A stretch of 64,000 nucleotides of DNA from Galbibacter sp. BG1 (GTDB taxonomy: Bacteria > Bacteroidota > Bacteroidia > Flavobacteriales > Flavobacteriaceae): NCBI RefSeq assembly GCF_013391805.1, contig NZ_CP058364.1, forward strand, positions 3,353,501-3,417,500, written 5' to 3'. Shown in pieces: positions 1-64,000 of the stretch (position 1 is its first letter; each line of letters opens with the position of its first letter). Under the pieces are notes generated by a model, which made no database searches, was not told the origin of the DNA, and saw nothing but the letters and a program-made list of their open reading frames with translations. Both the position numbers and the translations under genes were made by a program.

Positions 1-2
1 AC

Positions 3-680
3 GATGCTAACCTCATTGAAAAAATACAAGGGGTTTTTAGCCAGTTAGACAGCGTTTATATTGCAGATGGACATCACCGCTCTGCATCATCCAATCTGTT
101 GGCGAAAGAGCTTCAAAAGGAGAATCCAGAACATACAGGGGAAGAGACTTATAATTACTTTATGAGTTATTTAATTCCGGAGTCAAATTTAAAGATTTAC
201 GAGTTCAATAGAATGGTAAAAGACCTTAACGGACTCACCAAAGAGGAATTTTTAATTCAATTGGATGAATACTTCAGAATAGAAAATCGTGGAGCAGACC
301 TTTACAAACCTTCTAAAATCCATCATTTTGGAATGTATCTCGATGGAGAATTTTACTCATTATACCTCAGGAAAAATTATACCTTCAGCGATTCTTTAAG
401 CGAACTGGATACTCAAATTTTGTTTGTCACCATTTTAAAACCTATTTTAGGGATTAAAGATTTAAGGAACGATACCAGGATTGAGTATGGCTCCGGAAAG
501 TACAATACCATAAAAATGAAAGATGCCATCGACAACGGGAAGTTTAAAATAGGTTTTAGCCTGTTTCCTGTAAAAGTTTCGCAAATGAAGCAAATTGCCG
601 ACGATGGTTTAAAAATGCCCCCAAAAACCACATATATAGAACCTAAACTAAAAAGTGGGCTTACCATATATGAGTTTTAA
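3..680 (+). CDS. DUF1015 family protein, C-terminal part (5' end outside window)
   Basis: The reading frame is open from the first bases of the window, so the gene begins upstream; a TTG at position 99 is internal and not a credible start. The first visible residues contain YIADGHHRSASS, the hallmark Asp-Gly-His-His-Arg segment of the DUF1015 family. These are conserved proteins of about 400 residues that often sit near serine-biosynthesis genes in Bacteroidota. About 226 residues are visible. The biochemical role of the family is not established, so I assign none. It is followed 29 bp later by the YggS gene on the same strand and may be co-transcribed with it. Confidence 0.85.
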   Translation, partial: DANLIEKIQGVFSQLDSVYIADGHHRSASSNLLAKELQKENPEHTGEETYNYFMSYLIPESNLKIYEFNRMVKDLNGLTKEEFLIQLDEYFRIENRGADLYKPSKIHHFGMYLDGEFYSLYLRKNYTFSDSLSELDTQILFVTILKPILGIKDLRNDTRIEYGSGKYNTIKMKDAIDNGKFKIGFSLFPVKVSQMKQIADDGLKMPPKTTYIEPKLKSGLTIYEF

Positions 681-709
681 ACAAATGATGGTTTTAAAGA
701 ACAATAGAA

Positions 710-1378
710 ATGTCGATAAAAGAAAATTTAAATAAAATACAACAAGAGCTCTCAGAGAAAGTAACGTTGGTCGCGGTTTCCAAAACAAAACCAAATGAAG
801 ATATTTTTGAGGCTTACAATGCCGGTCAACGAATTTTTGGGGAAAACAAGGTACAGGAAATGACCAGCAAGTGGGAAGCGCTTCCAAAGGACATAGAATG
901 GCATATGATTGGCCACGTGCAACGAAATAAGGTAAAATACATGGCTCCTTTTGTAAGTTTAATTCATGGTGTAGACACCTTAAAGCTCCTCAAGGAAATT
1001 GAGAAACAGGCAAAGAAAAACGACCGTGTGATTCCCTGCCTGCTACAGATGCACATCGCCAAAGAAGAGACCAAATTTGGTATGGATGAAGATGAATTGC
1101 GGGAAGTATTAACTTCGGAAGCTTTTCAACAAATGGAGCACGTAAAAGTAGTTGGTCTCATGGGAATGGCAACATTTACAGATGATGAGGAACGGGTTAA
1201 AGGTGAATTCGAGTACTTGAAAAATCTTTACGATACAATAAAAAGCGACTATCCAAAAACGGAGAGGTTGGACGTAAACATTCTCTCCATGGGTATGAGT
1301 GGGGATTATAAACTTGCCATGGAATGTGGAAGCACGATGGTACGCATAGGAAGCAGTATTTTTGGTGCCCGTAATTAG
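710..1378 (+). CDS. YggS/PLPBP family pyridoxal-phosphate homeostasis protein
   Basis: The 222-residue product matches the YggS/PROSC family, single-domain TIM-barrel proteins that bind pyridoxal 5'-phosphate without known catalysis and buffer cellular B6 vitamers. The PLP lysine is K25 in the VAVSKTKP motif. The family segments FGENKVQE (about 43-50) and HMIGHVQRNK follow, and the phosphate-binding C-terminal end carries LSMGMSGDY and VRIGSSIFG. Length is typical for the family. It lies between a DUF1015 gene and an exonuclease gene on the same strand. The assignment is secure; the exact cellular function is known only in general terms. Confidence 0.93.
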   Translation: MSIKENLNKIQQELSEKVTLVAVSKTKPNEDIFEAYNAGQRIFGENKVQEMTSKWEALPKDIEWHMIGHVQRNKVKYMAPFVSLIHGVDTLKLLKEIEKQAKKNDRVIPCLLQMHIAKEETKFGMDEDELREVLTSEAFQQMEHVKVVGLMGMATFTDDEERVKGEFEYLKNLYDTIKSDYPKTERLDVNILSMGMSGDYKLAMECGSTMVRIGSSIFGARN

Positions 1379-1433
1379 CTATTAAAATTTAAAACAAAAA
1401 TCGTTACTTAGCAAAGACTAACCCAAACAATAA

Positions 1434-2804
1434 ATGTACGCAATACTCGATATAGAAACTACTGGAGGTAAATACAATGAAGAAGGGATTACCGAGATTG
1501 CTATTTATAAATTCGATGGGCACAAAACAGTCGACCGGTTTATAAGTTTGGTAAATCCAGAAAAGGAAATTCAACCATTTGTTGTAAAATTAACCGGTAT
1601 TAACAATGCCATGCTGCAAACGGCCCCTAAATTTCATGAAGTGGCTAAAAGGATTGTCGAAATTACCGATGGCACTACTCTAGTGGCCCATAACGCCCAA
1701 TTTGATTATAGAATCTTACAAACAGAATTTAGAAGGTTGGGTTACGATTTTCAACGGAAATCACTTTGTACCGTAGAATTGGCCAAAGAGCTAATTCCAG
1801 ATCAACCTTCCTACAGTCTTGGGAAACTGGTTCGTTCTTTGGGAATTCCTGTAAGCGATAGACATCGGGCAAGCGGAGATGCCCAAGCCACGGTAAAACT
1901 TTTTAAAATGCTGTTGGCCAAAGACACTTCCAAGCAAATCGTTCAAAGCAATATACGCTCGGAGAATATCGGCCAACTTAACCCGAGGCTAATGGACATC
2001 GTGGCACAATTACCCACATCGGTAGGAGTGTTTTATATTCACGATACAGATGGGGAAATAGTATATATTGCTAAGAGTCAAAATATTCAAAAAAGGGTCA
2101 ATAAAATATTTGCTTCCTCTTCCAAAAAGAATAAAAAACTACAAAAAGAGGTGAAAGCCGTAACTTACGAAGAAACCGGTAATGAACTGATTGCGCTTTT
2201 AAAAGAAAATGCAGAAGTAAAAAAGAACAACCCAAAATACAATGTTAAGCATAAAAAACTATTTACCCACACTTTGTTTGCCAAGGAAAATAAAGAAGGA
2301 TATATAACCTTAAAAATAGGCAAAGCCGATAATAGAAAAAGTTATGTTACCACCTTTGCAAACTATCAGCAGGGATATAATTTTTTGCACAGCGTTGGGG
2401 AAGAGTTCTCTCTTTGCAATAAGTTAAACGGACTTTCGGGGGCGAAGAAAAACTGTTACAATTACACCATAGATAAATGTCATGGAGCTTGTATTGAAAA
2501 AGAAGATGTAAAGACTTACAATAAGAGAGTAAAAAAAGCTCTTTACAAATATGGACTGCAGGATAATACATTTATAATTTCCGACAGAGGCCGTGAGGTA
2601 AATGAAAGAAGTGCGGTTTACATCAAAGATGGTGTTTTTAAAGGTATTGGGTTTTACGAACTCAATCACCAGATCAACAATCAAACCATACTGGAATCCA
2701 TAATTACCCCTATGGAAAACACCCCAAATGCCAGCCACCTTATACAATTGTATTTAAGAAAAAAGAAGTCGGTGAAAGTAATACCTGTATCATTTGAAAA
2801 ATAA
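1434..2804 (+). CDS. DnaQ-like 3'-5' exonuclease fused to a GIY-YIG nuclease domain
   Basis: The N-terminal about 165 residues form a DEDDh exonuclease of the DNA polymerase III epsilon type. The first acidic pair is D6/E8 in LDIETTGG, then AHNAQFDYRIL, and RHRASGDAQAT gives the H and D of the last motif. From about residue 195 a GIY-YIG domain follows (GVFYIHD then VYIAKS), of the kind found in UvrC and Cho. The C-terminal third (about 270-456) has a cysteine pattern around CYNYTIDKCHGAC resembling the UvrC region after its nuclease domain. This fusion is known in Bacteroidota and is probably a DNA-repair nuclease, but the substrate is not defined. Its end overlaps the start of the next gene by 11 bp. 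Confidence 0.85.
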   Translation: MYAILDIETTGGKYNEEGITEIAIYKFDGHKTVDRFISLVNPEKEIQPFVVKLTGINNAMLQTAPKFHEVAKRIVEITDGTTLVAHNAQFDYRILQTEFRRLGYDFQRKSLCTVELAKELIPDQPSYSLGKLVRSLGIPVSDRHRASGDAQATVKLFKMLLAKDTSKQIVQSNIRSENIGQLNPRLMDIVAQLPTSVGVFYIHDTDGEIVYIAKSQNIQKRVNKIFASSSKKNKKLQKEVKAVTYEETGNELIALLKENAEVKKNNPKYNVKHKKLFTHTLFAKENKEGYITLKIGKADNRKSYVTTFANYQQGYNFLHSVGEEFSLCNKLNGLSGAKKNCYNYTIDKCHGACIEKEDVKTYNKRVKKALYKYGLQDNTFIISDRGREVNERSAVYIKDGVFKGIGFYELNHQINNQTILESIITPMENTPNASHLIQLYLRKKKSVKVIPVSFEK

Positions 2805-3663
2805 AGATCAGAAATCAGCCAATTGGAAACACAAACTTCATGAAATTATTTATGAAGCAGATACTCCCATGGGAAAATGGTTCGATATTTTACTTTTCAT
2901 AATTATCATTTTAAGCATCATACTGGTTATGCTGGAAAGCATAAAGTCCTTTGACGCCAAATACCATTCCTATCTGCTAACAGCCGAATGGGTAATAACC
3001 ATATTTTTCACCATAGAATATTTGGCCAGAATTATTTCCATTAAAAAACCACAACACTATATTTTTAGCTTTTATGGGATTGTAGACTTCCTATCTACTA
3101 TTCCGCTCTATTTATCTTTTTTCTTAGCGGGATCTCAAGTCCTCTTAGCGGTTAGGGCGTTAAGATTGCTACGGGTATTCAGAATTTTAAAACTGGTTCG
3201 CTTTATTGGCGAGGCATCACAACTTAAAGAGGCTATAAAATCAAGCAGGGCAAAAATTGCCGTGTTTATTTATGTAGTTCTTATTTTATCGGTTATCATG
3301 GGAACTGTTATGTATCTTATTGAAGGCGCCGATGCCGGTTTTACGAGTATTCCCAGAAGTATTTATTGGACCATAGTTACCCTCACCACCGTTGGTTATG
3401 GAGATATTGCACCGGTTACGGATATCGGACAAATAATTGCGGCCATAATTATGATTCTTGGTTATGGGATTATTGCCGTTCCCACAGGCATTGTTACTGT
3501 GGAGTTTGCCAAACAAGGCACCAAAACAACCTCCGAAAAAAACAGCAATACCATTCAAGAAATTCACACAAATACTCAAGTTTGCCAGAATTGCAATGCA
3601 GATAACCATAAAGACCATGCAACCTATTGTTATAACTGCGGAAATTATTTAAATGAACAATAA
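2794..3663 (+). CDS. Voltage-gated potassium channel-like ion transporter with C-terminal zinc ribbon
   Basis: A 289-residue six-transmembrane channel subunit. S1 lies at about 31-48 and S2 at about 62-80. S4 at about 120-136 carries regularly spaced arginines (RALRLLRVFRILKLVR). The pore has the potassium selectivity filter TVGYGD at 199-204, followed by S6. This matches the KvAP/Kch-like family and implies potassium conductance across the inner membrane. After S6 and a polar linker the protein ends with two CxxC pairs (C264/C267 and C279/C282), which look like a zinc ribbon in the cytoplasm. That tail is unusual and may act as a regulatory or assembly domain; this is inference. It overlaps both neighbouring genes by 11 bp, suggesting translational coupling. 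Confidence 0.88.
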   Translation: MKNKDQKSANWKHKLHEIIYEADTPMGKWFDILLFIIIILSIILVMLESIKSFDAKYHSYLLTAEWVITIFFTIEYLARIISIKKPQHYIFSFYGIVDFLSTIPLYLSFFLAGSQVLLAVRALRLLRVFRILKLVRFIGEASQLKEAIKSSRAKIAVFIYVVLILSVIMGTVMYLIEGADAGFTSIPRSIYWTIVTLTTVGYGDIAPVTDIGQIIAAIIMILGYGIIAVPTGIVTVEFAKQGTKTTSEKNSNTIQEIHTNTQVCQNCNADNHKDHATYCYNCGNYLNEQ

Positions 3664-4564
3664 ACACTTAATAACTGTTGTCGGGCCTACCGCCATAGGT
3701 AAAACGGCATTGGCTATTGATTTGGCAAATGCCTTTTCTACGGAGATCATTTCTTCAGATTCCCGACAGTTTTTTAAGGAAATGAAAATAGGCACTGCCG
3801 TTCCAAATGACGAGGAGATGAATCAGGCAAAACATCATTTTATTCAGCATAAGAGTATTTTCGAAAACTATTCCGTAGGAGATTTTGAAAGAGATGCCAT
3901 CTCCCTACTCGATCGGCTTTTTAAAAAACATGAAATGGTTGTAATGGCCGGCGGAAGCGGACTTTATAATAAAGCTGTTATTGAGGGTCTTGACGATTTT
4001 CCCGAGATAGACCCAGGGATAAGGCAAACACTCAACAAGCAACTTTCAGAAGATGGTATTTTAGGCTTGCAAAGCTCTTTAAAGGAATTGGATCCCGAGC
4101 ATTACCAAAATATGGATATCGATAATCCGCACCGACTTATTCGAGCGTTGGAAATTTGTTTAGGCACTGGGAAACCATATTCTTCATTTTTAAACCGACA
4201 AAAGGAAAATAGACCGTTTAAAACCATTACAGTTGGACTAACCGCCGACCGCGCTGTTGTTTACGATCGTATTAATCGTCGCGTAGATATTATGATGAAA
4301 CAGGGGCTTTTGGAAGAAGCCAAACAGCTTTATGACCACCGAAACCTAAACGCCTTACAAACGGTGGGATACAAAGAGCTTTTTGAATATTTTGATGGCA
4401 ATTGGACACTTGATTTTGCCGTGTCGGAAATTAAAAAAAATACCCGTCGTTTCGCCAAACGGCAATTTACCTGGCTCCGGAAAGATGAGAATGTATTGTG
4501 GTTTGATTATGAAACAGATATCAATTTTATTTTATCTTCATTGTATTCAGCGATGAGTGTTTAA
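3653..4564 (+). CDS. miaA: tRNA dimethylallyltransferase MiaA
   Basis: The 303-residue protein transfers the dimethylallyl group from DMAPP to N6 of adenosine 37 in tRNAs that read UNN codons. The P-loop GPTAIGKT is at residues 11-18, followed by the family motif SSDSRQ at about 34-39, GGSGLY, and NPHRLIRALE in the middle. The C-terminal part carries LQTVGYKE and TRRFAKRQFTW, all diagnostic of MiaA. Length is typical. The start overlaps the preceding channel gene by 11 bp. The gene is followed by a strong inverted repeat. Confidence 0.97.
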   Translation: MNNKHLITVVGPTAIGKTALAIDLANAFSTEIISSDSRQFFKEMKIGTAVPNDEEMNQAKHHFIQHKSIFENYSVGDFERDAISLLDRLFKKHEMVVMAGGSGLYNKAVIEGLDDFPEIDPGIRQTLNKQLSEDGILGLQSSLKELDPEHYQNMDIDNPHRLIRALEICLGTGKPYSSFLNRQKENRPFKTITVGLTADRAVVYDRINRRVDIMMKQGLLEEAKQLYDHRNLNALQTVGYKELFEYFDGNWTLDFAVSEIKKNTRRFAKRQFTWLRKDENVLWFDYETDINFILSSLYSAMSV

Positions 4565-4588
4565 TTTATTGATTAAAATCTATATTTA

Positions 4589-4614
4589 AAATTAGGGGAA
4601 AATTCCCCTAATTT
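4589..4614. terminator. Perfect inverted repeat after miaA, probable terminator
   Basis: A 12-bp perfect stem (AAATTAGGGGAA with its complement) surrounds a two-base AA centre immediately downstream of miaA. The following T-run is weak, so it is either a poor intrinsic terminator or a 3'-end stabilising hairpin. Confidence 0.55.
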
Positions 4615-4629
4615 AAAATTTTCTACAAT

Positions 4630-4638
4630 CCCCCCCCC
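4630..4638 (+). repeat. Homopolymeric C9 tract
   Basis: Nine consecutive cytosines occur in an otherwise AT-rich intergenic region, about 100 bp upstream of the thioredoxin-like gene. Tracts of this kind are prone to slipped-strand length change. It is not in a coding region, so any effect would be on transcription. A sequencing-length error is also possible. Confidence 0.7.
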
Positions 4639-4738
4639 TTGATTATTGAATTTATTTCCTTAGTTTTAAGCAGTTTATCATCGTAAAAATGTATTTCAAC
4701 GTTTTTTTGAAGGTGATTTTTTATAATTCGTAACAATC

Positions 4739-5245
4739 ATGAGGTTAAAAATCCTTTTTTTTATTATACTCTTTATTCCTAAAGTTTATAGCCAGAGCAG
4801 TAATTATTCGATAGGAAGTATCCCGTTGGATTCCATAAAAAAAATTGAGGATTTCAAATGGCTGGAAAGCAGATATAATAATTTTAAACCCAATAAGAAT
4901 ATACTTGACAAGTTTAATGGAAACATTGAAGAGTATTCAGTAAAAGTCTTTATTGGCACTTGGTGTGGTGATAGTAAATCTTTCTTCCCAAAATTCTTAA
5001 AATCATTAGAGTACTTAGGAGTAGAAAATGAAAGTATTGAACTTTTTGGCATTAATAGAAAAAAAGACGAACCAAAGCTACTTGTGGAGTCCTTTAACAT
5101 CAAATTTGTGCCTACGGCTATATTTTACAAGAAAGGAAGGGAGATTAATAGAATTGTTGAATACCCACAAGAAAATGTTGAGCAAGATATCATCGATATA
5201 CTAATAAAAGAAAAAGAATATATCCCCTTTCATCCTATAAAATAA
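4739..5245 (+). CDS. Secreted thioredoxin-fold protein with a CxxS active site
   Basis: A 168-residue protein with a signal peptide (hydrophobic 4-13, probable cleavage after VYSQ near residue 19) and one thioredoxin-like domain. The active-site region is GTWCGDS at 73-79. It has the tryptophan and first cysteine (C76) of the CxxC motif, but a serine at the second position (S79). The cis-proline loop is present as FVPTAIF. CxxS versions usually act as isomerase-like, glutathione- or mixed-disulfide-binding proteins rather than as efficient reductases. It probably works in the periplasm. It directly precedes a tiny secreted cysteine-containing protein, and that pairing is suggestive. The substrate is unknown. 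Confidence 0.72.
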   Translation: MRLKILFFIILFIPKVYSQSSNYSIGSIPLDSIKKIEDFKWLESRYNNFKPNKNILDKFNGNIEEYSVKVFIGTWCGDSKSFFPKFLKSLEYLGVENESIELFGINRKKDEPKLLVESFNIKFVPTAIFYKKGREINRIVEYPQENVEQDIIDILIKEKEYIPFHPIK

Positions 5246-5255
5246 TTATTAATCA

Positions 5256-5483
5256 TTGTTTAATTTAAATTTTATTATTAAGAAAACAATTCTTTCATTA
5301 GGCTTATTTTTGGCGGGATCAGTAGGTCTCTATGCAGGTAGTTCTGCAAAAATGGAAATTTTTACAGATTGTCATGCTTTTGCATGCCAAATGGCTGACA
5401 CTTATGATCAAGCTTCTGGAGGAGCCAGCGCAGAAGAACTGGAGGTAGTTTATGATATGAATTACCAAAACTGTACTCAGTAA
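5256..5483 (+). CDS. Small secreted cysteine-containing protein, unknown function
   Basis: A 75-residue reading frame starts at a TTG eleven bases after the preceding stop codon; no ATG lies near, so the start is uncertain. Residues 6-28 form a clear signal peptide ending GLYAGSS. The remaining acidic peptide of about 47 residues has three cysteines, in DCHAFACQM and at the end in YQNCTQ. I do not recognise a family. A terminator follows at once, and the thioredoxin-like gene upstream suggests co-transcription. Possible roles are a secreted peptide, a redox substrate or a cofactor-binding peptide. These are guesses from context only. Confidence 0.6.
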   Translation: MFNLNFIIKKTILSLGLFLAGSVGLYAGSSAKMEIFTDCHAFACQMADTYDQASGGASAEELEVVYDMNYQNCTQ

Positions 5484-5495
5484 TAATTAAAGCTT

Positions 5496-5525
5496 AAAAC
5501 AGCCCTTTAAATAGGGCTGTTTTTC
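5496..5525 (+). terminator. Intrinsic terminator
   Basis: A perfect 9-bp stem AACAGCCCT/AGGGCTGTT with a six-base loop is followed by a T-run. It ends the thioredoxin-like/small-protein unit and separates it from the GLPGLI gene. Confidence 0.88.
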
Positions 5526-5545
5526 AAAATAGAAAATTTATAATT

Positions 5546-6235
5546 ATGTCCAAGAAAATAGTTTTACTAAATTTTTTACTTTTTTTTGTTTCCTCCTTAT
5601 TTTCTCAATCTGGTATAGTTGAGTACAAGGTAGATTATGTTCGTAATGAAAATTACAATGACTTTGCAAAAAAGCTCGAACGTGAAATGTCTTTAATGTC
5701 TTTCCAACTTTCTTATACGGGTACTGAATCTTATTATAAAAAATTACCAAATGTTCCAGTAGATGAATTAACTGCAAAAATGGCCACAGTGGCTGCGAGA
5801 TCCTACGAAAATTGGTATCAAAATCCTAAAACCAAAATAGCTTCTTTCAATAGAGATATTGCAGGTACAACTTACTTAGTAACATTTGAAAACCAAATGA
5901 ATGACTGGCATTTAAGTAATGAAACAAAGAAAATTGAAGATTATGTCTGTTACAAGGCTACAAAAAAGGAGTATAACACACGTACAGACAGCTATTTTAC
6001 AACTATTGCTTGGTACACACCTGAAATTCCTTTTCCTTATGGTCCTAGTGGATATGGTGGTCTACCAGGCTTAATCCTTGAATTAAAGTACAAAGCCGCA
6101 ATAATTACAGCCACTCATATCATCTTGAATCCTGACAAAAAAATAAGATACCCCAAGCCATTGCAAAACCACATAATTGACTCTAAACAAATGGTTAAGA
6201 TTATGCGCCAAAATAGAAAAGTGACCCCAGACTAA
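5546..6235 (+). CDS. GLPGLI family protein
   Basis: A 229-residue exported protein with an N-terminal signal peptide (about 1-20, ending SSLFSQ). The family-defining GLPGLI motif lies at residues 172-177, after the typical PFPYGPSGYG approach. The family is restricted mainly to Bacteroidota and its molecular role is not established. Its genes very often sit directly before a TonB-receptor-like outer-membrane protein, as here (24 bp gap), so the two probably work together at the outer membrane. Confidence 0.92.
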   Translation: MSKKIVLLNFLLFFVSSLFSQSGIVEYKVDYVRNENYNDFAKKLEREMSLMSFQLSYTGTESYYKKLPNVPVDELTAKMATVAARSYENWYQNPKTKIASFNRDIAGTTYLVTFENQMNDWHLSNETKKIEDYVCYKATKKEYNTRTDSYFTTIAWYTPEIPFPYGPSGYGGLPGLILELKYKAAIITATHIILNPDKKIRYPKPLQNHIIDSKQMVKIMRQNRKVTPD

Positions 6236-6259
6236 AATTTAAAATTTCTAAACAGAAAT

Positions 6260-8905
6260 ATGATCTTAAGAATATTAGTTGCATTCTTATTTTGTGCGTG
6301 TCTTAAAAGTTACAGTCAAAATGTGAAGTTTGGCGGACAGATCACTAATGAAGAAGGGGATCCTGTGGTTAATGCCAACGTTTTAGCCATTACAAAATAT
6401 AAAGACGTACCTCCTAAACTTGGAGTGACTGATGACGATGGAAGTTTTAAACTATCCTTAAAATCCCAAACAACCTATACCGTTACTGTTACCCATATGG
6501 GTTATGAAACCTATTCCAAGGTTTTAATTGTCAAACTTCAGGATGTAACATACAACATTAAACTGAAAGCGGCCACTAATGAGTTAGAGGAAGTTGTAAT
6601 TAACTATACTCCACCTATTGAGGTTAAAAAGGACACCACGGTCTATAAGGTGGACGCATTCACTAATGGTAAAGAAAGAAAACTTGGAGCAGTTCTAAAG
6701 AAATTGCCTGGAGTAGAAGTAACGAGGGATGGAGAGGTGTTTTTTAAAAATCAAAAAGTTTCTCAAGTCCTTGTCGAAGATAAAACTTTTTTTAACGGAA
6801 GGACCAAAATGGCTGTGGATAATATTCCTGCCGATGTAGTTAATGAAATTGAAATGATTGAAGACTATAATGAAACACCGTTTATGAAAGCGGTAGAAAA
6901 CTCTAATGAATTGGTAATGAATGTTAGTCTAAAAGAGGACAAAAAAAAGTTTTTATTTGGAAGTATTGAAACCGCAGCTGGTATAGAGAAAGCTTACAAA
7001 ATACATCCTAGCCTTTTTAAATATCAACCTAAATTGGTTTACAATGTTATTGCCGATGCGAACAATATCTATGAAAAATCTTTTACGCTAGCTGATTACT
7101 TTTCCTTTGAAGGGGAAACAAGCCCAGACAGAATTCTTCGGGTCTTAAACTCACCAATAACTAAGTTTTTACAAAACAATCGTTATTATAGTAACAACCA
7201 CTTATTTGGTGGCGTTAATTTTCAATTTAATCCAAATGAAAAAAATGAATTAAGGGTGTTTTCTCTTTTTTTAAAAGATAGGTCTAATTCTAATATTACC
7301 AATAGAAACGTTTATCAAGCAAGCGGAATTGAAGAGCTTAGATCTCAAGAATCTTTAAAGAAACATGATATTCTCCTCAGTAAAGTTAAATACAAATATT
7401 CCCCCGATGAAAATACGGTTTTAAAGCTTGAAACCAATTTTGAAAAAACCGCCCTAAAAGCTTCCGATCAAAACATTACCAATTCAGAAAATCTTAATGA
7501 TCAGTACAATTTTGATAGTGATAGTGAAAATTTGACAATTGCAGGTAAAATGGAATTTGAAAAATGGTTTTCAGACAAAAATATTTCAAAGGGTACTTTG
7601 AATTTAAGTTATGAAAATGTTGATTTAGATCAACAATGGTTAAGCGCTCGTAATATTTTCAACCCAGCTATTCCGGTTATCGACACTTCATTTTTTTCTG
7701 TAAATGGTAGCGAAAGAAACGAAGTAGTAAACCTAAATTTCAACTTAGAACATTTCTATAGACCTTCAAGAATTGAACTTTTAACTTTTTCTTTTAATGG
7801 TAATATCAACCGGAATAACCTTTCATACTTTAATTTTCAAGAAATCAACAATACGAGCTTCTCATTTCCCAATTTCAACAACTATTTTGTGAATCAAGTC
7901 AATGTTTTAAATAATAGCATTAGTTATAAACGCTATTTCTTTGGAAAATTGATAATTGAAGGAGGGCTAAATTACCAATATGTTTTTTGGAATGATAATC
8001 AAATCAATTTAAGAAATAGTCAAATTGAGCATCATATATTACCCGATTTAAATGTTGAATGGGAGTTTAAAGAAAATAAAAAAGTTGAATTTACGTATCG
8101 CCAGACCCGGATTAATCCTATTCCCGATTTACGCTTAAATTCATTAAAAATTTTAGATTTTAATAGAATCTTTAGAGGGGATCCCTATTTAGACCAAATG
8201 CTCACCGAGCGATTTTTACTAAAATTATCTTTAACAAAAACTTACGGTTGGAGTTACTACGCAAATCTAGGTTTGCGTAAACATAAACATCCAATTACTA
8301 ATGTGGTTGAATTTAATGGAATCAATGGTATTAACACACCATTTCAGTTTAATGGAAATACAAATGGATATGATGCCGTTTTAAGATTAAAATATAACCG
8401 ACGGTATTGGAAAGCATCTTTCGAAAACGCTTATTACAGAAATGAAACACTTTCTGTTTTAAATCAGGCTGAAACAAAAACAATATCTCAAAGTATAAAT
8501 AATTCTTTAAATTTTAATACAAATTTAGAAAATGCACCCAATATCGATTTTTCATTTAAAAACATGTTTATTATTAATGATAATCCTTTCTTTTTTAACG
8601 AAACAAACATCACAGAGTTGGAATCTGCCATTGAATATGATCTAAACAATTGGAAATTTAAAGCTTCATACTTTCAGACTTTTTATAAAAATCTAACCTT
8701 CGGAAATAATTCTAATTACAACACAATCAATGCTTCAGTTTTTTATCATAAAGAAGATTCTTTGTGGGAATTTGGAATTGACTTCTATAACCTTGGAAAC
8801 AACGTTTCAGAGATTTCTAATTCTTACAATGAAACGTTATTTAATGAACAACGAATAAGGGTTTTTCCGAGAACAATTATGCTACAAGTAAATTATAAGC
8901 TCTAA
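6260..8905 (+). CDS. TonB-dependent-receptor-like outer membrane protein with N-terminal carboxypeptidase-regulatory-like domain
   Basis: An 881-residue protein with a signal peptide (1-19, ending SYSQ). A carboxypeptidase-regulatory-like beta-sandwich follows at about 22-105 ([17 protein letters not shown]), then a plug-like region around 108-225 containing EEVVIN and LKKLPGVEV. The rest is a long aromatic- and Asn-rich beta-barrel ending in VNYKL. This is the architecture of the SusC-like or outer-membrane beta-barrel partner proteins found after GLPGLI genes. It probably resides in the outer membrane; the transported substrate is unknown. No SusD lipoprotein accompanies it, which argues against a polysaccharide locus. 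Its stop overlaps the convergent ychF by 4 bp. Confidence 0.85.
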
Positions 8906-9993
8906 ACATTAAACCTAAAATGCATCACATCTCCATCTTTTACGATGTACTCCTTCCCTTCTACTCGCATTTTCCCGGCTTCCTTTACCTTATTTTCGCT
9001 TCCATAGTTTACATAATCATTGTAACCAATTACTTCAGCTCTAATAAAACCCTTTTCGAAATCGGTGTGGATAACCCCTGCCGCTTGTGGCGCCGTTGAA
9101 CCAACTGGAATGGTCCAAGCACGAACTTCCTTAACACCAGCAGTGAAATAGGTTTGTAAATCGAGTAATTTATAAGCAGCGCGAATTAATTTTGAAGCAC
9201 CCGGCTCTTCCAAACCAATATCTTCCAAAAACATTTTACGTTCTTCGTAATCCTCCAATTCTGCGATGTCTGCTTCAATAGCAACCGCCAATACAATTAC
9301 TTCCGCATTTTCATCCTTAACGGCCTCTTTTACCTTTGCCACATATTCATTTCCGTCTTTAGCCGCACCTTCATCTACATTACACACGTAAAGAATAGGC
9401 TTTGCGGTTAACAGTTGAAAGTTTGCAATGAATTCTGCTTCGTCTTCGGTAACGTCTACTGCACGGGCCGAAATCCCACTTTCCAAAGCGGTTTTAAAAC
9501 GCAGCAACAACGCTTCTTCCATTTGGGCATCTTTATCGCCTGTTTTAGCCGCTCTTTTCACTTTTTCCAACCTTTTATCAACCGTTTCCAGGTCTTTTAG
9601 CTGAAGTTCAATATCGATGGTTTCTTTGTCGCGAATAGGATTTACATTTCCGTCTACGTGAACAATATTGTCATTTTCAAAGCAACGCAACACGTGAATA
9701 ATAGCATTACATTCACGTATATTCCCTAAAAACTGATTTCCCAATCCTTCTCCTTTGCTGGCTCCTTTTACCAATCCGGCAATATCCACAATCTCTACTG
9801 TTGCAGGCATTACACGCTCGGGATTAACTAAGGATTCCAGTTTTTGCAAACGGCTATCTGGCACGTTTACCACCCCTAAATTAGGTTCGATAGTACAAAA
9901 GGGAAAATTGGCACTTTGTGCTTTTGCATTCGATAAACAATTAAACAAAGTTGATTTTCCAACATTAGGTAACCCTACAATTCCAGCTTTCAC
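8902..9993 (-). CDS. ychF: Redox-regulated ATPase YchF (Obg family)
   Basis: The 363-residue protein has the Obg-like P-loop GLPNVGKS at residues 7-14, the switch motif [10 protein letters not shown], and NVDE at the G4 position, which in this family favours ATP over GTP. The C-terminal TGS domain ends with [12 protein letters not shown]. YchF/OLA1 associates with ribosomes and is linked to stress responses. Length is typical. It is monocistronic: a -7 box TATATTTG occurs upstream on the minus strand at 10099-10106, and its end overlaps the plus-strand receptor gene tail to tail. Confidence 0.97.
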
Positions 9994-10232
9994 ACGTTTA
10001 GATTTTAGTATTTATTTCTTTTTAATATATAAATTGAGAACCTACATAATCACTCCGTTCCCAAATTTAAAAAATTGTATTTCAAATTTTTTCGCGTGCA
10101 AATATAGGTATAAGCTTCAATCTATTAAAGCTGCGGTCACAAAATAGTTTTGTTATATCATTTTCACTTTAATTTTAGCGGAAAACACTGTGCCTACAAT
10201 TGTAAATAACGCTTCGAGAGTTTAACTTTTTA

Positions 10233-10265
10233 TTGCACTTTCATCTTTTAAATTAGCTATCTTTA
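10233..10265 (+). promoter_or_regulatory. Candidate promoter for the YitT-family gene
   Basis: TTG at 10233-10235 and TATCTTTA at 10258-10265 resemble the Bacteroidota -33/-7 elements (TTTG and TAnnTTTG), with one mismatch in the -7 box and a spacer of 22, slightly long. The start codon follows within about 20 bases. Confidence 0.4.
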
Positions 10266-10285
10266 GCTGAAATAATAGGGTGCCC

Positions 10286-11272
10286 ATGAATTCTTTTTTT
10301 AAGAAAATTATTGTAGATCGTGTTCGAAGGAAATACCGCGAAGGCGGTAAGAATGGCGAATCGGATCAGCGAAGTTTTAAAAAACAAGTTACCGATCTTG
10401 AAGTGGAAATTTCACATGAAATTCATGATATCTTTTATATTTTAATGGGTGTTTTAGCGGCATCCTTCGGTCTTAAGGGTTTTCTGCTCCCGAGTTCTTT
10501 TATAGATGGCGGCGTAACTGGAATTTCCCTCATTACAAGAGAGCTTACCAACATCCCGCTTTCCATCCTAATCTTTGTTTTAAACCTGCCTTTTGTAATC
10601 CTAGCCTATTTTGCCATAAGTAAAAGATTTGCCATAAGTAGTATTATTGGGATATTTCTATTGGCACTGGCGGTACATTTTATCCCCTTCCCCATGGTAA
10701 CCAACGATAAAATATTAATAGCTGCTTTTGGTGGGTTTTTCCTAGGTCTTGGCATTGGCATGGCAATTCGTGGAGGCGCCATTATAGACGGCACGGAAGT
10801 TCTCGCTATCTACATTAGTAGAAAATCGAGTCTTACCGTTGGGAATGTGATCCTCCTTTTCAATATTGTAATTTTTATAACTGCCGCTTATATATTTTCC
10901 ACAGAAATAGCGTTGTATGCCATCTTAACTTATTTTTCGGCCTCTAAAACCGTGGATTTCGTAATAGATGGTATCGAGGAGTTTATTGGGGTAACTATCA
11001 TTTCTGATAAATACAACGACATCCGTAAAGCCATTATCCATAAAATGGGGCGTGGTTGCACTATTATAAAAGGGCAACGAGGTTATTCTCCGGATAACTC
11101 CCCGCTCAAAAACATCGATATTGTATACACCGTAATAACACGATTGGAAATGTCTGCCCTAAAAACTGAGATTGATAAAATTGATAAAAATGCATTTATC
11201 ATTATGAATTCTGTTAAAGACACCAAAGGCGGGATGATTAAAAAGAAACCTTTAACAAAAATTAAATCGTAG
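10286..11272 (+). CDS. YitT family membrane protein (DUF161/DUF2179)
   Basis: After a charged cytoplasmic N-terminus of about 60 residues, the protein has five to six hydrophobic segments, including FGLKGFLLPSSFIDGGVTG and GLGIGMAIRGGAIIDGTE, both diagnostic of the YitT family. It then has a C-terminal cytoplasmic DUF2179 domain (about 245-330; GRGCTIIKGQRGYS). The function of the family is unknown; transport has been proposed. A GTG two codons earlier (10280) could also serve as start, but I prefer the ATG. The stop TAG shares its last base with the GTG start of the next gene, indicating coupling. Confidence 0.9.
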   Translation: MNSFFKKIIVDRVRRKYREGGKNGESDQRSFKKQVTDLEVEISHEIHDIFYILMGVLAASFGLKGFLLPSSFIDGGVTGISLITRELTNIPLSILIFVLNLPFVILAYFAISKRFAISSIIGIFLLALAVHFIPFPMVTNDKILIAAFGGFFLGLGIGMAIRGGAIIDGTEVLAIYISRKSSLTVGNVILLFNIVIFITAAYIFSTEIALYAILTYFSASKTVDFVIDGIEEFIGVTIISDKYNDIRKAIIHKMGRGCTIIKGQRGYSPDNSPLKNIDIVYTVITRLEMSALKTEIDKIDKNAFIIMNSVKDTKGGMIKKKPLTKIKS

Positions 11273-11655
11273 TGCTACAAGGAATACACCATATCGCCAT
11301 TATTTCTTCGGACTATAAAACATCTAAACATTTTTATACTGAAATATTAGGCTTGGACATAATTCGTGAAGTGTATCGAGAAGAACGTAACTCTTACAAA
11401 TTGGACTTGGCACTAAATGGCGTATACGTTATAGAGTTATTCTCCTTTCCCAATCCGCCTAAACGTACCAGCCGACCGGAAGCAACTGGATTAAGACATT
11501 TGGCCTTTGCTGCTGAAAATCTAGATGTTTACATTGAGCAACTTTCTAAAAATAAAATTAAAATAGAAGGCATTAGAATTGATGAACACACGGGAAAACG
11601 CTTTACCTTTTTTTCTGATCCCGACGATCTTCCTATTGAATTGTATGAAATATAA
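11272..11655 (+). CDS. VOC family protein (glyoxalase-like, YaeR/GloA2 type)
   Basis: A 127-residue vicinal-oxygen-chelate protein with two beta-alpha-beta modules. Metal-ligand positions are visible as the HH of GIHHIAIIS near residue 6, ELFSFP (E about 56), GLRHLAF (H about 77) and the final LPIELYEI glutamate. This arrangement is typical of the YaeR/SMU1112c group, whose substrate is uncertain. Length matches the family. Translation probably starts at the GTG overlapping the previous stop codon by one base; no better ATG exists at the N-terminus. Confidence 0.88.
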   Translation: MLQGIHHIAIISSDYKTSKHFYTEILGLDIIREVYREERNSYKLDLALNGVYVIELFSFPNPPKRTSRPEATGLRHLAFAAENLDVYIEQLSKNKIKIEGIRIDEHTGKRFTFFSDPDDLPIELYEI

Positions 11656-11780
11656 TTATCTATCTTAGTCACTTTTCAAACATACTTTTCTATATAAAAA
11701 GTTAAACATTTGGTAGTGTAACATAATTTTAATCTTTTTGATACGTTTTAATTACAACAAGATTTAAAAGCAAATTTTAT

Positions 11781-12836
11781 ATGAAATTTATCAAAACGAT
11801 ATTTAGTTTAGTGTGTATAGCAAGTCTTTTTATGGCTTGTGGTTCATCTGATGATGATTTTAATGGTGATGGAGGTATTCCCGACTGTCTTGGTTTTGAA
11901 AAAGCGACCTTAAAAATTACCATTCAAGATGAATTCACGACCCTCCCGGGAAAAGTTTCCGTTTTTTTTAAGGTAAACGATACCAAAGGAAATGCGGTTC
12001 CTAACCTTCAGGCTAGTAATTTTAATATTTTTGAGCAGGGATCCAACGATAACTGCCCAAGAAGTATTTCACCTTCCGAAGCATTCAGTAGAATTTCACC
12101 AAACGAACAAATATTCAATACGAACACTTTATTGGTATTGGATTTAAGTAACAGTGTATTGAGTTCAAGTCTGGAGGAGTTAAAAACGGCATCCACAAGT
12201 TTTATCGATCAGGTTATGCCAACAACACCCAGCGAACAGTACAAAATGGCCATTTATTGGTTTGATGGAGAAGAAGAGTTACACGAACTGAATCCGCTTA
12301 CCACGAATAAAGAAGAACTAAAAATGGCAATTGAAGGTGTTACGGATTCCATTAGTAGCGATGCTTCTACCAACTTATACGGTGCCGTGGTACAGTCCAC
12401 AAAAATTGCAGACGATATATTAAAGGAAAATGAGGCCAATGATATTTTGGCGGCATCTTCTGTGGTTATTTTTACAGATGGTACCGACCAAGCCGCAAGG
12501 GTTCCAGAAAGTACCGCATTGAATACGGTAGAAAATGCCGATGAGAATATTTCTTTCTTTACTATTGGATTAGGAAACGAAATTGACAATGTAGTATTGG
12601 AAAAAATTGGTAAAACCGGAAGTGCCTTCGCCAACAATAAAGAGGAGCTGGAAGATACTTTTGAAGAAATTTCTGAAAACGTAGCTGGACAAGCAAAGAG
12701 TTATTACCTATTTGAATATTGTAGTCCGAAACGAAGTGGTATCAACGATTTAATAATACAAGCCGTACAAGGAGAAAAACAAGGCTCTGTAAAAACACAA
12801 TTCGACGCTACTGGATTTACAGGAGGATGTAAATAA
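11781..12836 (+). CDS. von Willebrand factor A domain lipoprotein
   Basis: A 351-residue lipoprotein: the hydrophobic leader ends in the lipobox LFMAC with C20 as the lipidation site, followed by an Asp-rich linker (SSDDD) typical of Bacteroidota lipoproteins. A beta-sandwich-like stretch (about 42-100) precedes a vWA domain with a complete MIDAS: DLSNS (D121, S123, S125), a central threonine region (SSDASTNLYGA), and FTDGTD. The family binds protein ligands through a divalent metal. It probably sits in the outer membrane and acts as an adhesion or scaffold factor; the partner is unknown. It appears monocistronic, followed by a strong bidirectional terminator. Confidence 0.85.
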   Translation: MKFIKTIFSLVCIASLFMACGSSDDDFNGDGGIPDCLGFEKATLKITIQDEFTTLPGKVSVFFKVNDTKGNAVPNLQASNFNIFEQGSNDNCPRSISPSEAFSRISPNEQIFNTNTLLVLDLSNSVLSSSLEELKTASTSFIDQVMPTTPSEQYKMAIYWFDGEEELHELNPLTTNKEELKMAIEGVTDSISSDASTNLYGAVVQSTKIADDILKENEANDILAASSVVIFTDGTDQAARVPESTALNTVENADENISFFTIGLGNEIDNVVLEKIGKTGSAFANNKEELEDTFEEISENVAGQAKSYYLFEYCSPKRSGINDLIIQAVQGEKQGSVKTQFDATGFTGGCK

Positions 12837-12860
12837 GAATAATTAGACCTTACAAAAACA

Positions 12861-12887
12861 AAAAAGAGCCGTAAAACGGCTCTTTTT
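12861..12887. terminator. Bidirectional intrinsic terminator
   Basis: AAAAAGAGCCGT and ACGGCTCTTTTTT form a 12-bp stem with A and T runs on both sides. It serves both the vWA lipoprotein gene and the convergent helicase gene, whose stop codon begins in the T-run. Confidence 0.9.
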
Positions 12888-14393
12888 TTATGACTGGTAT
12901 TCTTTTACAATATTCATTCGAAGTTTCCTAAAATAGTCTTCTGCAAGCCAATCCCTATAGTTTTTTGTGCTTTTGCTTATGCAATACGAATAGCGTTTTA
13001 TACGGCTATCGATATCGTCTTTCAATTCCATGGCAAGCATTCGTGCCTCATAGGCATCTTCACTATTTTCCACGCACATTTCGGTGTGTTGTTCTAAAGA
13101 CTTTTCTAAGATAATTTTAGATCGCAATCCTTTTTTTATCACATCATCATATAAGTTTTCAATATCAAAGGAAACATCTTCGGTTTTATCAAACTTTTTA
13201 CGTAATTGGGCTGGCATTTCGTAAACGAAATTACTTTCAATCTCCTCGTCATCTTTAATGTTTTCTAAATAAAAGTCTGGATACTTGAAAATATGTTGCC
13301 AATCTACAGGCTCGCTCCACAGTCCGAAACGTGCCACATTATTCCCCAAATCGATTACGGTAAACCTATTTTTTTTCTCTAGTACCCTAGATCCACGACC
13401 AATCATCTGGAAATAAAGGGTAAGCGATCTTGTCGCCCTGTTTAAGATAATGGTTTCCACGGAAGGTTCATCAAATCCTGTGGTTAAAATACTCACAGAA
13501 CTTAAAATAGCATCTGGGGTATTTTTAAACCATTTCAATATCTCCTTTCGTTCCTTGTTACTGTGTGTATTGTCGAGATGCCTTACCGGGTAACCTGCCT
13601 CCCGAAACATTTCGTACACATACCAAGATGTATTTATACCGTTGTTAAAAATAAGGGTCTTCTTTCCTTTGGATTTTTCTTCGTAAGCATACAAAAGCTT
13701 TTCCTGCATCTCCAAGTTGGAATACAGAGCTTCAGAAGATTTAACCGTATAATCCCCGTTGATTCCCACTTTTAATGCCCCAAGACCTACATCGTAGGAA
13801 TATGTTTCCGCTTTCGCCAAAAAGCCCTTATTGATCAATGTTTTTATAGCTTCCCCAATGATAAGTTCATTGTAATTGTCTTTCATGGGAAGTTTAATGT
13901 TCGAACTTAAGGGAGTAGCTGTAACACCCAGAATAAAACTATTTTTAAAATAGGACAGTAATTTTCTAAAAGAATTGTAATGTGCTTCATCTATAATTAC
14001 AAGGCCAACATCATCAATTTTAAGTTTGTTATCATTGAGACGGTTTTTAAGCGTTTCCACCATGGCCACAAAGCACATATACTCCTCTTGATCGGGTAAT
14101 TCTTTTACTTTGCTGTTTATAACCTTGTTTTTAACATTAAAACCACGCAACATTTTAGAGGTTTGTTTACTCAACTCGATTCTATGGGTAAGCACCACCA
14201 CTTTTTTGTTGTATTGCTGAATGTATCTCCTTACAATTTCAGAAAAAATTACCGTTTTCCCCCCTCCAGTTGGGAGTTGATATAACAAATGATAATTTGG
14301 AGGCTGATTTTGAATACGATCAAATATCTCGTCTATTGCCCCTTTTTGATAATCGTAGAGCTCCTTTTTTTCTTCTTCTTCAATCGTAAACAT
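12888..14393 (-). CDS. DEAD/DEAH box helicase (superfamily 2)
   Basis: The 501-residue protein has the SF2 motifs in order: Q-like region with YQKGAID near residue 20, Walker A PTGGGKT at about 41-47, DEAH (Walker B), GVTATP (motif III), and the C-terminal RecA-like domain with TTGFDEPSVETI and QMIGRGSR (motif VI). This is the SSL2/RapA-like, type III restriction-like helicase architecture. No nuclease domain is fused and no methylase lies nearby, so it is probably a stand-alone DNA or RNA helicase. The C-terminal about 120 residues are charged and helical. A -7 box TAAATTTG on the minus strand lies 31 bases upstream. Confidence 0.9.
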   Translation of the reverse strand: MFTIEEEEKKELYDYQKGAIDEIFDRIQNQPPNYHLLYQLPTGGGKTVIFSEIVRRYIQQYNKKVVVLTHRIELSKQTSKMLRGFNVKNKVINSKVKELPDQEEYMCFVAMVETLKNRLNDNKLKIDDVGLVIIDEAHYNSFRKLLSYFKNSFILGVTATPLSSNIKLPMKDNYNELIIGEAIKTLINKGFLAKAETYSYDVGLGALKVGINGDYTVKSSEALYSNLEMQEKLLYAYEEKSKGKKTLIFNNGINTSWYVYEMFREAGYPVRHLDNTHSNKERKEILKWFKNTPDAILSSVSILTTGFDEPSVETIILNRATRSLTLYFQMIGRGSRVLEKKNRFTVIDLGNNVARFGLWSEPVDWQHIFKYPDFYLENIKDDEEIESNFVYEMPAQLRKKFDKTEDVSFDIENLYDDVIKKGLRSKIILEKSLEQHTEMCVENSEDAYEARMLAMELKDDIDSRIKRYSYCISKSTKNYRDWLAEDYFRKLRMNIVKEYQS

Positions 14394-14423
14394 GCTTCTT
14401 TATTAGGTAAATGGTTAAACGTG

Positions 14424-14431
14424 CAAATTTA
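14424..14431 (-). promoter_or_regulatory. Candidate -7 box for the helicase gene
   Basis: TAAATTTG followed by CACG on the minus strand is a perfect match to TAnnTTTG and is suitably placed upstream of the helicase start. No clear -33 TTTG is visible. Confidence 0.4.
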
Positions 14432-14589
14432 GCTAGTTTTATGTTTAATGTGAAATTTAAATTGGAGATAAACACAAGATTAACAAATAACCCCATTATT
14501 TAGAGCGATTTTACATTTATAAAAACCTAGCTGCAAGTACTTTAAACAATACTTAACATTAATGCTATGGTCTTTCCATAAATTTGCTG

Positions 14590-14597
14590 TAGTTTCG
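14590..14597 (+). promoter_or_regulatory. Candidate -7 box for the FKBP gene
   Basis: TAGTTTCG followed by CAC matches TAnnTTTG at seven of eight positions, 55 bases before the start codon. The -33 element is weak. Confidence 0.33.
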
Positions 14598-14652
14598 CAC
14601 TTTAAGTAAAAACGTAAGTTTGCACAGAGGCAAACACAATTAAAATTTTTGT

Positions 14653-15081
14653 ATGAGTCAAGTAAAGGAAAACGACACAGTTAAAGTTCATTACACAGGA
14701 AAATTAGAAGACGGTCAAGTTTTTGATAGTTCTCTGGAAAGAGAGCCATTGGAATTTACACTTGGTCAAGGTCAATTAATCCCTGGGTTTGAAAATGGAA
14801 TTTTAAATATGTCGGTTAACGAAAAAAAGACTATTAATATTCCATCTTCTGAAGCCTATGGAGACGTAAGGGAAGAATTACTTCAAGAAATCCCAAAAAG
14901 TGAGCTTCCAGAAAATATAGAACCTAAGCAAGGAATGGGACTTGTTTCCCGCACTCCAGAAGGAAGAGAAATCCAACTAGTGGTTGCCGATGTAAAAGAC
15001 GAGTCTATCGTTGTAGATGCCAACCATCCATTAGCTGGAAAAGATCTAGTATTTGATATTGAGGTATTGGAGATTAAGTAA
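14653..15081 (+). CDS. FKBP-type peptidyl-prolyl cis-trans isomerase (SlyD-like)
   Basis: A 142-residue cytoplasmic FKBP. The isomerase domain halves (VKVHYTGKLEDGQVFDSS and the C-terminal strand LVFDIEVLEIK) are interrupted at about 70-120 by an insert-in-flap chaperone domain (EIPKSELPENIEPKQGMG), and NHPLAGK is present. This is the SlyD arrangement. The His-rich metal-binding tail of E. coli SlyD is absent, so a nickel role is unlikely; a general folding role is expected. It has no signal peptide. A strong terminator follows, so the gene is monocistronic. Confidence 0.93.
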   Translation: MSQVKENDTVKVHYTGKLEDGQVFDSSLEREPLEFTLGQGQLIPGFENGILNMSVNEKKTINIPSSEAYGDVREELLQEIPKSELPENIEPKQGMGLVSRTPEGREIQLVVADVKDESIVVDANHPLAGKDLVFDIEVLEIK

Positions 15082-15107
15082 TTTCCACATCTTTAAAATA
15101 GAAGAAA

Positions 15108-15144
15108 AAGCCTGAGAAATGTAAAAATTTTCTCAGGCTTCTTT
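15108..15144 (+). terminator. Intrinsic terminator after the FKBP gene
   Basis: AAGCCTGAGAAA and TTTCTCAGGCTT form a perfect 12-bp stem with an eight-base AT-rich loop, followed by CTTTT. Confidence 0.9.
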
Positions 15145-15301
15145 TATTAAAAATTTCTTAAATAAATTAACGAAATCAACTTATTTCTTAATTATTTCCC
15201 AATTTAATGCTCCAAAAGTAATTAAATCAATAGTTTATTTGCTTTTCTGAAAAAAAATGGTTATTAATGCGAGGTTAATAAAAGTTTATAGAAAAAAATA
15301 T

Positions 15302-16165
15302 ATGAGACAACTAAAAATTATAAAGCAGGTAACCAACCGAGAATCGAAGTCTTTAGATAAGTATTTACAAGACATAAGTAAGATCGATATGATCACTGCC
15401 GATGAAGAAGTAGAATTGGCACAACGAATTCGAGAGGGAGACCAGGTTGCCTTGGAAAAATTAACGAAAGCTAATTTGCGCTTTGTAGTTTCAGTTGCCA
15501 AGCAATACCAAAATCAGGGATTAAAATTACCTGACCTTATTAACGAAGGAAACCTAGGTCTGGTAAAAGCAGCCAAAAGGTTTGATGAAACCCGAGGGTT
15601 TAAGTTTATTTCTTATGCTGTTTGGTGGATTCGTCAATCTATTCTTCAAGCTTTGGCAGAGCAATCCCGTATTGTAAGGTTACCGCTCAACAAAATTGGT
15701 TCTATAAATAAAATTAACAAAGCGTATTCATTTTTAGAACAAGAGCATGAGCGCGCACCTTCTGCGGAAGAAATTGCCAAAGAATTGGATATGACGGTTA
15801 AGGACGTGAAACAGTCCATGAGAAACTCCGGAAGACACCTATCTATGGATGCGCCGTTAAAAGAAGGGGAAACCTCCAATCTGTACGATGTAGTAAGGTC
15901 TGGGGAGTCTCCAAATCCAGATAAAGACTTATTGCACGATTCCCTTAATATTGAAATTAACCGGGCATTAGAAACCCTTACCAACAGGGAAGCAGACGTT
16001 ATAAGGTTAAATTATGGGATCGGGGACCAACAACCAATGACCCTAGAAGAAATTGGGGATGTTTTCGACTTGACTCGCGAGCGAGTAAGACAAATTCGTG
16101 AAAAAGGAATAAGACGATTAAGACATAATTCCAGAAGTAAAATACTAAAAATGTATTTAGGATAG
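15302..16165 (+). CDS. rpoD: Primary sigma factor RpoD (SigA) of the short Bacteroidota type
   Basis: The 287-residue protein starts at ATG 15302 (MRQLKI); an in-frame upstream ATG at 15257 would add 15 AT-encoded residues that fit no sigma factor. Region 1.2 ([20 protein letters not shown]), region 2 ([20 protein letters not shown], then [15 protein letters not shown] for -10 recognition), region 3 and region 4 ([20 protein letters not shown]) are complete. Region 1.1 is missing, as in other Bacteroidota primary sigma factors, which read the -33 TTTG and -7 TAnnTTTG elements seen in this window. It is monocistronic with its own terminator. Confidence 0.96.
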
Positions 16166-16186
16166 TTTTACTTTTATAGTAATTAC

Positions 16187-16217
16187 AATCCCGCTTTATT
16201 CAAGCGGGATTTTTTTG
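16187..16217 (+). terminator. Intrinsic terminator after rpoD
   Basis: AATCCCGCTT and AAGCGGGATT form a perfect 10-bp stem with a five-base loop, followed by a T-run. Confidence 0.93.
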
Positions 16218-16306
16218 TGCCAATAAACTTTGCGTCCCTTTTTATACGTTAACTTTAATAGTTATTTAACCTTAGTTGAATTAAATATTTTGTTTGTTTG
16301 TAGGCT

Positions 16307-18571
16307 ATGATAAAAACCTTCTTGAAAAAATATAAAAAGCATATTTTAATTGCTTTTGGAAGCCTTTTGGGGCTTTTTATTGTTTTTGTTTTAAGTGTTT
16401 ATTTAGGTGCTTGGGGACCAATTCCATCAGAAGATGAATTAAAAAATTTAGATCTCGACCAAGCTACCGAAATCCTGGCGGATGATGGCCGACTATTGGG
16501 TAAACTTTACATAAACGACCGCCAACCAATTGTTTTTGATAGTATTCCTGAAAATTTAATACATGCGCTTGTTGCCACAGAAGACGCCCGTTTCTACGAA
16601 CATAACGGCGTAGACAATAGAAGTTTGCTGAGAGTTTTATTTAAATCTATTCTTTTACAAGATGAATCTTCTGGAGGGGGAAGTACCATAAGCCAACAGC
16701 TGGCAAAAAATCTATATCCAAGAAAAAACCTAGGATCTTTAGGGATTTTAGTTCATAAATTGCGGGAATCCATTATTGCAAAAAGACTGGAAAAGGTATA
16801 CTCTAAAGAAGAAATTCTTTTAAATTACCTCAATACCGTACCTTTTAGCGATAATACATATGGCATAGAGAGTGCATCCAAGCATTTTTTCAATAAATCT
16901 ACCCACCAATTATCCACAAGTGAAGCAGCAACATTAATCGGCTCTTTAAAAGCCACATATTATTACAATCCGAAACTATTCCCCCAGCGGAGCTTAGAGC
17001 GCCGAAATGTAGTTTTAAGTCAGATGAAGAATTATAATTATCTGGACGAAGAAGCCTACGATAGCCTTGTAAAAGATTCTTTAAAGCTAGACCTTCAAGA
17101 ATACAGTTATAACGATGGCTTGGCGCCTTATTTTAGGGAACATGTACGGTTGTACCTAAAAGATTGGCTCCGGGAATACAACGAAAAGAAAGATACTTCC
17201 ATTAACATCTATACTGATGGTTTAAAAATATACACGACCATTAACTACGAGATGCAACAACTAGCCGAACAGGCCGTCACAGAGCATATTAGCAGCCTTC
17301 AGCAGCAGTTTGAAGCCAGTTATGGGGAATCTGCCCCATGGTTAACGAACAAGCCTCTTATTGAAACAGAGCTCTCTAAAACCTTGGCCTATAAAAAACT
17401 GGCTAATAAAGATTATTCCAAAGAGCAAATCTGGGATTCCCTTCAGCAAAAAAAACCGATGAGCGTATTTTCTTGGGAAGGGAAACAAAAAGATACCATG
17501 AGCACTATCGACAGCATTCAACACTATTTAAAGTTTTTGAATTGTGGATTTGTAGCGATCAATCCGAAAAACGGTGCTTTAAAAACTTGGGTTGGAGGTA
17601 TTAATTACGAATATTTTAAATACGATCATGTAATTCAGAGCAAACGCCAAGTAGGTTCAACCTTTAAACCATTTGTATATACTACCGCACTTGAGAATGG
17701 CGTAGACCCTTGCTCCTACTTTTCCATCGCTCCTGTTGAATATGAAAACTTAAAGGGTTGGACACCCAAAAATGCTACAGAAGAAGAGGATAATGACCAA
17801 GATTATATGAACTATTCCATGGAATTTGCCTTGAGCAATTCCATAAACACCATTGCAGTAAAAGTTTTGGAAAAGGCAGGTATACAAAATACCATTCTAC
17901 AAGCTCAAAAAATGGGCATCTCCTCTACCCTTCCAGAAGTGCCTTCCCTAGCGTTAGGTACGGCGGAAGTAAGCCTTATGGAAATGGCAAAAGCCTATAC
18001 CAGCTATGTAAATAAGAGCAAACCAGCAGAACCATTCTTTATCAACAAAATAGAAGATCATTACGGAAATTCTTTATGGGAACCTAAAAAAAAGAAGTCC
18101 GAAAGTGAGGAAGCTTTTTCAGACACAACGAGGGAAATAATGCTGGAAATGATGAAATCCACCATAAATTCTGGTACCGCCGCTAGATTACGGTCTACCT
18201 ATGGATTAACCAATGATATTGCCGGAAAAACGGGAACTACACAAAACAATAAAGATGCTTGGTTCGTGGGCATTACCCCTAAATTGGTAAGTGTAACTTG
18301 GGTAGGACTCGATAATCATCAAATAGGTTTTAAAACTACGGCCATGGGTCAAGGAGCAAATGCAGCCTTACCTATTTTTGGGAAGTGGTACCTACAAATG
18401 AGCAAGAATAAAGATTTTAACACCATCACCCGTGCTAAATTTGATAAGCCATCTGAGGAAGTGTTGGAAAGTTTAGACTGTGATGTAGAAAAAAAAGATG
18501 GATTTTTTAAACGTTTATTTTCCAACCCAGACAAGAAGAAACGGAAAAAATTCAAAACAAAAGACAATTAA
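16307..18571 (+). CDS. Class A penicillin-binding protein 1A (transglycosylase/transpeptidase)
   Basis: A 754-residue bifunctional peptidoglycan synthase anchored by one N-terminal transmembrane helix (about 13-36). The glycosyltransferase family 51 domain shows ATEDARFYEHNGVD with its catalytic glutamate at about residue 92, and GGGSTISQQLAKN. The transpeptidase domain has the three catalytic motifs: STFK (serine nucleophile, in RQVGSTFKPF), SNS (ALSNSINT), and KTGTT. The C-terminus is basic and lysine-rich. It polymerises and cross-links glycan strands at the periplasmic face. It is transcribed alone, well separated from its neighbours. Confidence 0.95.
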   Translation: MIKTFLKKYKKHILIAFGSLLGLFIVFVLSVYLGAWGPIPSEDELKNLDLDQATEILADDGRLLGKLYINDRQPIVFDSIPENLIHALVATEDARFYEHNGVDNRSLLRVLFKSILLQDESSGGGSTISQQLAKNLYPRKNLGSLGILVHKLRESIIAKRLEKVYSKEEILLNYLNTVPFSDNTYGIESASKHFFNKSTHQLSTSEAATLIGSLKATYYYNPKLFPQRSLERRNVVLSQMKNYNYLDEEAYDSLVKDSLKLDLQEYSYNDGLAPYFREHVRLYLKDWLREYNEKKDTSINIYTDGLKIYTTINYEMQQLAEQAVTEHISSLQQQFEASYGESAPWLTNKPLIETELSKTLAYKKLANKDYSKEQIWDSLQQKKPMSVFSWEGKQKDTMSTIDSIQHYLKFLNCGFVAINPKNGALKTWVGGINYEYFKYDHVIQSKRQVGSTFKPFVYTTALENGVDPCSYFSIAPVEYENLKGWTPKNATEEEDNDQDYMNYSMEFALSNSINTIAVKVLEKAGIQNTILQAQKMGISSTLPEVPSLALGTAEVSLMEMAKAYTSYVNKSKPAEPFFINKIEDHYGNSLWEPKKKKSESEEAFSDTTREIMLEMMKSTINSGTAARLRSTYGLTNDIAGKTGTTQNNKDAWFVGITPKLVSVTWVGLDNHQIGFKTTAMGQGANAALPIFGKWYLQMSKNKDFNTITRAKFDKPSEEVLESLDCDVEKKDGFFKRLFSNPDKKKRKKFKTKDN

Positions 18572-18592
18572 GGGTTTCCTTCAATTTTCTAG

Positions 18593-18600
18593 TAACTTTG
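18593..18600 (+). promoter_or_regulatory. Candidate -7 box for the MscS-like channel gene
   Basis: TAACTTTG is a perfect TAnnTTTG match, 52 bases before the start codon and just after the preceding gene. No convincing -33 element. Confidence 0.42.
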
Positions 18601-18652
18601 CAATAAGTTCTTTTAACGGAAAAGAAACTAATATAGAACTGCATTAAAATTT

Positions 18653-19957
18653 ATGGAAGAAAAAAGCGAGTTATTATCAAATCTAAGTTGTATAGTTCAC
18701 GATTGGTTATTGCGAAATAACTATACCGAGGGTACTGCGCAAAAACTCAACCTTTTGGTAAATTTAATTGCGTTGATCGTGGTGGTCTATCTCATAGATT
18801 TATTATTACGGACTGTCGTAGTCAAGTTTTTCTACGCTTTCACCAATAAAAGTCAGACTACTTTTGATGATTATTTGGTAAAGAGCAATTTTCCAAAATA
18901 CGTAGCTAGAATTTTTCCTGTGGTTCTGGTAAAACAATTAATTCCCTATGTATTTACCGATTTTCACGAACTACAGTTTTTCTTTCTGAAAATAACCGAT
19001 ATCTACATTATTCTTCTCGTGGTGTTTATTCTGAGAAGTATTGTACGGAGCATTAAAAATTACCTGCGCACTACCGATCGGTTTTACGATAAGCCATTGG
19101 ATAGTTACGCTCAGGTGGTTATTATTTTTATTTGGTTTTTCGGGTTGATATTTGCTTTTTCTGAATTAACCGGACTTTCAATTGTAAAGTTCCTAACTAC
19201 TTTGGGAGCCGCTTCTGCCATTCTTCTATTAATTTTTAAAGATACCATTTTAGGCTTTGTAGCAAGTATACAAACTTCTGCCAACGATATGGTGCGCATT
19301 GGAGATTGGATCACCATGGAAAAATATGGCGCCGATGGAGATGTTATCGAAATTAACTTGGCGACGGTAAAGGTTCGAAATTTCGATTATACCATAACCA
19401 CCATTCCCACCTACGCCTTAATATCAGATTCTTTTAAGAACTGGCGGGGTATGCAGGAAAGTGGAGGGAGACGTATTAAACGTGCTATTTATATTAAAGC
19501 TTCTAGTGTAAAATTCTTAACAGATGAAGATTTAGAAAAGTACAAAAGCATACAAACAATACAGCAATACATTGACCACCGTCAAAAAGACATTAAAAAA
19601 TTTAACCAAGAACAGGGTTACAACAAGGATCAGAATATCGTAAATGGTAGAAATCAAACAAACTTGGGGATTTTTAGGAAATATTGCGACCTCTATCTTC
19701 AAAATCATTCAGCTACGAACAAAGATATGCTTATGATGACACGGCATCTCGCCCCTACTGCACAGGGAATACCAATAGAAATTTACGTTTTTTCCAGCGA
19801 CAAGCGATGGGAGAATTACGAGCGTATCATGGCTGATATTTTTGAGCATATCGTAGCTGCCGTACCACACTTCGATTTAGAAATATTTGAAAACCCTTCT
19901 GGAACAGATTTGAAAAGGGCATTGGAATCCATTTTCAATAATAAAGGTGCATCATAG
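18653..19957 (+). CDS. Mechanosensitive ion channel family protein (MscS/YbdG-like)
   Basis: A 434-residue membrane protein with five predicted transmembrane helices in the first 190 residues. The MscS pore helix and beta domain follow (LTTLGAASAILLLIFKDTIL, then IQTSANDMVRIGDWITM). A large soluble C-terminal domain includes an insertion around 290-345 (HRQKDIKKFNQEQGYNKDQN) as in YbdG-type channels. It probably protects the cell from hypo-osmotic shock. It stands between the penicillin-binding protein and a convergent secreted-protein gene. Confidence 0.92.
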   Translation: MEEKSELLSNLSCIVHDWLLRNNYTEGTAQKLNLLVNLIALIVVVYLIDLLLRTVVVKFFYAFTNKSQTTFDDYLVKSNFPKYVARIFPVVLVKQLIPYVFTDFHELQFFFLKITDIYIILLVVFILRSIVRSIKNYLRTTDRFYDKPLDSYAQVVIIFIWFFGLIFAFSELTGLSIVKFLTTLGAASAILLLIFKDTILGFVASIQTSANDMVRIGDWITMEKYGADGDVIEINLATVKVRNFDYTITTIPTYALISDSFKNWRGMQESGGRRIKRAIYIKASSVKFLTDEDLEKYKSIQTIQQYIDHRQKDIKKFNQEQGYNKDQNIVNGRNQTNLGIFRKYCDLYLQNHSATNKDMLMMTRHLAPTAQGIPIEIYVFSSDKRWENYERIMADIFEHIVAAVPHFDLEIFENPSGTDLKRALESIFNNKGAS

Positions 19958-19973
19958 TTAAACGAAGACTTTA

Positions 19974-21938
19974 CTATTTATTTTTATTTACCCTTATTGT
20001 AATGTTTCGATTGGTTATTACTGTTCGAACGTTTACAAGCAATTGCGCACTATCTGAAAAAAATGGTGTTCCGCAAGCAAAATCTGGATCGGTAGTTGCC
20101 ACTCTATAGAGATACCCATTCATATTTATTTCTGTTTTATCAATGGTAAGATTATCGGTGGTTACGCCGCTGTAAAACGCATCATTTGACAAATCAATAA
20201 AATTCTCACCTCCATCAGTACTTACTTGCCACTGCAAGCTATCGGCACCTGTAACGTCTATGGCAAGCGAGGTATTCTGCCCAGCAAAAACTTGAGCGTC
20301 TTCCGGCTGCAGACTAATCTCCGGGGCAGGCCCAAATTCCAAAAAGTCTAAAATACCATTACTATCTTCATCCAAAGCCGACGCATACCCCCCAAAACCT
20401 ATAACTTTTCCATCATTATCAACGGATATCGGCGCAGAACCTAGAACTCCATCACCTTCACCGTCTAAAAAGCCAGCTTCTTTCACATCGAAGCAAAGGT
20501 CACCATCGCTTTCCAAAACCAAGTGGTTTGGACTCGCATTCCCATCTGTATCATAAACATCTGGAATTCCATTTCCATTATTATCTAAATAACTGGTTAA
20601 ACTACCATCACCGATACCTCCATCATTCACTACGTCCTTCCAGTTTGGTATCCCGTCCCCATCATTATCACCGTCTGGAACGTTCCCCGAAGCTTCATAA
20701 ATATCTTCCAAGCCATCGTTATCATCATCCAAATCAAAACTATTGCTAATCCCATCATTATCCGAATCGAAACACTCTATTTCATAAGCCCCAGGCTCGC
20801 AACCGTCGTACATTCCCCGTAGCAATCCCCTTTGATCTTTACCACCTACGGCTACCCCACAATTTTGGCCACCCAGTGCATTTAAAACAGCAGAATCGCA
20901 AGGTAAAGATAATGATGAAGTAGTTCCCCGATTCAAGCTTAAGGTAGTAGCCAATTTTATAGCCGTATTATTGCTTAAAGTCATACTAGCCAAACATGAT
21001 CCAGTTGTGTTTGTCCAATTACCTCCTCCATCAGTAATGTTACCCGAGCAATTGAGGGTTACTCCGGTATCCAATTTATTATCTAGGATTATGGAATTGG
21101 ATATGGTAGTACTTCCATTACCTGAAATGGCAGCATCGTCATCACTTTCGTTAAAAGCCACCGTACAAAACTGTAAAGTTATGGTGGCTCCACTGGTACG
21201 TATGGCTCCGGCTGAGTTCGTACCACTTCCTGAAGTTCCTATACCCGTCTCATTATAAGCGATCGTTGAATTAGCTATGGAAACCTGGGAACTATCGCTA
21301 AAATCCAATCCGCCACCATCATCTCTTGCTTTGTTTTCGTAAAACGAGCTATTTTTAATGTTGACTATACAATTTACCGATTTTAAAGCACCACCATCGT
21401 TGGCTGTAGAATTATAAATCTCTACATTTTCAAGAAATAAATTTGTCTGCTCCACATAAATGGCGCCCCCATTACTACCGGGATCATTTAATCCAGCACC
21501 ACCATCTTTAGTTCCTGCATTTCCATTTCGCATAACCAAGTTTTTAATGGTAACCTCTCGTTGAGTACTGTTAGTTCCTAAATTAAGATCACATAAGAAA
21601 ATACGGCTTCCTACGGCACTATCCTCCACGCTATTCCAACCCCCATCGATAATGAGTCCAGGGGCATCTTTAGCATCTATTACTATGTGCTTGGTAATTA
21701 CCAGCTCCCCGCCGGGCAAATTTATAACGCTATTTGCCAAAGCGGGAGCAAATAAAATAGTGTCTTTTAAATTTGAAGTATTTGCATTGGCTATCACTCC
21801 CCTTAAAGATCCAAGACCGCTATCTGCAGTGGTGGTAACAGTATAAGTGGTTTGCGAAAAACTTATAAAACTTACTAAAAAAAGGGAGATTATAAATAAC
21901 TTTTGTGCATGCGTAGGCGTAAACATATTCTTTATCAT
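19974..21938 (-). CDS. Secreted beta-helix / thrombospondin type-3 repeat protein
   Basis: A 654-residue exported protein with a signal peptide (about 10-29, ending ISFSQ). Residues about 30-385 resemble a right-handed beta-helix of the polymorphic-membrane-protein / choice-of-anchor-Q type (GSLRGVIANANTSN, NGGAIYVEQTN). Residues 390-540 are Asp-rich calcium-binding thrombospondin type-3 repeats (DSDNDGISNSFDLDDDNDGL). An Ig-like domain follows at about 540-640 (LQPEDAQVFAGQNTSLAI). It ends in RTVITNRNITIRVNKNK without a recognisable type IX sorting domain, which is odd for this protein class. It is probably a surface or secreted adhesin-like protein; function is inferred only from the fold. 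Confidence 0.8.
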   Translation of the reverse strand: MIKNMFTPTHAQKLFIISLFLVSFISFSQTTYTVTTTADSGLGSLRGVIANANTSNLKDTILFAPALANSVINLPGGELVITKHIVIDAKDAPGLIIDGGWNSVEDSAVGSRIFLCDLNLGTNSTQREVTIKNLVMRNGNAGTKDGGAGLNDPGSNGGAIYVEQTNLFLENVEIYNSTANDGGALKSVNCIVNIKNSSFYENKARDDGGGLDFSDSSQVSIANSTIAYNETGIGTSGSGTNSAGAIRTSGATITLQFCTVAFNESDDDAAISGNGSTTISNSIILDNKLDTGVTLNCSGNITDGGGNWTNTTGSCLASMTLSNNTAIKLATTLSLNRGTTSSLSLPCDSAVLNALGGQNCGVAVGGKDQRGLLRGMYDGCEPGAYEIECFDSDNDGISNSFDLDDDNDGLEDIYEASGNVPDGDNDGDGIPNWKDVVNDGGIGDGSLTSYLDNNGNGIPDVYDTDGNASPNHLVLESDGDLCFDVKEAGFLDGEGDGVLGSAPISVDNDGKVIGFGGYASALDEDSNGILDFLEFGPAPEISLQPEDAQVFAGQNTSLAIDVTGADSLQWQVSTDGGENFIDLSNDAFYSGVTTDNLTIDKTEINMNGYLYRVATTDPDFACGTPFFSDSAQLLVNVRTVITNRNITIRVNKNK

Positions 21939-22138
21939 TCTTTTTTGAGGGCTTCAATTTTTTTTTCAAAAATGACAATTTCAACACATACAAGAAAAAT
22001 TAATGTTGTAAAAACCGCTCTTAGTGTTGTTTAAGAATTATGAATAAAAAATAGTTTTAATTATTTTGTCTTTATGATTTTTTATGGGAATTTTATTCTA
22101 TTAACTTCCATAAATTGATGCACTGAAACAAATAGTAC

Positions 22139-23035
22139 TTAAAATAACTTAGGATCAATATTATCGTTGGTTTTCGGAATATTCAATTCCGTTCCCAATT
22201 CCTTATTTATTTTCTGAATAAAATATGATGATAACAACGGCGATTCCTTTTCGAGATTCTGATGAACAAAGAAATTAATATTGGTCAACCCCTGTTCTTT
22301 CCATTCCTTTAAGCGAGTGGCCCAATCATCCAATCTGGCATAGTCTGTTGGGTGGTTTGCTCCCACATACCTCACAAATGCTTCGTTATTGGTAAGGCGC
22401 ATATGCATGAGATCCCTTCTTCCAGCAGTGTCCACCAGAACGTTGGCAACATTGTTTTCCTCCATTAAATGATACAGCTCCTCCGCCACTTTTTCATCAT
22501 TAAACCAATCTGTATGTCTAAACTCTACTGCCAATGGGAGTTCCTTTGGCCAGATTTCAATAAAGTTCACAACCCTATCAAAATTCTTGGGAGCAAAGTT
22601 ATTGTGCATCTGCAGGAATATGGTTCCTAATTTTTCTTTAAAATGAACAACCCCATCTAGATATTCGGGCAAGTATTTATCGGGATCTATTAACCGCTTC
22701 ATATGGCTTACCATTTGGTTCACTTTCGGGAAAAACTTGAATTCGGCAGGGACTTTTTCGTACCATTTTTCAAATTGATCGGCAGGAAAGTTCCGATAGA
22801 AAGTAGAATTCATTTCAATGGCATTGAACTGGGAAGCATAATAAACCAACTCATCTTTTATGCCTCGTGGATAAAACCCCTTTAGATCTTGTTTATTCCA
22901 TTTGGCACAACCTACATGAACTTCAAAAGGAAGGTTTTTATCTTTGTATTCATTCAAGACCACCGATGTTTGCGGATGATCTTCAGGAATCGTAAAATCT
23001 ATATTTTCTGGATGTTCTACTTTACCAAACTTCAT
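22139..23035 (-). CDS. DUF72 domain-containing protein (YecE-like)
   Basis: The 298-residue protein has the DUF72 TIM-barrel signature: VHVGCAKWNKQDLKGFYP near residue 40, the NAIEMNSTFYR segment, FKFFPKVNQ, LPLAVEFRHTDW, and the late MRLTNNEAFVRYVG and WKEQGLTNINFFVHQ. The family is widespread and its biochemical activity is not established. It is cytoplasmic. It starts 6 bp after the aldehyde dehydrogenase stop codon on the same strand, so the two are probably co-transcribed. Confidence 0.92.
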   Translation of the reverse strand: MKFGKVEHPENIDFTIPEDHPQTSVVLNEYKDKNLPFEVHVGCAKWNKQDLKGFYPRGIKDELVYYASQFNAIEMNSTFYRNFPADQFEKWYEKVPAEFKFFPKVNQMVSHMKRLIDPDKYLPEYLDGVVHFKEKLGTIFLQMHNNFAPKNFDRVVNFIEIWPKELPLAVEFRHTDWFNDEKVAEELYHLMEENNVANVLVDTAGRRDLMHMRLTNNEAFVRYVGANHPTDYARLDDWATRLKEWKEQGLTNINFFVHQNLEKESPLLSSYFIQKINKELGTELNIPKTNDNIDPKLF

Positions 23036-23041
23036 GCTATA

Positions 23042-24394
23042 TTATTTTACGTACACAGTTTTTATATTTACGAACTCCTTAATTCCAAAACTACTTAATT
23101 CCCTTCCAAAGCCACTTATTTTAACCCCTCCAAAAGGAAGTCGGGGATCTGATTTTACCAACTCATTGATAAAAACAGCACCCTCGTTAAACTGAGGCGC
23201 TATTTTCTTGGCCATTTCTGTGTCTTTGGTAAATAGGGAAACTCCTAATCCGAATTTAGAATTATTTGATAGTTCTATCGCTTCCTCTATGGTTTTAAAA
23301 GTTTTAACCGCAATTACAGGTCCGAAAGTTTCTTCTTCAAAAACGGGCATATCCTCGGTAACGTCGCTTAAAATCGTAGGTTCGAAATAAGCATCCTTGC
23401 GCTTTCCACCTAGTAAGAGCTTTGCTCCCATTTCTACTGATTTTTTCACTTGGGCTTCCAATTCCTTTGCTAAACTTTCCTTCGCCATAACACCAATATA
23501 GGTCTCCTCCTCCATGGGGTCGCCACTTTTAAGGCTTTTTACCTTATCCAAGTAATTTTTCAGGAATTCATCGGCGATATCTTCATGTAATAATAACCTT
23601 TTGGCAGCAATACAGCTCTGGCCGGTGTTTTGGTATCTTGCATTGACCCCCACCGCAACAGCATTTTCCAAATTGGCATCCTTCATCACTATAAAAGCAT
23701 TGTTTCCACCCAATTCCAATACCGCTTTTTTAATCTCGTCGGCAGCAATGCTCGCGACAGAACTCCCTGCTGGTTTGCTCCCTGTTAAAGTAACGGCCTT
23801 TATCTTTTCGTTCCTAATGATCTCTTCCACCTTATCGCTGCCAATCACCAAATTTTGAAATAATCCTTTTGGAAAACCAGCTTCTTCAAAAACTTCTTGA
23901 ATATTATTCGCGCTTTCCATTACATTGGAGGCATGTTTTAAGACTGCTGCATTACCGGCCATTAAAGCAGGTGCCGCAAAGCGAAATACTTGCCAAAAAG
24001 GGAAATTCCAGGGCATCACTGCCAATAGCACCCCTAATGGCTCGTAGGAAACGTAACTCTCTTGCGCATCGGAAGTTATTTCTTCATTCGCTAAAAAACC
24101 TTCAGCATTTTCAGCGTAAAAATCGCATACCCAAGCACATTTTTCAATTTCAGAAATAGCCTGCTTTAAGGGTTTTCCCATCTCTTCAGAAATTACTTTA
24201 CCATAATGTTCTTTTTTGGTTCTTAAAACGTTCCCAGCATTCTTCATCAAAGAAGCTCTCTCCTTAAAAGAGGTTTGCTTCCACTGCTTAAAAACGGTAT
24301 CGCCATGGTCTATTTTATTTTTTATTTCTGAAGAATTTAAAGGCTGAAAACTATATATTTCCTCACCGGTATAGGGATTTACGGATGTAATCAT
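23042..24394 (-). CDS. NAD(P)-dependent aldehyde dehydrogenase (succinate-semialdehyde dehydrogenase-like)
   Basis: A 450-residue aldehyde dehydrogenase superfamily enzyme. It has the cofactor-binding region LAVMPWNFPFWQ, the catalytic glutamate in LELGGNNAF and the catalytic cysteine in NTGQSCIAAKR. The C-terminal EETFGPVIAV and LPFGGVKISGFGREL motifs are complete. The short length (about 450) and sequence style match the Sad/GabD-like group that oxidises succinate semialdehyde and related aldehydes. No GABA genes are adjacent, so the substrate is not fixed. It is the first gene of a two-gene unit with the DUF72 gene. Confidence 0.9.
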   Translation of the reverse strand: MITSVNPYTGEEIYSFQPLNSSEIKNKIDHGDTVFKQWKQTSFKERASLMKNAGNVLRTKKEHYGKVISEEMGKPLKQAISEIEKCAWVCDFYAENAEGFLANEEITSDAQESYVSYEPLGVLLAVMPWNFPFWQVFRFAAPALMAGNAAVLKHASNVMESANNIQEVFEEAGFPKGLFQNLVIGSDKVEEIIRNEKIKAVTLTGSKPAGSSVASIAADEIKKAVLELGGNNAFIVMKDANLENAVAVGVNARYQNTGQSCIAAKRLLLHEDIADEFLKNYLDKVKSLKSGDPMEEETYIGVMAKESLAKELEAQVKKSVEMGAKLLLGGKRKDAYFEPTILSDVTEDMPVFEEETFGPVIAVKTFKTIEEAIELSNNSKFGLGVSLFTKDTEMAKKIAPQFNEGAVFINELVKSDPRLPFGGVKISGFGRELSSFGIKEFVNIKTVYVK

Positions 24395-24527
24395 CTAAAG
24401 CTATTTTAAAGTTAATGTTGTTGATTTGCTAAGTTACATCTCTTAGTTTATATTAAAAAGGCAGAAAGGGATATAAATTCTAAATTATTGTTTATAACAT
24501 CGTTGAAAAGTATAAGAAAAGTGAATT

Positions 24528-24539
24528 TTAAGCGCTTAA
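24528..24539. promoter_or_regulatory. 12-bp perfect palindrome in divergent intergenic region
   Basis: TTAAGCGCTTAA is a perfect dyad in the 177-bp gap between the aldehyde dehydrogenase gene and the divergent conserved gene, just upstream of a TACCTTTA -7-like box (24548-24555). It could be an operator. No cognate regulator is visible nearby. Confidence 0.3.
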
Positions 24540-24571
24540 TAAATTTATACCTTTAAGAAAACTTCACTATT

Positions 24572-24979
24572 ATGGACACCAGAACATCGGATTTACTTAG
24601 TGTACGTCCCGAAATTCCATCAGCAATAGTTTATGATTCAATGAGCAAAGAGGAACGTTTTCAAAACGTGACCCTTCGCCCGGTGATTAAACTGCAAAAC
24701 GATTTATTAATTGAAGCTTTTAAAAATTACGCTCACAAGCACAAAGGTGTTTTCTTTACGTTTTCGCTAGAAAAGCGGTTTCATTACATCGAGAATGCCA
24801 TTCAAAAAGACATTAAGTTTAGAAATTCTTTAAAGGGAATGATCATCGGTCAATTTACCGTTGAAGAATATCTTACGTACATTGAAAATTCATCTGCTTT
24901 AAACAAGCGAATGATGAATATTGTTGTTGAAAGGCTCAAAGACCAAATACAGCTTTTGGAGAATGAAATTTACGTCTAA
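24572..24979 (+). CDS. Conserved flavobacterial protein of unknown function
   Basis: A 135-residue soluble, mostly helical protein without signal peptide or metal motif. The sequence (RPEIPSAI near the N-terminus, then FQNVTLRPVIKLQNDLL and LKGMIIGQFTVEEYL) resembles a conserved family in Flavobacteriaceae that some databases label glyoxalase. I see none of the beta-alpha-beta modules or His/Glu ligands of a glyoxalase, so I would not use that name. A TACCTTTA box with the correct spacing lies 17 bases before the start. It appears monocistronic. Confidence 0.75.
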   Translation: MDTRTSDLLSVRPEIPSAIVYDSMSKEERFQNVTLRPVIKLQNDLLIEAFKNYAHKHKGVFFTFSLEKRFHYIENAIQKDIKFRNSLKGMIIGQFTVEEYLTYIENSSALNKRMMNIVVERLKDQIQLLENEIYV

Positions 24980-25044
24980 TCCATTTTAAAGTTTAGACTG
25001 AGATACTTTTGGTTTGAAATCAGCTTAAAAAACGAAAGAAGTAA

Positions 25045-25500
25045 ATGAAATTTAGAAAAGCGACCAAAAATGAACTCACAAAAATTGTGGAAATGATTGC
25101 GGATGATGAACTTGGAAAGACAAGAGAAAATTATAAAATACCATTACCAAGTGAATATGATGTTGCTTTCGATAATATAAATTCTGACCAAAATCAGGAG
25201 CTAATTGTTTTAGAAAACGAGAATTCTGAAATTATTGGTACTCTACAATTGTCATTTATTCAGTACTTGACTTATTGTGGGGGAATTCGAGCGCAAATAG
25301 AAGCGGTTAGAATTAGAAAAGACAAAAGAGGTCTTGGAATTGGAAAAATAATGTTTGAGTGGGCGATTAAGCGAGCAAAAGTACGGAATGCTCATTTGTT
25401 ACAATTAACTTCGGACAAAATGCGACCGAAAGCCATAAAATTCTATGAAGATTTAGGCTTTAAAGCAACTCACGAAGGCATGAAACTACACTTTAGATAA
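25045..25500 (+). CDS. GNAT family N-acetyltransferase
   Basis: A 151-residue single-domain GNAT protein. The acetyl-CoA pyrophosphate-binding motif A is visible as RIRKDKRGLGIGKIMFEWA at about 92-110, and the C-terminal FYEDLGFKATHEGMKLHF is characteristic of the fold. The substrate is unknown. It stands alone between two gene-poor stretches (about 65 bp before, 220 bp after), and the sequence beyond looks degenerate. This makes it a candidate acquired gene, though composition alone does not prove that. Confidence 0.88.
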   Translation: MKFRKATKNELTKIVEMIADDELGKTRENYKIPLPSEYDVAFDNINSDQNQELIVLENENSEIIGTLQLSFIQYLTYCGGIRAQIEAVRIRKDKRGLGIGKIMFEWAIKRAKVRNAHLLQLTSDKMRPKAIKFYEDLGFKATHEGMKLHFR

Positions 25501-25720
25501 AAAAGTCAGTTGCCATTAAAGTATATCTAAAATCTGTTGAACTCAAAAAATAGGTCTTAATTATAAAGCCAATCAAGTTATTAAATTTTGGTATTAACGG
25601 GCATCGAAGATATTTTTTTTGGTTCAGTGATATGAACAAGTCTGATATGTTTTAAGACTGAAACGTTACCTGTTATATTGGGATTTAAATAAAATGCTCG
25701 GCCTCTAAATTTTCAATATG

Positions 25721-26401
25721 CTATCCTACCAAAGGAACCCCATTTAAATCGGTTGTCAATACATCACTCATATAATCAAAAAATGGGCGAACGATTTTAA
25801 AAGAGTCATTTACCTTTTCTAAAAAGTCAGGTGAGGTAGCTTCCTTATCTGAAAACTTTTTCATTACAATGAATTGCTTTTTCCGAATCAAATCAATAGC
25901 AGGATGCTCTTTATCGAATCCTCGCGGAGCTGTTTTCAACTCCTCACCTTCCAAAGTGCCAAATTCGTTTTTAAAATTTGAGTCGTTCAATAGTTCCCTA
26001 ATTTCGCTGGCATCCATTTCAAATTCCTGGCGAATGCGTTTTAAATCTTTTTTTTCCGGAGCCCAAAATCCGCATGCCAAAAATGTATTTTCAGGTTCTA
26101 TGTGCAAGTAATAGCCTCCTCTTAACCTAGGTTTCAATCTTCTAAACGCTCCAGAAAAATGTTCTTTATACGGTTGTTTATTTGCAGAAAAGCGAACATC
26201 CCTATAGATCCTAAACATTTTTACATCTTCTATTTCGTCATGGGTCCGAAGCTTTTCCAGTAAGGCATTGTAAAATTCTTTTACAAGTTTTTCTTCCTTT
26301 TTAAATTCCTTTTTATGCGCTGCAAACCAGTCCCTATCATTGTTTTTTTTCAATTCTTTCAAAAAACTATAGACAGATGGTGAAATGTGAGTAATAGCCA
26401 T
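25721..26401 (-). CDS. DUF2461 domain-containing protein
   Basis: The 226-residue protein matches the DUF2461 family (about 220 residues). Motifs visible are FLKELKKNNDRDWFAAHK at the N-terminus, MFRIYRDVRFSANKQPYKEHF in the middle, and RGGYYLHIEPENTFLACGFW. The family is found in bacteria and fungi and has no established activity. It is cytoplasmic and is divergent from the serine acetyltransferase gene, with 95 bp between them. Confidence 0.93.
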   Translation of the reverse strand: MAITHISPSVYSFLKELKKNNDRDWFAAHKKEFKKEEKLVKEFYNALLEKLRTHDEIEDVKMFRIYRDVRFSANKQPYKEHFSGAFRRLKPRLRGGYYLHIEPENTFLACGFWAPEKKDLKRIRQEFEMDASEIRELLNDSNFKNEFGTLEGEELKTAPRGFDKEHPAIDLIRKKQFIVMKKFSDKEATSPDFLEKVNDSFKIVRPFFDYMSDVLTTDLNGVPLVG

Positions 26402-26471
26402 GCGACTTAGAAGTTTTGTTATAGTTTTATAAAGTTATAGAAATAGAATATGCTTTAGAACTATTTATTCT

Positions 26472-26479
26472 TAATTTTG
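26472..26479 (+). promoter_or_regulatory. Candidate -7 box for the cysE-cysM unit
   Basis: TAATTTTG matches TAnnTTTG exactly and lies 17 bases before the serine acetyltransferase start codon, a spacing seen at other genes here. No clear -33 TTTG. Confidence 0.42.
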
Positions 26480-26496
26480 ATTTAAAAGATCGTCAT

Positions 26497-27285
26497 ATGG
26501 GAAATCCAATTGTTGATAGTATTATAAAACACAAACAACAACCCAATTTAAAGTTCAGATTAAAAGAAACTACGGAAAAGTTCACGAATTTACTTTTCTA
26601 TACTCTTTTTGATGCTGAAACTCCGGTGGAAGAAAACATGAAACAATTAGAAACCACTTTTGAAGAGTTGGTTGAGCTGGCATGTTGGAACGTAGAAAAG
26701 CCGTGTGCGAAGGTTTGGGACAATTACACTGCAAAGCTGCCGCATATTTTAGAGCTGCTAAACTTAGATGCGCAGGCTTTTGTAGAAGATGATCCTGCGG
26801 CATTATCCATAGAAGAAGTCTACTTGTGCTACCCCGGTTTTTATGCCATTGCTATTTACAGACTGGCGCATGAACTATATGAAGTTGGTTTCCCATTAGT
26901 TCCGAGATTAATGACCGAATATGCACACAGACTTACTGGAGTGGATATAAACCCCGGCGCCGTTATTGGAAAATCCTTTTTTATAGACCATGCGACAGGT
27001 ATTGTAATTGGCGAAACCGCCATTATAAAAGACCATGTAAGGATATATCAAGGGGTTACTTTGGGAGCTCTTTATGTAGCTAAAACGCTTAAGAATACCA
27101 AACGCCATCCCACCATAGAAAATAATGTAACTATTTATGCAAATGCCACAATTTTAGGTGGAGATACCGTTGTTGGCGAAAATAGTGTTATTGGCGGTAA
27201 TGTGTGGATTACGAGATCCATTCCAGCAAATTCTGTAGTTTCTTTTACCCCAGAAATAAAAATAAAGACGGTAACAAATGAATAG
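26497..27285 (+). CDS. cysE: Serine O-acetyltransferase
   Basis: The 262-residue enzyme acetylates L-serine with acetyl-CoA, the first step of cysteine synthesis. An N-terminal helical domain is followed by a left-handed beta-helix with hexapeptide repeats. It includes DINPGAVIGKSFFIDHATG with the catalytic Asp/His pair, GVTLGA, KRHPTIENNVTIYANATILG and IGGNVWITRSIP. It overlaps the downstream cysteine synthase gene by 8 bp, so the two enzymes are translated together and probably form the cysteine synthase complex. It belongs to the longer SatA/EpsC-like group common in Bacteroidota. Confidence 0.93.
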   Translation: MGNPIVDSIIKHKQQPNLKFRLKETTEKFTNLLFYTLFDAETPVEENMKQLETTFEELVELACWNVEKPCAKVWDNYTAKLPHILELLNLDAQAFVEDDPAALSIEEVYLCYPGFYAIAIYRLAHELYEVGFPLVPRLMTEYAHRLTGVDINPGAVIGKSFFIDHATGIVIGETAIIKDHVRIYQGVTLGALYVAKTLKNTKRHPTIENNVTIYANATILGGDTVVGENSVIGGNVWITRSIPANSVVSFTPEIKIKTVTNE

Positions 27286-28171
27286 TACATCTATACTAGA
27301 CCAAATTGGAAATACTCCTTTGGTTGAATCTAAAGTTTTATTGAACAAACCCAATGTAAAGCTCCTGTTCAAATTGGAAGGTAATAATCCAGGGGGGAGT
27401 GTAAAAGACCGACCTGCTTATAACATGATAAAAAGTGCGTTGGAACGTGGGGATATTTCAGAAAAAACAAAACTCATTGAAGCCACCAGTGGAAATACAG
27501 GAATTGCCTTGGCGATGATTGCCAGTCTATTTCATTTGGATCTTGAGTTGGTAATGCCAGAGAATTCAACGAAAGAACGTATTCAAACGATGCGTGCTTA
27601 TGGAGCCAAATTAACATTAACTTCTGCAGATGTTGGTATTGAAGGTTCTAGGGATTATGCTGAAGCCAAAGTAAAAAACGAAGGCTATGTCATGCTAAAT
27701 CAGTTTGGGAACGATGACAACTGGAAAGCACACTACAAAACAACCGGACCCGAAATTTGGCGTGACACCGATGGCAAAGTAACACACTTTGTATCTTCTA
27801 TGGGCACTACCGGAACCATTATGGGTACCTCTACCTTTTTAAAGGAAAAGAACCACCAAATACAAATTGTTGGAGTTCAACCCACAGACGAGTCCAGAAT
27901 ACCAGGAATACGAAAATGGCCAAAAGAATATTTGCCGAAAATCTTCAATCCGAAAAAGGTGGACCAAGTAATTGAAGTGAGCGAAACGGATGCCAGAAAA
28001 ATGGCAAAAGAATTGGCCAGGAAAGAAGGCATTTTTTCAGGTATGAGCAGTGGTGGCGCAGTAACAGCCGCTTTAAAATTAGCAGAAACAATTGATAGTG
28101 GGGTTATTGTAGCAATTATATGCGATCGTGGAGATCGATATTTATCCTCCGATCTTTTTGATGAGGTGTAA
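27278..28171 (+). CDS. cysM: Cysteine synthase (O-acetylserine sulfhydrylase, CysM type)
   Basis: A 297-residue PLP-dependent fold-type II enzyme that makes cysteine from O-acetylserine and sulfide or thiosulfate. The PLP lysine lies in NPGGSVKDRPA (about residue 42). The substrate-binding loop TSGNTGIAL is present, as are the phosphate-binding GTTGTIMG stretch and the late SGMSSGGAV. The pairing with serine acetyltransferase (8-bp overlap) supports the function. The CysM assignment over CysK rests on the shorter length and sequence style and is less certain than the reaction class. Confidence 0.92.
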   Translation: MNSTSILDQIGNTPLVESKVLLNKPNVKLLFKLEGNNPGGSVKDRPAYNMIKSALERGDISEKTKLIEATSGNTGIALAMIASLFHLDLELVMPENSTKERIQTMRAYGAKLTLTSADVGIEGSRDYAEAKVKNEGYVMLNQFGNDDNWKAHYKTTGPEIWRDTDGKVTHFVSSMGTTGTIMGTSTFLKEKNHQIQIVGVQPTDESRIPGIRKWPKEYLPKIFNPKKVDQVIEVSETDARKMAKELARKEGIFSGMSSGGAVTAALKLAETIDSGVIVAIICDRGDRYLSSDLFDEV

Positions 28172-28523
28172 ACGAGACGTTATCAAAAAAAGGAAATATT
28201 GAATGATTTTCCAGAATTATTGGAAAACAGTATTACATCTTGTCTCCAAATTTGCCTCGGAAGGGACAATAGAATAAGCGTAGCCTAGTGAAATGGTTAT
28301 TCAATCAAAATGCTTATTTTAGAACGGTTAAAATTTGACCTGGAAAGTTTTAATAGATTTTTACAGACTAAGGAGATTGGACTGAAAAACGCCAAAGACT
28401 ATGAAATTTGGGAGTTTACTAATTAGAAATTGTTTAGCCATAACAAAATTCGACGCAAGTTTTCTAATCAGTGAGCCTCATTCAAATATTTGTTCCTTAG
28501 AAGATAATTGAATTTCTCAAATA
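28172..28523. other. Gene-poor 352-bp interval with a hairpin and a 38-codon open frame
   Basis: It holds an inverted repeat (TTTTCCA/TGGAAAA at 28207-28227) shortly after cysM, without a T-run, and a short open frame described separately. I see no RNA gene or clear promoter. The interval may be the remains of a lost gene. Confidence 0.5.
28310..28426 (+). pseudogene. Short 38-residue open frame, possible gene fragment
   Basis: ATG to TAG encodes a helical, charged peptide beginning MLILERLKFDLESF and ending YEIWEFTN. It has the look of a protein fragment rather than a small protein: no signal peptide, no ribosome-binding context. I considered a remnant of an IS200/REP-associated Tyr transposase, but the catalytic region is absent and I cannot confirm it. 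Confidence 0.25.
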
Positions 28524-29360
28524 ATGGACACAGTAATTATCATCACCATCATTCTTATTCTTATCAGTATGACGATAAGTATGTTTGGTTCTGTGGTTGG
28601 TTTTGGGGGTGGAATTTTTATGGTTCCCATTCTAATTACTGTTTTTAATTTTCCATTAACCGTTGCCGTAGGGTCGGTTATGCTCTCCTTGATTCCCTCT
28701 TCCGTTATTTCCACTTTTTTAAACAGAAGGGAAGGTTTTGTAGATTTTAAAATGGGAATCCTTCTTGAAATTCCAACCATTTTGGGAGTTGTGGTAGGTA
28801 GTTTACTGCTCTCCTATATCTCTGCTGAACGTTTGGAAGTATTGTTTGCCGTTTTAGTACTTTTTTTAGGTATATCTTTCTTTCTGAAAAAGAAAAAAAA
28901 GAAAAAACGTGATAGCGGATTTTTCTATAAATTAAATAAATACAAGCCAAGATATATAATCAAAAATGAAAAGAACCACGTAGCGTATCGTTTCAGTGTA
29001 TGGATGGTCTTGTTTTTTGGAATGCTGGCCGGAACTTTAGCCGGACTATTTGGTATAGGTGGTGGTTTTTTAAAAACTCCCATTATGCTGAAAGTATTTA
29101 AAATGCCTGTTAAAATAGCTACCGCCACCGCGCTTTTTATGATTATGATCACTAGCACTACAGGATCAATCACTCATTATATGCTTGGGCATATCGATCT
29201 TAGTAAAGCTTGGCCCATTATGCTTGGGTTTACCTTAGGCGCTATCGGCGGACAGCAACTAAACCTTAAAATGAAAAATGCAACCCTGGAAAAGTTGATA
29301 GGAATGGGACTGGTATTGGCTGCCCTGGTAATGATGTCTAATTTTATCATCAAAGGATAA
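28524..29360 (+). CDS. TauE/SafE family sulfite exporter-like membrane protein
   Basis: A 278-residue protein with about eight hydrophobic segments arranged as two halves. Each half starts with a glycine-rich motif: VVGFGGGIFMVPIL near residue 25 and LFGIGGGFLKTPIM near residue 178. This duplicated motif is the TauE/SafE (DUF81) signature. A basic lysine-rich cytoplasmic loop lies in the centre (KKKKKKKRDSG). Family members export organosulfur compounds such as sulfite or sulfoacetate. The nearby cysteine synthesis genes make a sulfur role plausible, but this is inference. Confidence 0.9.
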   Translation: MDTVIIITIILILISMTISMFGSVVGFGGGIFMVPILITVFNFPLTVAVGSVMLSLIPSSVISTFLNRREGFVDFKMGILLEIPTILGVVVGSLLLSYISAERLEVLFAVLVLFLGISFFLKKKKKKKRDSGFFYKLNKYKPRYIIKNEKNHVAYRFSVWMVLFFGMLAGTLAGLFGIGGGFLKTPIMLKVFKMPVKIATATALFMIMITSTTGSITHYMLGHIDLSKAWPIMLGFTLGAIGGQQLNLKMKNATLEKLIGMGLVLAALVMMSNFIIKG

Positions 29361-29474
29361 TTTATAGGCTATGTAATGTATTGATATACAGTTTTTATAA
29401 TGTTACATGATTTATTTAGCTTACTACATCTTCCTAAATGAAGCAAATGTAATTGGAAGCTGCCAACTAATCAA

Positions 29475-30566
29475 TCACAACCATTTCTTGCGCTTAAAAA
29501 ATATAAGCATCCCCACAAGAATAATAAACATGATCGCCAAAACAATGTAGTAACCATATTCGCTATGCAGTTCTGGCATGTGCTGAAAATTCATTCCGTA
29601 GATACCGGCAATAAATGTGAGTGGGATAAAGATACTTGCCATAATGGTTAATACCTTCATGACTTCGTTCATTTTATTACTCATATTACTCATATACATT
29701 TCCATTAAGCTCATACTCATCTCACGGAGCATTTCTAATGTTTCATGAATTTGTATGCTATGGTCGTGAACATCACTTAAAAACAATTTGGTTTCCGGAT
29801 GAAACAAGCGATGCTCTGTTTTTACCAAACGATTGGTAATTTCCCTAACCGGAAAAATGCTCTTTCGGATGGCCATTACCTCTTTTCGAAGGGATTGAAT
29901 TTTATTTGCAATTTCTGGTTCAGGATTGTTGTATACCCTTTCTTCCAATAACTCTATTTGATTCGCTAAGTCTTCTAAAATCACAAAATATTGATCCACA
30001 ATGGCATCAATAAGTGCAAAAAAGAGATAATCTGCACCCCTGGTGCGTATTCTACCAAATTTATTGGCCAAACGTTCCCTAACACCAGAAAAAACGTCCT
30101 CCTCCACTTCTTGAAATAAAAGCACGGCATGTTCGGTAAGGATTAAAGCCACGTGCTCTGTAACCAGCTTATAGGAATCGTCTAAGTACAACATCTTTAA
30201 AACACAAAACACGTAATCGTCGTACTCATCGATCTTTGGACGCTGATTGGTATTTACTAAATCTTCCAGTACAAGGGGATTGATATTGTAGTATTTCCCA
30301 AGCTTTTCTATCTCTTCCTCCTTGCTCAATCCCTGTACATTTATCCAAGAAACAGTATCGGTATCCCTGAATTTAAAAGCCTCTTCAATTTTATCAAGCA
30401 CCTCACTCTCGTAAAAATCGTCGGCATAATCGGTTACCGAAACTTTATTTACCCCATCTTGACGAAGCCCCATGTAAGTGACTGTACCGGGAGCTTTCCC
30501 GATCTTTTTAAGTGACTTGAACGGTTTAGGGATTACTTTTTTGAGATTTAGTTTACTTTTTTTCAT
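29475..30566 (-). CDS. corA: CorA family magnesium/cobalt transporter
   Basis: A 363-residue protein with a long cytoplasmic N-terminal domain and two C-terminal transmembrane helices. The signature IYGMNFQHMPEL joins the helices, with GMN forming the selectivity filter at the periplasmic mouth. The long stalk helix contains the repeated MSLMEMYMSNMSNKMNEVMKVL segment leading to TM1. It forms pentameric Mg2+ channels in the inner membrane. It begins 36 bp after hisIE on the same strand and may be read through from the histidine operon; no terminator separates them. Confidence 0.95.
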   Translation of the reverse strand: MKKSKLNLKKVIPKPFKSLKKIGKAPGTVTYMGLRQDGVNKVSVTDYADDFYESEVLDKIEEAFKFRDTDTVSWINVQGLSKEEEIEKLGKYYNINPLVLEDLVNTNQRPKIDEYDDYVFCVLKMLYLDDSYKLVTEHVALILTEHAVLLFQEVEEDVFSGVRERLANKFGRIRTRGADYLFFALIDAIVDQYFVILEDLANQIELLEERVYNNPEPEIANKIQSLRKEVMAIRKSIFPVREITNRLVKTEHRLFHPETKLFLSDVHDHSIQIHETLEMLREMSMSLMEMYMSNMSNKMNEVMKVLTIMASIFIPLTFIAGIYGMNFQHMPELHSEYGYYIVLAIMFIILVGMLIFFKRKKWL

Positions 30567-30602
30567 GAAATAATTTAAAGTAGGGTAATAAAAATACTAA
30601 AC

Positions 30603-31199
30603 TTAATGTCTTTCTTCAAGAACCTTCACAATATCTTTTAAGGTATATCCTTTAGCCTGTAATAAAATTAAATAATGAAAAAGCAAATCTGCACTTTCAT
30701 TTAAAAAGAGCTCCTCATTATCGTCTTTAGCTTCAATTACGGTTTCTACTGCTTCCTCCCCTACTTTTTGTGCTATTTTATTGATTCCGCTTCTAAAGAG
30801 CGAGGCCACATAACTCTTTTCGTCTTCCTTGTTTTCTTTTCTACTTTTAATTATCGATTCCAATTGACTGAGAAAACCGAATTTAGATTCGTTTTTTTCT
30901 GCCCAGCAGGTATCGGTGCCTTTATGGCAGGTAGGTCCCAACGGATTTACATACACCAACAGTGTATCGTTATCGCAATCTACTTTTATATCAACCAATT
31001 CAAGGAAATTTCCACTTTCCTCGCCTTTCGTCCACAGGCGTTGCTTTGTTCTACTGTAAAAGGTAACATTTTTAGTATCCAACGTTTTTCTATAGGCCTC
31101 TTCGTTCATATACCCCAACATTAAAACACTTTTCGTTTTAGCATCTTGAATTATTGCAGGTGCGAGTCCGTCATTATTTTTTTTAAAGTCTATATCCAT
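30603..31199 (-). CDS. hisIE: Bifunctional phosphoribosyl-AMP cyclohydrolase / phosphoribosyl-ATP pyrophosphatase
   Basis: Steps 2 and 3 of histidine synthesis in one 198-residue chain. The HisI cyclohydrolase domain (about 1-110) shows MLGYMNEEA, WTKGEESGN, the metal ligands in VDCDNDTLL, and the zinc cysteines of TCHKGTDTCW. The HisE pyrophosphatase domain (about 112-198) shows SYVASLFRSGINKIAQKVGEEAVE and NESADLLFHYLILL. Such fusion is usual in Bacteroidota. It is the last gene of the his operon, 66 bp after hisF. Confidence 0.97.
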   Translation of the reverse strand: MDIDFKKNNDGLAPAIIQDAKTKSVLMLGYMNEEAYRKTLDTKNVTFYSRTKQRLWTKGEESGNFLELVDIKVDCDNDTLLVYVNPLGPTCHKGTDTCWAEKNESKFGFLSQLESIIKSRKENKEDEKSYVASLFRSGINKIAQKVGEEAVETVIEAKDDNEELFLNESADLLFHYLILLQAKGYTLKDIVKVLEERH

Positions 31200-31265
31200 T
31201 TTTCAATTAATTCTACTTTTAGCGATTCCAACAAGCTCTCTTTTTTCTTGATGGTAGTGCCGATA

Positions 31266-32021
31266 TTATAACCTTACCGGAATTCCATTTTCTTTTAATA
31301 CACTTTTCAAATCGTTTATTTCAATTTCCTTGAAATGAAATACACTTGCAGCCAGCGCTGCATCTGCTTTACCTGCCAAGAAGGTTTCTGTGAAATGCTC
31401 TACTTTTCCTGCACCCCCGGAGGCTATTATTGGGATGTTTAACTCTGAAGAGAGTTTTGAGAGCGCATTGTTTGCAAAACCGTCTTTGGTTCCATCGTTA
31501 TCCATGGAGGTAAATAGGATTTCCCCAGCCCCGCGCTGCTCCACTTCTTTGGCCCATTTGAATAAATCGAGATCCGTGGGAACTTTTCCGCCTACCAAAT
31601 GCACTTTCCACTGCCCGTTAATTTGCTTGGCGTCTATAGCGACTACCACACATTGACTTCCAAATTTAGCTGATAAATCGTTAATGAGTTGCGGGTTTTT
31701 AACTGCTGATGAATTAATGGAAACCTTATCGGCACCTGATTTCAATAAAACATCGACGTCTTCAACAGAAGATATCCCACCACCAACGGTAAAAGGAATG
31801 TTGACTTTTTCAGCAACCCTCAATACCAAATCTACGAGCGTTTTTCTTCGTTCTTCCGTGGCCGAAATATCAAGAAACACCAATTCGTCGGCGCCATTTT
31901 CAGCATATAATTTTGCCAATTCAACAGGATCGCCAGCATCCCTTAAATCTACAAAATTCACTCCCTTTACGGTGCGTCCATTTTTAATATCCAAACAAGG
32001 AATAATTCTTTTAGTGAGCAT
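31266..32021 (-). CDS. hisF: Imidazole glycerol phosphate synthase, cyclase subunit HisF
   Basis: The 251-residue TIM barrel takes ammonia from HisH and converts PRFAR to imidazole glycerol phosphate and AICAR. The two phosphate-binding halves are visible: [13 protein letters not shown] with catalytic D11, FTVGGGISS, then AIDAK with the second catalytic aspartate, and [12 protein letters not shown]. The C-terminal region [10 protein letters not shown] is typical. It starts directly after the small PhnA-like gene with no intergenic base. Confidence 0.97.
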
Positions 32022-32231
32022 CTAGCTTTTCTTTAAAAATTCTGTTTTCAAAACAATTGTACTTTTTCCGACCCTACATTCTACTTCATCTGGAGAATTG
32101 GTCAAACGAATGTTCTTAATAACATTACCCCTTTTCAATGTTTTAGACATTCCCTTTACTTTTAAATCTTTGGTTAAATGAACGGAATCCCCATCATTTA
32201 AAATATTCCCGTTACTATCTTTTACTTCCAT
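32022..32231 (-). CDS. PhnA/YjdM-like zinc-ribbon-less domain protein within the his operon
   Basis: A 69-residue protein consisting of the C-terminal KOW/SH3-like beta-barrel domain of the PhnA (YjdM) family: VKDSNGNILNDGDSVHLTKDLKVKG followed by KRGNVIKNIRL. The N-terminal zinc ribbon of full-length YjdM is absent. Despite its historic name, the family has no proven role in phosphonate use. It lies between hisA (42 bp) and hisF (0 bp) in the same orientation, so it is transcribed with the histidine genes. The reason for this position is unknown. Confidence 0.82.
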   Translation of the reverse strand: MEVKDSNGNILNDGDSVHLTKDLKVKGMSKTLKRGNVIKNIRLTNSPDEVECRVGKSTIVLKTEFLKKS

Positions 32232-32273
32232 AGATGTATTTTTATTTCCAGTTATTTTCCTGAAATTAAAAAA

Positions 32274-32999
32274 TTAGTTGTTCAGGATAAAGTTTTCCAA
32301 CTGTTGCAAACTAATGCGTCCTTCATAAATTGCTTTTCCTATAATTGTACCTTCACAACCAATTTCTGCTAATCTTGGAAGCTCTTCAAATGTTGAAATC
32401 CCCCCAGAAGCAATCAATTTTATGGTTTCTGAATTGGATATAATTCTTTTATACAGCTCGAAAGAAGGCCCTTGAAGCATTCCATCTTTACTAATATCGG
32501 TACAAATTACGTATTCGATCCCTTTTTGAAGGTATTTCGTAATAAATGGTAACAATTCTTGGTCTGATTCTTCCTGCCATCCTGATACAGCTACCTTTTC
32601 TTTATCGGCGTCTGCACCCAAAATTATCTTTTCGCTGCCATAGGTAGCAATCCAACTTTCGAAAACTGTAGGATTTTTTACCGCTATACTCCCCCCCGTT
32701 ATTTGATGTGCACCACTTTCGAAAGCAATTTTTAAATCTTCATCGCTCTTTAAACCTCCTCCAAAATCGATTTTAAGGGCTGTTTTAGAAGCTATCGCCT
32801 CCAATACCTTATAGTTTACTATATGTTTGCTCTTCGCACCATCTAAGTCCACTAAATGCAAATATTCGATTCCGTGTGCTTCAAATTTCTTGGCTACTTC
32901 TAGCGGATGTTCATTATATATTTTTTTGGTGCTGTAGTCGCCTTTGGAAAGACGCACACATTTACCTTCTATTATATCTATCGCTGGGATGATTCTCAT
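32274..32999 (-). CDS. hisA: ProFAR isomerase HisA
   Basis: The 241-residue TIM barrel isomerises ProFAR to PRFAR. Catalytic D8 lies in [14 protein letters not shown], and [10 protein letters not shown] and [13 protein letters not shown] form the first phosphate site. The second acid is in [17 protein letters not shown], and IASGGIST forms the second phosphate site. Length and order are standard. It overlaps nothing and lies 9 bp after hisH. A run of seven guanines in the sense strand (ITGGS codons) is a spot where sequencing errors or slippage could occur, but the frame is intact. Confidence 0.97.
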
Positions 33000-33008
33000 T
33001 TTATTCCG

Positions 33009-33611
33009 TTAAAATTTAGAAGTTCGTACTTTTAACTTTAAAAAATTCTCCAAAACGCGTTGACCGGCTAAACTGCTTTTTTCGGGATGAAATTGAGTCC
33101 CATAGAAATTATCCTTTTGCAGTGCCGACGAGTAGTCCAATTCATAATTGGAAATGGCTATAGAGTCTGCGCAAACTGGGGCGTAATAACTATGAACTAA
33201 ATACATAAATTCATTTTCTGAAATTCCATCAAAAAGCTCAGTTTTTAAGTTCGAAATCGTATTCCAGCCAATCTGTGGAACTTTTACTTGATTGCTAAAA
33301 CGTTTTACATCGACATCGAAAATTTGGAGTCCGTTTGTATTTCCTTCTTCCGACCCGTTGCACATTAATTGCATCCCCAAGCAAATCCCCAATACTGGTT
33401 GTTTTAGTTTCGGAATTAAAAGATCTAAACCGGTAGCTTTTAATTTTCGCATGGCACTGCTGGCTTCTCCAACTCCTGGAAAAATTACCTTATCCGCTTT
33501 TAGGATGGTTTCGGCATCATCAGATAGCAATGGATCAATTCCAATTCTTTGAAAAGCAAACTTAATACTTTGGATATTTCCAGCTCCGTAATCTATAATT
33601 GTTATGTTCAC
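33009..33611 (-). CDS. hisH: Imidazole glycerol phosphate synthase, glutaminase subunit HisH
   Basis: The 200-residue class I glutamine amidotransferase supplies ammonia to HisF. The nucleophile cysteine is in LGICLGMQLM (about residue 77), and the catalytic His and Glu are in GTQFHPEKSS. The N-terminus IIDYGAGNIQSI is characteristic. Translation probably starts at GTG, since MNITIIDYG is the usual N-terminus. It follows hisB by 113 bp, the largest gap inside the operon apart from the leader, with no clear promoter in it. Confidence 0.97.
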   Translation of the reverse strand: MNITIIDYGAGNIQSIKFAFQRIGIDPLLSDDAETILKADKVIFPGVGEASSAMRKLKATGLDLLIPKLKQPVLGICLGMQLMCNGSEEGNTNGLQIFDVDVKRFSNQVKVPQIGWNTISNLKTELFDGISENEFMYLVHSYYAPVCADSIAISNYELDYSSALQKDNFYGTQFHPEKSSLAGQRVLENFLKLKVRTSKF

Positions 33612-33724
33612 GTTATTCTGTTCTAGTTGTATTTTTCGAAGGATAAATTATTAAAATTTAGCTATGAGATTATTTCCTATATTAAATCTTAAATTCTTAA
33701 AATTCAGTATTTTAAATATATCAC

Positions 33725-34861
33725 TTAAAGCATTCCTTTAGTTGATGGTAAGATCATTTTTCCTGAATCCCTTTTAACGGCTACTTTAATGGATTTTGCA
33801 AAAGCTTTAAAAATAGCCTCTATTTTATGATGTTCATTTACACCTTCTGCTTTTACATTTAAATTGGCTTTTGCACCGTCGGTAAAAGATTTAAAAAAGT
33901 GATAAAACATTTCCGTTGGCATCTGCCCTATCATCTCCCTCTTGAAACCTGCTTCCCAAACCAACCAATTTCTTCCTCCAAAATCGATGGCCACTTGAGC
34001 CAAACAATCATCCATTGGTAAGCAAAATCCGTAGCGCTCAATCCCCAATTTATTTCCCAATGCTTTACTGAAAACTTCTCCTAGGGCAATGGCTGTATCT
34101 TCAATCGTATGATGCTCGTCCACCTCTAAATCGCCATTAACTTTCACGGTTAAATCCATTTGTCCGTGACGTGAGATTTGATCTAACATATGGTCGAAAA
34201 AAGGCAAGCCAGTGTCAATATCACTTTTTCCGGTTCCATCCAGGTTCAAACGGATAAAAATATCGGTTTCGTTGGTTTTTCTACTAATTTCAGCAATTCG
34301 ATTATCCAATTTTAAAAATTCATATATGGCCTTCCAGCTATCTGTTTCCAAAGCGATAAACGAATCTAACTCATCTCTTTTAACCGAAATCTCTTCTGCA
34401 CCTAAATAACTTTCATCATTAATAAAAATGCCTTTAGCCCCTAGGTTTTTAGCCAACTCCACATCTGTAAGCCGATCGCCAATTACAAAAGACTTTTCCA
34501 AGTCGTATTCTTCCGAAAAAAACTTTGTTAAAAGTCCCGTGTTCGGTTTTCGTGTTGGGGCATTATCCCTTGCAAAGGTTCGATCGATAAAAACATCTTT
34601 AAAAACAACTCCTTCGTTCTCGAAAGCTCGCATTATAAAATTATGTACCGGCCAAAAGGTGTCCTCTGGATAAACTTCGGTCCCTAAGCCATCTTGATTG
34701 GTCACCATTACTAATTCATAATCCAATTCCTCGGCAATTTTACGCATATACGTAAACGCCTGCGGATAAAAATCAAGTTTATCGTAAGCATCTATTTGTT
34801 CATCTGCCGGTTCTTTAATTAAAGTTCCATCACGGTCTATAAAAAGTACTTTTTTGGCCAT
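33725..34861 (-). CDS. hisB: Bifunctional histidinol-phosphatase / imidazoleglycerol-phosphate dehydratase HisB
   Basis: The 378-residue fusion has an N-terminal HAD phosphatase (DRDGT at 9-13, TNQDGLG, and [13 protein letters not shown]) that removes phosphate from histidinol phosphate. A C-terminal dehydratase domain (about 190-378) follows, with the manganese-binding [25 protein letters not shown] and [15 protein letters not shown] histidine motifs. It catalyses two non-consecutive steps. The start codon shares one base with the hisC stop, indicating coupled translation. Confidence 0.97.
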
Positions 34862-35907
34862 TATATTTCTTTTAAAGATTGTATTAAATTTTTGTTTTCA
34901 ACAGGAGTTCCAATGGTGAAGCGAAGCGTATTTTCACATAACGGTTGTGTGGAACGGTTACGCACTACAATCCCTTTATCCAACAATTGATCATAACGTG
35001 CATTGGCATCATCAACTTTAACGAGCACGAAATTGGCGTCCGTTGGATATATTTTGTTTATAAAATTTACTTCAAGTAAAACTTTAATTAGCCTTTCTCT
35101 CTCCATTAAAATTGAGGTTATTTCATTTTTAACAGACTTTATATCTCCCACTCTTTCTACTGCTTTTTGTTGCGTCAATTCATTGACGTTGTAAGGAGGT
35201 TTAATTTTATTCAAGATGGAAATTATTTCTTCGGAAGCGTAACAAATCCCTAATCTAATCCCTGCCATTCCATATGCCTTAGAAAGTGTTTGGGTAACTA
35301 CCAAATTCGGGAATTCCTGAAGTTTTCCAATCCAACTATCTTTATTCGAAAAATCGATATAAGCCTCATCGACTACCACAATACCATTGAAACCTTTTAA
35401 AAGAGCCTCTATTTTTTTCGGATTAAATGCATTCCCAGTCGGATTGTTGGGTGAACAAATAAAAAGCAGTTTCGAGTTTTCATCCACGGTCTCCAATATT
35501 TGCTCAACATCGGGTTCAAATTCTGCTGTCAACAGGACTTCCCGATTTTCTATATCGTTGGTTTCTGCCAAAACTTTATACATTCCGTAGGAAGGTGGCA
35601 GGGTTATTATATTATCCTTTTTTGGTTCGCAAAATGCCCTAAAAAGAAGATCCAATACTTCGTCACTGCCGTTTCCCAATAGAATCTGGGAAGCTTCCAC
35701 TCCTTTTAAATTACCCAAAAGGTCTTTCAAGGAACGTTGTTGCGGATCAGGATATCGATTGACTCCATTGTTAAACGGATTCTCATTGGCGTCTAAAAAC
35801 ACCATATCCTTTTTGAAATCCTTAAATTCATCCCTAGCGGAGGAATAAGGTTTGAGTTTCTTTACGTTCTCACGAACCAATGTATCTATGTTGAATTCTG
35901 TAACCAT
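34861..35907 (-). CDS. hisC: Histidinol-phosphate aminotransferase
   Basis: The 348-residue PLP-dependent class I/II aminotransferase converts imidazole acetol phosphate to histidinol phosphate. The motifs [29 protein letters not shown] and [10 protein letters not shown] are visible. The PLP lysine lies in [16 protein letters not shown], and the phosphate-binding [19 protein letters not shown] is near the end. It lies 2 bp after hisD and overlaps hisB by one base. Confidence 0.97.
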
Positions 35908-35909
35908 TA

Positions 35910-37193
35910 TTACTTCAAATCTTTTAACCGAAGTGAAACTGCATTTTTGTGAGCTGCCAAGCCTTCAGCTTCGGCCATAAGCTCTATGGAAGGGCCAATC
36001 TTTTGAATACCTTCCTTGCTGATTTTCTGAAAAGTCATGCTCTTCATAAAACTATCCAAATTTACTCCACTGTACTGCTTTGCATAACCATTGGTAGGCA
36101 GTGTATGGTTAGTTCCAGAAGCATAATCGCCGGCACTCTCTGGAGTATAATCCCCAATAAAAACAGAACCGGCATTGGTGATTCCATTAACATAAAAATC
36201 TTCATCGGCGGTTACAACAATAAAATGTTCCGGACCGTATTCGTTTATCAAGGCCAAAGCCTCTTGTCGGTTTTCAAAATAAACAAAGCGGGAGTTCTCA
36301 ATAGCCTTTTGAGCAATTTCCATACGTGGTAATAGCTGTATTTGTGACTCGATTTCCTCGGTAACTTCCTCCAAAAAGTCTTTTGCTGTGGAAACCAATA
36401 CTACCTGACTATCCACGCCATGCTCTGCTTGCGAAAGCAAATCGGAGGCCACATACGCCGCCTTTGCCGTTTCATCGGCTACAACCAGCAATTCGGAAGG
36501 CCCCGCTGGCATATCGATCGCAACGTTATGGCGGGTTGCCAACTGTTTGGCCACTGTTACGAACTGATTTCCCGGTCCGAATATTTTATAAACTTTAGAA
36601 ATAGATTCTGTTCCAAATGTCATGGCTGCTATGGCTTGAATCCCTCCTACTTTATAGATCTTATCCACTCCACACAAAGCAGCGGTGTACAATATGGCAG
36701 GGTTCACCTTGCCTTCTTTATCGGGTGGTGTACAAAGTACTACCTCTTTACAGCCCGCAATTTCAGCAGGAACAGCTAGCATTAATATCGTAGAAAATAG
36801 CGGTGCCGTACCACCAGGAATATAAAGTCCGATTTTTTCTATGGGACGTTTTTCTTGCCAGCAAGATACCCCGCTGGTAGTTTCCACACGTATACGATCT
36901 GTTTTTTGTGCTTTATGAAAGGTGGTAATATTCGATTTCGCTAAAGCTATTGCCGCTTTTAATTCCTCGGAAACACTTTCCTTAGCCAATTTTATTTCTT
37001 CTGAAGATACAAGGTTACTTTCCAAGGAAACACCATCAAATAAACTGGTATACTTTTGTACAGCATCATCCCCTTTTTGTTTCACTTCATTAAAAACCTC
37101 ACTTACAGTAGCTTCAATATCTTCGATAGTTTTGGTAGGCCGTCTTAAAATTTCAGCCCATTCCTCTTGCTTTGGATTATATATCTTTTTCAT
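35910..37193 (-). CDS. hisD: Histidinol dehydrogenase
   Basis: The enzyme oxidises histidinol to histidine with two NAD+. The zinc and catalytic residues are in VASDLLSQAEHGVDSQ and NEYGPEHFIV (catalytic Glu-His pair). YIPGGTAPL, AGPSELLVVAD and SAGDYASGTNHTLPT are diagnostic. I place the start at 37193 (MKKIYNPK), giving 427 residues. The frame is open back to 37229, but that start would run into hisG and add 12 residues unlike any HisD. Confidence 0.97.
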   Translation of the reverse strand: MKKIYNPKQEEWAEILRRPTKTIEDIEATVSEVFNEVKQKGDDAVQKYTSLFDGVSLESNLVSSEEIKLAKESVSEELKAAIALAKSNITTFHKAQKTDRIRVETTSGVSCWQEKRPIEKIGLYIPGGTAPLFSTILMLAVPAEIAGCKEVVLCTPPDKEGKVNPAILYTAALCGVDKIYKVGGIQAIAAMTFGTESISKVYKIFGPGNQFVTVAKQLATRHNVAIDMPAGPSELLVVADETAKAAYVASDLLSQAEHGVDSQVVLVSTAKDFLEEVTEEIESQIQLLPRMEIAQKAIENSRFVYFENRQEALALINEYGPEHFIVVTADEDFYVNGITNAGSVFIGDYTPESAGDYASGTNHTLPTNGYAKQYSGVNLDSFMKSMTFQKISKEGIQKIGPSIELMAEAEGLAAHKNAVSLRLKDLK

Positions 37194-37201
37194 AATGCTC
37201 C

Positions 37202-38065
37202 TTAAATAACCATTTTTTCGATAGGACAAACCAATATCCCTTCCGCACCGATGGATTTCAATTCGTCAATAATTTCCCAGAAACGATCTTTATTGATAAC
37301 CGTATGAATAGAACTCCACCCTTCTTCTGCCAAAGGCAAAACAGTAGGACTTCTCATTCCAGGTAACAGCTCTATAATTCTATCGATTTTATCGTTAGGG
37401 GCATTCAGCAACACATATTTCGAATCCCGCGCCTTTAATACCGATTGTATTCTAAACTTGAGTTTTTCTACAATAGGTCTTATATCTTCATCTATAGTTG
37501 GCGAAGCCACTAAAACGGCTTCACTTCTTAAAATAGTAATCGTTTCTTTTAGGTTATTCTTAAATAAGGTGCTCCCGCTGGAGACAATGTCCACTACAGC
37601 ATCTGCGAGCCCAATATTGGGAGCTATTTCAACAGAACCGCTAATAATATGTAATTCTGCATTAATTTTTTCCCTTTGCAAAAATTCGTTTACTGTATTG
37701 GGATAAGAAGTGGCGATACGCTTGCCTTCTAAATCTTTTATGGAGTTAAAATTACTTACCTTTGGTACTGCCAAGGATACACGGCACTTGGAAAATCCTA
37801 ATTTTTCCAATATCTGTAAATCCTTTCCTTTTTCAACAAGCAGGTTTTCCCCTACTATTGCCAGATCTACTACTCCATCCCTTAAATATTGAGGTATATC
37901 GCCATTTCTTAAATACATTACTTCCAAGGGGAAGTTCCTTGCAGAGGCCTTTAATTGCTCCCTTCCATTATCAATGGAGATACCGCAATCTTTTAAGATT
38001 TTTAGGGAATCTTCGTTAAGCCGTCCTGACTTCTGAATTGCAATTTTTATTTTTCTTTCTTCCAT
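37202..38065 (-). CDS. hisG: ATP phosphoribosyltransferase, long form
   Basis: The first and committed enzyme of histidine synthesis, joining ATP and PRPP. The 287-residue length and a C-terminal regulatory ACT-like domain (about 210-287, ending EGILVCPIEKMVI) identify the HisG-L form, which needs no HisZ partner and is feedback-inhibited by histidine. Motifs are IAIQKSGRLNED at the start, DLAIVGENLL, RIATSYPNTV and the PRPP loop VDIVSSGSTLF. It is the first structural gene after the leader/attenuator, so it is controlled both by attenuation and by feedback. Confidence 0.97.
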   Translation of the reverse strand: MEERKIKIAIQKSGRLNEDSLKILKDCGISIDNGREQLKASARNFPLEVMYLRNGDIPQYLRDGVVDLAIVGENLLVEKGKDLQILEKLGFSKCRVSLAVPKVSNFNSIKDLEGKRIATSYPNTVNEFLQREKINAELHIISGSVEIAPNIGLADAVVDIVSSGSTLFKNNLKETITILRSEAVLVASPTIDEDIRPIVEKLKFRIQSVLKARDSKYVLLNAPNDKIDRIIELLPGMRSPTVLPLAEEGWSSIHTVINKDRFWEIIDELKSIGAEGILVCPIEKMVI

Positions 38066-38117
38066 AGTCCTTAAATAAACTTCTTAGAATTTTGGTTTGA
38101 TTTTAAAAAAATTCAAT

Positions 38118-38147
38118 AAAAAAACCCGCTTGAATACTCAAACGGGT
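38118..38147 (-). terminator. his operon attenuator (intrinsic terminator)
   Basis: On the minus strand, ACCCGTTTGA and TCAAGCGGGT form a 10-bp stem (one G-U pair) with a four-base loop, followed by seven T residues. It lies 53 bp before hisG and after the His-rich leader peptide, so it is the attenuator and not the end of an upstream gene. Confidence 0.88.
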
Positions 38148-38152
38148 TTCTA

Positions 38153-38173
38153 TTATGTAAAAATCACACATAA
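38153..38173 (-). promoter_or_regulatory. Small hairpin between leader peptide and attenuator
   Basis: TTATGT and ACATAA form a 6-bp stem in the leader RNA between the antiterminator segment and the terminator. It would bring the two partners of the antiterminator closer together. Stability is low, so its role is inferred. Confidence 0.4.
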
Positions 38174-38178
38174 CAATC

Positions 38179-38235
38179 TCACCTCGCCTGAGCGAAAAAA
38201 TGAAAATGATGATGATGTGATGTATAAATTGTCAT
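38179..38235 (-). CDS. hisL: Histidine operon leader peptide
   Basis: An 18-residue frame encodes MTIYTSHHHHFHFFAQAR, with five histidine codons (all CAT), four of them consecutive. It starts about 13 bases after the expected transcription start and lies 113 bp upstream of hisG. The final codons and the TGA overlap the segment at 38181-38192, which can pair with the 5' arm of the attenuator at 38137-38147. A ribosome stalled at the His codons would leave that segment free to form the antiterminator; a ribosome reaching the stop codon would mask it and allow termination. This is the arrangement of proteobacterial his attenuation, seen here in a Bacteroidota operon. Confidence 0.88.
   Translation of the reverse strand: MTIYTSHHHHFHFFAQAR
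38181..38192 (-). promoter_or_regulatory. Antiterminator segment of the his leader
   Basis: CTCAGGCGAGGT in the leader RNA can pair with ACCCGTTTGAG of the terminator 5' arm through 11 base pairs (two G-U) with one bulged A. It overlaps the last four codons and the first bases of the stop of the leader peptide. Confidence 0.75.
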
Positions 38236-38253
38236 TGTTGTTTTAATCTTCCA

Positions 38254-38286
38254 CAAATTTAACTGATTTAAAAAATTAAATGCAAA
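38254..38286 (-). promoter_or_regulatory. his operon promoter
   Basis: On the minus strand a -33 TTTG (38283-38286) and a -7 TAAATTTG (38254-38261) are separated by 21 bases, matching the Bacteroidota RpoD consensus at every conserved position. Transcription would start near 38248, about a dozen bases before the leader peptide. Confidence 0.75.
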
Positions 38287-38474
38287 TTAAATTTCAGTTT
38301 TTTCATTTAAAAGTAGAAATTCTATCGTTTTAAGTAACAAAAGTTAAATTTCAAACGCTTTTAAAATAGAGTCCATAAAATTCTAAAGCTTTTTATTCTT
38401 ACTATGTCTAATTATTAAAAAAATAATATCTTGTGCTCCGTTTTAAAGAACAATAACAATTAATTTTAACGATA

Positions 38475-39236
38475 ATGAGAACTCTTACTGCTACTCTTAT
38501 TTTATTAGCAATATGCATAGCTAGCCCCCTTACTGCACAAAGTAAGAAAGAATTAAAAGAACAAGTTTCTACGCTTAACGATAGGCTTAAAGATTGTAAA
38601 AAAACGGAAGGTGAACTTACCGTAGCCCAAAACAAAGTTGCCAGTTTAAACGCTCAAGTAGACCAATTGGAGGAAACCAACAAAGGCTTGTTGAATAATA
38701 TGAATAAGTTTTTATCTACTTCTACCCAACAATCCAATAGCATTAGTAGAACGTTGGAAGCCCTTCGTAAAAAGGAAAATCAAATTAAAGGAATAAGGGA
38801 TAATTTTAGTTCTCAAGATTCTATTGCATTTTTGGTTTTATCTGATTTTAAAAGAACTTTAGGAGAAAATGCCCAAATTGGAGTTGAAAAAGGATCGATC
38901 ATCGTTAAAATGGACAATCCTTATTTGTTTGGAGGCAAAGAAGGGAATTCTGTTGTAGAGGAATCTGCAAAAGACTTTTTAAGTAGAATAGCTGCTACGG
39001 CCAAAAAATACAACACCTTGAAGATTTCTGTAGAAACTGGTGGTGGCGATTGGGGCATTAACGCCTTAAGAGCATCCTCTGTGGCAAAACTTTTCCAAGA
39101 AGAATACGAAGTGAACGGGTCTAGAATTAAAGTAACCACAAAAGGAAATGGGCAAGACTACACATTAGTGCACTTGCATCCTGGCTTCAATGATTTCTAT
39201 TTGGAAATAAGGGAAGAATTTAAAAATAGTAACTAA
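38475..39236 (+). CDS. Exported coiled-coil protein with OmpA-like C-terminal domain
   Basis: A 253-residue protein with a signal peptide (ending PLTAQ, about residue 22) and a coiled coil at about 23-105 (EQVSTLNDRLKD, VASLNAQVDQLEETNKG). The C-terminal domain at about 120-250 resembles a divergent OmpA/MotB peptidoglycan-binding fold (SVVEESAKDFLSRIAATAK, then LRASSVAKLFQEEYEVNGSRI). It is probably periplasmic or outer-membrane associated. The classical OmpA D and R peptidoglycan contacts are not clear. It is monocistronic, with a terminator after it. Confidence 0.65.
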   Translation: MRTLTATLILLAICIASPLTAQSKKELKEQVSTLNDRLKDCKKTEGELTVAQNKVASLNAQVDQLEETNKGLLNNMNKFLSTSTQQSNSISRTLEALRKKENQIKGIRDNFSSQDSIAFLVLSDFKRTLGENAQIGVEKGSIIVKMDNPYLFGGKEGNSVVEESAKDFLSRIAATAKKYNTLKISVETGGGDWGINALRASSVAKLFQEEYEVNGSRIKVTTKGNGQDYTLVHLHPGFNDFYLEIREEFKNSN

Positions 39237-39264
39237 AAATATTACTATTTTATTACATTATTTT

Positions 39265-39302
39265 AATCCCCATGCGATGTCAAATTGTTTGGGGATTTTT
39301 TT
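39265..39302 (+). terminator. Intrinsic terminator
   Basis: AATCCCC and GGGGATT form a stem with a long 19-base loop, followed by six T residues, about 28 bp after the coiled-coil gene. Confidence 0.75.
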
Positions 39303-39469
39303 ATGAAACGCTATTTCCTCTTCTGTTTTTTTTATTACTTTTTCACTTAAAACTTCCTTATTTTTAATTTTAATTGTCATTTTATTGAAAACTTGATGCC
39401 TATTTTTTAAATTAGTGCAAAGATTAATACCTAAATTAATTGACTAACACTACGTAATAACCCCTAACC

Positions 39470-40015
39470 ATGATTGAGCAAATCGATTCCCCTTATTTTA
39501 TTCCTGCCATCGCCATCGTTGCCTTTATAGTTGGACTGCTCATAGGAAGAGCTTTAAAAAATAACAAATATCAAAGTGAAATTGAAAAGTGCCAAATAGA
39601 AAAGAGCCGACTTTCCAACCACATTAAAAATGAATCTATTTCTTTTACTGAAGACAATACCATAAAAGCAGTACAAACAAGAGGAAGAAGTGGAATGGCC
39701 CTAGAAACAGATCTCAAGGTAGCCACCATTAAAAAGAGCAATACCACCCCTAAATTGGATTTTAATAGTATTGGGATTGCTTCCGAAGAAGCTAAAGATG
39801 ATTTAAAGAAGATTGAAGGTATTGGTGCTTTTATTGAAAAAAAACTGAACAGCATCGGTATCTATAAATACGATCAACTAAGCCGGATAACAGATAAAGA
39901 TATTGAAGTGATCACGGAGCTTATTGAGTTTTTTCCGGGTAGAATAAAGAGGGATGATTGGCGTGGAAAAGCACAACAATTAAAAGAAAATTTAAACAAA
40001 AAAGAAGGTGTTTAA
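39470..40015 (+). CDS. Membrane-anchored protein with helix-hairpin-helix-like domain
   Basis: A 181-residue protein with one N-terminal transmembrane helix (about 10-28, AIAIVAFIVGLLIGRAL), a charged middle, and a C-terminal domain from about 108. That domain reads DDLKKIEGIGAFIEKKLNSI then YDQLSRITDKDIEVI, typical of the helix-hairpin-helix-like module found fused to membrane proteins and to ribosomal L21-like proteins in Bacteroidota. This module binds nucleic acid in other contexts; here the membrane anchor makes the ligand uncertain. No operon partner is visible. Confidence 0.7.
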   Translation: MIEQIDSPYFIPAIAIVAFIVGLLIGRALKNNKYQSEIEKCQIEKSRLSNHIKNESISFTEDNTIKAVQTRGRSGMALETDLKVATIKKSNTTPKLDFNSIGIASEEAKDDLKKIEGIGAFIEKKLNSIGIYKYDQLSRITDKDIEVITELIEFFPGRIKRDDWRGKAQQLKENLNKKEGV

Positions 40016-40030
40016 ATAAGCTAAAAAGTA

Positions 40031-40118
40031 TCAAGCTGAACCTGGACTATTATCTGCAATATAGCAAAAACAAGCACCTTAAGGGTTAAAGCATATTTCT
40101 TCAACAGGTTCAACTTGA
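40031..40118. repeat. REP-like imperfect inverted repeat between convergent genes
   Basis: TCAAGCTGAACCTG and CAGGTTCAACTTGA are inverted copies matching at 13 of 14 positions, about 60 bp apart. The sequence resembles the interspersed GAACCTG/CAGGTTC repetitive elements common between Flavobacteria genes. It could form a long hairpin at the end of both convergent transcripts. Confidence 0.6.
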
Positions 40119-40127
40119 CAATTTCAT

Positions 40128-40943
40128 CTATTGGTTTCCTAAAATGATAGGCAAACCTTTATCGCCACCACCAATAACAATAACTTTAGTATTAGGGGAC
40201 TCGGAAAGTTTTGTAGTAGCCTCAATTCCTTTATCCTGCAGGATTTTATCTGTTAAGGAAGCACTTAAAATCTGGTTGGCATCTGCTTTACCTTGAGCTT
40301 CAATAATTTGTTTCTTGGCTTCTTTTTCTGCTTTTTCTATTCTAAACTCATACTCCAAAGACTCTTGTTCTTGACGGAGTTTTCGCTCGATAGCGTCTTT
40401 AATTGTAGGCGGCAAGGTAATATCGCGCACTAGAACTTCGTTTAATTGTACATATTGTTCCTTTAAAATTTCCTTGGTTTCATCAAAAACTTCTTTTTGG
40501 ATGGCATCCCGCTTACTCGAATACAACTGTTCTGGAGTGTATCGACCAACCACACTTCTCGCAGCAGATCTTATGGCAGGTTGCAATACCCGAGGCACAT
40601 AATCGATTCCCTTTTCTTGATGTAAAGAACCTAGATTCTCGTACTGTGGTTGAAACCAAACGGATGCGTCCAGCTTAATTTCCAATCCGTTTGAAGACAA
40701 TACTTGCATTTTTTCAGAAATTTCTTGCTGCCTCACTTCATAAACAAAAACCTTGTTCCAAGGGGCTACTAAATGAAACCCTTCCGATAATGGTGGCTCA
40801 TCTGTTACCACTCCGTTCCCAAATGTTTTAAATAATACGCCAGCTTCCCCCGAATCGATAGTTATGGTAGATTTTGCCACAAAAACAATTAAGGCTATGG
40901 CTATGATAATAATAGGTATTCCAATTTTAGGTAATTTATCCAT
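40128..40943 (-). CDS. Prohibitin-family (SPFH/Band 7) membrane protein
   Basis: A 271-residue protein with one N-terminal transmembrane helix (about 9-23) and an SPFH domain. KTFGNGVVTDEPPLSEGFHLVAPWNKV and VLSSNGLEIKLDASVWFQ are typical of prohibitins. AIRSAARSVVGRYTPEQLYSSKRD and the helical LRQEQESLEYEFRIEKAEKEAKKQIIEAQGKA follow. It probably forms large ring assemblies in the inner membrane that scaffold proteases or lipids. It starts 38 bp after an SDR gene on the same strand. Confidence 0.92.
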   Translation of the reverse strand: MDKLPKIGIPIIIIAIALIVFVAKSTITIDSGEAGVLFKTFGNGVVTDEPPLSEGFHLVAPWNKVFVYEVRQQEISEKMQVLSSNGLEIKLDASVWFQPQYENLGSLHQEKGIDYVPRVLQPAIRSAARSVVGRYTPEQLYSSKRDAIQKEVFDETKEILKEQYVQLNEVLVRDITLPPTIKDAIERKLRQEQESLEYEFRIEKAEKEAKKQIIEAQGKADANQILSASLTDKILQDKGIEATTKLSESPNTKVIVIGGGDKGLPIILGNQ

Positions 40944-40981
40944 TTTAAATATTTGTGATTTTTAAAGTTTCTATTTTAGTT

Positions 40982-41782
40982 TTATCCATTATCAATGAAT
41001 CCTGGATACAGGGTCATTCCTCCATCCACAAATAAAGTGGTTCCATTAACGTATTCCGATTTATCCGAAGCCAACCAAACAGCTGCTTCTGCAATATCTT
41101 CTGGCTCTCCTAGCCTATTATAAGGAATTAATTTTAATAAATGCTTATGTTTTTCATCATCTTTCCAAACATCTTCATTTATCGGGGTTTTAATGGCTCC
41201 GGGAGCAATACTGTTTACCCGTATAAGCTTGTTTGCCGTTTCTTGGGACAAAGAGCGCATCAACTCCGTGAGTCCGCCTTTAGAAGCCGAGTAATTTATA
41301 TGCCCCGCCCATGGGATTTCTTGATGGACAGAACTCATAAAGATTATTTTGCCAGCAGATTTACTTATTCCTTCCACCACGCCCCGCTTCAAAAAATATT
41401 TTACGGCCTGTTTGGCACAGAGAAAAGCCCCTGTTAGATTGGTGCGTATTACCGCATTCCATTGGTCTAAGGTCATTTCCTCAAAAGGGGCATCTTTTTG
41501 TATGCCTGCATTGCTTACTAGAATATCCAAATTATCATATTCATCATAAACAGCCTTGAACATTCTTAAAACATCTTCTTCACTGCCAACATCTGCTTGA
41601 ATCGCGAAAGCGCTTCTACCAATATCCTTGATTTTCTGTACAACATCCTCAGCACCTTCTTTATCAGAATAATAATTTACAGCTACCTGCGCTCCTTCTT
41701 TTGCCAAATAAAAAGCTACCGATTTTCCAATGCCAGAGCTTGCCCCTGTAACCAATGCTACCTGATTTTTTAACAATCCCAT
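40982..41782 (-). CDS. SDR family oxidoreductase (glucose 1-dehydrogenase-like)
   Basis: A 266-residue short-chain dehydrogenase. The NAD(P)-binding motif is TGASSGIGK at about 13-21. NAG appears in VSNAGIQKDAP, and the catalytic serine and YxxxK are in IIFMSSVHQEIPWAGHINYSASKGG. The C-terminal VNGTTLFVDGGMTLYPGF matches the Bacillus glucose 1-dehydrogenase group. The natural substrate is not certain. It lies 10 bp after the vWA membrane protein gene, possibly in one transcript. Confidence 0.9.
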   Translation of the reverse strand: MGLLKNQVALVTGASSGIGKSVAFYLAKEGAQVAVNYYSDKEGAEDVVQKIKDIGRSAFAIQADVGSEEDVLRMFKAVYDEYDNLDILVSNAGIQKDAPFEEMTLDQWNAVIRTNLTGAFLCAKQAVKYFLKRGVVEGISKSAGKIIFMSSVHQEIPWAGHINYSASKGGLTELMRSLSQETANKLIRVNSIAPGAIKTPINEDVWKDDEKHKHLLKLIPYNRLGEPEDIAEAAVWLASDKSEYVNGTTLFVDGGMTLYPGFIDNG

Positions 41783-41792
41783 ATTATATGAA

Positions 41793-43823
41793 TTAAATGA
41801 GTCCGTAGTATTTTCTTAAAAACCATTCGGCCGCCAGTGTTATTGAAAGAAAAATTAGCAACCATTTCCAGTCTATTAAAGGTACGATATTTTCTTTACT
41901 TTTTTGGATTGTTTGGTAACGGGAATCGTTGATAAGCAGTTTTTTAACGTTCTCGAAATCGTTGCTATAAAACATTTCCCCTCCGGTATTTTCTGCAAGT
42001 TTTAAAAGCCTATCGGTATCTGGGTTGACGAACTGTTGTTCCACATTATAATCTAGAATGGTGAAGCTTCCGGTTTTTGTAATCTTTTCTGAAGTCTCCC
42101 TTACCGTGAAATTGTAATTGGCCGCCGGTAGCGAACTTAAATCTACTTCATAAGAATTTCCTTTGAAAAGCATAGGGAAAGTAACAGAAGAACCTTCGAC
42201 TTTATCTTCAACACTAATCTCTAAAGAGGCATTCGGGTCGAATTCATAATTTTTATCGTAATAAGAAGCCGTAATTTTAACATTGCCATTGCCGTAGTAA
42301 AACGATTCATTGCTAACGGTTAAACGTTCCCTTTTTTTGTTGGAGGCTAGGAATTGCAATAGTTTGCCAAAAAAACCATCGAATTCCTCTGTACTATTAT
42401 TTTCCAAATAGCTAGCTGCCCGCCATTTCCAAATCCCTTCTCCCAATAATACGGCGGCTTTTTGATTGTTGTTACCAAAAGTAGCCAGCAAGGGTTGTGG
42501 TGTTACCACCGACCCTATTTTTTTAAAAAGTAAAACCTGATGTGCAGACAGAAAATCCACTCCGCCCATATTCGATAGCAATGGCGGGAATTCTTCAAAA
42601 TTTATGTCTTTTACTTGAAACGGACTGAAACCAGTATTGAAATCAGCCAAAACATCTTCTTCACCCGGACTTATGTCATGGTTAAATCCCAACTCCATAG
42701 CGTTTAAAAAACGCCAATTAGTATCTTCTCCAGAAATTAACCAATAATTCAGTTTTCTATCTTTTATTTGTTCAAGAATGTTTTTAAAAGCCACGTTGGG
42801 CTGATAAAGAATATAAAGCTGAAATTCGTCTTTGACGACCTTGAAGTCACTCACATTTATAATTGTTGCTTTTCTAAACTGATTACTTTCAATTATCTTT
42901 TTTAATGCTCCAATATCTGGGTGAAGCACATCAGACACAATTGCAATATTGTTTTTTTGATCGATTACCTCAATAGCAGTGAGTTTCTTGTTGTTATCTG
43001 TATTCTTTTCTTCGGAAAGAGGTTCTACTACCGCTTCTAATCTTCGAACCCCCACCCTATCGGCCAGCAATTCTGTTTGAATTACCTCCGAGCGATTATT
43101 GGCGTCAAAAGAAACTTTCTGTGAAAAAACAGTTTGGTTTCCGTCCATAATTTTAAAATTGGAGGAAACAGAGGTTGTTCCTTCGTAACTCAAGAAAACC
43201 TCGATGGGATATTTATTTTTTAGATAAGCATATTTGTTTATGTTCAGGGAGGAAATTTTAAGATCGTTGTAGGTTGTAGAATCCCCCATTACTACAGGGT
43301 ACACGGCTTGTTTTAATCGGTCGGTAAAGTACTGGTAATCGGTTCCAAAAGTTTGGTTTCCATCCGAGAGCAATAAAATAGCCCCACTGCTATTTTTTGT
43401 TACTTTTTCTAAAGCACTTAAAGAAGCTGCAATGTTGGTTTGTTTCCCTTTAAAAGAAATACTATCTGAAGCACGAAGGTCTTCATCGAATGCATAAGTG
43501 CTTACTAAAAACTTCTCATTTAAATCTTTATCATTTCTTATTCTATTATAAACTTCCGAGGCGATGGAATCATAGCCAAGCTCTTTTATAGAGGCCGAGT
43601 TGTCCATAAGTACAGAAAGAGTAGGTTTTTCGGGATAGTATGTTTTACTCTTTATTTCTGGAGCGATGAGCAGTATTAAAATGGTAAGAATGGTAAGAAA
43701 CCGCAAGCCGGCCATTAAAAAATAAGCCTTTCCAGTCATTTTTTTACGGTATAGAAAGTATGTAAGCAGGAAGGCTACTATTACAGCTGCAATCAAATAA
43801 AGAAATGTTTTTGTTTCCGTCAT
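41793..43823 (-). CDS. vWA-domain membrane protein (BatA-like), 676 residues
   Basis: The protein has two N-terminal transmembrane helices (about 5-23 and 33-52), a large periplasmic part and a C-terminal transmembrane helix ending FLRKYYGLI. A vWA-like domain begins at about 67 with the MIDAS-like LMDNSASI and contains LLLSDGNQ. Beta-sandwich repeats follow, and FTILDYNVEQQFVNPDTDRLLKLAENTGG precedes the C-terminal helix. This is the arrangement of BatA-like proteins in Bacteroidota, but the moxR/batABCDE neighbours are absent. The function is unknown; a role in envelope stress or assembly is a guess. Confidence 0.75.
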   Translation of the reverse strand: MTETKTFLYLIAAVIVAFLLTYFLYRKKMTGKAYFLMAGLRFLTILTILILLIAPEIKSKTYYPEKPTLSVLMDNSASIKELGYDSIASEVYNRIRNDKDLNEKFLVSTYAFDEDLRASDSISFKGKQTNIAASLSALEKVTKNSSGAILLLSDGNQTFGTDYQYFTDRLKQAVYPVVMGDSTTYNDLKISSLNINKYAYLKNKYPIEVFLSYEGTTSVSSNFKIMDGNQTVFSQKVSFDANNRSEVIQTELLADRVGVRRLEAVVEPLSEEKNTDNNKKLTAIEVIDQKNNIAIVSDVLHPDIGALKKIIESNQFRKATIINVSDFKVVKDEFQLYILYQPNVAFKNILEQIKDRKLNYWLISGEDTNWRFLNAMELGFNHDISPGEEDVLADFNTGFSPFQVKDINFEEFPPLLSNMGGVDFLSAHQVLLFKKIGSVVTPQPLLATFGNNNQKAAVLLGEGIWKWRAASYLENNSTEEFDGFFGKLLQFLASNKKRERLTVSNESFYYGNGNVKITASYYDKNYEFDPNASLEISVEDKVEGSSVTFPMLFKGNSYEVDLSSLPAANYNFTVRETSEKITKTGSFTILDYNVEQQFVNPDTDRLLKLAENTGGEMFYSNDFENVKKLLINDSRYQTIQKSKENIVPLIDWKWLLIFLSITLAAEWFLRKYYGLI

Positions 43824-43851
43824 TAAGTGAATTCGGTTTAGTGCATAAACG

Positions 43852-43909
43852 ATGAAAGTTTATAAAGCTCTTAACTTTTTAGCAGATAAGCAACTCTATA
43901 AACTTTCAT
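43852..43909. repeat. 13-bp perfect inverted repeat between fabG and the vWA gene
   Basis: ATGAAAGTTTATA and TATAAACTTTCAT are perfect inverted copies separated by 32 bp. No T-run follows, so it is not an obvious terminator. It could be a hairpin stabilising the fabG 3' end. Confidence 0.6.
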
Positions 43910-43930
43910 TCAATATTAAAATTTTATTAT

Positions 43931-44677
43931 CTAGGTAAGCATCCCTCCGTCTACCTGTAAAACTTGGCCGGTGATGTAGTTCGACATATCAGACCCCAAG
44001 AACACGCAAGCATTGGCAATATCTTCTGGCTGCCCTCCCCTTTTAAGCGGAATGGCATCTCTCCATCCTTGAACCACTTTTTCATCTAAAGCCCCTGTCA
44101 TTTCAGTTTCAATAAAGCCTGGAGCTACCACATTACTTCGGATGTTTCTAGAACCCAATTCCAAAGCAACCGATTTGGAGAAACCAATTATCCCAGCTTT
44201 AGAAGCAGCGTAGTTCGTCTGACCCGCATTTCCTTTCACCCCAACTACCGAGCTCATGTTGATAATAGATCCTTTACGTTGTTTCAACATGGTTCTTTGA
44301 ACAGCTTTGGTCATATTAAAAACTGATTTTAAATTGACCTCTATAACCTTATCGAAATCTTCTTCAGAAATACGCATCAACAAATTGTCTTTGGTAATTC
44401 CTGCATTATTTACCAAAATATCTATAGCTCCAAAATCTTTTAAAACTTCATCCACCAATTCCTGGGATTCTGTAAAACTGGCTGCGTTGCTTTTATAGGC
44501 TTTTGCTTTTACGCCAAGATCTACAAGTTCTTTTTCCAATTCTTTAGCAGGTCCTTCAGACGAGCTGTATGTAAAAGCCACATTTGCACCTTGTTTTGCA
44601 AAAACTTCTGCAATTCCTTTTCCTATCCCTCGGCTTGCACCAGTAATGATGGCAGTTTTACCTTCTAAAAGTTTCAT
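43931..44677 (-). CDS. fabG: 3-oxoacyl-[acyl-carrier-protein] reductase FabG
   Basis: The 248-residue short-chain dehydrogenase reduces beta-ketoacyl-ACP with NADPH in fatty acid elongation. The glycine motif is TGASRGIGKGIA, NNAGITKDNLLMRI is the classic FabG stretch, and the catalytic triad sits in INMSSVVGVKGNAGQTNYAASKAG. The C-terminal ITGQVLQVDGGM and length are standard. A promoter with TATATTTG lies upstream on the minus strand. It stands apart from other fab genes. Confidence 0.93.
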   Translation of the reverse strand: MKLLEGKTAIITGASRGIGKGIAEVFAKQGANVAFTYSSSEGPAKELEKELVDLGVKAKAYKSNAASFTESQELVDEVLKDFGAIDILVNNAGITKDNLLMRISEEDFDKVIEVNLKSVFNMTKAVQRTMLKQRKGSIINMSSVVGVKGNAGQTNYAASKAGIIGFSKSVALELGSRNIRSNVVAPGFIETEMTGALDEKVVQGWRDAIPLKRGGQPEDIANACVFLGSDMSNYITGQVLQVDGGMLT

Positions 44678-44714
44678 CTTTATATTTAGATTTTATTTGT
44701 TTGTTATTGTTTAT

Positions 44715-44746
44715 CAAATATAGCAAATCCCATTTTTATGAAACAA
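44715..44746 (-). promoter_or_regulatory. fabG promoter
   Basis: Minus strand TTG (44744-44746) and TATATTTG (44715-44722) with a 21-base spacer fit the Bacteroidota consensus. The -33 element overlaps the terminator of the upstream M16 gene. Confidence 0.5.
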
Positions 44747-44774
44747 CAAACCCTGCAAAATTGCAGGGTTTGTT
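44745..44774 (-). terminator. Strong terminator after the M16 protease gene
   Basis: AACAAACCCTGCAA and TTGCAGGGTTTGTT form a perfect 14-bp stem around a two-base AA centre, 17 bp after the M16 stop codon. Confidence 0.8.
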
Positions 44775-44790
44775 TAAATATTGTTTAAGA

Positions 44791-47757
44791 CTACGTTTTT
44801 ATTGGTTTTGGTTTTTCATAATTAAATAGATCATCTACATCCATTTCTTTTATGTCCCCTAATTTTTTAAGGGCTTTCATATCGACATCTTTTTTGTTTC
44901 CAATAACCATTACATCATAGGTTTCGCCTTTTATATTCTCATTAAAAAAGGTTTTCAAATCCTCGAAAGTCATTTTTTCAATCTCATTATACATAGCTTG
45001 ACGATTGTCTTCTGTAATCCCTCGTTTCTTTAAGCGTTCGTATTCCCAGAAAATATCCTGTTTCGTAATTCTTTCTGCTGCCAGTTGTTTTAAAGTAGAT
45101 TCTTTGGCTGCCTTAAACTGTTTTTCTGCCTCCGGCATATTAGTCATTAACTCCATCATCGCTTCCACTGCTTCTGGCATCTTGTTTGCCTGAGTCCCGA
45201 TATAAGCATAGGTATAATTTGGTTTACCTTCTTCTGTAGCATTACTATAAGAGGCAAAAGCAGAATACGCTAAGGATTTAGACTCCCTAATCTCCTGAAA
45301 AACTATAGACGACAACCCTCCTCCAAAATAGGTATTGAACAAAGAAGCTGCGGCCATTTCTTCAGGATCAAAAACCTCTCCTTTAGCTAAAAACAACATT
45401 TCACCCTGCACCATATCGTAGTCTACAAAATAAACATTGCCCCCAGTTTCTTTCTCCAAAAACAACTTACTGTCTGGGTATTCTTCCAGTTTTTCTGGTA
45501 CTTGATGCTTTTCATTGATAGCGGCAACCGCACCTTCTACATTATTTCCGTAGTAGAATATACGTTGCTTAAAATTTTTCAAGTTTTTAAATTCGTCTAC
45601 CAAATCTTGTGGATTGAGTTCCTTCAGCTCCTCTATAGTATAAATATCCCGTAGACTGGAGTTTTCTGCATATTTACCGTAGTTCATCAATCCATTCCAT
45701 AAAATATTGCTTTTATTGGCTTTACCATCCTCACGTCTTTTACCTATGCTTTGCACATACTTGTCATACGATTCTTGATCGGCTACGGCATGAGACCATA
45801 AATGCTCTAGTAAATCCAAACCTTTATCCATATTTTCACTAAGCCCGCTTACCGTAACATAAGACTTATCGTCTCCAGCCCTAACGCCATAATTAATCCC
45901 CAAACGGTAAAATTGTTTCTTCAACTCTTCTGGGGAGTAGGTATCGGTACCTACATATTCTATGTAATTCATGGCGATAGGCAATTTTTTATCATTGTCT
46001 TTCCCCATATCGAAAATGATATTCATTTCCGCTAAATCGTTTGTATTGTTCTCCACATAAGAAACCTCTAATCCGTTTTCTGTACCCGTTTCCTTGATAG
46101 CCTCTTGGTAATTGATGGTTTGCGGTTTTATGGCCGGCGATTCAATTTTGGTGAACGCTTGTAAAAATTTAGACTCTTCGTCCCTATTTAAATCAATTGG
46201 AGTAATTTTAGGGTTTTCCACTTTAACTAGTCCCTTACTTTCCCCTTGTTTCTTGTAAATTACCACATAGTTATCTTTGTAAAACTCATTGGCAAAGGTT
46301 ACTAAATCTTCTTTGGTTATTTTTCTAAGTTCTTCCAGTTTACTCACTTCGTCTTCCCAATCCTGAAAATGAACAAAGGCATCGACATAAGCATAAGCAA
46401 CTGCTGATGGATTTTCGTATTGTCTTATTTCTGAAAGTTTGAGATCGTTTACCACTGCTTCTATCATCCAATCGTCAAAATTACCCTTTTTAACTTCTTC
46501 AATCTGAGCCAACAATAAATCCTTGACTTCCTCAAGGGACTGATTGCTTTTGGGGTAACCGTAAAGCGTGTGGGCGCCATAATCGTTATTAAAACTAGGG
46601 TAAGAACCCGCACGCTGTACTTTTTGTTTTTGGTTAAGGTTTAAATCTATCAATCCTGCTTGACTATTACTTAATATCATATCGATTAAAGTAATATACT
46701 TTTCATCTTTCGTACCGATACCCGGTGTACGAAACCCAATGCTCACCCGTGCTGCTTCGGGTCCAAAAACTTCTTTTTGAATGGGTGCTGTAATAGGCTC
46801 TTCGGTTGGTCTTTCGGGATAACTAACCTCTTTCGGTTTATAATTTCCAAATGCTTCGCTTACCTTTTTTATGGTTTCGTCGAATTCTAAATCCCCTACC
46901 AAAATAACGGCCATATTATTCGGTATGTAATATTTATTGAAATAGTCGTTAATGGCAACCATGGAAGGATTCTTTAAATGCTCAGAAACTCCAATCGTTG
47001 GCTGTTGACCATAAGGATGATTTGGAAAGAGCGTTCTTTGCATTTCATAATACTCTTTACGGTAATCGTTATCTTGGGCCCTGTTGAATTCTTCGTAAAC
47101 TGCTTCCAATTCTGTATGGAACAAGCGCAAAACAAGCTGACTAAATCGTTCGCTTTCCAATTTCAACCATTTGTCAAACTCATTGGATGGAATTTTATTG
47201 GTATACACGGTCTCTTCGTTGGAAGTCCAAGCATTGGTACCTTCGGCCCCTAATGAACTCACCATTTTGTCGTATTCGTTGGCTATGGATATTTTGGAAG
47301 CTAATTGGGAAACACTATCTATCTCACGATAGATGTCATTTTTTTTAAGGGAATCTTTTTCCATTTTATGAGCCTCATACAAATCTGATATCTGCTGAAG
47401 GAGAACCTTCTCTTCCTCCCAATTGGTTGTGCCAATTTCGTCAGTTCCTTTAAAAACCATATGCTCCAAGTAATGAGCCAATCCGGTATTATCGGAAGGA
47501 TCGTAAACGGAACCAGCCCTAACCGGAATAAAGGTCTGAATTTTGGGTTCGTCTGTATTCCGGCTAAGATATACCTTCAATCCGTTTTCCAACGTATATA
47601 GTCTTAATCCTGTGGGATCGTTTGCCACCGTTTCATACGTAAACCCATTCGCATCGGTATGGGTTTCTGTTGCAGTCTTGTTTTCTTTGTCTTTATCACA
47701 ACTAATTAAAAGTGAAAGTGATAAAAACAAGATCAGTTTATAAGCTTGTCGAATCAT
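44791..47757 (-). CDS. M16 family metalloprotease lipoprotein (two-domain, 988 residues)
   Basis: A zinc protease of the insulinase/pitrilysin clan. The signal peptide ends in a lipobox with C20 (LLISC). The inverted zinc motif HxxEH is H95-E98-H99 in AHYLEHMVFKG, with the distal glutamate in LEAVYEEFNRAQDN. The second, inactive M16 half follows from about 520. A single long chain with both halves is typical of periplasmic Bacteroidota M16 proteins. It probably degrades peptides at the outer or inner membrane surface. It is monocistronic with a strong terminator. Confidence 0.92.
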   Translation of the reverse strand: MIRQAYKLILFLSLSLLISCDKDKENKTATETHTDANGFTYETVANDPTGLRLYTLENGLKVYLSRNTDEPKIQTFIPVRAGSVYDPSDNTGLAHYLEHMVFKGTDEIGTTNWEEEKVLLQQISDLYEAHKMEKDSLKKNDIYREIDSVSQLASKISIANEYDKMVSSLGAEGTNAWTSNEETVYTNKIPSNEFDKWLKLESERFSQLVLRLFHTELEAVYEEFNRAQDNDYRKEYYEMQRTLFPNHPYGQQPTIGVSEHLKNPSMVAINDYFNKYYIPNNMAVILVGDLEFDETIKKVSEAFGNYKPKEVSYPERPTEEPITAPIQKEVFGPEAARVSIGFRTPGIGTKDEKYITLIDMILSNSQAGLIDLNLNQKQKVQRAGSYPSFNNDYGAHTLYGYPKSNQSLEEVKDLLLAQIEEVKKGNFDDWMIEAVVNDLKLSEIRQYENPSAVAYAYVDAFVHFQDWEDEVSKLEELRKITKEDLVTFANEFYKDNYVVIYKKQGESKGLVKVENPKITPIDLNRDEESKFLQAFTKIESPAIKPQTINYQEAIKETGTENGLEVSYVENNTNDLAEMNIIFDMGKDNDKKLPIAMNYIEYVGTDTYSPEELKKQFYRLGINYGVRAGDDKSYVTVSGLSENMDKGLDLLEHLWSHAVADQESYDKYVQSIGKRREDGKANKSNILWNGLMNYGKYAENSSLRDIYTIEELKELNPQDLVDEFKNLKNFKQRIFYYGNNVEGAVAAINEKHQVPEKLEEYPDSKLFLEKETGGNVYFVDYDMVQGEMLFLAKGEVFDPEEMAAASLFNTYFGGGLSSIVFQEIRESKSLAYSAFASYSNATEEGKPNYTYAYIGTQANKMPEAVEAMMELMTNMPEAEKQFKAAKESTLKQLAAERITKQDIFWEYERLKKRGITEDNRQAMYNEIEKMTFEDLKTFFNENIKGETYDVMVIGNKKDVDMKALKKLGDIKEMDVDDLFNYEKPKPIKT

Positions 47758-47781
47758 AATGAAATAGAGAATTGATTACAT

Positions 47782-47816
47782 AAAAAAATCCATCCCCGAA
47801 AAATTCAAGGATGGAT
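47782..47816 (-). terminator. Intrinsic terminator after sucD
   Basis: On the minus strand ATCCATCC and GGATGGAT form an 8-bp stem with a 13-base loop, followed by TTTTTT, between sucD and the M16 gene. Confidence 0.8.
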
Positions 47817-47848
47817 AAATATATAGATAATATTTTATATTTCTCTTT

Positions 47849-48721
47849 TTAGCCGATAACTTCTGCTACTTTTTTACCAATTTCCGCAGGAGAGTCCACT
47901 ACGTGAATTCCACATGCAGCCATGATACGCTTTTTAGCTTCTGCAGTATCGTCTGCTCCACCTACAATAGCACCGGCATGCCCCATAGTTCTACCTTTAG
48001 GTGCAGTTTCCCCTGCAATAAAACCAACAACAGGCTTTTTGTTACCATTTTCTTTTACCCAATTAGCAGCATCGGCCTCTAATTGACCCCCAATTTCACC
48101 AATCATAACGATACATTCCGTTTCAGGATCGTTCATTAATAATTCCACCGCTTCTTTAGTAGTAGTTCCAATGATTGGATCTCCTCCAATACCAATTGCT
48201 GTAGTGATACCAAGACCTTGTTTTACTACTTGATCTGCAGCTTCGTAAGTAAGGGTTCCAGATTTCGATACAATCCCTACTTTTCCTTTTTTGAATACAA
48301 AACCAGGCATAATACCCACTTTCGCTTCACCAGGTGTAATTACTCCAGGACAATTAGGCCCTATTAATCTACACTCTTTATCCTTAATATAATCCGAAGC
48401 TTTAATCATATCTGCTACCGGAATACCTTCAGTAATTGTTATAATAACTTTAATTCCTGCATCCGCAGCTTCCATAATGGCATCTGCAGCGAACGCTGGT
48501 GGTACAAAAATAATAGATACATCTGCACCTACTTCTTCTACCGCTTCTTTTACGGTGTTAAATACAGGCTTATCCAAATGTTTTTGACCTCCTTTTCCCG
48601 GAGTAACGCCACCAACTACATTGGTACCGTATTCAATCATTTGTTCTGCGTGAAAGGTTCCTTCACTACCTGTAAATCCTTGAACTATTATTTTCGAATC
48701 TTTATTTACTAATACACTCAT
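47849..48721 (-). CDS. sucD: Succinyl-CoA synthetase alpha subunit
   Basis: The 290-residue alpha subunit of the TCA cycle enzyme that makes ATP or GTP from succinyl-CoA. The CoA-binding Rossmann domain ([20 protein letters not shown]), [22 protein letters not shown], and the phosphohistidine loop [11 protein letters not shown] are all present. sucC is not adjacent, which is common in this family. A -7 box TATTTTTG lies 28 bases upstream, so it has its own promoter and is separated from the LPS genes before it. Confidence 0.97.
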
Positions 48722-48748
48722 TAGGGTTGAATTTTATTTAAAGCTATG

Positions 48749-48756
48749 CAAAAATA
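48749..48756 (-). promoter_or_regulatory. Candidate -7 box for sucD
   Basis: TATTTTTG on the minus strand is a perfect TAnnTTTG match at a suitable distance from the sucD start. No -33 TTTG is clear. Confidence 0.4.
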
Positions 48757-48820
48757 GTTTTTTGAACACGATTAATGAAATCTACTCAAAAAATAATTTT
48801 TTATTTTGTTTCTGTTACTT

Positions 48821-49234
48821 TTATTTTTTCTCAGGAAGGAAAGAACTTAGGTTTACTGGGTTGTCATCAGCAAGCTGACTAATCTCAAAACCCTTGTACA
48901 ATTTGTTGTCCTTAAACTCCCAAATAGTGATAAAATGTGCTAGCGGCTGCTCTTCGTCTATATTTTCTATAGTTTTTACATGGTAAGTGTACCGCACTGT
49001 TACAGCATTTCCGTCTTTAAGCAAGTGACTTATTTCTGTTCTTACGGAATGGTATGCTTCAGCCATATTTTCCGCAAGCTTTATTAAATCGGCTTTGTTT
49101 AATTTGGTAAATCCTTTACTACTGTTCCAATAAAGTTCGCAATCTTCATGAAGGTACCCCTCTAAAACTTCTCTGTTTTTTATGGGTTCCATTTCATAAA
49201 AATCTTTTGCAATCTTTTTAATTGAATTTGCCAT
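48821..49234 (-). CDS. SnoaL-like / NTF2-fold protein
   Basis: A 137-residue soluble protein with the NTF2-like pattern: an N-terminal helix (IKKIAKDFYEMEPIKNREVLEGYLHEDCELYW), a middle helix KADLIKLAENMAEAYHSVRTEI, and strands VTVRYTYHVKT and PLAHFITIWEFKDNKLYKGFE. NTF2-fold proteins of this type bind small ligands or act on polyketide-like compounds; no catalytic residues can be assigned. It starts 1 bp after the second lpxD-like gene and is probably part of that operon. Confidence 0.8.
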   Translation of the reverse strand: MANSIKKIAKDFYEMEPIKNREVLEGYLHEDCELYWNSSKGFTKLNKADLIKLAENMAEAYHSVRTEISHLLKDGNAVTVRYTYHVKTIENIDEEQPLAHFITIWEFKDNKLYKGFEISQLADDNPVNLSSFLPEKK

Positions 49235-49235
49235 T

Positions 49236-50165
49236 TTATCCTAATTTTTCAATAATTGATGGTATTTGGCGTATCGAGGCCAATTCCTTGTATTTCTTTC
49301 TAGCTTCCTCGGCAGGATATCCAAAATAAGTTTTATTCGGCTCCAAGGATTTACTAATGCCAGACTGCGCCAACAAAACTGCCTTTGTACCAATAGTAAT
49401 GGCACTGGCCAAACCAACCTGACCCCAAATGGTCACTTCATCTTCAATAATAACACAACCCGCAATTCCCACTTGGGAAGCAATCAAGCATTTTTCACCA
49501 ATAAAAGTGTCGTGACCCACATGGACTTGGTTGTCTATTTTGGTTCCTTTTTTAATTAAGGTATCTCCTGTTACCCCTTTATCGATGGTACAAAGCGCAC
49601 CTAAATCCACATTATCCTCAATAACCACGCGTCCGCCAGATAATAACTTATCGAATCCCTCGGGCCGCTTTTTGTAGTAGAACGCATCGGCGCCTAGTAC
49701 AGTTCCTGCATGAATGGTAACATTATCGCCTACGACACAGTTGTCGTAAATGCTTACATTAGAATGTATGTAACAGTTTTTCCCGACAACAACATTATTT
49801 CCAATAAAAGCACCGGGTTGAACTACGGTACCCTCACCAATTTTTGCGGAAGGGGCTATTGCCGCAGTCGCTTTTTCAAATGGTTTAAAAAAATGGGTCA
49901 GTTTATTGAAATCCCTAAAAGGGTCATCGGAAATTAACAACGCCTTCCCCTCCGGGCACTCTACCTCTTTATTTATTAAAACAACCGTTGCCAGTGAGTT
50001 TAGAGCTTTATCGTAATACTTAGGATGGTCTACGAATACAATATCCCCTGGATTGACTACGTGAATTTCGTTCATTCCCGATATCGGAAAATCGTCATTT
50101 CCCACGTATTCACAATTTAGAATTGTGGCAATTTGCTTTAAGGTATACTCTTGTGGAAACTTCAT
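49236..50165 (-). CDS. LpxD-like UDP-3-O-acylglucosamine N-acyltransferase homologue (second copy)
   Basis: A 309-residue left-handed beta-helix acyltransferase. The N-terminal LpxD-type domain (ILNCEYVGNDDFPISGMNEI) is followed by hexapeptide repeats (VVVGKNCYIHSNVSIYDNCVVG, DTLIKKGTKIDNQVHVGHD). It differs clearly from the 339-residue LpxD 2.9 kb upstream. A second, shorter lpxD-like gene after efp is common in Flavobacteriia. It may act on a different UDP-sugar or acyl donor; the substrate is unknown. It lies in the same orientation as the lipid A genes. Confidence 0.85.
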   Translation of the reverse strand: MKFPQEYTLKQIATILNCEYVGNDDFPISGMNEIHVVNPGDIVFVDHPKYYDKALNSLATVVLINKEVECPEGKALLISDDPFRDFNKLTHFFKPFEKATAAIAPSAKIGEGTVVQPGAFIGNNVVVGKNCYIHSNVSIYDNCVVGDNVTIHAGTVLGADAFYYKKRPEGFDKLLSGGRVVIEDNVDLGALCTIDKGVTGDTLIKKGTKIDNQVHVGHDTFIGEKCLIASQVGIAGCVIIEDEVTIWGQVGLASAITIGTKAVLLAQSGISKSLEPNKTYFGYPAEEARKKYKELASIRQIPSIIEKLG

Positions 50166-50247
50166 TCTTTGTTGTTAATTCAATGCGTTTTATCTTTCTG
50201 AACTAATACCAAACCTAAAGGAAACATAATTTTATTCCAATAAACTT

Positions 50248-50814
50248 TCATTCCTTTGCACGCTCCATGTAGGAACTCTTTTCGGTATCGATTTTTATTC
50301 TATCCCCCTCATTAATAAACAAAGGAACATTAATTGTCGCTCCAGTTTCAACGGTAGCCGGCTTTGTAGCATTAGTAGCCGTATTCCCTTTAACACCAGG
50401 CTCGGTATGGGTAACCTCTAGAGTTACATGCGCTGGCATATCTACAGAAAGTGGCATGCTGTCTTCCGTGTTGAATAAAATGGTAACCACTTCACCTTCT
50501 TTTAAAAGATCTGGTGTGTCTAAGGCCTCTTTCTGAAGCATTATTTGGTTGTAATCATCGGTATTCATAAAATGGAAGGTATCCCCTTCAGCATATAAAA
50601 ACTGATAAGAACGCGTTTCCACACGAACATCTTCAATTTTATGCCCTGCAGAAAATGTATTGTCCAATACTTTTCCAGTAGTAACACTTTTAAGCTTGGT
50701 TCTTACAAAAGCAGGTCCTTTTCCTGGCTTTACGTGCAAGAATTCAATAATTTTATAAATATCGTGATTGTAACGAATACATAAACCTTTTCTAATATCT
50801 GATGTAGATGCCAT
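50248..50814 (-). CDS. efp: Translation elongation factor P
   Basis: The 188-residue protein relieves ribosome stalling at polyproline stretches. The N-terminal KOW-like domain carries the tip loop HVKPGKGPAFVRTKLK, with lysine at the modified position (about 34). The OB domains follow, with DGN-like EGDTFHFMN and the conserved C-terminal end INEGDRIKIDTEKSSYMERAKE. No epmA or epmB lies near, so the tip modification is not predictable. It is embedded in the lipid A operon, 8 bp after lpxA. Confidence 0.97.
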   Translation of the reverse strand: MASTSDIRKGLCIRYNHDIYKIIEFLHVKPGKGPAFVRTKLKSVTTGKVLDNTFSAGHKIEDVRVETRSYQFLYAEGDTFHFMNTDDYNQIMLQKEALDTPDLLKEGEVVTILFNTEDSMPLSVDMPAHVTLEVTHTEPGVKGNTATNATKPATVETGATINVPLFINEGDRIKIDTEKSSYMERAKE

Positions 50815-50822
50815 ATTATTTT

Positions 50823-51617
50823 TTAATGATTTGAACTTGAACTAAAATAACCTTTCATAATTCCGCGTTGGGAATCTTTTATAAATTGAAGAATTTCATC
50901 ACGCTCGGGAGTCGCCTCCATTTCAGCTTCAATAATTTCCACAGCTTGTGAATTGTTATAATTCTTTTGATATAAAATTCGGTAGATATCTTGTATTTCC
51001 CTTATTTTTTCTGTTGAAAACCCTCTTCTTCTTAAACCTACGGAGTTAATCCCCACATAAGACAAAGGCTCCCTAGCTGCTTTTGCATAAGGAGGAACAT
51101 CTTTTCTAACCAAAGAACCCCCAGTTACAAAGGCATGGTTTCCAATGGAACAGAATTGATGCACGGCAGTCATTCCCGCCAACACCACATAGTCCCCTAC
51201 GGTGATGTGGCCTGCCAACGTACTATTGTTGGAAAAAATACAATGATCGCCCACAAAACAATCGTGCGCAATATGACTGTAAGCCATAATCCAACAATTT
51301 TTACCGATAACGGTTTTCATTCTATCGGTAGTTCCCCTATTAATGGTTACACACTCGCGAATAGTGGTGTTGTCCCCTATTTCGGCAGTGGTTTCCTCAT
51401 CATTATATTTTAAATCCTGCGGAATTGCAGAGATGACGGCACCCGGAAAAATATTACAATTTTTACCAATACGTGCTCCTTCCATGATTGTTACATTACT
51501 TCCTATCCAGGTTCCTTCTCCAATAACCACATTGTTGTTAATGGTAGCAAAAGGCTCGATTACCACATTTTTGGCAATTTTAGCGCCCGGATGTACATAT
51601 GCTAGCGGCTGATTCAT
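50823..51617 (-). CDS. lpxA: UDP-N-acetylglucosamine acyltransferase
   Basis: The 264-residue left-handed beta-helix enzyme performs the first step of lipid A synthesis. The hexapeptide repeats are clear (IGEGTWIGSNVTIMEGARIG). The catalytic histidine is in AYSHIAHDCFVGDH and the substrate segment is GMTAVHQFCSIGNHAFVTGGS. The C-terminal helical domain carries GLRRRGFSTEKIREIQDIYRIL. It overlaps the lpxC-fabZ stop codon by 4 bp (ATGA type), so translation is coupled. Confidence 0.97.
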   Translation of the reverse strand: MNQPLAYVHPGAKIAKNVVIEPFATINNNVVIGEGTWIGSNVTIMEGARIGKNCNIFPGAVISAIPQDLKYNDEETTAEIGDNTTIRECVTINRGTTDRMKTVIGKNCWIMAYSHIAHDCFVGDHCIFSNNSTLAGHITVGDYVVLAGMTAVHQFCSIGNHAFVTGGSLVRKDVPPYAKAAREPLSYVGINSVGLRRRGFSTEKIREIQDIYRILYQKNYNNSQAVEIIEAEMEATPERDEILQFIKDSQRGIMKGYFSSSSNH

Positions 51618-53026
51618 TCTTCTGATTCTTTAACTTTTACTATTTGAGCCATTAGCTCTGCTTCTGTTGCAAGTTTACCATTAGCATAGGCGTATGCCTG
51701 CATATGGCAAATACCTCTTCTAATTGGGGATATCAATTCCATTTTAAAAATAAGGGTATCCCCCGGTTGCACTTGTTGTTTAAATTTCACATTATCTATT
51801 TTCATGAAATAGGTAAGGTAGTTTTCGGGGTCTGGAACTGTACTCAATACTAAAATCCCTCCTGTTTGCGCCATCGCTTCTACTTGAAGCACTCCCGGCA
51901 TAATAGGTGCGCCTGGAAAATGCCCCACAAAATAAGGCTCGTTCATGGTTACGTTTTTCATACCCACCACATGGGTATCGGATAATTCCAAAATACGGTC
52001 TACCAATAAGAAAGGTGGCCTGTGCGGCAACATCTGCATAATTTTATTGATATCCATCAACGGTGGTTGATTTAAATCCACTTTTGGAACTTTATTGCGT
52101 TTTTCCAGTTTAATTATTTTAGAAAGCTTTTTGGCAAACTGTGTATTTACGTAATGTCCTGGCTTATTGGCAATAACTTTTCCGCGCACACGCGTGCCTA
52201 TTAAAGCCAAATCCCCAATTACATCCAATAACTTATGCCTAGCAGCCTCATTGGGATGGTGCAGCGTTAAATTATCCAGGATCCCGTTTGGTTTAACAGA
52301 AATATTCTCCTTATTAAAGGCTACACGAAGTTTTTCCATGGTTTCTTCAGAGAGTTCCTTGTCTACATACACAATGGCATTGTTAAGATCACCTCCTTTA
52401 ATAAGTCCGTGTTCCAACAAGGTTTCTATTTCGTGTAAAAAACTGAAGGTTCTAGAATCTGCTATTTCCGTTTCAAATTCCGATAAATGCTTTAACGTGG
52501 CATTTTGGGTACCCAACACTTTAGTGCCAAAGTCTACCATAGTAGTCACTTGATACTCGTCGGAAGGGATAATGGTAATTTCACTACCAGAATCTTCATC
52601 TGTATAAGAAATCACATCGGTGATTATAAACTCTTCCCTCTCGGCATCTTGAGTTACTACCCCTGCTTTTTTTAATGCTTCAATAAAATATTTAGAAGAA
52701 CCATCCATTATTGGAGGTTCTGGAGCATCCAATTCAATCAACACATTGTCAATTTCCAAACCGACCAAAGCAGCCAAAACATGCTCTGAGGTTTGAATCT
52801 TAACCCCCATTTTTTCCAAATTGGTACCTCTTTGGGTATTTACCACATAATTTGCATCGGCTTCAATTACAGGCTGCCCTTCTAAATCTACACGCTTAAA
52901 TGCATATCCATGATTCTCGGGAGCTGGTTTAAATTTCATGGTTACCTCCATTCCTGTATGCAACCCTACCCCTTTGAGAGAAATCTCTTTGGCTATGGTG
53001 GTTTGTTTTATAACCTGATCACTCAT
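51614..53026 (-). CDS. Bifunctional LpxC deacetylase / FabZ dehydratase
   Basis: A 470-residue fusion. Residues about 1-310 are LpxC, the zinc deacetylase committing to lipid A: KGVGLHTGMEVTMKF, SEHVLAALVGLEIDN with the zinc histidine, and HKLLDVIGDLALIG with the second. Residues 325-470 are FabZ, the beta-hydroxyacyl-ACP dehydratase: LPHRPPFLLVDRIL with its catalytic histidine, and GHFPGAPIMPGVLQVEAMAQTGG with the catalytic glutamate. The fusion is characteristic of Bacteroidota and balances lipid A and phospholipid synthesis. It lies 11 bp after lpxD. Confidence 0.97.
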   Translation of the reverse strand: MSDQVIKQTTIAKEISLKGVGLHTGMEVTMKFKPAPENHGYAFKRVDLEGQPVIEADANYVVNTQRGTNLEKMGVKIQTSEHVLAALVGLEIDNVLIELDAPEPPIMDGSSKYFIEALKKAGVVTQDAEREEFIITDVISYTDEDSGSEITIIPSDEYQVTTMVDFGTKVLGTQNATLKHLSEFETEIADSRTFSFLHEIETLLEHGLIKGGDLNNAIVYVDKELSEETMEKLRVAFNKENISVKPNGILDNLTLHHPNEAARHKLLDVIGDLALIGTRVRGKVIANKPGHYVNTQFAKKLSKIIKLEKRNKVPKVDLNQPPLMDINKIMQMLPHRPPFLLVDRILELSDTHVVGMKNVTMNEPYFVGHFPGAPIMPGVLQVEAMAQTGGILVLSTVPDPENYLTYFMKIDNVKFKQQVQPGDTLIFKMELISPIRRGICHMQAYAYANGKLATEAELMAQIVKVKESEE

Positions 53027-53037
53027 TGTTATATCTT

Positions 53038-54057
53038 TTACTTTTTTTCTAGTTGATTAATTCTGTCTACTACTTTTGGTAAATTTTTAAAGTGCACATA
53101 CGACTTGTTGTAGTCACCATAATTTAAGGCAGGTGAACCCTGTAACACTTCTTCGTCTTTTATATTTCTTCCAATACCAGATTGCGCTTGAATCCTAACT
53201 CGATCTCCTATAACAATATGCCCTACAATACCTACTTGACCACCGATCATACAGTTTTTACCTATTTTGGTAGAACCTGCAATACCGGTTTGGGCAGCTA
53301 TTACCGTATTTTCACCAATCTCTACGTTGTGCGCTATTTGTATTTGGTTATCGAGCTTAACGCCCCTACGAATAATCGTAGAGCCTAAAGTGGCCCTGTC
53401 TATTGTGGTACCAGCACCAATATCTACATAATCTTCTAAAATTACATTTCCTGTTTGCGGTACTTTTTGGAACTCTCCATTTTCATTCGGCGAAAACCCG
53501 AATCCGTCTGCACCAATCACGCAACCACTATGAATTACGCAATTCTTACCCACAATGGACTCAGAATATATTTTAGCACCGGCAAAAATAATTACATTGT
53601 CCCCTATGCTAACATTGTCTCCTATATATACATTGGGATAAATTTTTACATTCTCCCCTATTTTAACATTATCCCCAACATATGTGAAAGCCCCCATATA
53701 AAGTTCCTTACCGTAAGTGGCCGTTTCCGATAGAAAAACAGGTTGTTCGATTCCTGTTTTATTCAGTTTTACCTGATTGTAATATTCCAATAATTTCGAA
53801 AACGATTTATAAGCATCCTCTACCTTTATAAGCGTGGTAGAAATTTCCTGCTCTACCTTAAACGATTTATTGACAATAGTTATAGATGCTCTTGTTGAAT
53901 ATATATATGAGGTGTACTTTGGGTTTGCTAAAAAAGTTAGAGACCCTTCTGTTCCTTCTTCGATCTTAGAAAGTTTGGACACTTCCACTTCTGGATCGCC
54001 CACAATTTCACCTTCTAATATTCCCGCTATTTGTGTTGCTGTAAATTTCATTTCCAC
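53038..54057 (-). CDS. lpxD: UDP-3-O-(3-hydroxymyristoyl)glucosamine N-acyltransferase
   Basis: The 339-residue trimeric enzyme for the third lipid A step. The N-terminal uridine-binding domain ([39 protein letters not shown]) is followed by a long beta-helix. It has [20 protein letters not shown], the catalytic-histidine region [23 protein letters not shown], and [14 protein letters not shown]. The C-terminal helix ends in RINQLEKK. It begins 24 bp after the HD-domain gene and heads the lipid A genes of the operon. Confidence 0.97.
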
Positions 54058-54081
54058 GCAAAAGTATAAAAAAAGTACTAT

Positions 54082-55305
54082 TTATTTTTTAGGATAGCAC
54101 ATGTAATATTTTGTAACCGGTTTAGATAGTGCTTTTAGGTTGAATTGATCGGAGGCTTTTGCAACATCTACAATCTTACGAGATTTCATAAGAATATGAA
54201 TATTTTGTTTGTCTAAATAATAAGCTTGATTCTCTATTAAACCACTAAAGACAAAGTATCTGGCATCTTCCTCGGTTACTTTATATTTATTAGTAAATTC
54301 GTTTATATGTTCGGTTATTTTCTTTTCTTTTATTGGTTTCTTCTTGATTTTTATTTTTAAAAGATCCCTGTTCAATAAAATTTTGCACAAGTTAGATAAC
54401 ACAAAATCTTCATTGTATTGCCATTCTTTCATTGCAGATAAGATATCCACATCATCTAAACGGGAGAATATTTCCAATATTTCATCGGTAAAATCATTCT
54501 TTCCTATTTCATTATCTAAAAAAAACTGCAGGGCAGTACTCGCATGCAGTTTCTTACCACCATGATGCAATTGCTTGGCGCGTTGAAGAATTCTTATTAA
54601 CAGCTGCTCTGCAGCCAAACTTGTTTTATGGAGAAATACCTGCCAATACATTAATCGTCTGGCAACTAAAAATTTTTCTACGGAATAAATGCCTTTCTCT
54701 TCTACCACCAAACTATCGTCTACCACATTCAACATGGATATAATTCTTTCGGAATTGATGTTCCCTTCTGAAACACCCGTATAGAAACTATCTCTTTTAA
54801 GATAATCAACACGATCCATGTCTAGCTGACCAGAAATAAGCTGATACATAAATTTTCGGTGGTAATCGCCCTTAAAAATCTGAATAGCCAACGTTAAACT
54901 TCCGTTAAACTCAGCATTTAAAGCTTCCATAAATTTCAAGGAAATGTGCTCATGGGAAATTCCATTTACGATACTATGTTCCATCGCATGGGAAAAGGGA
55001 CCATGACCAATATCGTGTAGGAGAATAGCTGCCAATAATGCTTTTTCTTCATCTTCAGAAATTTCAACACCTTTAAAACGAAGCACTTGAACAGCTTTTT
55101 GCATTAAATGCATACATCCTATGGCATGATGAAAACGTGTATGGTGTGCGCCCGGATAAACCAAATAAGAAAGTCCCATTTGGGAAATTCTGCGCAAACG
55201 TTGAAAGTATTTGTGTTCAATTAAATCAAAGATCAGTTCATTGGGAATGGTAATAAATCCGTAAATTGGATCGTTGAATATTTTAAGCTTGTTTGCTGTG
55301 TTCAA
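54082..55305 (-). CDS. HD domain-containing phosphohydrolase (dGTPase-like)
   Basis: A 407-residue protein with a metal-dependent HD domain. HTRFHHAIGCMHLM gives the first histidines, LLHDIGHGPFSHAMEH is the HD pair, and later DMDRVDYLKRDSFYTG gives the last aspartate. This is the arrangement of dNTP triphosphohydrolases and SAMHD1-like enzymes. It is conserved in this position, divergent from porX, in Flavobacteriia. The substrate (a dNTP, or a nucleotide second messenger) is not settled by the sequence. A TATATTTG promoter box precedes it, so it is the first gene of the lipid A operon. Confidence 0.93.
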   Translation of the reverse strand: MNTANKLKIFNDPIYGFITIPNELIFDLIEHKYFQRLRRISQMGLSYLVYPGAHHTRFHHAIGCMHLMQKAVQVLRFKGVEISEDEEKALLAAILLHDIGHGPFSHAMEHSIVNGISHEHISLKFMEALNAEFNGSLTLAIQIFKGDYHRKFMYQLISGQLDMDRVDYLKRDSFYTGVSEGNINSERIISMLNVVDDSLVVEEKGIYSVEKFLVARRLMYWQVFLHKTSLAAEQLLIRILQRAKQLHHGGKKLHASTALQFFLDNEIGKNDFTDEILEIFSRLDDVDILSAMKEWQYNEDFVLSNLCKILLNRDLLKIKIKKKPIKEKKITEHINEFTNKYKVTEEDARYFVFSGLIENQAYYLDKQNIHILMKSRKIVDVAKASDQFNLKALSKPVTKYYMCYPKK

Positions 55306-55330
55306 ACTAATAAAATTGTAAAATTACATA

Positions 55331-55338
55331 CAAATATA
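55331..55338 (-). promoter_or_regulatory. Candidate -7 box of the HD/lpx operon
   Basis: TATATTTG on the minus strand in the 43-bp gap between the HD gene and divergent porX, 25 bases before the HD start. The -33 region would lie inside porX. Confidence 0.45.
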
Positions 55339-55348
55339 CATCAATAGA

Positions 55349-56896
55349 ATGAATGAGATAAAGATACTTTGGGTAGATGACGAAATTGAGCTTTTAAAAC
55401 CGCATATTCTATTCTTGGAACAAAAAAATTATGCTGTAAAAACGTGTCAAAGTGGAACGGAAGCTGTTGAAGAGGTAAAACAAAACGTGTTCGATATCGT
55501 TTTTTTGGATGAAAATATGCCGGGATTATCTGGACTGGAAACACTTAACGAAATTAAGGCCATGAAACCCACACTTCCTGTAGTTATGATAACAAAAAGT
55601 GAGGAAGAAGATATTATGGAAGAAGCTATTGGCGCTAAAATTGCCGATTACCTCATAAAACCGGTTAATCCCAACCAAATTCTATTAAGTCTTAAAAAAA
55701 ACTTAGACCACTCCAGGTTGGTTTCAGAAAAAACCACCTCCAATTACCAACAGGAATTTAGGAAAATTGCCATGGATCTTACTATGGTAAATACTTATGA
55801 AGAATGGGTAGATTTATACAAGAAATTAATCTTCTGGGAACTTGAGCTTGAGAACATTGAAGATACCGGGATGACCGAAATATTAGAATCCCAAAAAACT
55901 GAAGCGAACTCCCAGTTTGGAAAATTCATAGAGAAAAACTATCCCTCTTGGTTTAATGGTGAGGAGGCGCCTACCATGTCTCACACGCTATTTAAAGATT
56001 TAGTAGTAAAAGAAATAGACAAAAAGAAACCCACCCTTTTAGTAGTTATCGATAATTTAAGGTATGACCAATGGAAAGCCTTTGAAGGCACCGTTACCAA
56101 TTACTACAAAAAAGAAAAGGAAGAGGCCTATTTCAGCATTTTGCCTACGGCTACGCAATACGCAAGAAATGCTATTTTCTCCGGTTTAATGCCTTCTGAA
56201 ATGGAACGCTTACATCCAAAACTATGGAAGAACGATACCGATGAAGGTGGGAAGAATTTACATGAAGCAGATTTTCTTAAAGATCAAATTCGCAGACTGG
56301 GATTGGACATTACTTGGGAGTACCATAAAGTATCCAACTTAAAACTTGGTAAACAACTAGCACAAAACTTTAGATCGCAAAAAGAAAATGACCTTACTGT
56401 GGTAGTTTACAATTTTGTGGACATGCTTTCCCATTCTAAAACAGAAATGGAAGTTGTAAAAGAACTAGCTTCTAATGATAAGGCTTACCGTTCTTTAACC
56501 CAAAGTTGGTTTAAGAACTCACCGCTTTTAGATATCATTCAGCAAGCGCAACAATTGGGCTTTAAATTAATTATTACTACCGATCATGGTACCATTAATG
56601 TAAAGAATCCGTCTAAGGTAATAGGTGACCGGGATACAAGTTTAAACCTTAGGTATAAAACGGGCCGAAGTTTGTCTTATAGTGATAAAGAAGTATTTGG
56701 AGTTAAGAATCCGAAAGAAATTCATCTGCCCACTATAAACATGAGTAGTTCCTTTATTTTTGCCAAAAACGACATGTTCTTTGCTTACCCCAATAATTAT
56801 AATCATTACGTAAGCTATTATAAAAACACGTATCAACACGGCGGAGTCTCCTTGGAAGAAGTAATAATACCCTTTGCTGTGCTCAATCCGAAATAG
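55349..56896 (+). CDS. porX: T9SS response regulator PorX (receiver plus PglZ/alkaline-phosphatase-like domain)
   Basis: A 515-residue regulator. Residues 1-120 are a CheY-like receiver with the acidic pair D10/D11, the phosphorylation site D54 in FLDENMPG, and K104 in YLIKPVNP. From about 200 comes a PglZ-type alkaline-phosphatase superfamily domain with the metal ligands VVIDNLRYDQW, LPTATQYARNAIFSG, NFVDMLSHSK and TTDHGTI. Known PorX acts with the kinase PorY and a sigma factor to switch on type IX secretion genes and hydrolyses oligonucleotides. No porY is adjacent. It is divergent from the HD gene. Confidence 0.95.
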   Translation: MNEIKILWVDDEIELLKPHILFLEQKNYAVKTCQSGTEAVEEVKQNVFDIVFLDENMPGLSGLETLNEIKAMKPTLPVVMITKSEEEDIMEEAIGAKIADYLIKPVNPNQILLSLKKNLDHSRLVSEKTTSNYQQEFRKIAMDLTMVNTYEEWVDLYKKLIFWELELENIEDTGMTEILESQKTEANSQFGKFIEKNYPSWFNGEEAPTMSHTLFKDLVVKEIDKKKPTLLVVIDNLRYDQWKAFEGTVTNYYKKEKEEAYFSILPTATQYARNAIFSGLMPSEMERLHPKLWKNDTDEGGKNLHEADFLKDQIRRLGLDITWEYHKVSNLKLGKQLAQNFRSQKENDLTVVVYNFVDMLSHSKTEMEVVKELASNDKAYRSLTQSWFKNSPLLDIIQQAQQLGFKLIITTDHGTINVKNPSKVIGDRDTSLNLRYKTGRSLSYSDKEVFGVKNPKEIHLPTINMSSSFIFAKNDMFFAYPNNYNHYVSYYKNTYQHGGVSLEEVIIPFAVLNPK

Positions 56897-57060
56897 GTAA
56901 CATATTTATGCTATTCCTTATAGAAAACCTTATATCCGATGTACGGTTAATATTATAAGTCTAACGACACATAAATGTTAATTTTTTGCAAAAATGTTAA
57001 AATGAGGTGTTTAGATTGAGTTTTTTTTCTATTTTTGATAAACCCTCAAAATTAACACTA

Positions 57061-57450
57061 ATGGCAAAAGCAATTGATAGAATTTATTCTATTATCCAAT
57101 CACTTGGAATGAGCGCTAGGCAATTTGATATGTCTATAGGCGCATCTAACGGTTACACTTTACGTATGAAAAAGAATCACGCCTCTGTGGGAAGTGATAT
57201 TCTGGAACGTATTGTAGAGAAGTATCCATTTGTAAACATTAACTGGGTAGTTACTGGTCATGGTACTATGTTTGGCACCGATACCACGAGTACGGCAGAA
57301 CAAGGAGTACCAGAAAGAAAACTTACCTATAAAGAAGTAGAAGCTATAATCGAACAAAAGATTAAAGCGCATCAAGAAGATGAATTAAATAATTTGATGT
57401 CTAAAATTAAACAAGAAATCAGTGCAGCTAAAAAAGAAGCTGAGCAATAA
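57061..57450 (+). CDS. Small helix-turn-helix (XRE-like) DNA-binding protein
   Basis: A 129-residue protein starting MAKAIDRIYSIIQSLGMSARQFDMSIGASNG. The first 70 residues resemble a Cro/CI-type helix-turn-helix with the ending INWVVTGHGTMFG, frequent in flavobacterial phage-type regulators. The C-terminal about 50 residues form an acidic coiled coil (EVEAIIEQKIKAHQEDELNNL). A GTG start at 57007 would add 18 residues of low similarity and is less likely. It is followed by a terminator shared with the convergent membrane-protein gene. Confidence 0.8.
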   Translation: MAKAIDRIYSIIQSLGMSARQFDMSIGASNGYTLRMKKNHASVGSDILERIVEKYPFVNINWVVTGHGTMFGTDTTSTAEQGVPERKLTYKEVEAIIEQKIKAHQEDELNNLMSKIKQEISAAKKEAEQ

Positions 57451-57480
57451 AATTTCGAAATTCATTTCATTTTTGATTAA

Positions 57481-57506
57481 AAACATCCGGGTCATTCCGG
57501 ATGTTT
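57481..57506. terminator. Bidirectional terminator overlapping a stop codon
   Basis: AAACATCCGG and CCGGATGTTT form a perfect 10-bp stem with a six-base loop; T-rich sequence follows on the plus strand. The minus-strand gene's last codons (His-Pro-Glu) and TGA lie in the right arm and loop. Confidence 0.85.
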
Positions 57507-58718
57507 TTGTTTTTGAAGCTCTGCATACAACAGCTCTAATTTGTTTAAATACTCTTGCGGCTCGTAAGAATCTTTATTTTTAATTAAGAGTTCAATTTCT
57601 TGCTTTGTGGCCGCTACCCTATTGCCATTTTCTTTTTCGGCCAAAAGCGCAACAATCTTAAAGGTTTCCACTTTTATTTTATCCTTTATTCTTTCTACTT
57701 TATGGTAATTATCAATTTTTAGGGATATCCAAATTAGAAACCCTGTAAGAATTATTAGAATAGGAAGTGCCTGCCATATTTCATTTTCGTGAATATATCT
57801 AACGTCAGGGCTTAAGAGTGAAATTAACTGATAAGCTGTAAGCACTATTGGAATTAGTATGAAGTATTTCCACCAGTATCTGGAAGTAAGAAACCAGAGA
57901 TTTAAATTAATAAAAAAAGTTAGATAAAAGTACGTAAAAAACCAGAAAAAAAATTTTACATTAGGTAGATTATACGAACCAATAGTGAACCAACCTAGTT
58001 GCCAAGTAGCCGTTTCAGGTGCTATATAATATATACGATCTATGAATGGGGTGGCAACAAAAGCAGAAATCAAAATAATACCTAAAAAAACTGCTAATGA
58101 GTTATTTTGTGACCAAGTATTATTTTTTTTAAATTCAGATTCATCTATGGACTGAAGTAATTCAATAATTTTTTGTTTTTTAGGATATTCCCTAGCATCC
58201 CTAATCAACTCTTCAAGTGAAATTAATATATTTTGATAATGATATATATTTTGAAATTTATAATTTAAAACTATTTCTGAATTCATATAATCTTCATTTA
58301 AACGATACCTAAAGGAATATTTAAGCTTCCTTGAAGCCATGATTATTAGAATTAAAAAAATCACACTCAATACATAAATTAAATATTCAGGTGCGGAAAA
58401 TGGCAGTTCTATATAATTATAGATAACAATGAACAATTTATACAATTCATTCGAAATAAGAATTAATACCCCGTATCTCCACCATTGATTGGAAGTGATG
58501 TACCAAAGTGTGTAGGGGATTAAGTGAGAAAAAAGTAAGCATGAAGAATAAACAGCATATTGAACCGTAGTTGTATCTTTTGACCTCAAGGTAAACAAAG
58601 TTGTTTCCCAAAGCTGAGAATCAGGAAGATAAACATGAATATATGTGATAAAAGATGCAAACAGTAATAAGCTTACTATAATAATGTCAGATGGTAAAAC
58701 AGATTTTATTCTTTTCAT
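57492..58718 (-). CDS. Tandem 8-TM membrane protein family, copy 1 (unknown function)
   Basis: A 408-residue protein of a family I do not recognise, with about eight transmembrane helices in two similar halves. The N half carries VYLPDSQLW (29-37) and LWYITSNQWWRY (71-82); the C half carries YIAPETATW (231-239) and LWFLTSRYWWKY (274-285), an offset of about 203 residues. After the second signature comes RYIHENEIWQALP (307-319), then the last helix and a cytoplasmic charged coiled coil (about 336-408, VERIKDKIKVETFKIVALLAE). The linker between halves (about 135-205) is soluble. It lies 17 bp after copy 2 and ends in a terminator. Confidence 0.8.
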   Translation of the reverse strand: MKRIKSVLPSDIIIVSLLLFASFITYIHVYLPDSQLWETTLFTLRSKDTTTVQYAVYSSCLLFSHLIPYTLWYITSNQWWRYGVLILISNELYKLFIVIYNYIELPFSAPEYLIYVLSVIFLILIIMASRKLKYSFRYRLNEDYMNSEIVLNYKFQNIYHYQNILISLEELIRDAREYPKKQKIIELLQSIDESEFKKNNTWSQNNSLAVFLGIILISAFVATPFIDRIYYIAPETATWQLGWFTIGSYNLPNVKFFFWFFTYFYLTFFINLNLWFLTSRYWWKYFILIPIVLTAYQLISLLSPDVRYIHENEIWQALPILIILTGFLIWISLKIDNYHKVERIKDKIKVETFKIVALLAEKENGNRVAATKQEIELLIKNKDSYEPQEYLNKLELLYAELQKQKHPE

Positions 58719-58735
58719 TGAATTAAATTAAAAAT

Positions 58736-59953
58736 CTAATTTTCATTTTGAATTTTAGAAAGTTGATTATACAAATTTTCCAAACGGGAAAGATATTCTT
58801 CTGGTTGGTAGTTGTCTCTATTACTTATGGTTGCTTCAATTTCTTCCTTTAGCTGAACAGTTTTGCTCTCATTTTCACTTTCAGCCAACAACGCAACAAT
58901 CTTAAAGGTTTCCACCTTTATTTTTTCCTTGATTCTTTCTACTTTCGAGTAGTTGTTTATTTTTAGGGATATCCAGATTAAGAATCCAGTAAGTAATAAA
59001 AGTATGGGTAAAGCTTGTATAATTTCATTTTCGTGAATATAGCGAACATCAGGACTCAAAACGGATATTAATTCATAGGACGTCATAATTATTGGCACTA
59101 ATAAGAAATATTTCCACCAATATGTCGAAGTTAAAAACCATATATTCAAACTAATAAACATTGTTAAATATAAATAGGTGAAGAAATAAAAGAAGTTTAC
59201 CAAATCATTAAATTTACTATTGGAAAAAACAAACCACCCCAAGTCCCAAGATGATGATTCTGGCGCTAAATAATAAATACGATCTATAAAAGGGAGTGTT
59301 GTTATAATAAAGACAATAAAGAAATCTCTTAATCGGTAGTTGGAAGAAGAATCATTTTCTTTTTCTATTTCCTTGCTATCTGTAAGAACTACGGCCTCAG
59401 CAGTAATATCCCGAGCTTGTTGCAATCCTTTTCTGTAAACCGCATTCTCTAAATTATTTAAGAAATTTCGGAACTGCTTTACGCTCTTAAACTTATATTT
59501 TAAAATATTATCCGCATTTATATCATTTAATCTCAATTTATATTTCAGAGCATATTTAGCTCTACTGGAAATAAAAACAAGTATAAATCCAACTAAAACA
59601 GCTACGATAATTTTTTGGTAAATAGCCAATTTAAATGGAATTTCAATACTAAAAAACACATAGACAATCAGCTTGTAAACTGAACTTACGAAAGGAAGCA
59701 ATATTATATTTTTCCACCATTTATTACAGGTAATGTACCATAATGAGTAAAAAACAATATGAGAGAACAGTAAGGAAATATTGTAGTATGCCAATAACGC
59801 TGATACATTTATAACATTAATAGTAAATAGTCCCAAATCCAAAGTTTTCCCACTTGGAACATAAACATGTGTAAAAGTTATAAAGGAAGCTACCAATATT
59901 AAAACAATAATAAGTAGATCAATACGCAGAAATCTTTTCTTATTGGCAAACAA
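58736..59953 (-). CDS. Tandem 8-TM membrane protein family, copy 2 (unknown function)
   Basis: A 405-residue paralogue with the same order: helix 1 (about 11-30), LWYITCNKWWKN (71-82), soluble linker, IDRIYYLAPES, IWFLTSTYWWKYF, SPDVRYIHENEIIQALP, last helix and a cytoplasmic tail ending SRLENLYNQLSKIQNEN. Its 3' quarter is nearly identical at DNA level to copy 3, while the 5' two thirds have diverged strongly. It is followed by copy 1 and preceded by a broken copy remnant. No catalytic motif of a known family is visible; HENEI could be functional because it is invariant. Confidence 0.8.
   Translation of the reverse strand: MFANKKRFLRIDLLIIVLILVASFITFTHVYVPSGKTLDLGLFTINVINVSALLAYYNISLLFSHIVFYSLWYITCNKWWKNIILLPFVSSVYKLIVYVFFSIEIPFKLAIYQKIIVAVLVGFILVFISSRAKYALKYKLRLNDINADNILKYKFKSVKQFRNFLNNLENAVYRKGLQQARDITAEAVVLTDSKEIEKENDSSSNYRLRDFFIVFIITTLPFIDRIYYLAPESSSWDLGWFVFSNSKFNDLVNFFYFFTYLYLTMFISLNIWFLTSTYWWKYFLLVPIIMTSYELISVLSPDVRYIHENEIIQALPILLLLTGFLIWISLKINNYSKVERIKEKIKVETFKIVALLAESENESKTVQLKEEIEATISNRDNYQPEEYLSRLENLYNQLSKIQNEN
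58777..59050 (-). repeat. Long direct repeat (copy 2 partner of copy 3)
   Basis: The DNA encoding the last transmembrane helix and tail of copy 2 matches 60222-60495 of copy 3 at a constant offset of 1445 bp with scattered mismatches and one diverged patch of about 25 bp. Confidence 0.75.
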
Positions 59954-59995
59954 ATTGTAAAATTTTTGGGGTTAGGCTATCGCAATAATAGAAAT

Positions 59996-60121
59996 TTATT
60001 TTTGAATTGAATTTAGCTTTTTATAATAAAACTCAAGCTTAGACAAATATATATCGGGATCGTAGTTGTCTTTATTATCAAATAAATAATTAATCTCTAG
60101 CTTCGTTAAAAGATTTTCACT
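59996..60121 (-). pseudogene. Remnant of a further copy of the tandem membrane-protein family
   Basis: The minus strand between copies 2 and 3 encodes, with no start codon and with a stop just upstream, a 41-residue stretch beginning SENLLTKLEI and containing DNKDNYDPDIYLSKLEF, ending LNSIQK and a stop. It aligns with the C-terminal tail of the intact copies (for example NRDNYQPEEYLSRLEN and QLSKIQ). Everything upstream of the tail is missing. It is therefore a deletion remnant of a sixth member of the cluster. Confidence 0.78.
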
Positions 60122-60180
60122 TTAAGTAATTGAGACCGTTTAAATTTCTTAAAAGCTAAACATAAAATAAAACTAGAAGG

Positions 60181-61413
60181 TTAATTCTTATTCTGAAGTT
60201 TAGTTAGTTGTTCATATAGTATTTCCAAACGCGAAAGATATTCTTCTGGTTGGTAGTTGTCTCTATTGCTTATGGTTGCTTCAATTTCTTCCTTTAGCTC
60301 AACAGTTTTGCTCTCATTTTCCCTTTCAGCCAACAACGCAACAATCTTAAAGGTTTCCACCTTTATTTTTTCCTTTATCCTTTCTACTTTATGGTAATTG
60401 TCAATTTTCAGGGATATCCATATTAAGAACCCAGTAAGTAACAAAAGTATGGGTAAGGCTTGTATAATTTCATTTTCGTGAAAATAGCGGATATTTGGAT
60501 TTAAAACGGAGATGATTTCATAAAGCTTTATAATTATTGGTACTAGCAAAAAATATTTCCACCAATATTGATTTGTAAAAAACCATATATTTAGGCTTAA
60601 AAATACAGTACCATATAGATATAAAACAAAAAACAGAAATAAGCTGATGCTTGGAAAAAGGGCAGTTTCTAGTTTCAAGATTTCCAAATCCCAAACTGTT
60701 TCGTCAGGGGCTAAATAATAAGTTCTATCTATAAAGGGTATAAAAACCATTATAAGTAAGATTAAATAGCCCCATATCCTTTTTTCATTAAAATAATCTG
60801 ACATGGATGGCAAACCAAAAGATTTACCTTTTTTCTCCGTTATTGCAAAAGCTTCAGCTAGAACTTCTTTAACATTTGCCTGATTACTCAAAATATCTTT
60901 ATCATAAAATTGATCTAAAAACAATTGATAGCGCCCTAGACTTCTAAACTTATAATTAATTATACTTTCTGCACCAATGTTATCGTGTTTTTGCCTATAA
61001 AATAATGGATAAGAAATTGTTTTAGTGACACAGAATACTATTACGACAAAAAAGGCGATTCCTATATACTTTAGATAATCAGTATTATCTATGGTAAACT
61101 GAAAACTTTGGAATACATAGTTAAAAAACTTATAAGATTCATTAACCAGCAATATTATGATTCCATATTTCCACCAATACTTGCAAGTAAAGAACCAAAT
61201 TGCATAAAACATCATACTTGCAAAAAGCAATATAGAAGTATATAATGCCATATATACGGTAGTATTGCTTATAATTTTAAAGCCCAAATACGGAATCTCC
61301 CATTCTTTTTCATAAGGACTTAAAATGTATAGATATGTTATAAAAGTATTTAATAGAATGGATAAAATTATAAACCAATCATTTAGAAAAAACCTTTTAA
61401 TAAATGAATTCAA
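60181..61413 (-). CDS. Tandem 8-TM membrane protein family, copy 3 (unknown function)
   Basis: A 410-residue paralogue: helix 1 (about 13-32), YILSPYEKEW, IWFFTCKYWWKYG (72-84), then soluble linker, DRTYYLAPDETVWDLE, IWFFTNQYWWKYF, NPNIRYFHENEIIQALP, last helix and tail ending TKLQNKN. In the RYIHENEI element tyrosine-isoleucine is replaced by tyrosine-phenylalanine, but HENEI is retained. The 3' end is mosaic: most matches copy 2, but the KIDNYHKVERI patch matches copy 1. It lies 69 bp after copy 4. Confidence 0.8.
   Translation of the reverse strand: MNSFIKRFFLNDWFIILSILLNTFITYLYILSPYEKEWEIPYLGFKIISNTTVYMALYTSILLFASMMFYAIWFFTCKYWWKYGIIILLVNESYKFFNYVFQSFQFTIDNTDYLKYIGIAFFVVIVFCVTKTISYPLFYRQKHDNIGAESIINYKFRSLGRYQLFLDQFYDKDILSNQANVKEVLAEAFAITEKKGKSFGLPSMSDYFNEKRIWGYLILLIMVFIPFIDRTYYLAPDETVWDLEILKLETALFPSISLFLFFVLYLYGTVFLSLNIWFFTNQYWWKYFLLVPIIIKLYEIISVLNPNIRYFHENEIIQALPILLLLTGFLIWISLKIDNYHKVERIKEKIKVETFKIVALLAERENESKTVELKEEIEATISNRDNYQPEEYLSRLEILYEQLTKLQNKN
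60222..60495 (-). repeat. Long direct repeat (copy 3 partner of copy 2)
   Basis: Counterpart of 58777-59050. The two are the most similar stretches in the cluster and would support homologous recombination deleting the remnant-containing interval. Confidence 0.75.
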
Positions 61414-61482
61414 TGATATTTGTATTTAGATTTGAGGTAACAAAATTAGAAAAATAATAATCTCCGCATTGATTTAGGATTA

Positions 61483-62715
61483 CTATTTTAATGCGGAAAG
61501 TTTAGCGTAGAGTGTTTCCAATTTTTCTAGATATTCTTTTGGTTCGTAAGATTTCTTGTTTGAAATAATAGCATTAATCTCTATTTTTATAGAATGATGA
61601 TTAATTTTCTTTTCCTTTTCGAGGTCCGCTAAACTTTCGATCACCTTAAAAGTCTCTATTTTTATTTGTTCCTTAATACTCTCTATCTGTGTATGGTTGT
61701 CGATTTTAAAAGATATCCAAACTAAAAAAAGTGTTATCATAGAAAGTACAGGTAGTGCTTGCCAAATTTCATTCTCATGAATATATCTTTGATCTACATT
61801 CAGCACAGAAATTATTTCGTATAAGCTAAGTACTATTGGTACTAGTAAAAAATATTTCCACCAATACTTACTTGTAAAAAACCAAATGGTGAGACCAATT
61901 GACATCGTTAAATACATATAGGTTAAAAGCCAAAAGAATATAGCAAAATTGTTGTATTTACTCGTAGTAAGTGTTATCCAGCCTAAATTCCAAACATTAG
62001 AATTTGGTGCTATATAATAGATCCTATCTATTATAGGGAGCATGAATATGACAATAATTATTAAAATTCCTAAAATTTTAGATTTCAAGGAGTAATTCTT
62101 TCCTTCAATTTTGTTTTCAGTATTTGTTTTTTCATCATCTGATATCAAAATTGCGTTTGCTATAAGTTCTTGAGCGTTATTTATTTCTTTCGTTGTTATT
62201 ACACCCATAAAGTGATTAAGAAAATTTTTATATTGACTAATATTCTTAGTCCTATAGCGTAATATACTATCCGCATCGATATGATTATTTGAAATTTGAT
62301 ACCTGAATGGATAATTAATTTTTCTTGAAACTATGAATAAAATGAAGCTACTACCAATGGCAATGAATAAATTAGGATAAGTTCCCAAATGAATCGGTAA
62401 TTCAATACTAAAAAAAATAAATATCAATAGTTTATAAATCGATCCTGCGAATAAAACAAGTATACCATATTTCCACCAATAGGTACAAGTAATGTACCAA
62501 AGAGCATATAATAGTATATGAGAGAGAAAAATTGAAAGATGATAAGCTGATCCCTGAGCAGAACTATGCTCTGTAAATTTCATTACGAATAAACCTGTGT
62601 TCCAAGTTGGAGATTCAGGTACATACACATGAAAGAAGCTAAAAAAAGAGGCAAATAAAATAGTAGCAATTATGATGCTTTCTCGAAAATTGATACGATA
62701 ATGGGACAAAAGCAA
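61483..62715 (-). CDS. Tandem 8-TM membrane protein family, copy 4 (unknown function)
   Basis: A 410-residue paralogue, the first gene of the minus-strand array. The signatures are VYVPESPTWNTGLF (30-43), LWYITCTYWWKYG (72-84), IDRIYYIAPNSNVWNLGW, IWFFTSKYWWKYF and DQRYIHENEIWQALP. The tail is the most diverged (DNHTQIESIKEQIKIETFKVIESLAD). The N half resembles copies 1 and 2 more than copy 3. It is divergent from tsaE with a 143-bp AT-rich gap that must contain the promoters of both. Confidence 0.8.
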   Translation of the reverse strand: MLLSHYRINFRESIIIATILFASFFSFFHVYVPESPTWNTGLFVMKFTEHSSAQGSAYHLSIFLSHILLYALWYITCTYWWKYGILVLFAGSIYKLLIFIFFSIELPIHLGTYPNLFIAIGSSFILFIVSRKINYPFRYQISNNHIDADSILRYRTKNISQYKNFLNHFMGVITTKEINNAQELIANAILISDDEKTNTENKIEGKNYSLKSKILGILIIIVIFMLPIIDRIYYIAPNSNVWNLGWITLTTSKYNNFAIFFWLLTYMYLTMSIGLTIWFFTSKYWWKYFLLVPIVLSLYEIISVLNVDQRYIHENEIWQALPVLSMITLFLVWISFKIDNHTQIESIKEQIKIETFKVIESLADLEKEKKINHHSIKIEINAIISNKKSYEPKEYLEKLETLYAKLSALK

Positions 62716-62858
62716 TATAAAAAGTTTTTGATTAAAGTATAAATTTATAAAGTTTATCTAATCCATATCCAATTTCAAACGTTTTAATTTTAAATAAAAT
62801 TTGTTTTATTAAATAAGCTATTAATTTTTTTGAACTTAATTTTACAAAAAATCAGCAT

Positions 62859-63263
62859 ATGGTCTTAAAGTATAAAATTAATGAAATTACCAAGATAGCT
62901 AAGGAGCTACTTCAATATAGCCCTTATAAAATTATTCTATTCAATGGAGAAATGGGCGTTGGTAAAACTACCCTTATAAAAGAATTAATTTCTCAGTTAG
63001 GGAGTAAAGATCGGGTTTCTAGTCCGACTTTCTCTTTGGTGAATGAATATAAAATTAAAGACGGAATAGCATACCATTTTGACTTCTATCGAATAAACGA
63101 TATTGAAGAAGTTTACCAAATAGGTGTAGACGATTATCTATACAGTAATCAGTGGTGCTTTGTGGAATGGCCTGAAAAAGTGCAAGAAATACTACCGAAA
63201 AACGCTACCGTTGTCGATATAAAAAAACATTTAAACGATGAAAGAACAATAAGCGTTCAATAA
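62859..63263 (+). CDS. tsaE: tRNA N6-threonylcarbamoyladenosine biosynthesis ATPase TsaE
   Basis: The 134-residue P-loop ATPase partners TsaB and TsaD to make t6A37 on ANN-reading tRNAs. The Walker A GEMGVGKT is at 30-37, followed by the family stretch SSPTFSLVNEY, then YHFDFYRINDIEEV and the late CFVEWPEKV. Length and motif order are standard. A hairpin (CGTTATAT/ATATAACG) follows without a T-run. Confidence 0.97.
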   Translation: MVLKYKINEITKIAKELLQYSPYKIILFNGEMGVGKTTLIKELISQLGSKDRVSSPTFSLVNEYKIKDGIAYHFDFYRINDIEEVYQIGVDDYLYSNQWCFVEWPEKVQEILPKNATVVDIKKHLNDERTISVQ

Positions 63264-63265
63264 AA

Positions 63266-63290
63266 CGTTATATTTATAAACAATATAACG
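63266..63290. repeat. Hairpin after tsaE
   Basis: CGTTATAT and ATATAACG form an 8-bp perfect stem with a nine-base loop three bases after the tsaE stop codon. There is no following T-run, so terminator activity is doubtful. Confidence 0.5.
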
Positions 63291-63365
63291 ATAGAGAACT
63301 TTCTGTATATTAAAAACTTACGAATATACAACAAAGGTTTTTTATCTCCGCACCTTATTTTTTGG

Positions 63366-63373
63366 TACGTTTG
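63366..63373 (+). promoter_or_regulatory. Candidate -7 box for the small lipoprotein gene
   Basis: TACGTTTG matches TAnnTTTG and lies 31 bases before the start codon. No clear -33 element. Confidence 0.42.
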
Positions 63374-63404
63374 TTACAACAAAAAACCAAAAAATCATAC
63401 TATT

Positions 63405-63581
63405 ATGTCATTCAAAAAAATTATTTTCTCCGTATTCGCAATCGCTTTATTAGCTGTTTCTTTAGTTTCCTGTTCTCCAAGTAGTGTAGCAGATGAAGAT
63501 TCTTTATATGATTTAAATCAACAAGGAGTAACCGTAGAACAAATACAAAAACACAGGGAAGATGGTGGTAAACTTCATTAA
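63405..63581 (+). CDS. Small lipoprotein, 58 residues, unknown function
   Basis: A short frame not usually called: MSFKKIIFSV start, hydrophobic leader, and a lipobox SLVSC with C23. The mature part has only 36 residues, acidic then basic (EDSLYDLNQQG, EQIQKHREDGGKLH). It has a -7 box upstream and follows tsaE. I do not recognise a family. Its place between tsaE and a further copy of the membrane-protein family is suggestive but not proof of a link. Confidence 0.72.
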   Translation: MSFKKIIFSVFAIALLAVSLVSCSPSSVADEDSLYDLNQQGVTVEQIQKHREDGGKLH

Positions 63582-63712
63582 TTCTAAATGATTATTTAAT
63601 TTTGAACTTACAAATCAATTAAATAGTTGCAGATTGATAGAATTTATTTAATTTTAGAGGTTTGAATTTAAACTTATATCTCTTAGATTTAATTCTATCT
63701 TATCTTAGAATA

Positions 63713-64000
63713 ATGAAAAACCTAGATTCTTATCCAACCCGAAGCAGATTTTTAAAACATAGAATTTTAAGTATAGGTTCGATAGTTGCTCTTTTGATAG
63801 CTATCTCCCCATATCTGTATTACTTATATGAAAGTTTTCCAGAAAGTAAAGTTTGGGACACTATGTTATTTAAGTTCGAAGCTCAAAAATATGGATCTCT
63901 ATATTTATATGCTTGGTTTTTTCTGGGAAAATTTGTTCCTTTAATGCTTTTGACTCTCTGGTTTTTTACCTGTAAGCATTGGTGGTATCATGTCATTTTG
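63713..64000 (+). CDS. Tandem 8-TM membrane protein family, copy 5 (3' end outside window)
   Basis: The first 96 residues run off the window. The order is the same as in the tandem copies: a basic N-terminus, helix 1 (about 18-38), YESFPESKVWDTMLF (39-53), helix 2, and LWFFTCKHWWYH (82-93), the family signature with WW at 90-91. It is on the opposite strand to the array and is separated from it by tsaE and the small lipoprotein. It is the most diverged member visible. Whether it retains the second half cannot be seen. Confidence 0.72.
   Translation, partial: MKNLDSYPTRSRFLKHRILSIGSIVALLIAISPYLYYLYESFPESKVWDTMLFKFEAQKYGSLYLYAWFFLGKFVPLMLLTLWFFTCKHWWYHVIL

What the first reader, a model, noticed from the sequence alone, without database searches (positions are those of the whole stretch)
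57492..64000. Unrecognised family of paralogous multi-pass membrane proteins in a tandem array
Four adjacent minus-strand genes (57492-62715) and a fifth partial gene (from 63713, plus strand) encode related membrane proteins of about 405-410 residues. All share LW[YF]xTxxxWW; the four complete ones also share a second copy of it, RYxHENEI and a charged helical tail. I recognise no known transporter, kinase, channel or defence family. Local expansion with divergent N-terminal halves and conserved C-terminal ends suggests a modular sensor or receptor family under diversifying pressure, but this is inference.
Basis: partly seen in the sequence, partly recalled or inferred. Interest (0 to 1): 0.8.

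Follow-up and report, generated by a model that had tools for sequence, protein, structure and literature searches.

The report
Phage-related paired membrane-protein array
Four look-alike membrane proteins of a marine bacterium belong to a small module (membrane protein plus DNA-binding switch) that also sits in the dormancy-control region of viruses infecting its relatives, which suggests a viral device that bacteria kept, fused and multiplied.

Summary
The array is real. Each 405-410-residue protein is two fused copies of one four-helix membrane unit plus a charged tail. The 'fifth partial gene' is a complete 177-residue single unit (class I), found between tsaE and ald near porX in many Flavobacteriaceae. 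Family, PDB-sequence and fold searches gave no convincing relative.

Chromosomal class II units (tailed or doubled) lay tail-to-tail with a small CI/XRE-like HTH gene (here 57061-57450) in 44 of 44 distinct readable loci; four loci with only co-directional class I-type copies lacked it. The same order (membrane unit, small charged protein, convergent HTH) occurs beside the integrase of isolated Cellulophaga phage Ingeline and, without a detected integrase, in three prophage-like regions; two IMG/VR phages have a looser version. Profiles of the separate phage tail and of fused class II tails find each other, modestly.

Best reading: a lysogeny module shared by temperate phages and host chromosomes, where the tail fused to the unit, the unit doubled and arrays grew. 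Gene order and homology are shown; direction of transfer and function are inferred. Membrane exclusion of phages is slightly favoured over a membrane sensor controlling the HTH.

The parts
57492..58718 (-). class II two-unit membrane protein A (408 aa), nearest to the HTH gene, tail-to-tail with it (41 nt apart)
58736..59953 (-). class II two-unit membrane protein B (405 aa); AlphaFold2 model mean pLDDT 76.2
59999..60133 (-). degenerate relic of a class II C-terminal tail, with stops in the three frames read
60181..61413 (-). class II two-unit membrane protein C (410 aa); its tail-coding DNA is 90% identical to that of B against 51% in the N-half, with a 53-nt identical run (gene conversion or recent partial duplication)
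61483..62715 (-). class II two-unit membrane protein D (410 aa), outermost, divergent from tsaE
57061..57450 (+). small CI/XRE-like HTH protein (129 aa from the ATG; ORF open from 57007), convergent partner of the array
   Evidence: PHROG transcriptional-regulator match E about 1e-4 to 2e-4, no Pfam match; alignment A5; adjacency
57025..57051 (+). conserved leader of the HTH gene: TTTTCTA half-site, TAnnTTTG box (Bacteroidetes promoter element, recalled) and imperfect inverted repeat TTTTTGA-N-TCAAAA; candidate autoregulatory operator
   Evidence: motif chosen after seeing the sequences
63713..64000 (+). class I single-unit protein (177 aa, runs past the window end to position 64246)
62859..63263 (+). 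tsaE, syntenic landmark
   Evidence: PF02367 E 9e-38
55349..56896 (+). porX (T9SS response regulator), syntenic landmark
   Evidence: NF052313 E 1e-257

Best explanation
The array and its convergent HTH gene are a chromosomal version of a three-part lysogeny module of temperate flavobacterial phages: a four-helix inner-membrane protein (UNIT), a roughly 65-residue charged protein (TAIL) and a CI-like DNA-binding regulator (HTH) facing them tail-to-tail. In chromosomes TAIL is fused to the C-terminus of UNIT, in many lineages a second UNIT was fused in front, and local duplication, gene conversion and decay made arrays. Most likely function (inferred): as in lysogeny-region exclusion genes, the membrane protein keeps other phages from delivering DNA, with the fast-changing UNIT halves giving specificity; the slowly evolving HTH controls its own promoter and sets when the module is on, with the cytoplasmic tail as the probable contact between membrane protein and HTH. 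Shown: internal duplication, UNIT and HTH homology and shared gene order between phages and chromosomes, constant UNIT-HTH pairing, faster evolution of class II than of class I and HTH. Supported but weaker: TAIL homology. Inferred: direction (phage to chromosome), exclusion activity, HTH autoregulation, tail-HTH contact. My odds: phage-related module 0.85; exclusion as main role about 0.4.
For: Pairing, distinct chromosomal class II loci with a facing HTH: 11 of 11 relatives' loci, 4 of 4 at G161, G224, G258, G327, 7 of 7 Robertkochia and Eudoraea loci of the named scan (HTH at 13 of 13 loci there), 5 of 5 at G849, G805, G893, G789, G790, and 18 of 18 readable ones in 22 genomes taken only for having two or more UNIT matches; one of these is the Robertkochia sediminum contig again, so 44 of 44. 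One further two-unit gene (G842) ends at a contig edge and cannot be judged. Contrast: 4 loci with extra copies only of co-directional class I type (G033; G814, G974, G913) show no HTH. 19 of 23 measured junctions are 42 nt or less, several overlapping. Whole-genome HTH searches: homologs of at least 100 bits in 13 of 99 genomes, each at these loci, and in 7 of 395, the same 7 that have class II or two-unit genes there. Phage link: Cellulophaga phage Ingeline_1 has integrase(-), UNIT(+), 67-aa ORF15(+), HTH(-), then early genes; ORF15 matches the class II tail profile at E 1.3e-6 and its HTH the HTH profile at 97 bits, neither being in those profiles. L127, L285 and L287 have UNIT, separate TAIL, facing HTH and a primase with CHC2 zinc finger as in Ingeline. 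L226 and L228 (IMG/VR) have integrase, UNIT, small ORF and facing repressor-like HTH. A profile of three phage-type TAILs finds L287's TAIL (7e-11), one class II C-terminus (1.7e-5) and then a run of class II C-termini at E 0.012-0.1. HTH upstream regions hold 36 TTTTCTA/TAGAAAA in 24 sequences, 3.7 expected; class I upstream 1 in 15 (2.2 expected); class II upstream 8 in 25 (3.1 expected). Published phages carry exclusion genes between integrase and repressor (PMC7693887 passages; Ltp in the lysogeny module, PMC3952083 passages).
Against: The window copy has no integrase or other phage gene beside it. No integrase was found in the L127, L285 and L287 stretches by tblastn with five integrases. 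One phage record (L227) carries UNIT apart from any facing HTH. L226 and L228 regulators match the HTH profile only weakly (26.9 and 17.4 bits), and their small ORFs do not match the class II tail profile (E 0.35, 2.3, 6.8); L127's TAIL reaches only E 0.4. Of the window's own four proteins the phage-TAIL profile scores A at E 0.04 and C and D at about 6; B is not in the part of the list shown. UNIT runs opposite to the HTH, so it is not co-transcribed with the repressor. Two genomes (G001, G002) keep the HTH with no class II gene. Direction may be reversed: L226/L227 are sister to class I (89/83) and L228 nests in a chromosomal group (100/95). Not every gene in that phage position excludes phages: three such genes of phage Dub35A gave no resistance (PMC7693887). 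No PADLOC match. Nothing here shows phage exclusion.
Confidence: 0.45

Rival explanations
1. Membrane-coupled transcription switch: UNIT plus tail is a membrane receptor that holds or releases the CI-like HTH according to an envelope signal, as the membrane inhibitor does in LytTR regulatory systems. In phages it would set lysogeny against lysis; in chromosomes arrays of receptors would feed one regulator.
For: The HTH faces every readable chromosomal class II locus although no other phage gene remains, and it is the most conserved part; long C-terminal helices are predicted on UNIT; a motif enriched before HTH genes suggests autoregulation. LytTR systems show that such two-protein switches exist (PMC6193735, abstract and passages).
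Against: Convergent rather than operonic order; no predicted extracellular domain beyond a small hairpin; the candidate motif is at most slightly enriched before class II genes (8 against 3.1) and exact copies of the Galbibacter leader occur only at the HTH gene; tail-to-HTH contact untested; G001 and G002 keep the HTH without class II.
Confidence: 0.35
2. The HTH is only a repressor of the membrane genes or of itself, and the class II proteins do ordinary envelope work shared with class I next to porX (for example linked to type IX secretion or gliding); expansion is neutral birth and death.
For: Class I is syntenic in porX-tsaE-UNIT-ald in most fetched loci, UNIT is found in 261 of 378 family genomes, and class II copies in two Galbibacter species are broken.
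Against: UNIT with a facing HTH occurs in phages, away from porX and ald; class II evolves far faster than class I; one chromosomal module lies away from porX (G327).
Confidence: 0.15
3. Toxin-antitoxin or addiction module with a membrane toxin (UNIT) and an HTH antitoxin.
For: Small HTH-containing module present in phages and chromosomes, with decayed copies.
Against: TA pairs are usually co-directional operons (recalled); two genomes keep the HTH alone; arrays of four UNIT genes face one HTH (window; G991); no TA family match above cut-off (one sub-threshold HigB-like match, E 0.04, for the L285 TAIL).
Confidence: 0.05

Closest known systems
Superinfection-exclusion genes of phage lysogeny modules (lactococcal Sie, Streptococcus thermophilus Ltp)
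   Same: Phage relatives of UNIT lie between integrase and repressor-like HTH; membrane product; accessory to lysogeny
   Different: UNIT is a predicted multi-pass protein with no family match; it faces the regulator gene; chromosomal copies are fused, doubled and arrayed with no integrase; no exclusion activity shown
LytTR regulatory systems (HdrRM, BrsRM)
   Same: Soluble DNA-binding protein paired with a membrane protein
   Different: CI/XRE-like HTH rather than LytTR; convergent rather than regulator-first operon; inhibition untested
Cellulophaga phage Ingeline lysogeny region (MT732435, ORFs 11-16)
   Same: Integrase, UNIT, TAIL, HTH; homologous UNIT, TAIL and HTH in the same order and orientation
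   Different: TAIL is a separate gene and UNIT is single; annotated as hypothetical proteins

Membership tests
Superinfection-exclusion system | Encoded in the lysogeny region between integrase and repressor (window copy) | tested here: not met
   No integrase beside the array; neighbours are porX, tsaE, ald
Superinfection-exclusion system | Encoded in the lysogeny region between integrase and repressor (phage relatives) | tested here: met
   Ingeline, L226 and L228, that is 3 of the 4 phage genomes seen; not L227
Superinfection-exclusion system | Membrane-associated product | tested here: met
   By prediction only: four helices per unit; a hydropathy scan gave 6, 8, 7 and 8 segments in the four proteins
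Superinfection-exclusion system | Blocks DNA entry of other phages | not testable with these tools
   Needs infection assays
LytTR regulatory system | Regulator of the LytTR family | tested here: not met
   HTH matches phage regulator PHROGs; no LytTR match in Pfam, NCBIfam or PHROGs
LytTR regulatory system | Regulator and membrane protein in one operon, regulator first | tested here: not met
   Convergent genes at the 23 measured junctions
LytTR regulatory system | Membrane protein inhibits the regulator | not testable with these tools
   Needs genetics
Intact prophage (window locus) | Integrase and structural genes nearby | tested here: not met
   Neighbours are porX, tsaE, ald and lpx genes
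Known anti-phage defence systems (PADLOC) | Match to a system model | tested here: not met
   0 families at E up to 1 for 5 proteins
Known fold or solved relative | Significant structural or sequence match in PDB | tested here: inconclusive
   Foldseek best E 1.5 and 0.47; VIA-align best Z 5.6, rmsd 5.3 over 120 residues; models of moderate confidence; sequence searches empty or E 0.62

The most novel reading that the evidence does not exclude
Flavobacteria domesticated a phage lysogeny module into a chromosomal anti-phage array: tandem two-unit membrane proteins whose variable halves are re-assorted by duplication and gene conversion block different incoming phages, under one captured CI-like regulator.
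Probability: 0.3. Interest if true: 0.8.

Novelty: new variant of a known kind. Interest (0 to 1): 0.58.

Why it matters
It links an unnamed membrane-protein family, found in 261 of 378 sampled Flavobacteriaceae-family genomes, to the lysogeny region of a cultured flavophage, and shows plausible intermediate states: separate TAIL, fused tail, paired single units, fused double units, arrays. If it excludes phages it is a new chromosomal defence of viral origin in an ecologically important marine group, testable with an existing phage-host pair (Ingeline and Cellulophaga). If it is a sensor, it is a new membrane-coupled switch for a CI-like regulator.

Tried and rejected
Family and fold searches gave nothing convincing: Pfam, NCBIfam, PHROGs and PADLOC on the array proteins (best a PHROG of unknown function at E 0.044 over 32 residues); Pfam and NCBIfam on 33 class I rows, with scattered weak hits, the most repeated being NF041560 in 8 of 33 rows at best E 0.006, far under its cut-off; PDB sequences; Foldseek PDB and BFVD, best E 0.47 to 1.6; VIA-align best Z 5.6.

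Regulon search: the HTH leader pattern with up to 3 mismatches in 5 Galbibacter-group genomes gave counts much like the reversed control in most of them (G003 had 31 against 16); exact matches only at the HTH leader. Not used as evidence for a regulon.

Idea that the TAIL moved onto the HTH in G061: tail-profile scores are weak and compositionally biased. Not claimed.

Remote single UNITs as prophage relics: at first sight integrase- and tRNA-linked, but 22 of 26 such loci share a tRNA-Gly/tRNA-Leu pair and only 3 of 26 have a detected integrase, so I treat them as a third chromosomal locus.

Plasmids: no match. The first phage search with a two-unit protein was empty; single-unit queries were needed. 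Literature listings showed no title or abstract start about this module; four papers were opened, PMC6193735 (outline, abstract, passages) and PMC8776804, PMC3952083, PMC7693887 (passages). Most subscription journals are not in that library.

Caveats: genomes are related, so the co-occurrence p-values are only descriptive. The first tree has long branches (G027, G258, G032, G061), and G061's C-half falls outside the C-half clade. For the second tree all 26 N-halves and 13 further rows were left out. Searches list only part of their genomes or matches. In one search I fetched 40 stretches; one of them (G904, first stretch) showed only class I. Other genomes with two matches were not looked at. 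UNIT-HTH pairing was judged by profile and position in scripts whose HTH profile was built from 27 of these HTHs.
Full report
WHAT IS THERE. The window is G000:C1:3353501-3417500. The four array genes lie between porX plus a small HTH gene on one side and tsaE on the other. After tsaE comes the 'fifth' gene, complete at 177 aa, and then ald.

ARCHITECTURE. Aligning the halves of the four proteins with the 177-aa protein shows one repeated unit. A unit profile built without any N-half (A4) reports an N-half match in all 26 two-unit proteins tested: 56-70 bits for the window's four, only 7.7-13.9 bits for G258 and the three of G327 (63 sequences searched). AlphaFold2 models: single unit mean pLDDT 80.8, pTM 0.61, helices 11-41, 63-86, 92-110, 122-147 and 153-176 with a small hairpin at 47-56; double unit mean pLDDT 76.2, pTM 0.67, the same layout twice and long C-terminal helices. 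A hydropathy scan finds 6, 8, 7 and 8 segments; linker and tail carry 12-17 and 12-14 Lys+Arg while other loops carry 0-4. By the positive-inside rule (recalled) this puts the N-terminus, linker and tail in the cytoplasm; the WW motif would then lie at the inner face between helices 2 and 3 and the DE/HENEI loop outside (inference).

DISTRIBUTION. Single-unit queries find the family in 48 of 99 relatives and 261 of 378 family genomes. An order draw gives 32 of 395: 30 of the same family plus G061 and G075. A phylum draw gives 8 of 296, all of the same family. Class I sits in porX-tsaE-UNIT-ald in most fetched loci. In the tree of 89 units class I is one clade (99/86), 25 of 26 C-halves are one clade (98/85), the HTH-linked single units of G011, G050 and G014 are its neighbours (85/87), and N-halves lie apart on long branches.

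THE HTH PARTNER. Chromosomal class II genes (tail-bearing or two-unit, running against tsaE or ald) are faced tail-to-tail by a CI/XRE-like HTH ORF of 117-163 aa. Distinct loci: 11 of 11 among relatives, two of them with broken UNITs; 4 of 4 at G161, G224, G258 and G327; 7 of 7 Robertkochia and Eudoraea loci of the named scan, which had an HTH at 13 of 13 loci (5 repeat the relatives and 1 is the Muricauda prophage-like locus); 5 of 5 at G849, G805, G893, G789 and G790. Eighteen have class II genes with readable surroundings and 18 of 18 have the facing HTH (158-191 bits); one (G842) ends at the contig edge; three (G814, G974, G913) have only co-directional single units between tsaE and ald and no HTH, like G033. 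One of the 18 is the Robertkochia sediminum contig again, so the total is 44 of 44. My script's automatic test, limited to UNITs whose tail passed E 1e-3, scored 10 of 10; the other 8 were read from the printed order. G061 has a two-unit protein faced by a more distant HTH and is not counted. In whole genomes, HTH homologs of at least 100 bits are in 13 of 99: 11 with class II genes and two (G001, G002) with the HTH alone; and in 7 of 395, where G000's, G050's, G061's and other rows were part of the profile. Gaps at 23 junctions run from -18 to +244 nt, 19 of them 42 nt or less. In G327 three units come with one whole HTH and one HTH fragment, so the pair duplicated as a unit.

STEPS OF FUSION. 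G790 has four single units in a row before its HTH, with a tail detected (E 1e-3) on the second and fourth; G805, G893, G925 and G904 have two tail-bearing single units, G011 and G050 likewise. Galbibacter, Robertkochia, Eudoraea and others have fused double units; the window and G991 have arrays of four two-unit genes, G. mesophilus three. In the window, genes B and C share 90% of tail DNA against 51% in the N-half, with a 53-nt identical run, so partial gene conversion or recent partial duplication is likely. Decay is visible: the tail relic at 59999-60133, and broken copies in G. pacificus and G. orientalis.

PHAGE LINK. A scan of viral contigs found three phage records with UNIT. L226 and L228 have integrase, UNIT, a small ORF and a convergent repressor-like HTH; their small ORFs do not match the class II tail profile and their HTHs match only weakly. 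L227 has UNIT near a terminase. In cultured phages, single-unit queries hit 9 records, all Cellulophaga phage Ingeline. Its annotation reads integrase(-), hypothetical ORFs 12-15, HTH regulator(-), later a LuxR-family gene and DNA primase. The open frame over ORF14 extends upstream to 168 aa and is the UNIT. ORF15 (67 aa) matches the class II tail profile at E 1.3e-6, and the Ingeline HTH matches the HTH profile at 97 bits; neither was in those profiles. Three chromosomal regions (L127 Muricauda, L285, L287) show UNIT, separate TAIL, facing HTH and a 1012-1066-aa protein with a DnaG-type CHC2 zinc finger, as in Ingeline, so they look like Ingeline-type prophages, although no integrase was found in those stretches. 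The reverse profile test supports tail homology: L287's TAIL at 7e-11, the C-terminus of a G893 unit at 1.7e-5, then class II C-termini at E 0.012-0.1 ahead of other ORFs among 3876; single matches in that run are not significant by themselves. Ingeline was described as potentially temperate from its integrase and LuxR genes (PMC8776804, passages).

HOW IT MAY WORK. Some temperate phages carry genes between integrase and repressor that protect against other phages, and characterised lactococcal ones are commonly membrane-associated (PMC7693887, passages; the same paper found no resistance from three such genes of phage Dub35A). Ltp is a membrane-tethered exclusion protein of a lysogeny module (PMC3952083, passages). 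UNIT fits that place in phages. Class II evolves much faster than class I and the HTH in the same organisms (55 pairs: N-half 20%, C-half 26%, class I 46%, HTH 57%), as expected of an arms race but also of relaxed constraint. The HTH is kept at every readable class II locus, and HTH upstream regions are rich in TTTTCTA/TAGAAAA (36 in 24 sequences, 19 of 24 having it, 3.7 expected and at most 9 in 100 shuffles; class I 1 in 15). The motif was picked by eye, and the sequences are related within lineages, so this is supportive only. The alternative that UNIT-tail is a membrane receptor for the HTH, like LytTR systems (PMC6193735, abstract and passages), is almost as likely; constant pairing favours it, convergent order does not.

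LIMITS. Direction is open: L226/L227 are sister to class I (89/83), L228 nests in a chromosomal group (100/95), and Ingeline pairs with the Muricauda prophage-like copy (99/94). No expression, binding or infection data exist here. No structural relative was found, at moderate model confidence.

Noticed in passing
L265-L284, L286, L298-L302: A third chromosomal UNIT copy (162-189 aa, no tail detected) lies beside a tRNA-Gly/tRNA-Leu pair in 22 of 26 loci, often with an S24/XRE-type regulator a few kb away (16 of 26) and sometimes an integrase (3 of 26). Only L277 shows an HTH facing it, 52 bits and 1 kb away. Possible integration hotspot.
   Followed up: partly
L067 and L068 (G001, G002): Two genomes of the window's genus keep the HTH gene between porX and tsaE with only 111 and 139 nt to the tsaE ORF and no class II gene, so the HTH can outlive its partner.
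   Followed up: partly
L308, L309, L327, L083: Two or three co-directional class I-type units between tsaE and ald without any HTH: a separate, HTH-free way of expansion.
   Followed up: partly
L227 (IMG/VR 2511231122): A phage record carries UNIT near its terminase gene, followed by a 110-aa ORF, without a facing repressor in the stretch held.
   Followed up: no
L175, L176 (G161, G224): Three additional genes (738-780, 236-259 and 382 aa) separate porX from the HTH, so this region seems to accept insertions repeatedly.
   Followed up: no
L234:7396-7665 (Ingeline ORF12) and L127:9330-9584: A second small HTH-like ORF, similar by eye between phage Ingeline and the Muricauda prophage-like region, lies on the other side of UNIT.
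   Followed up: no
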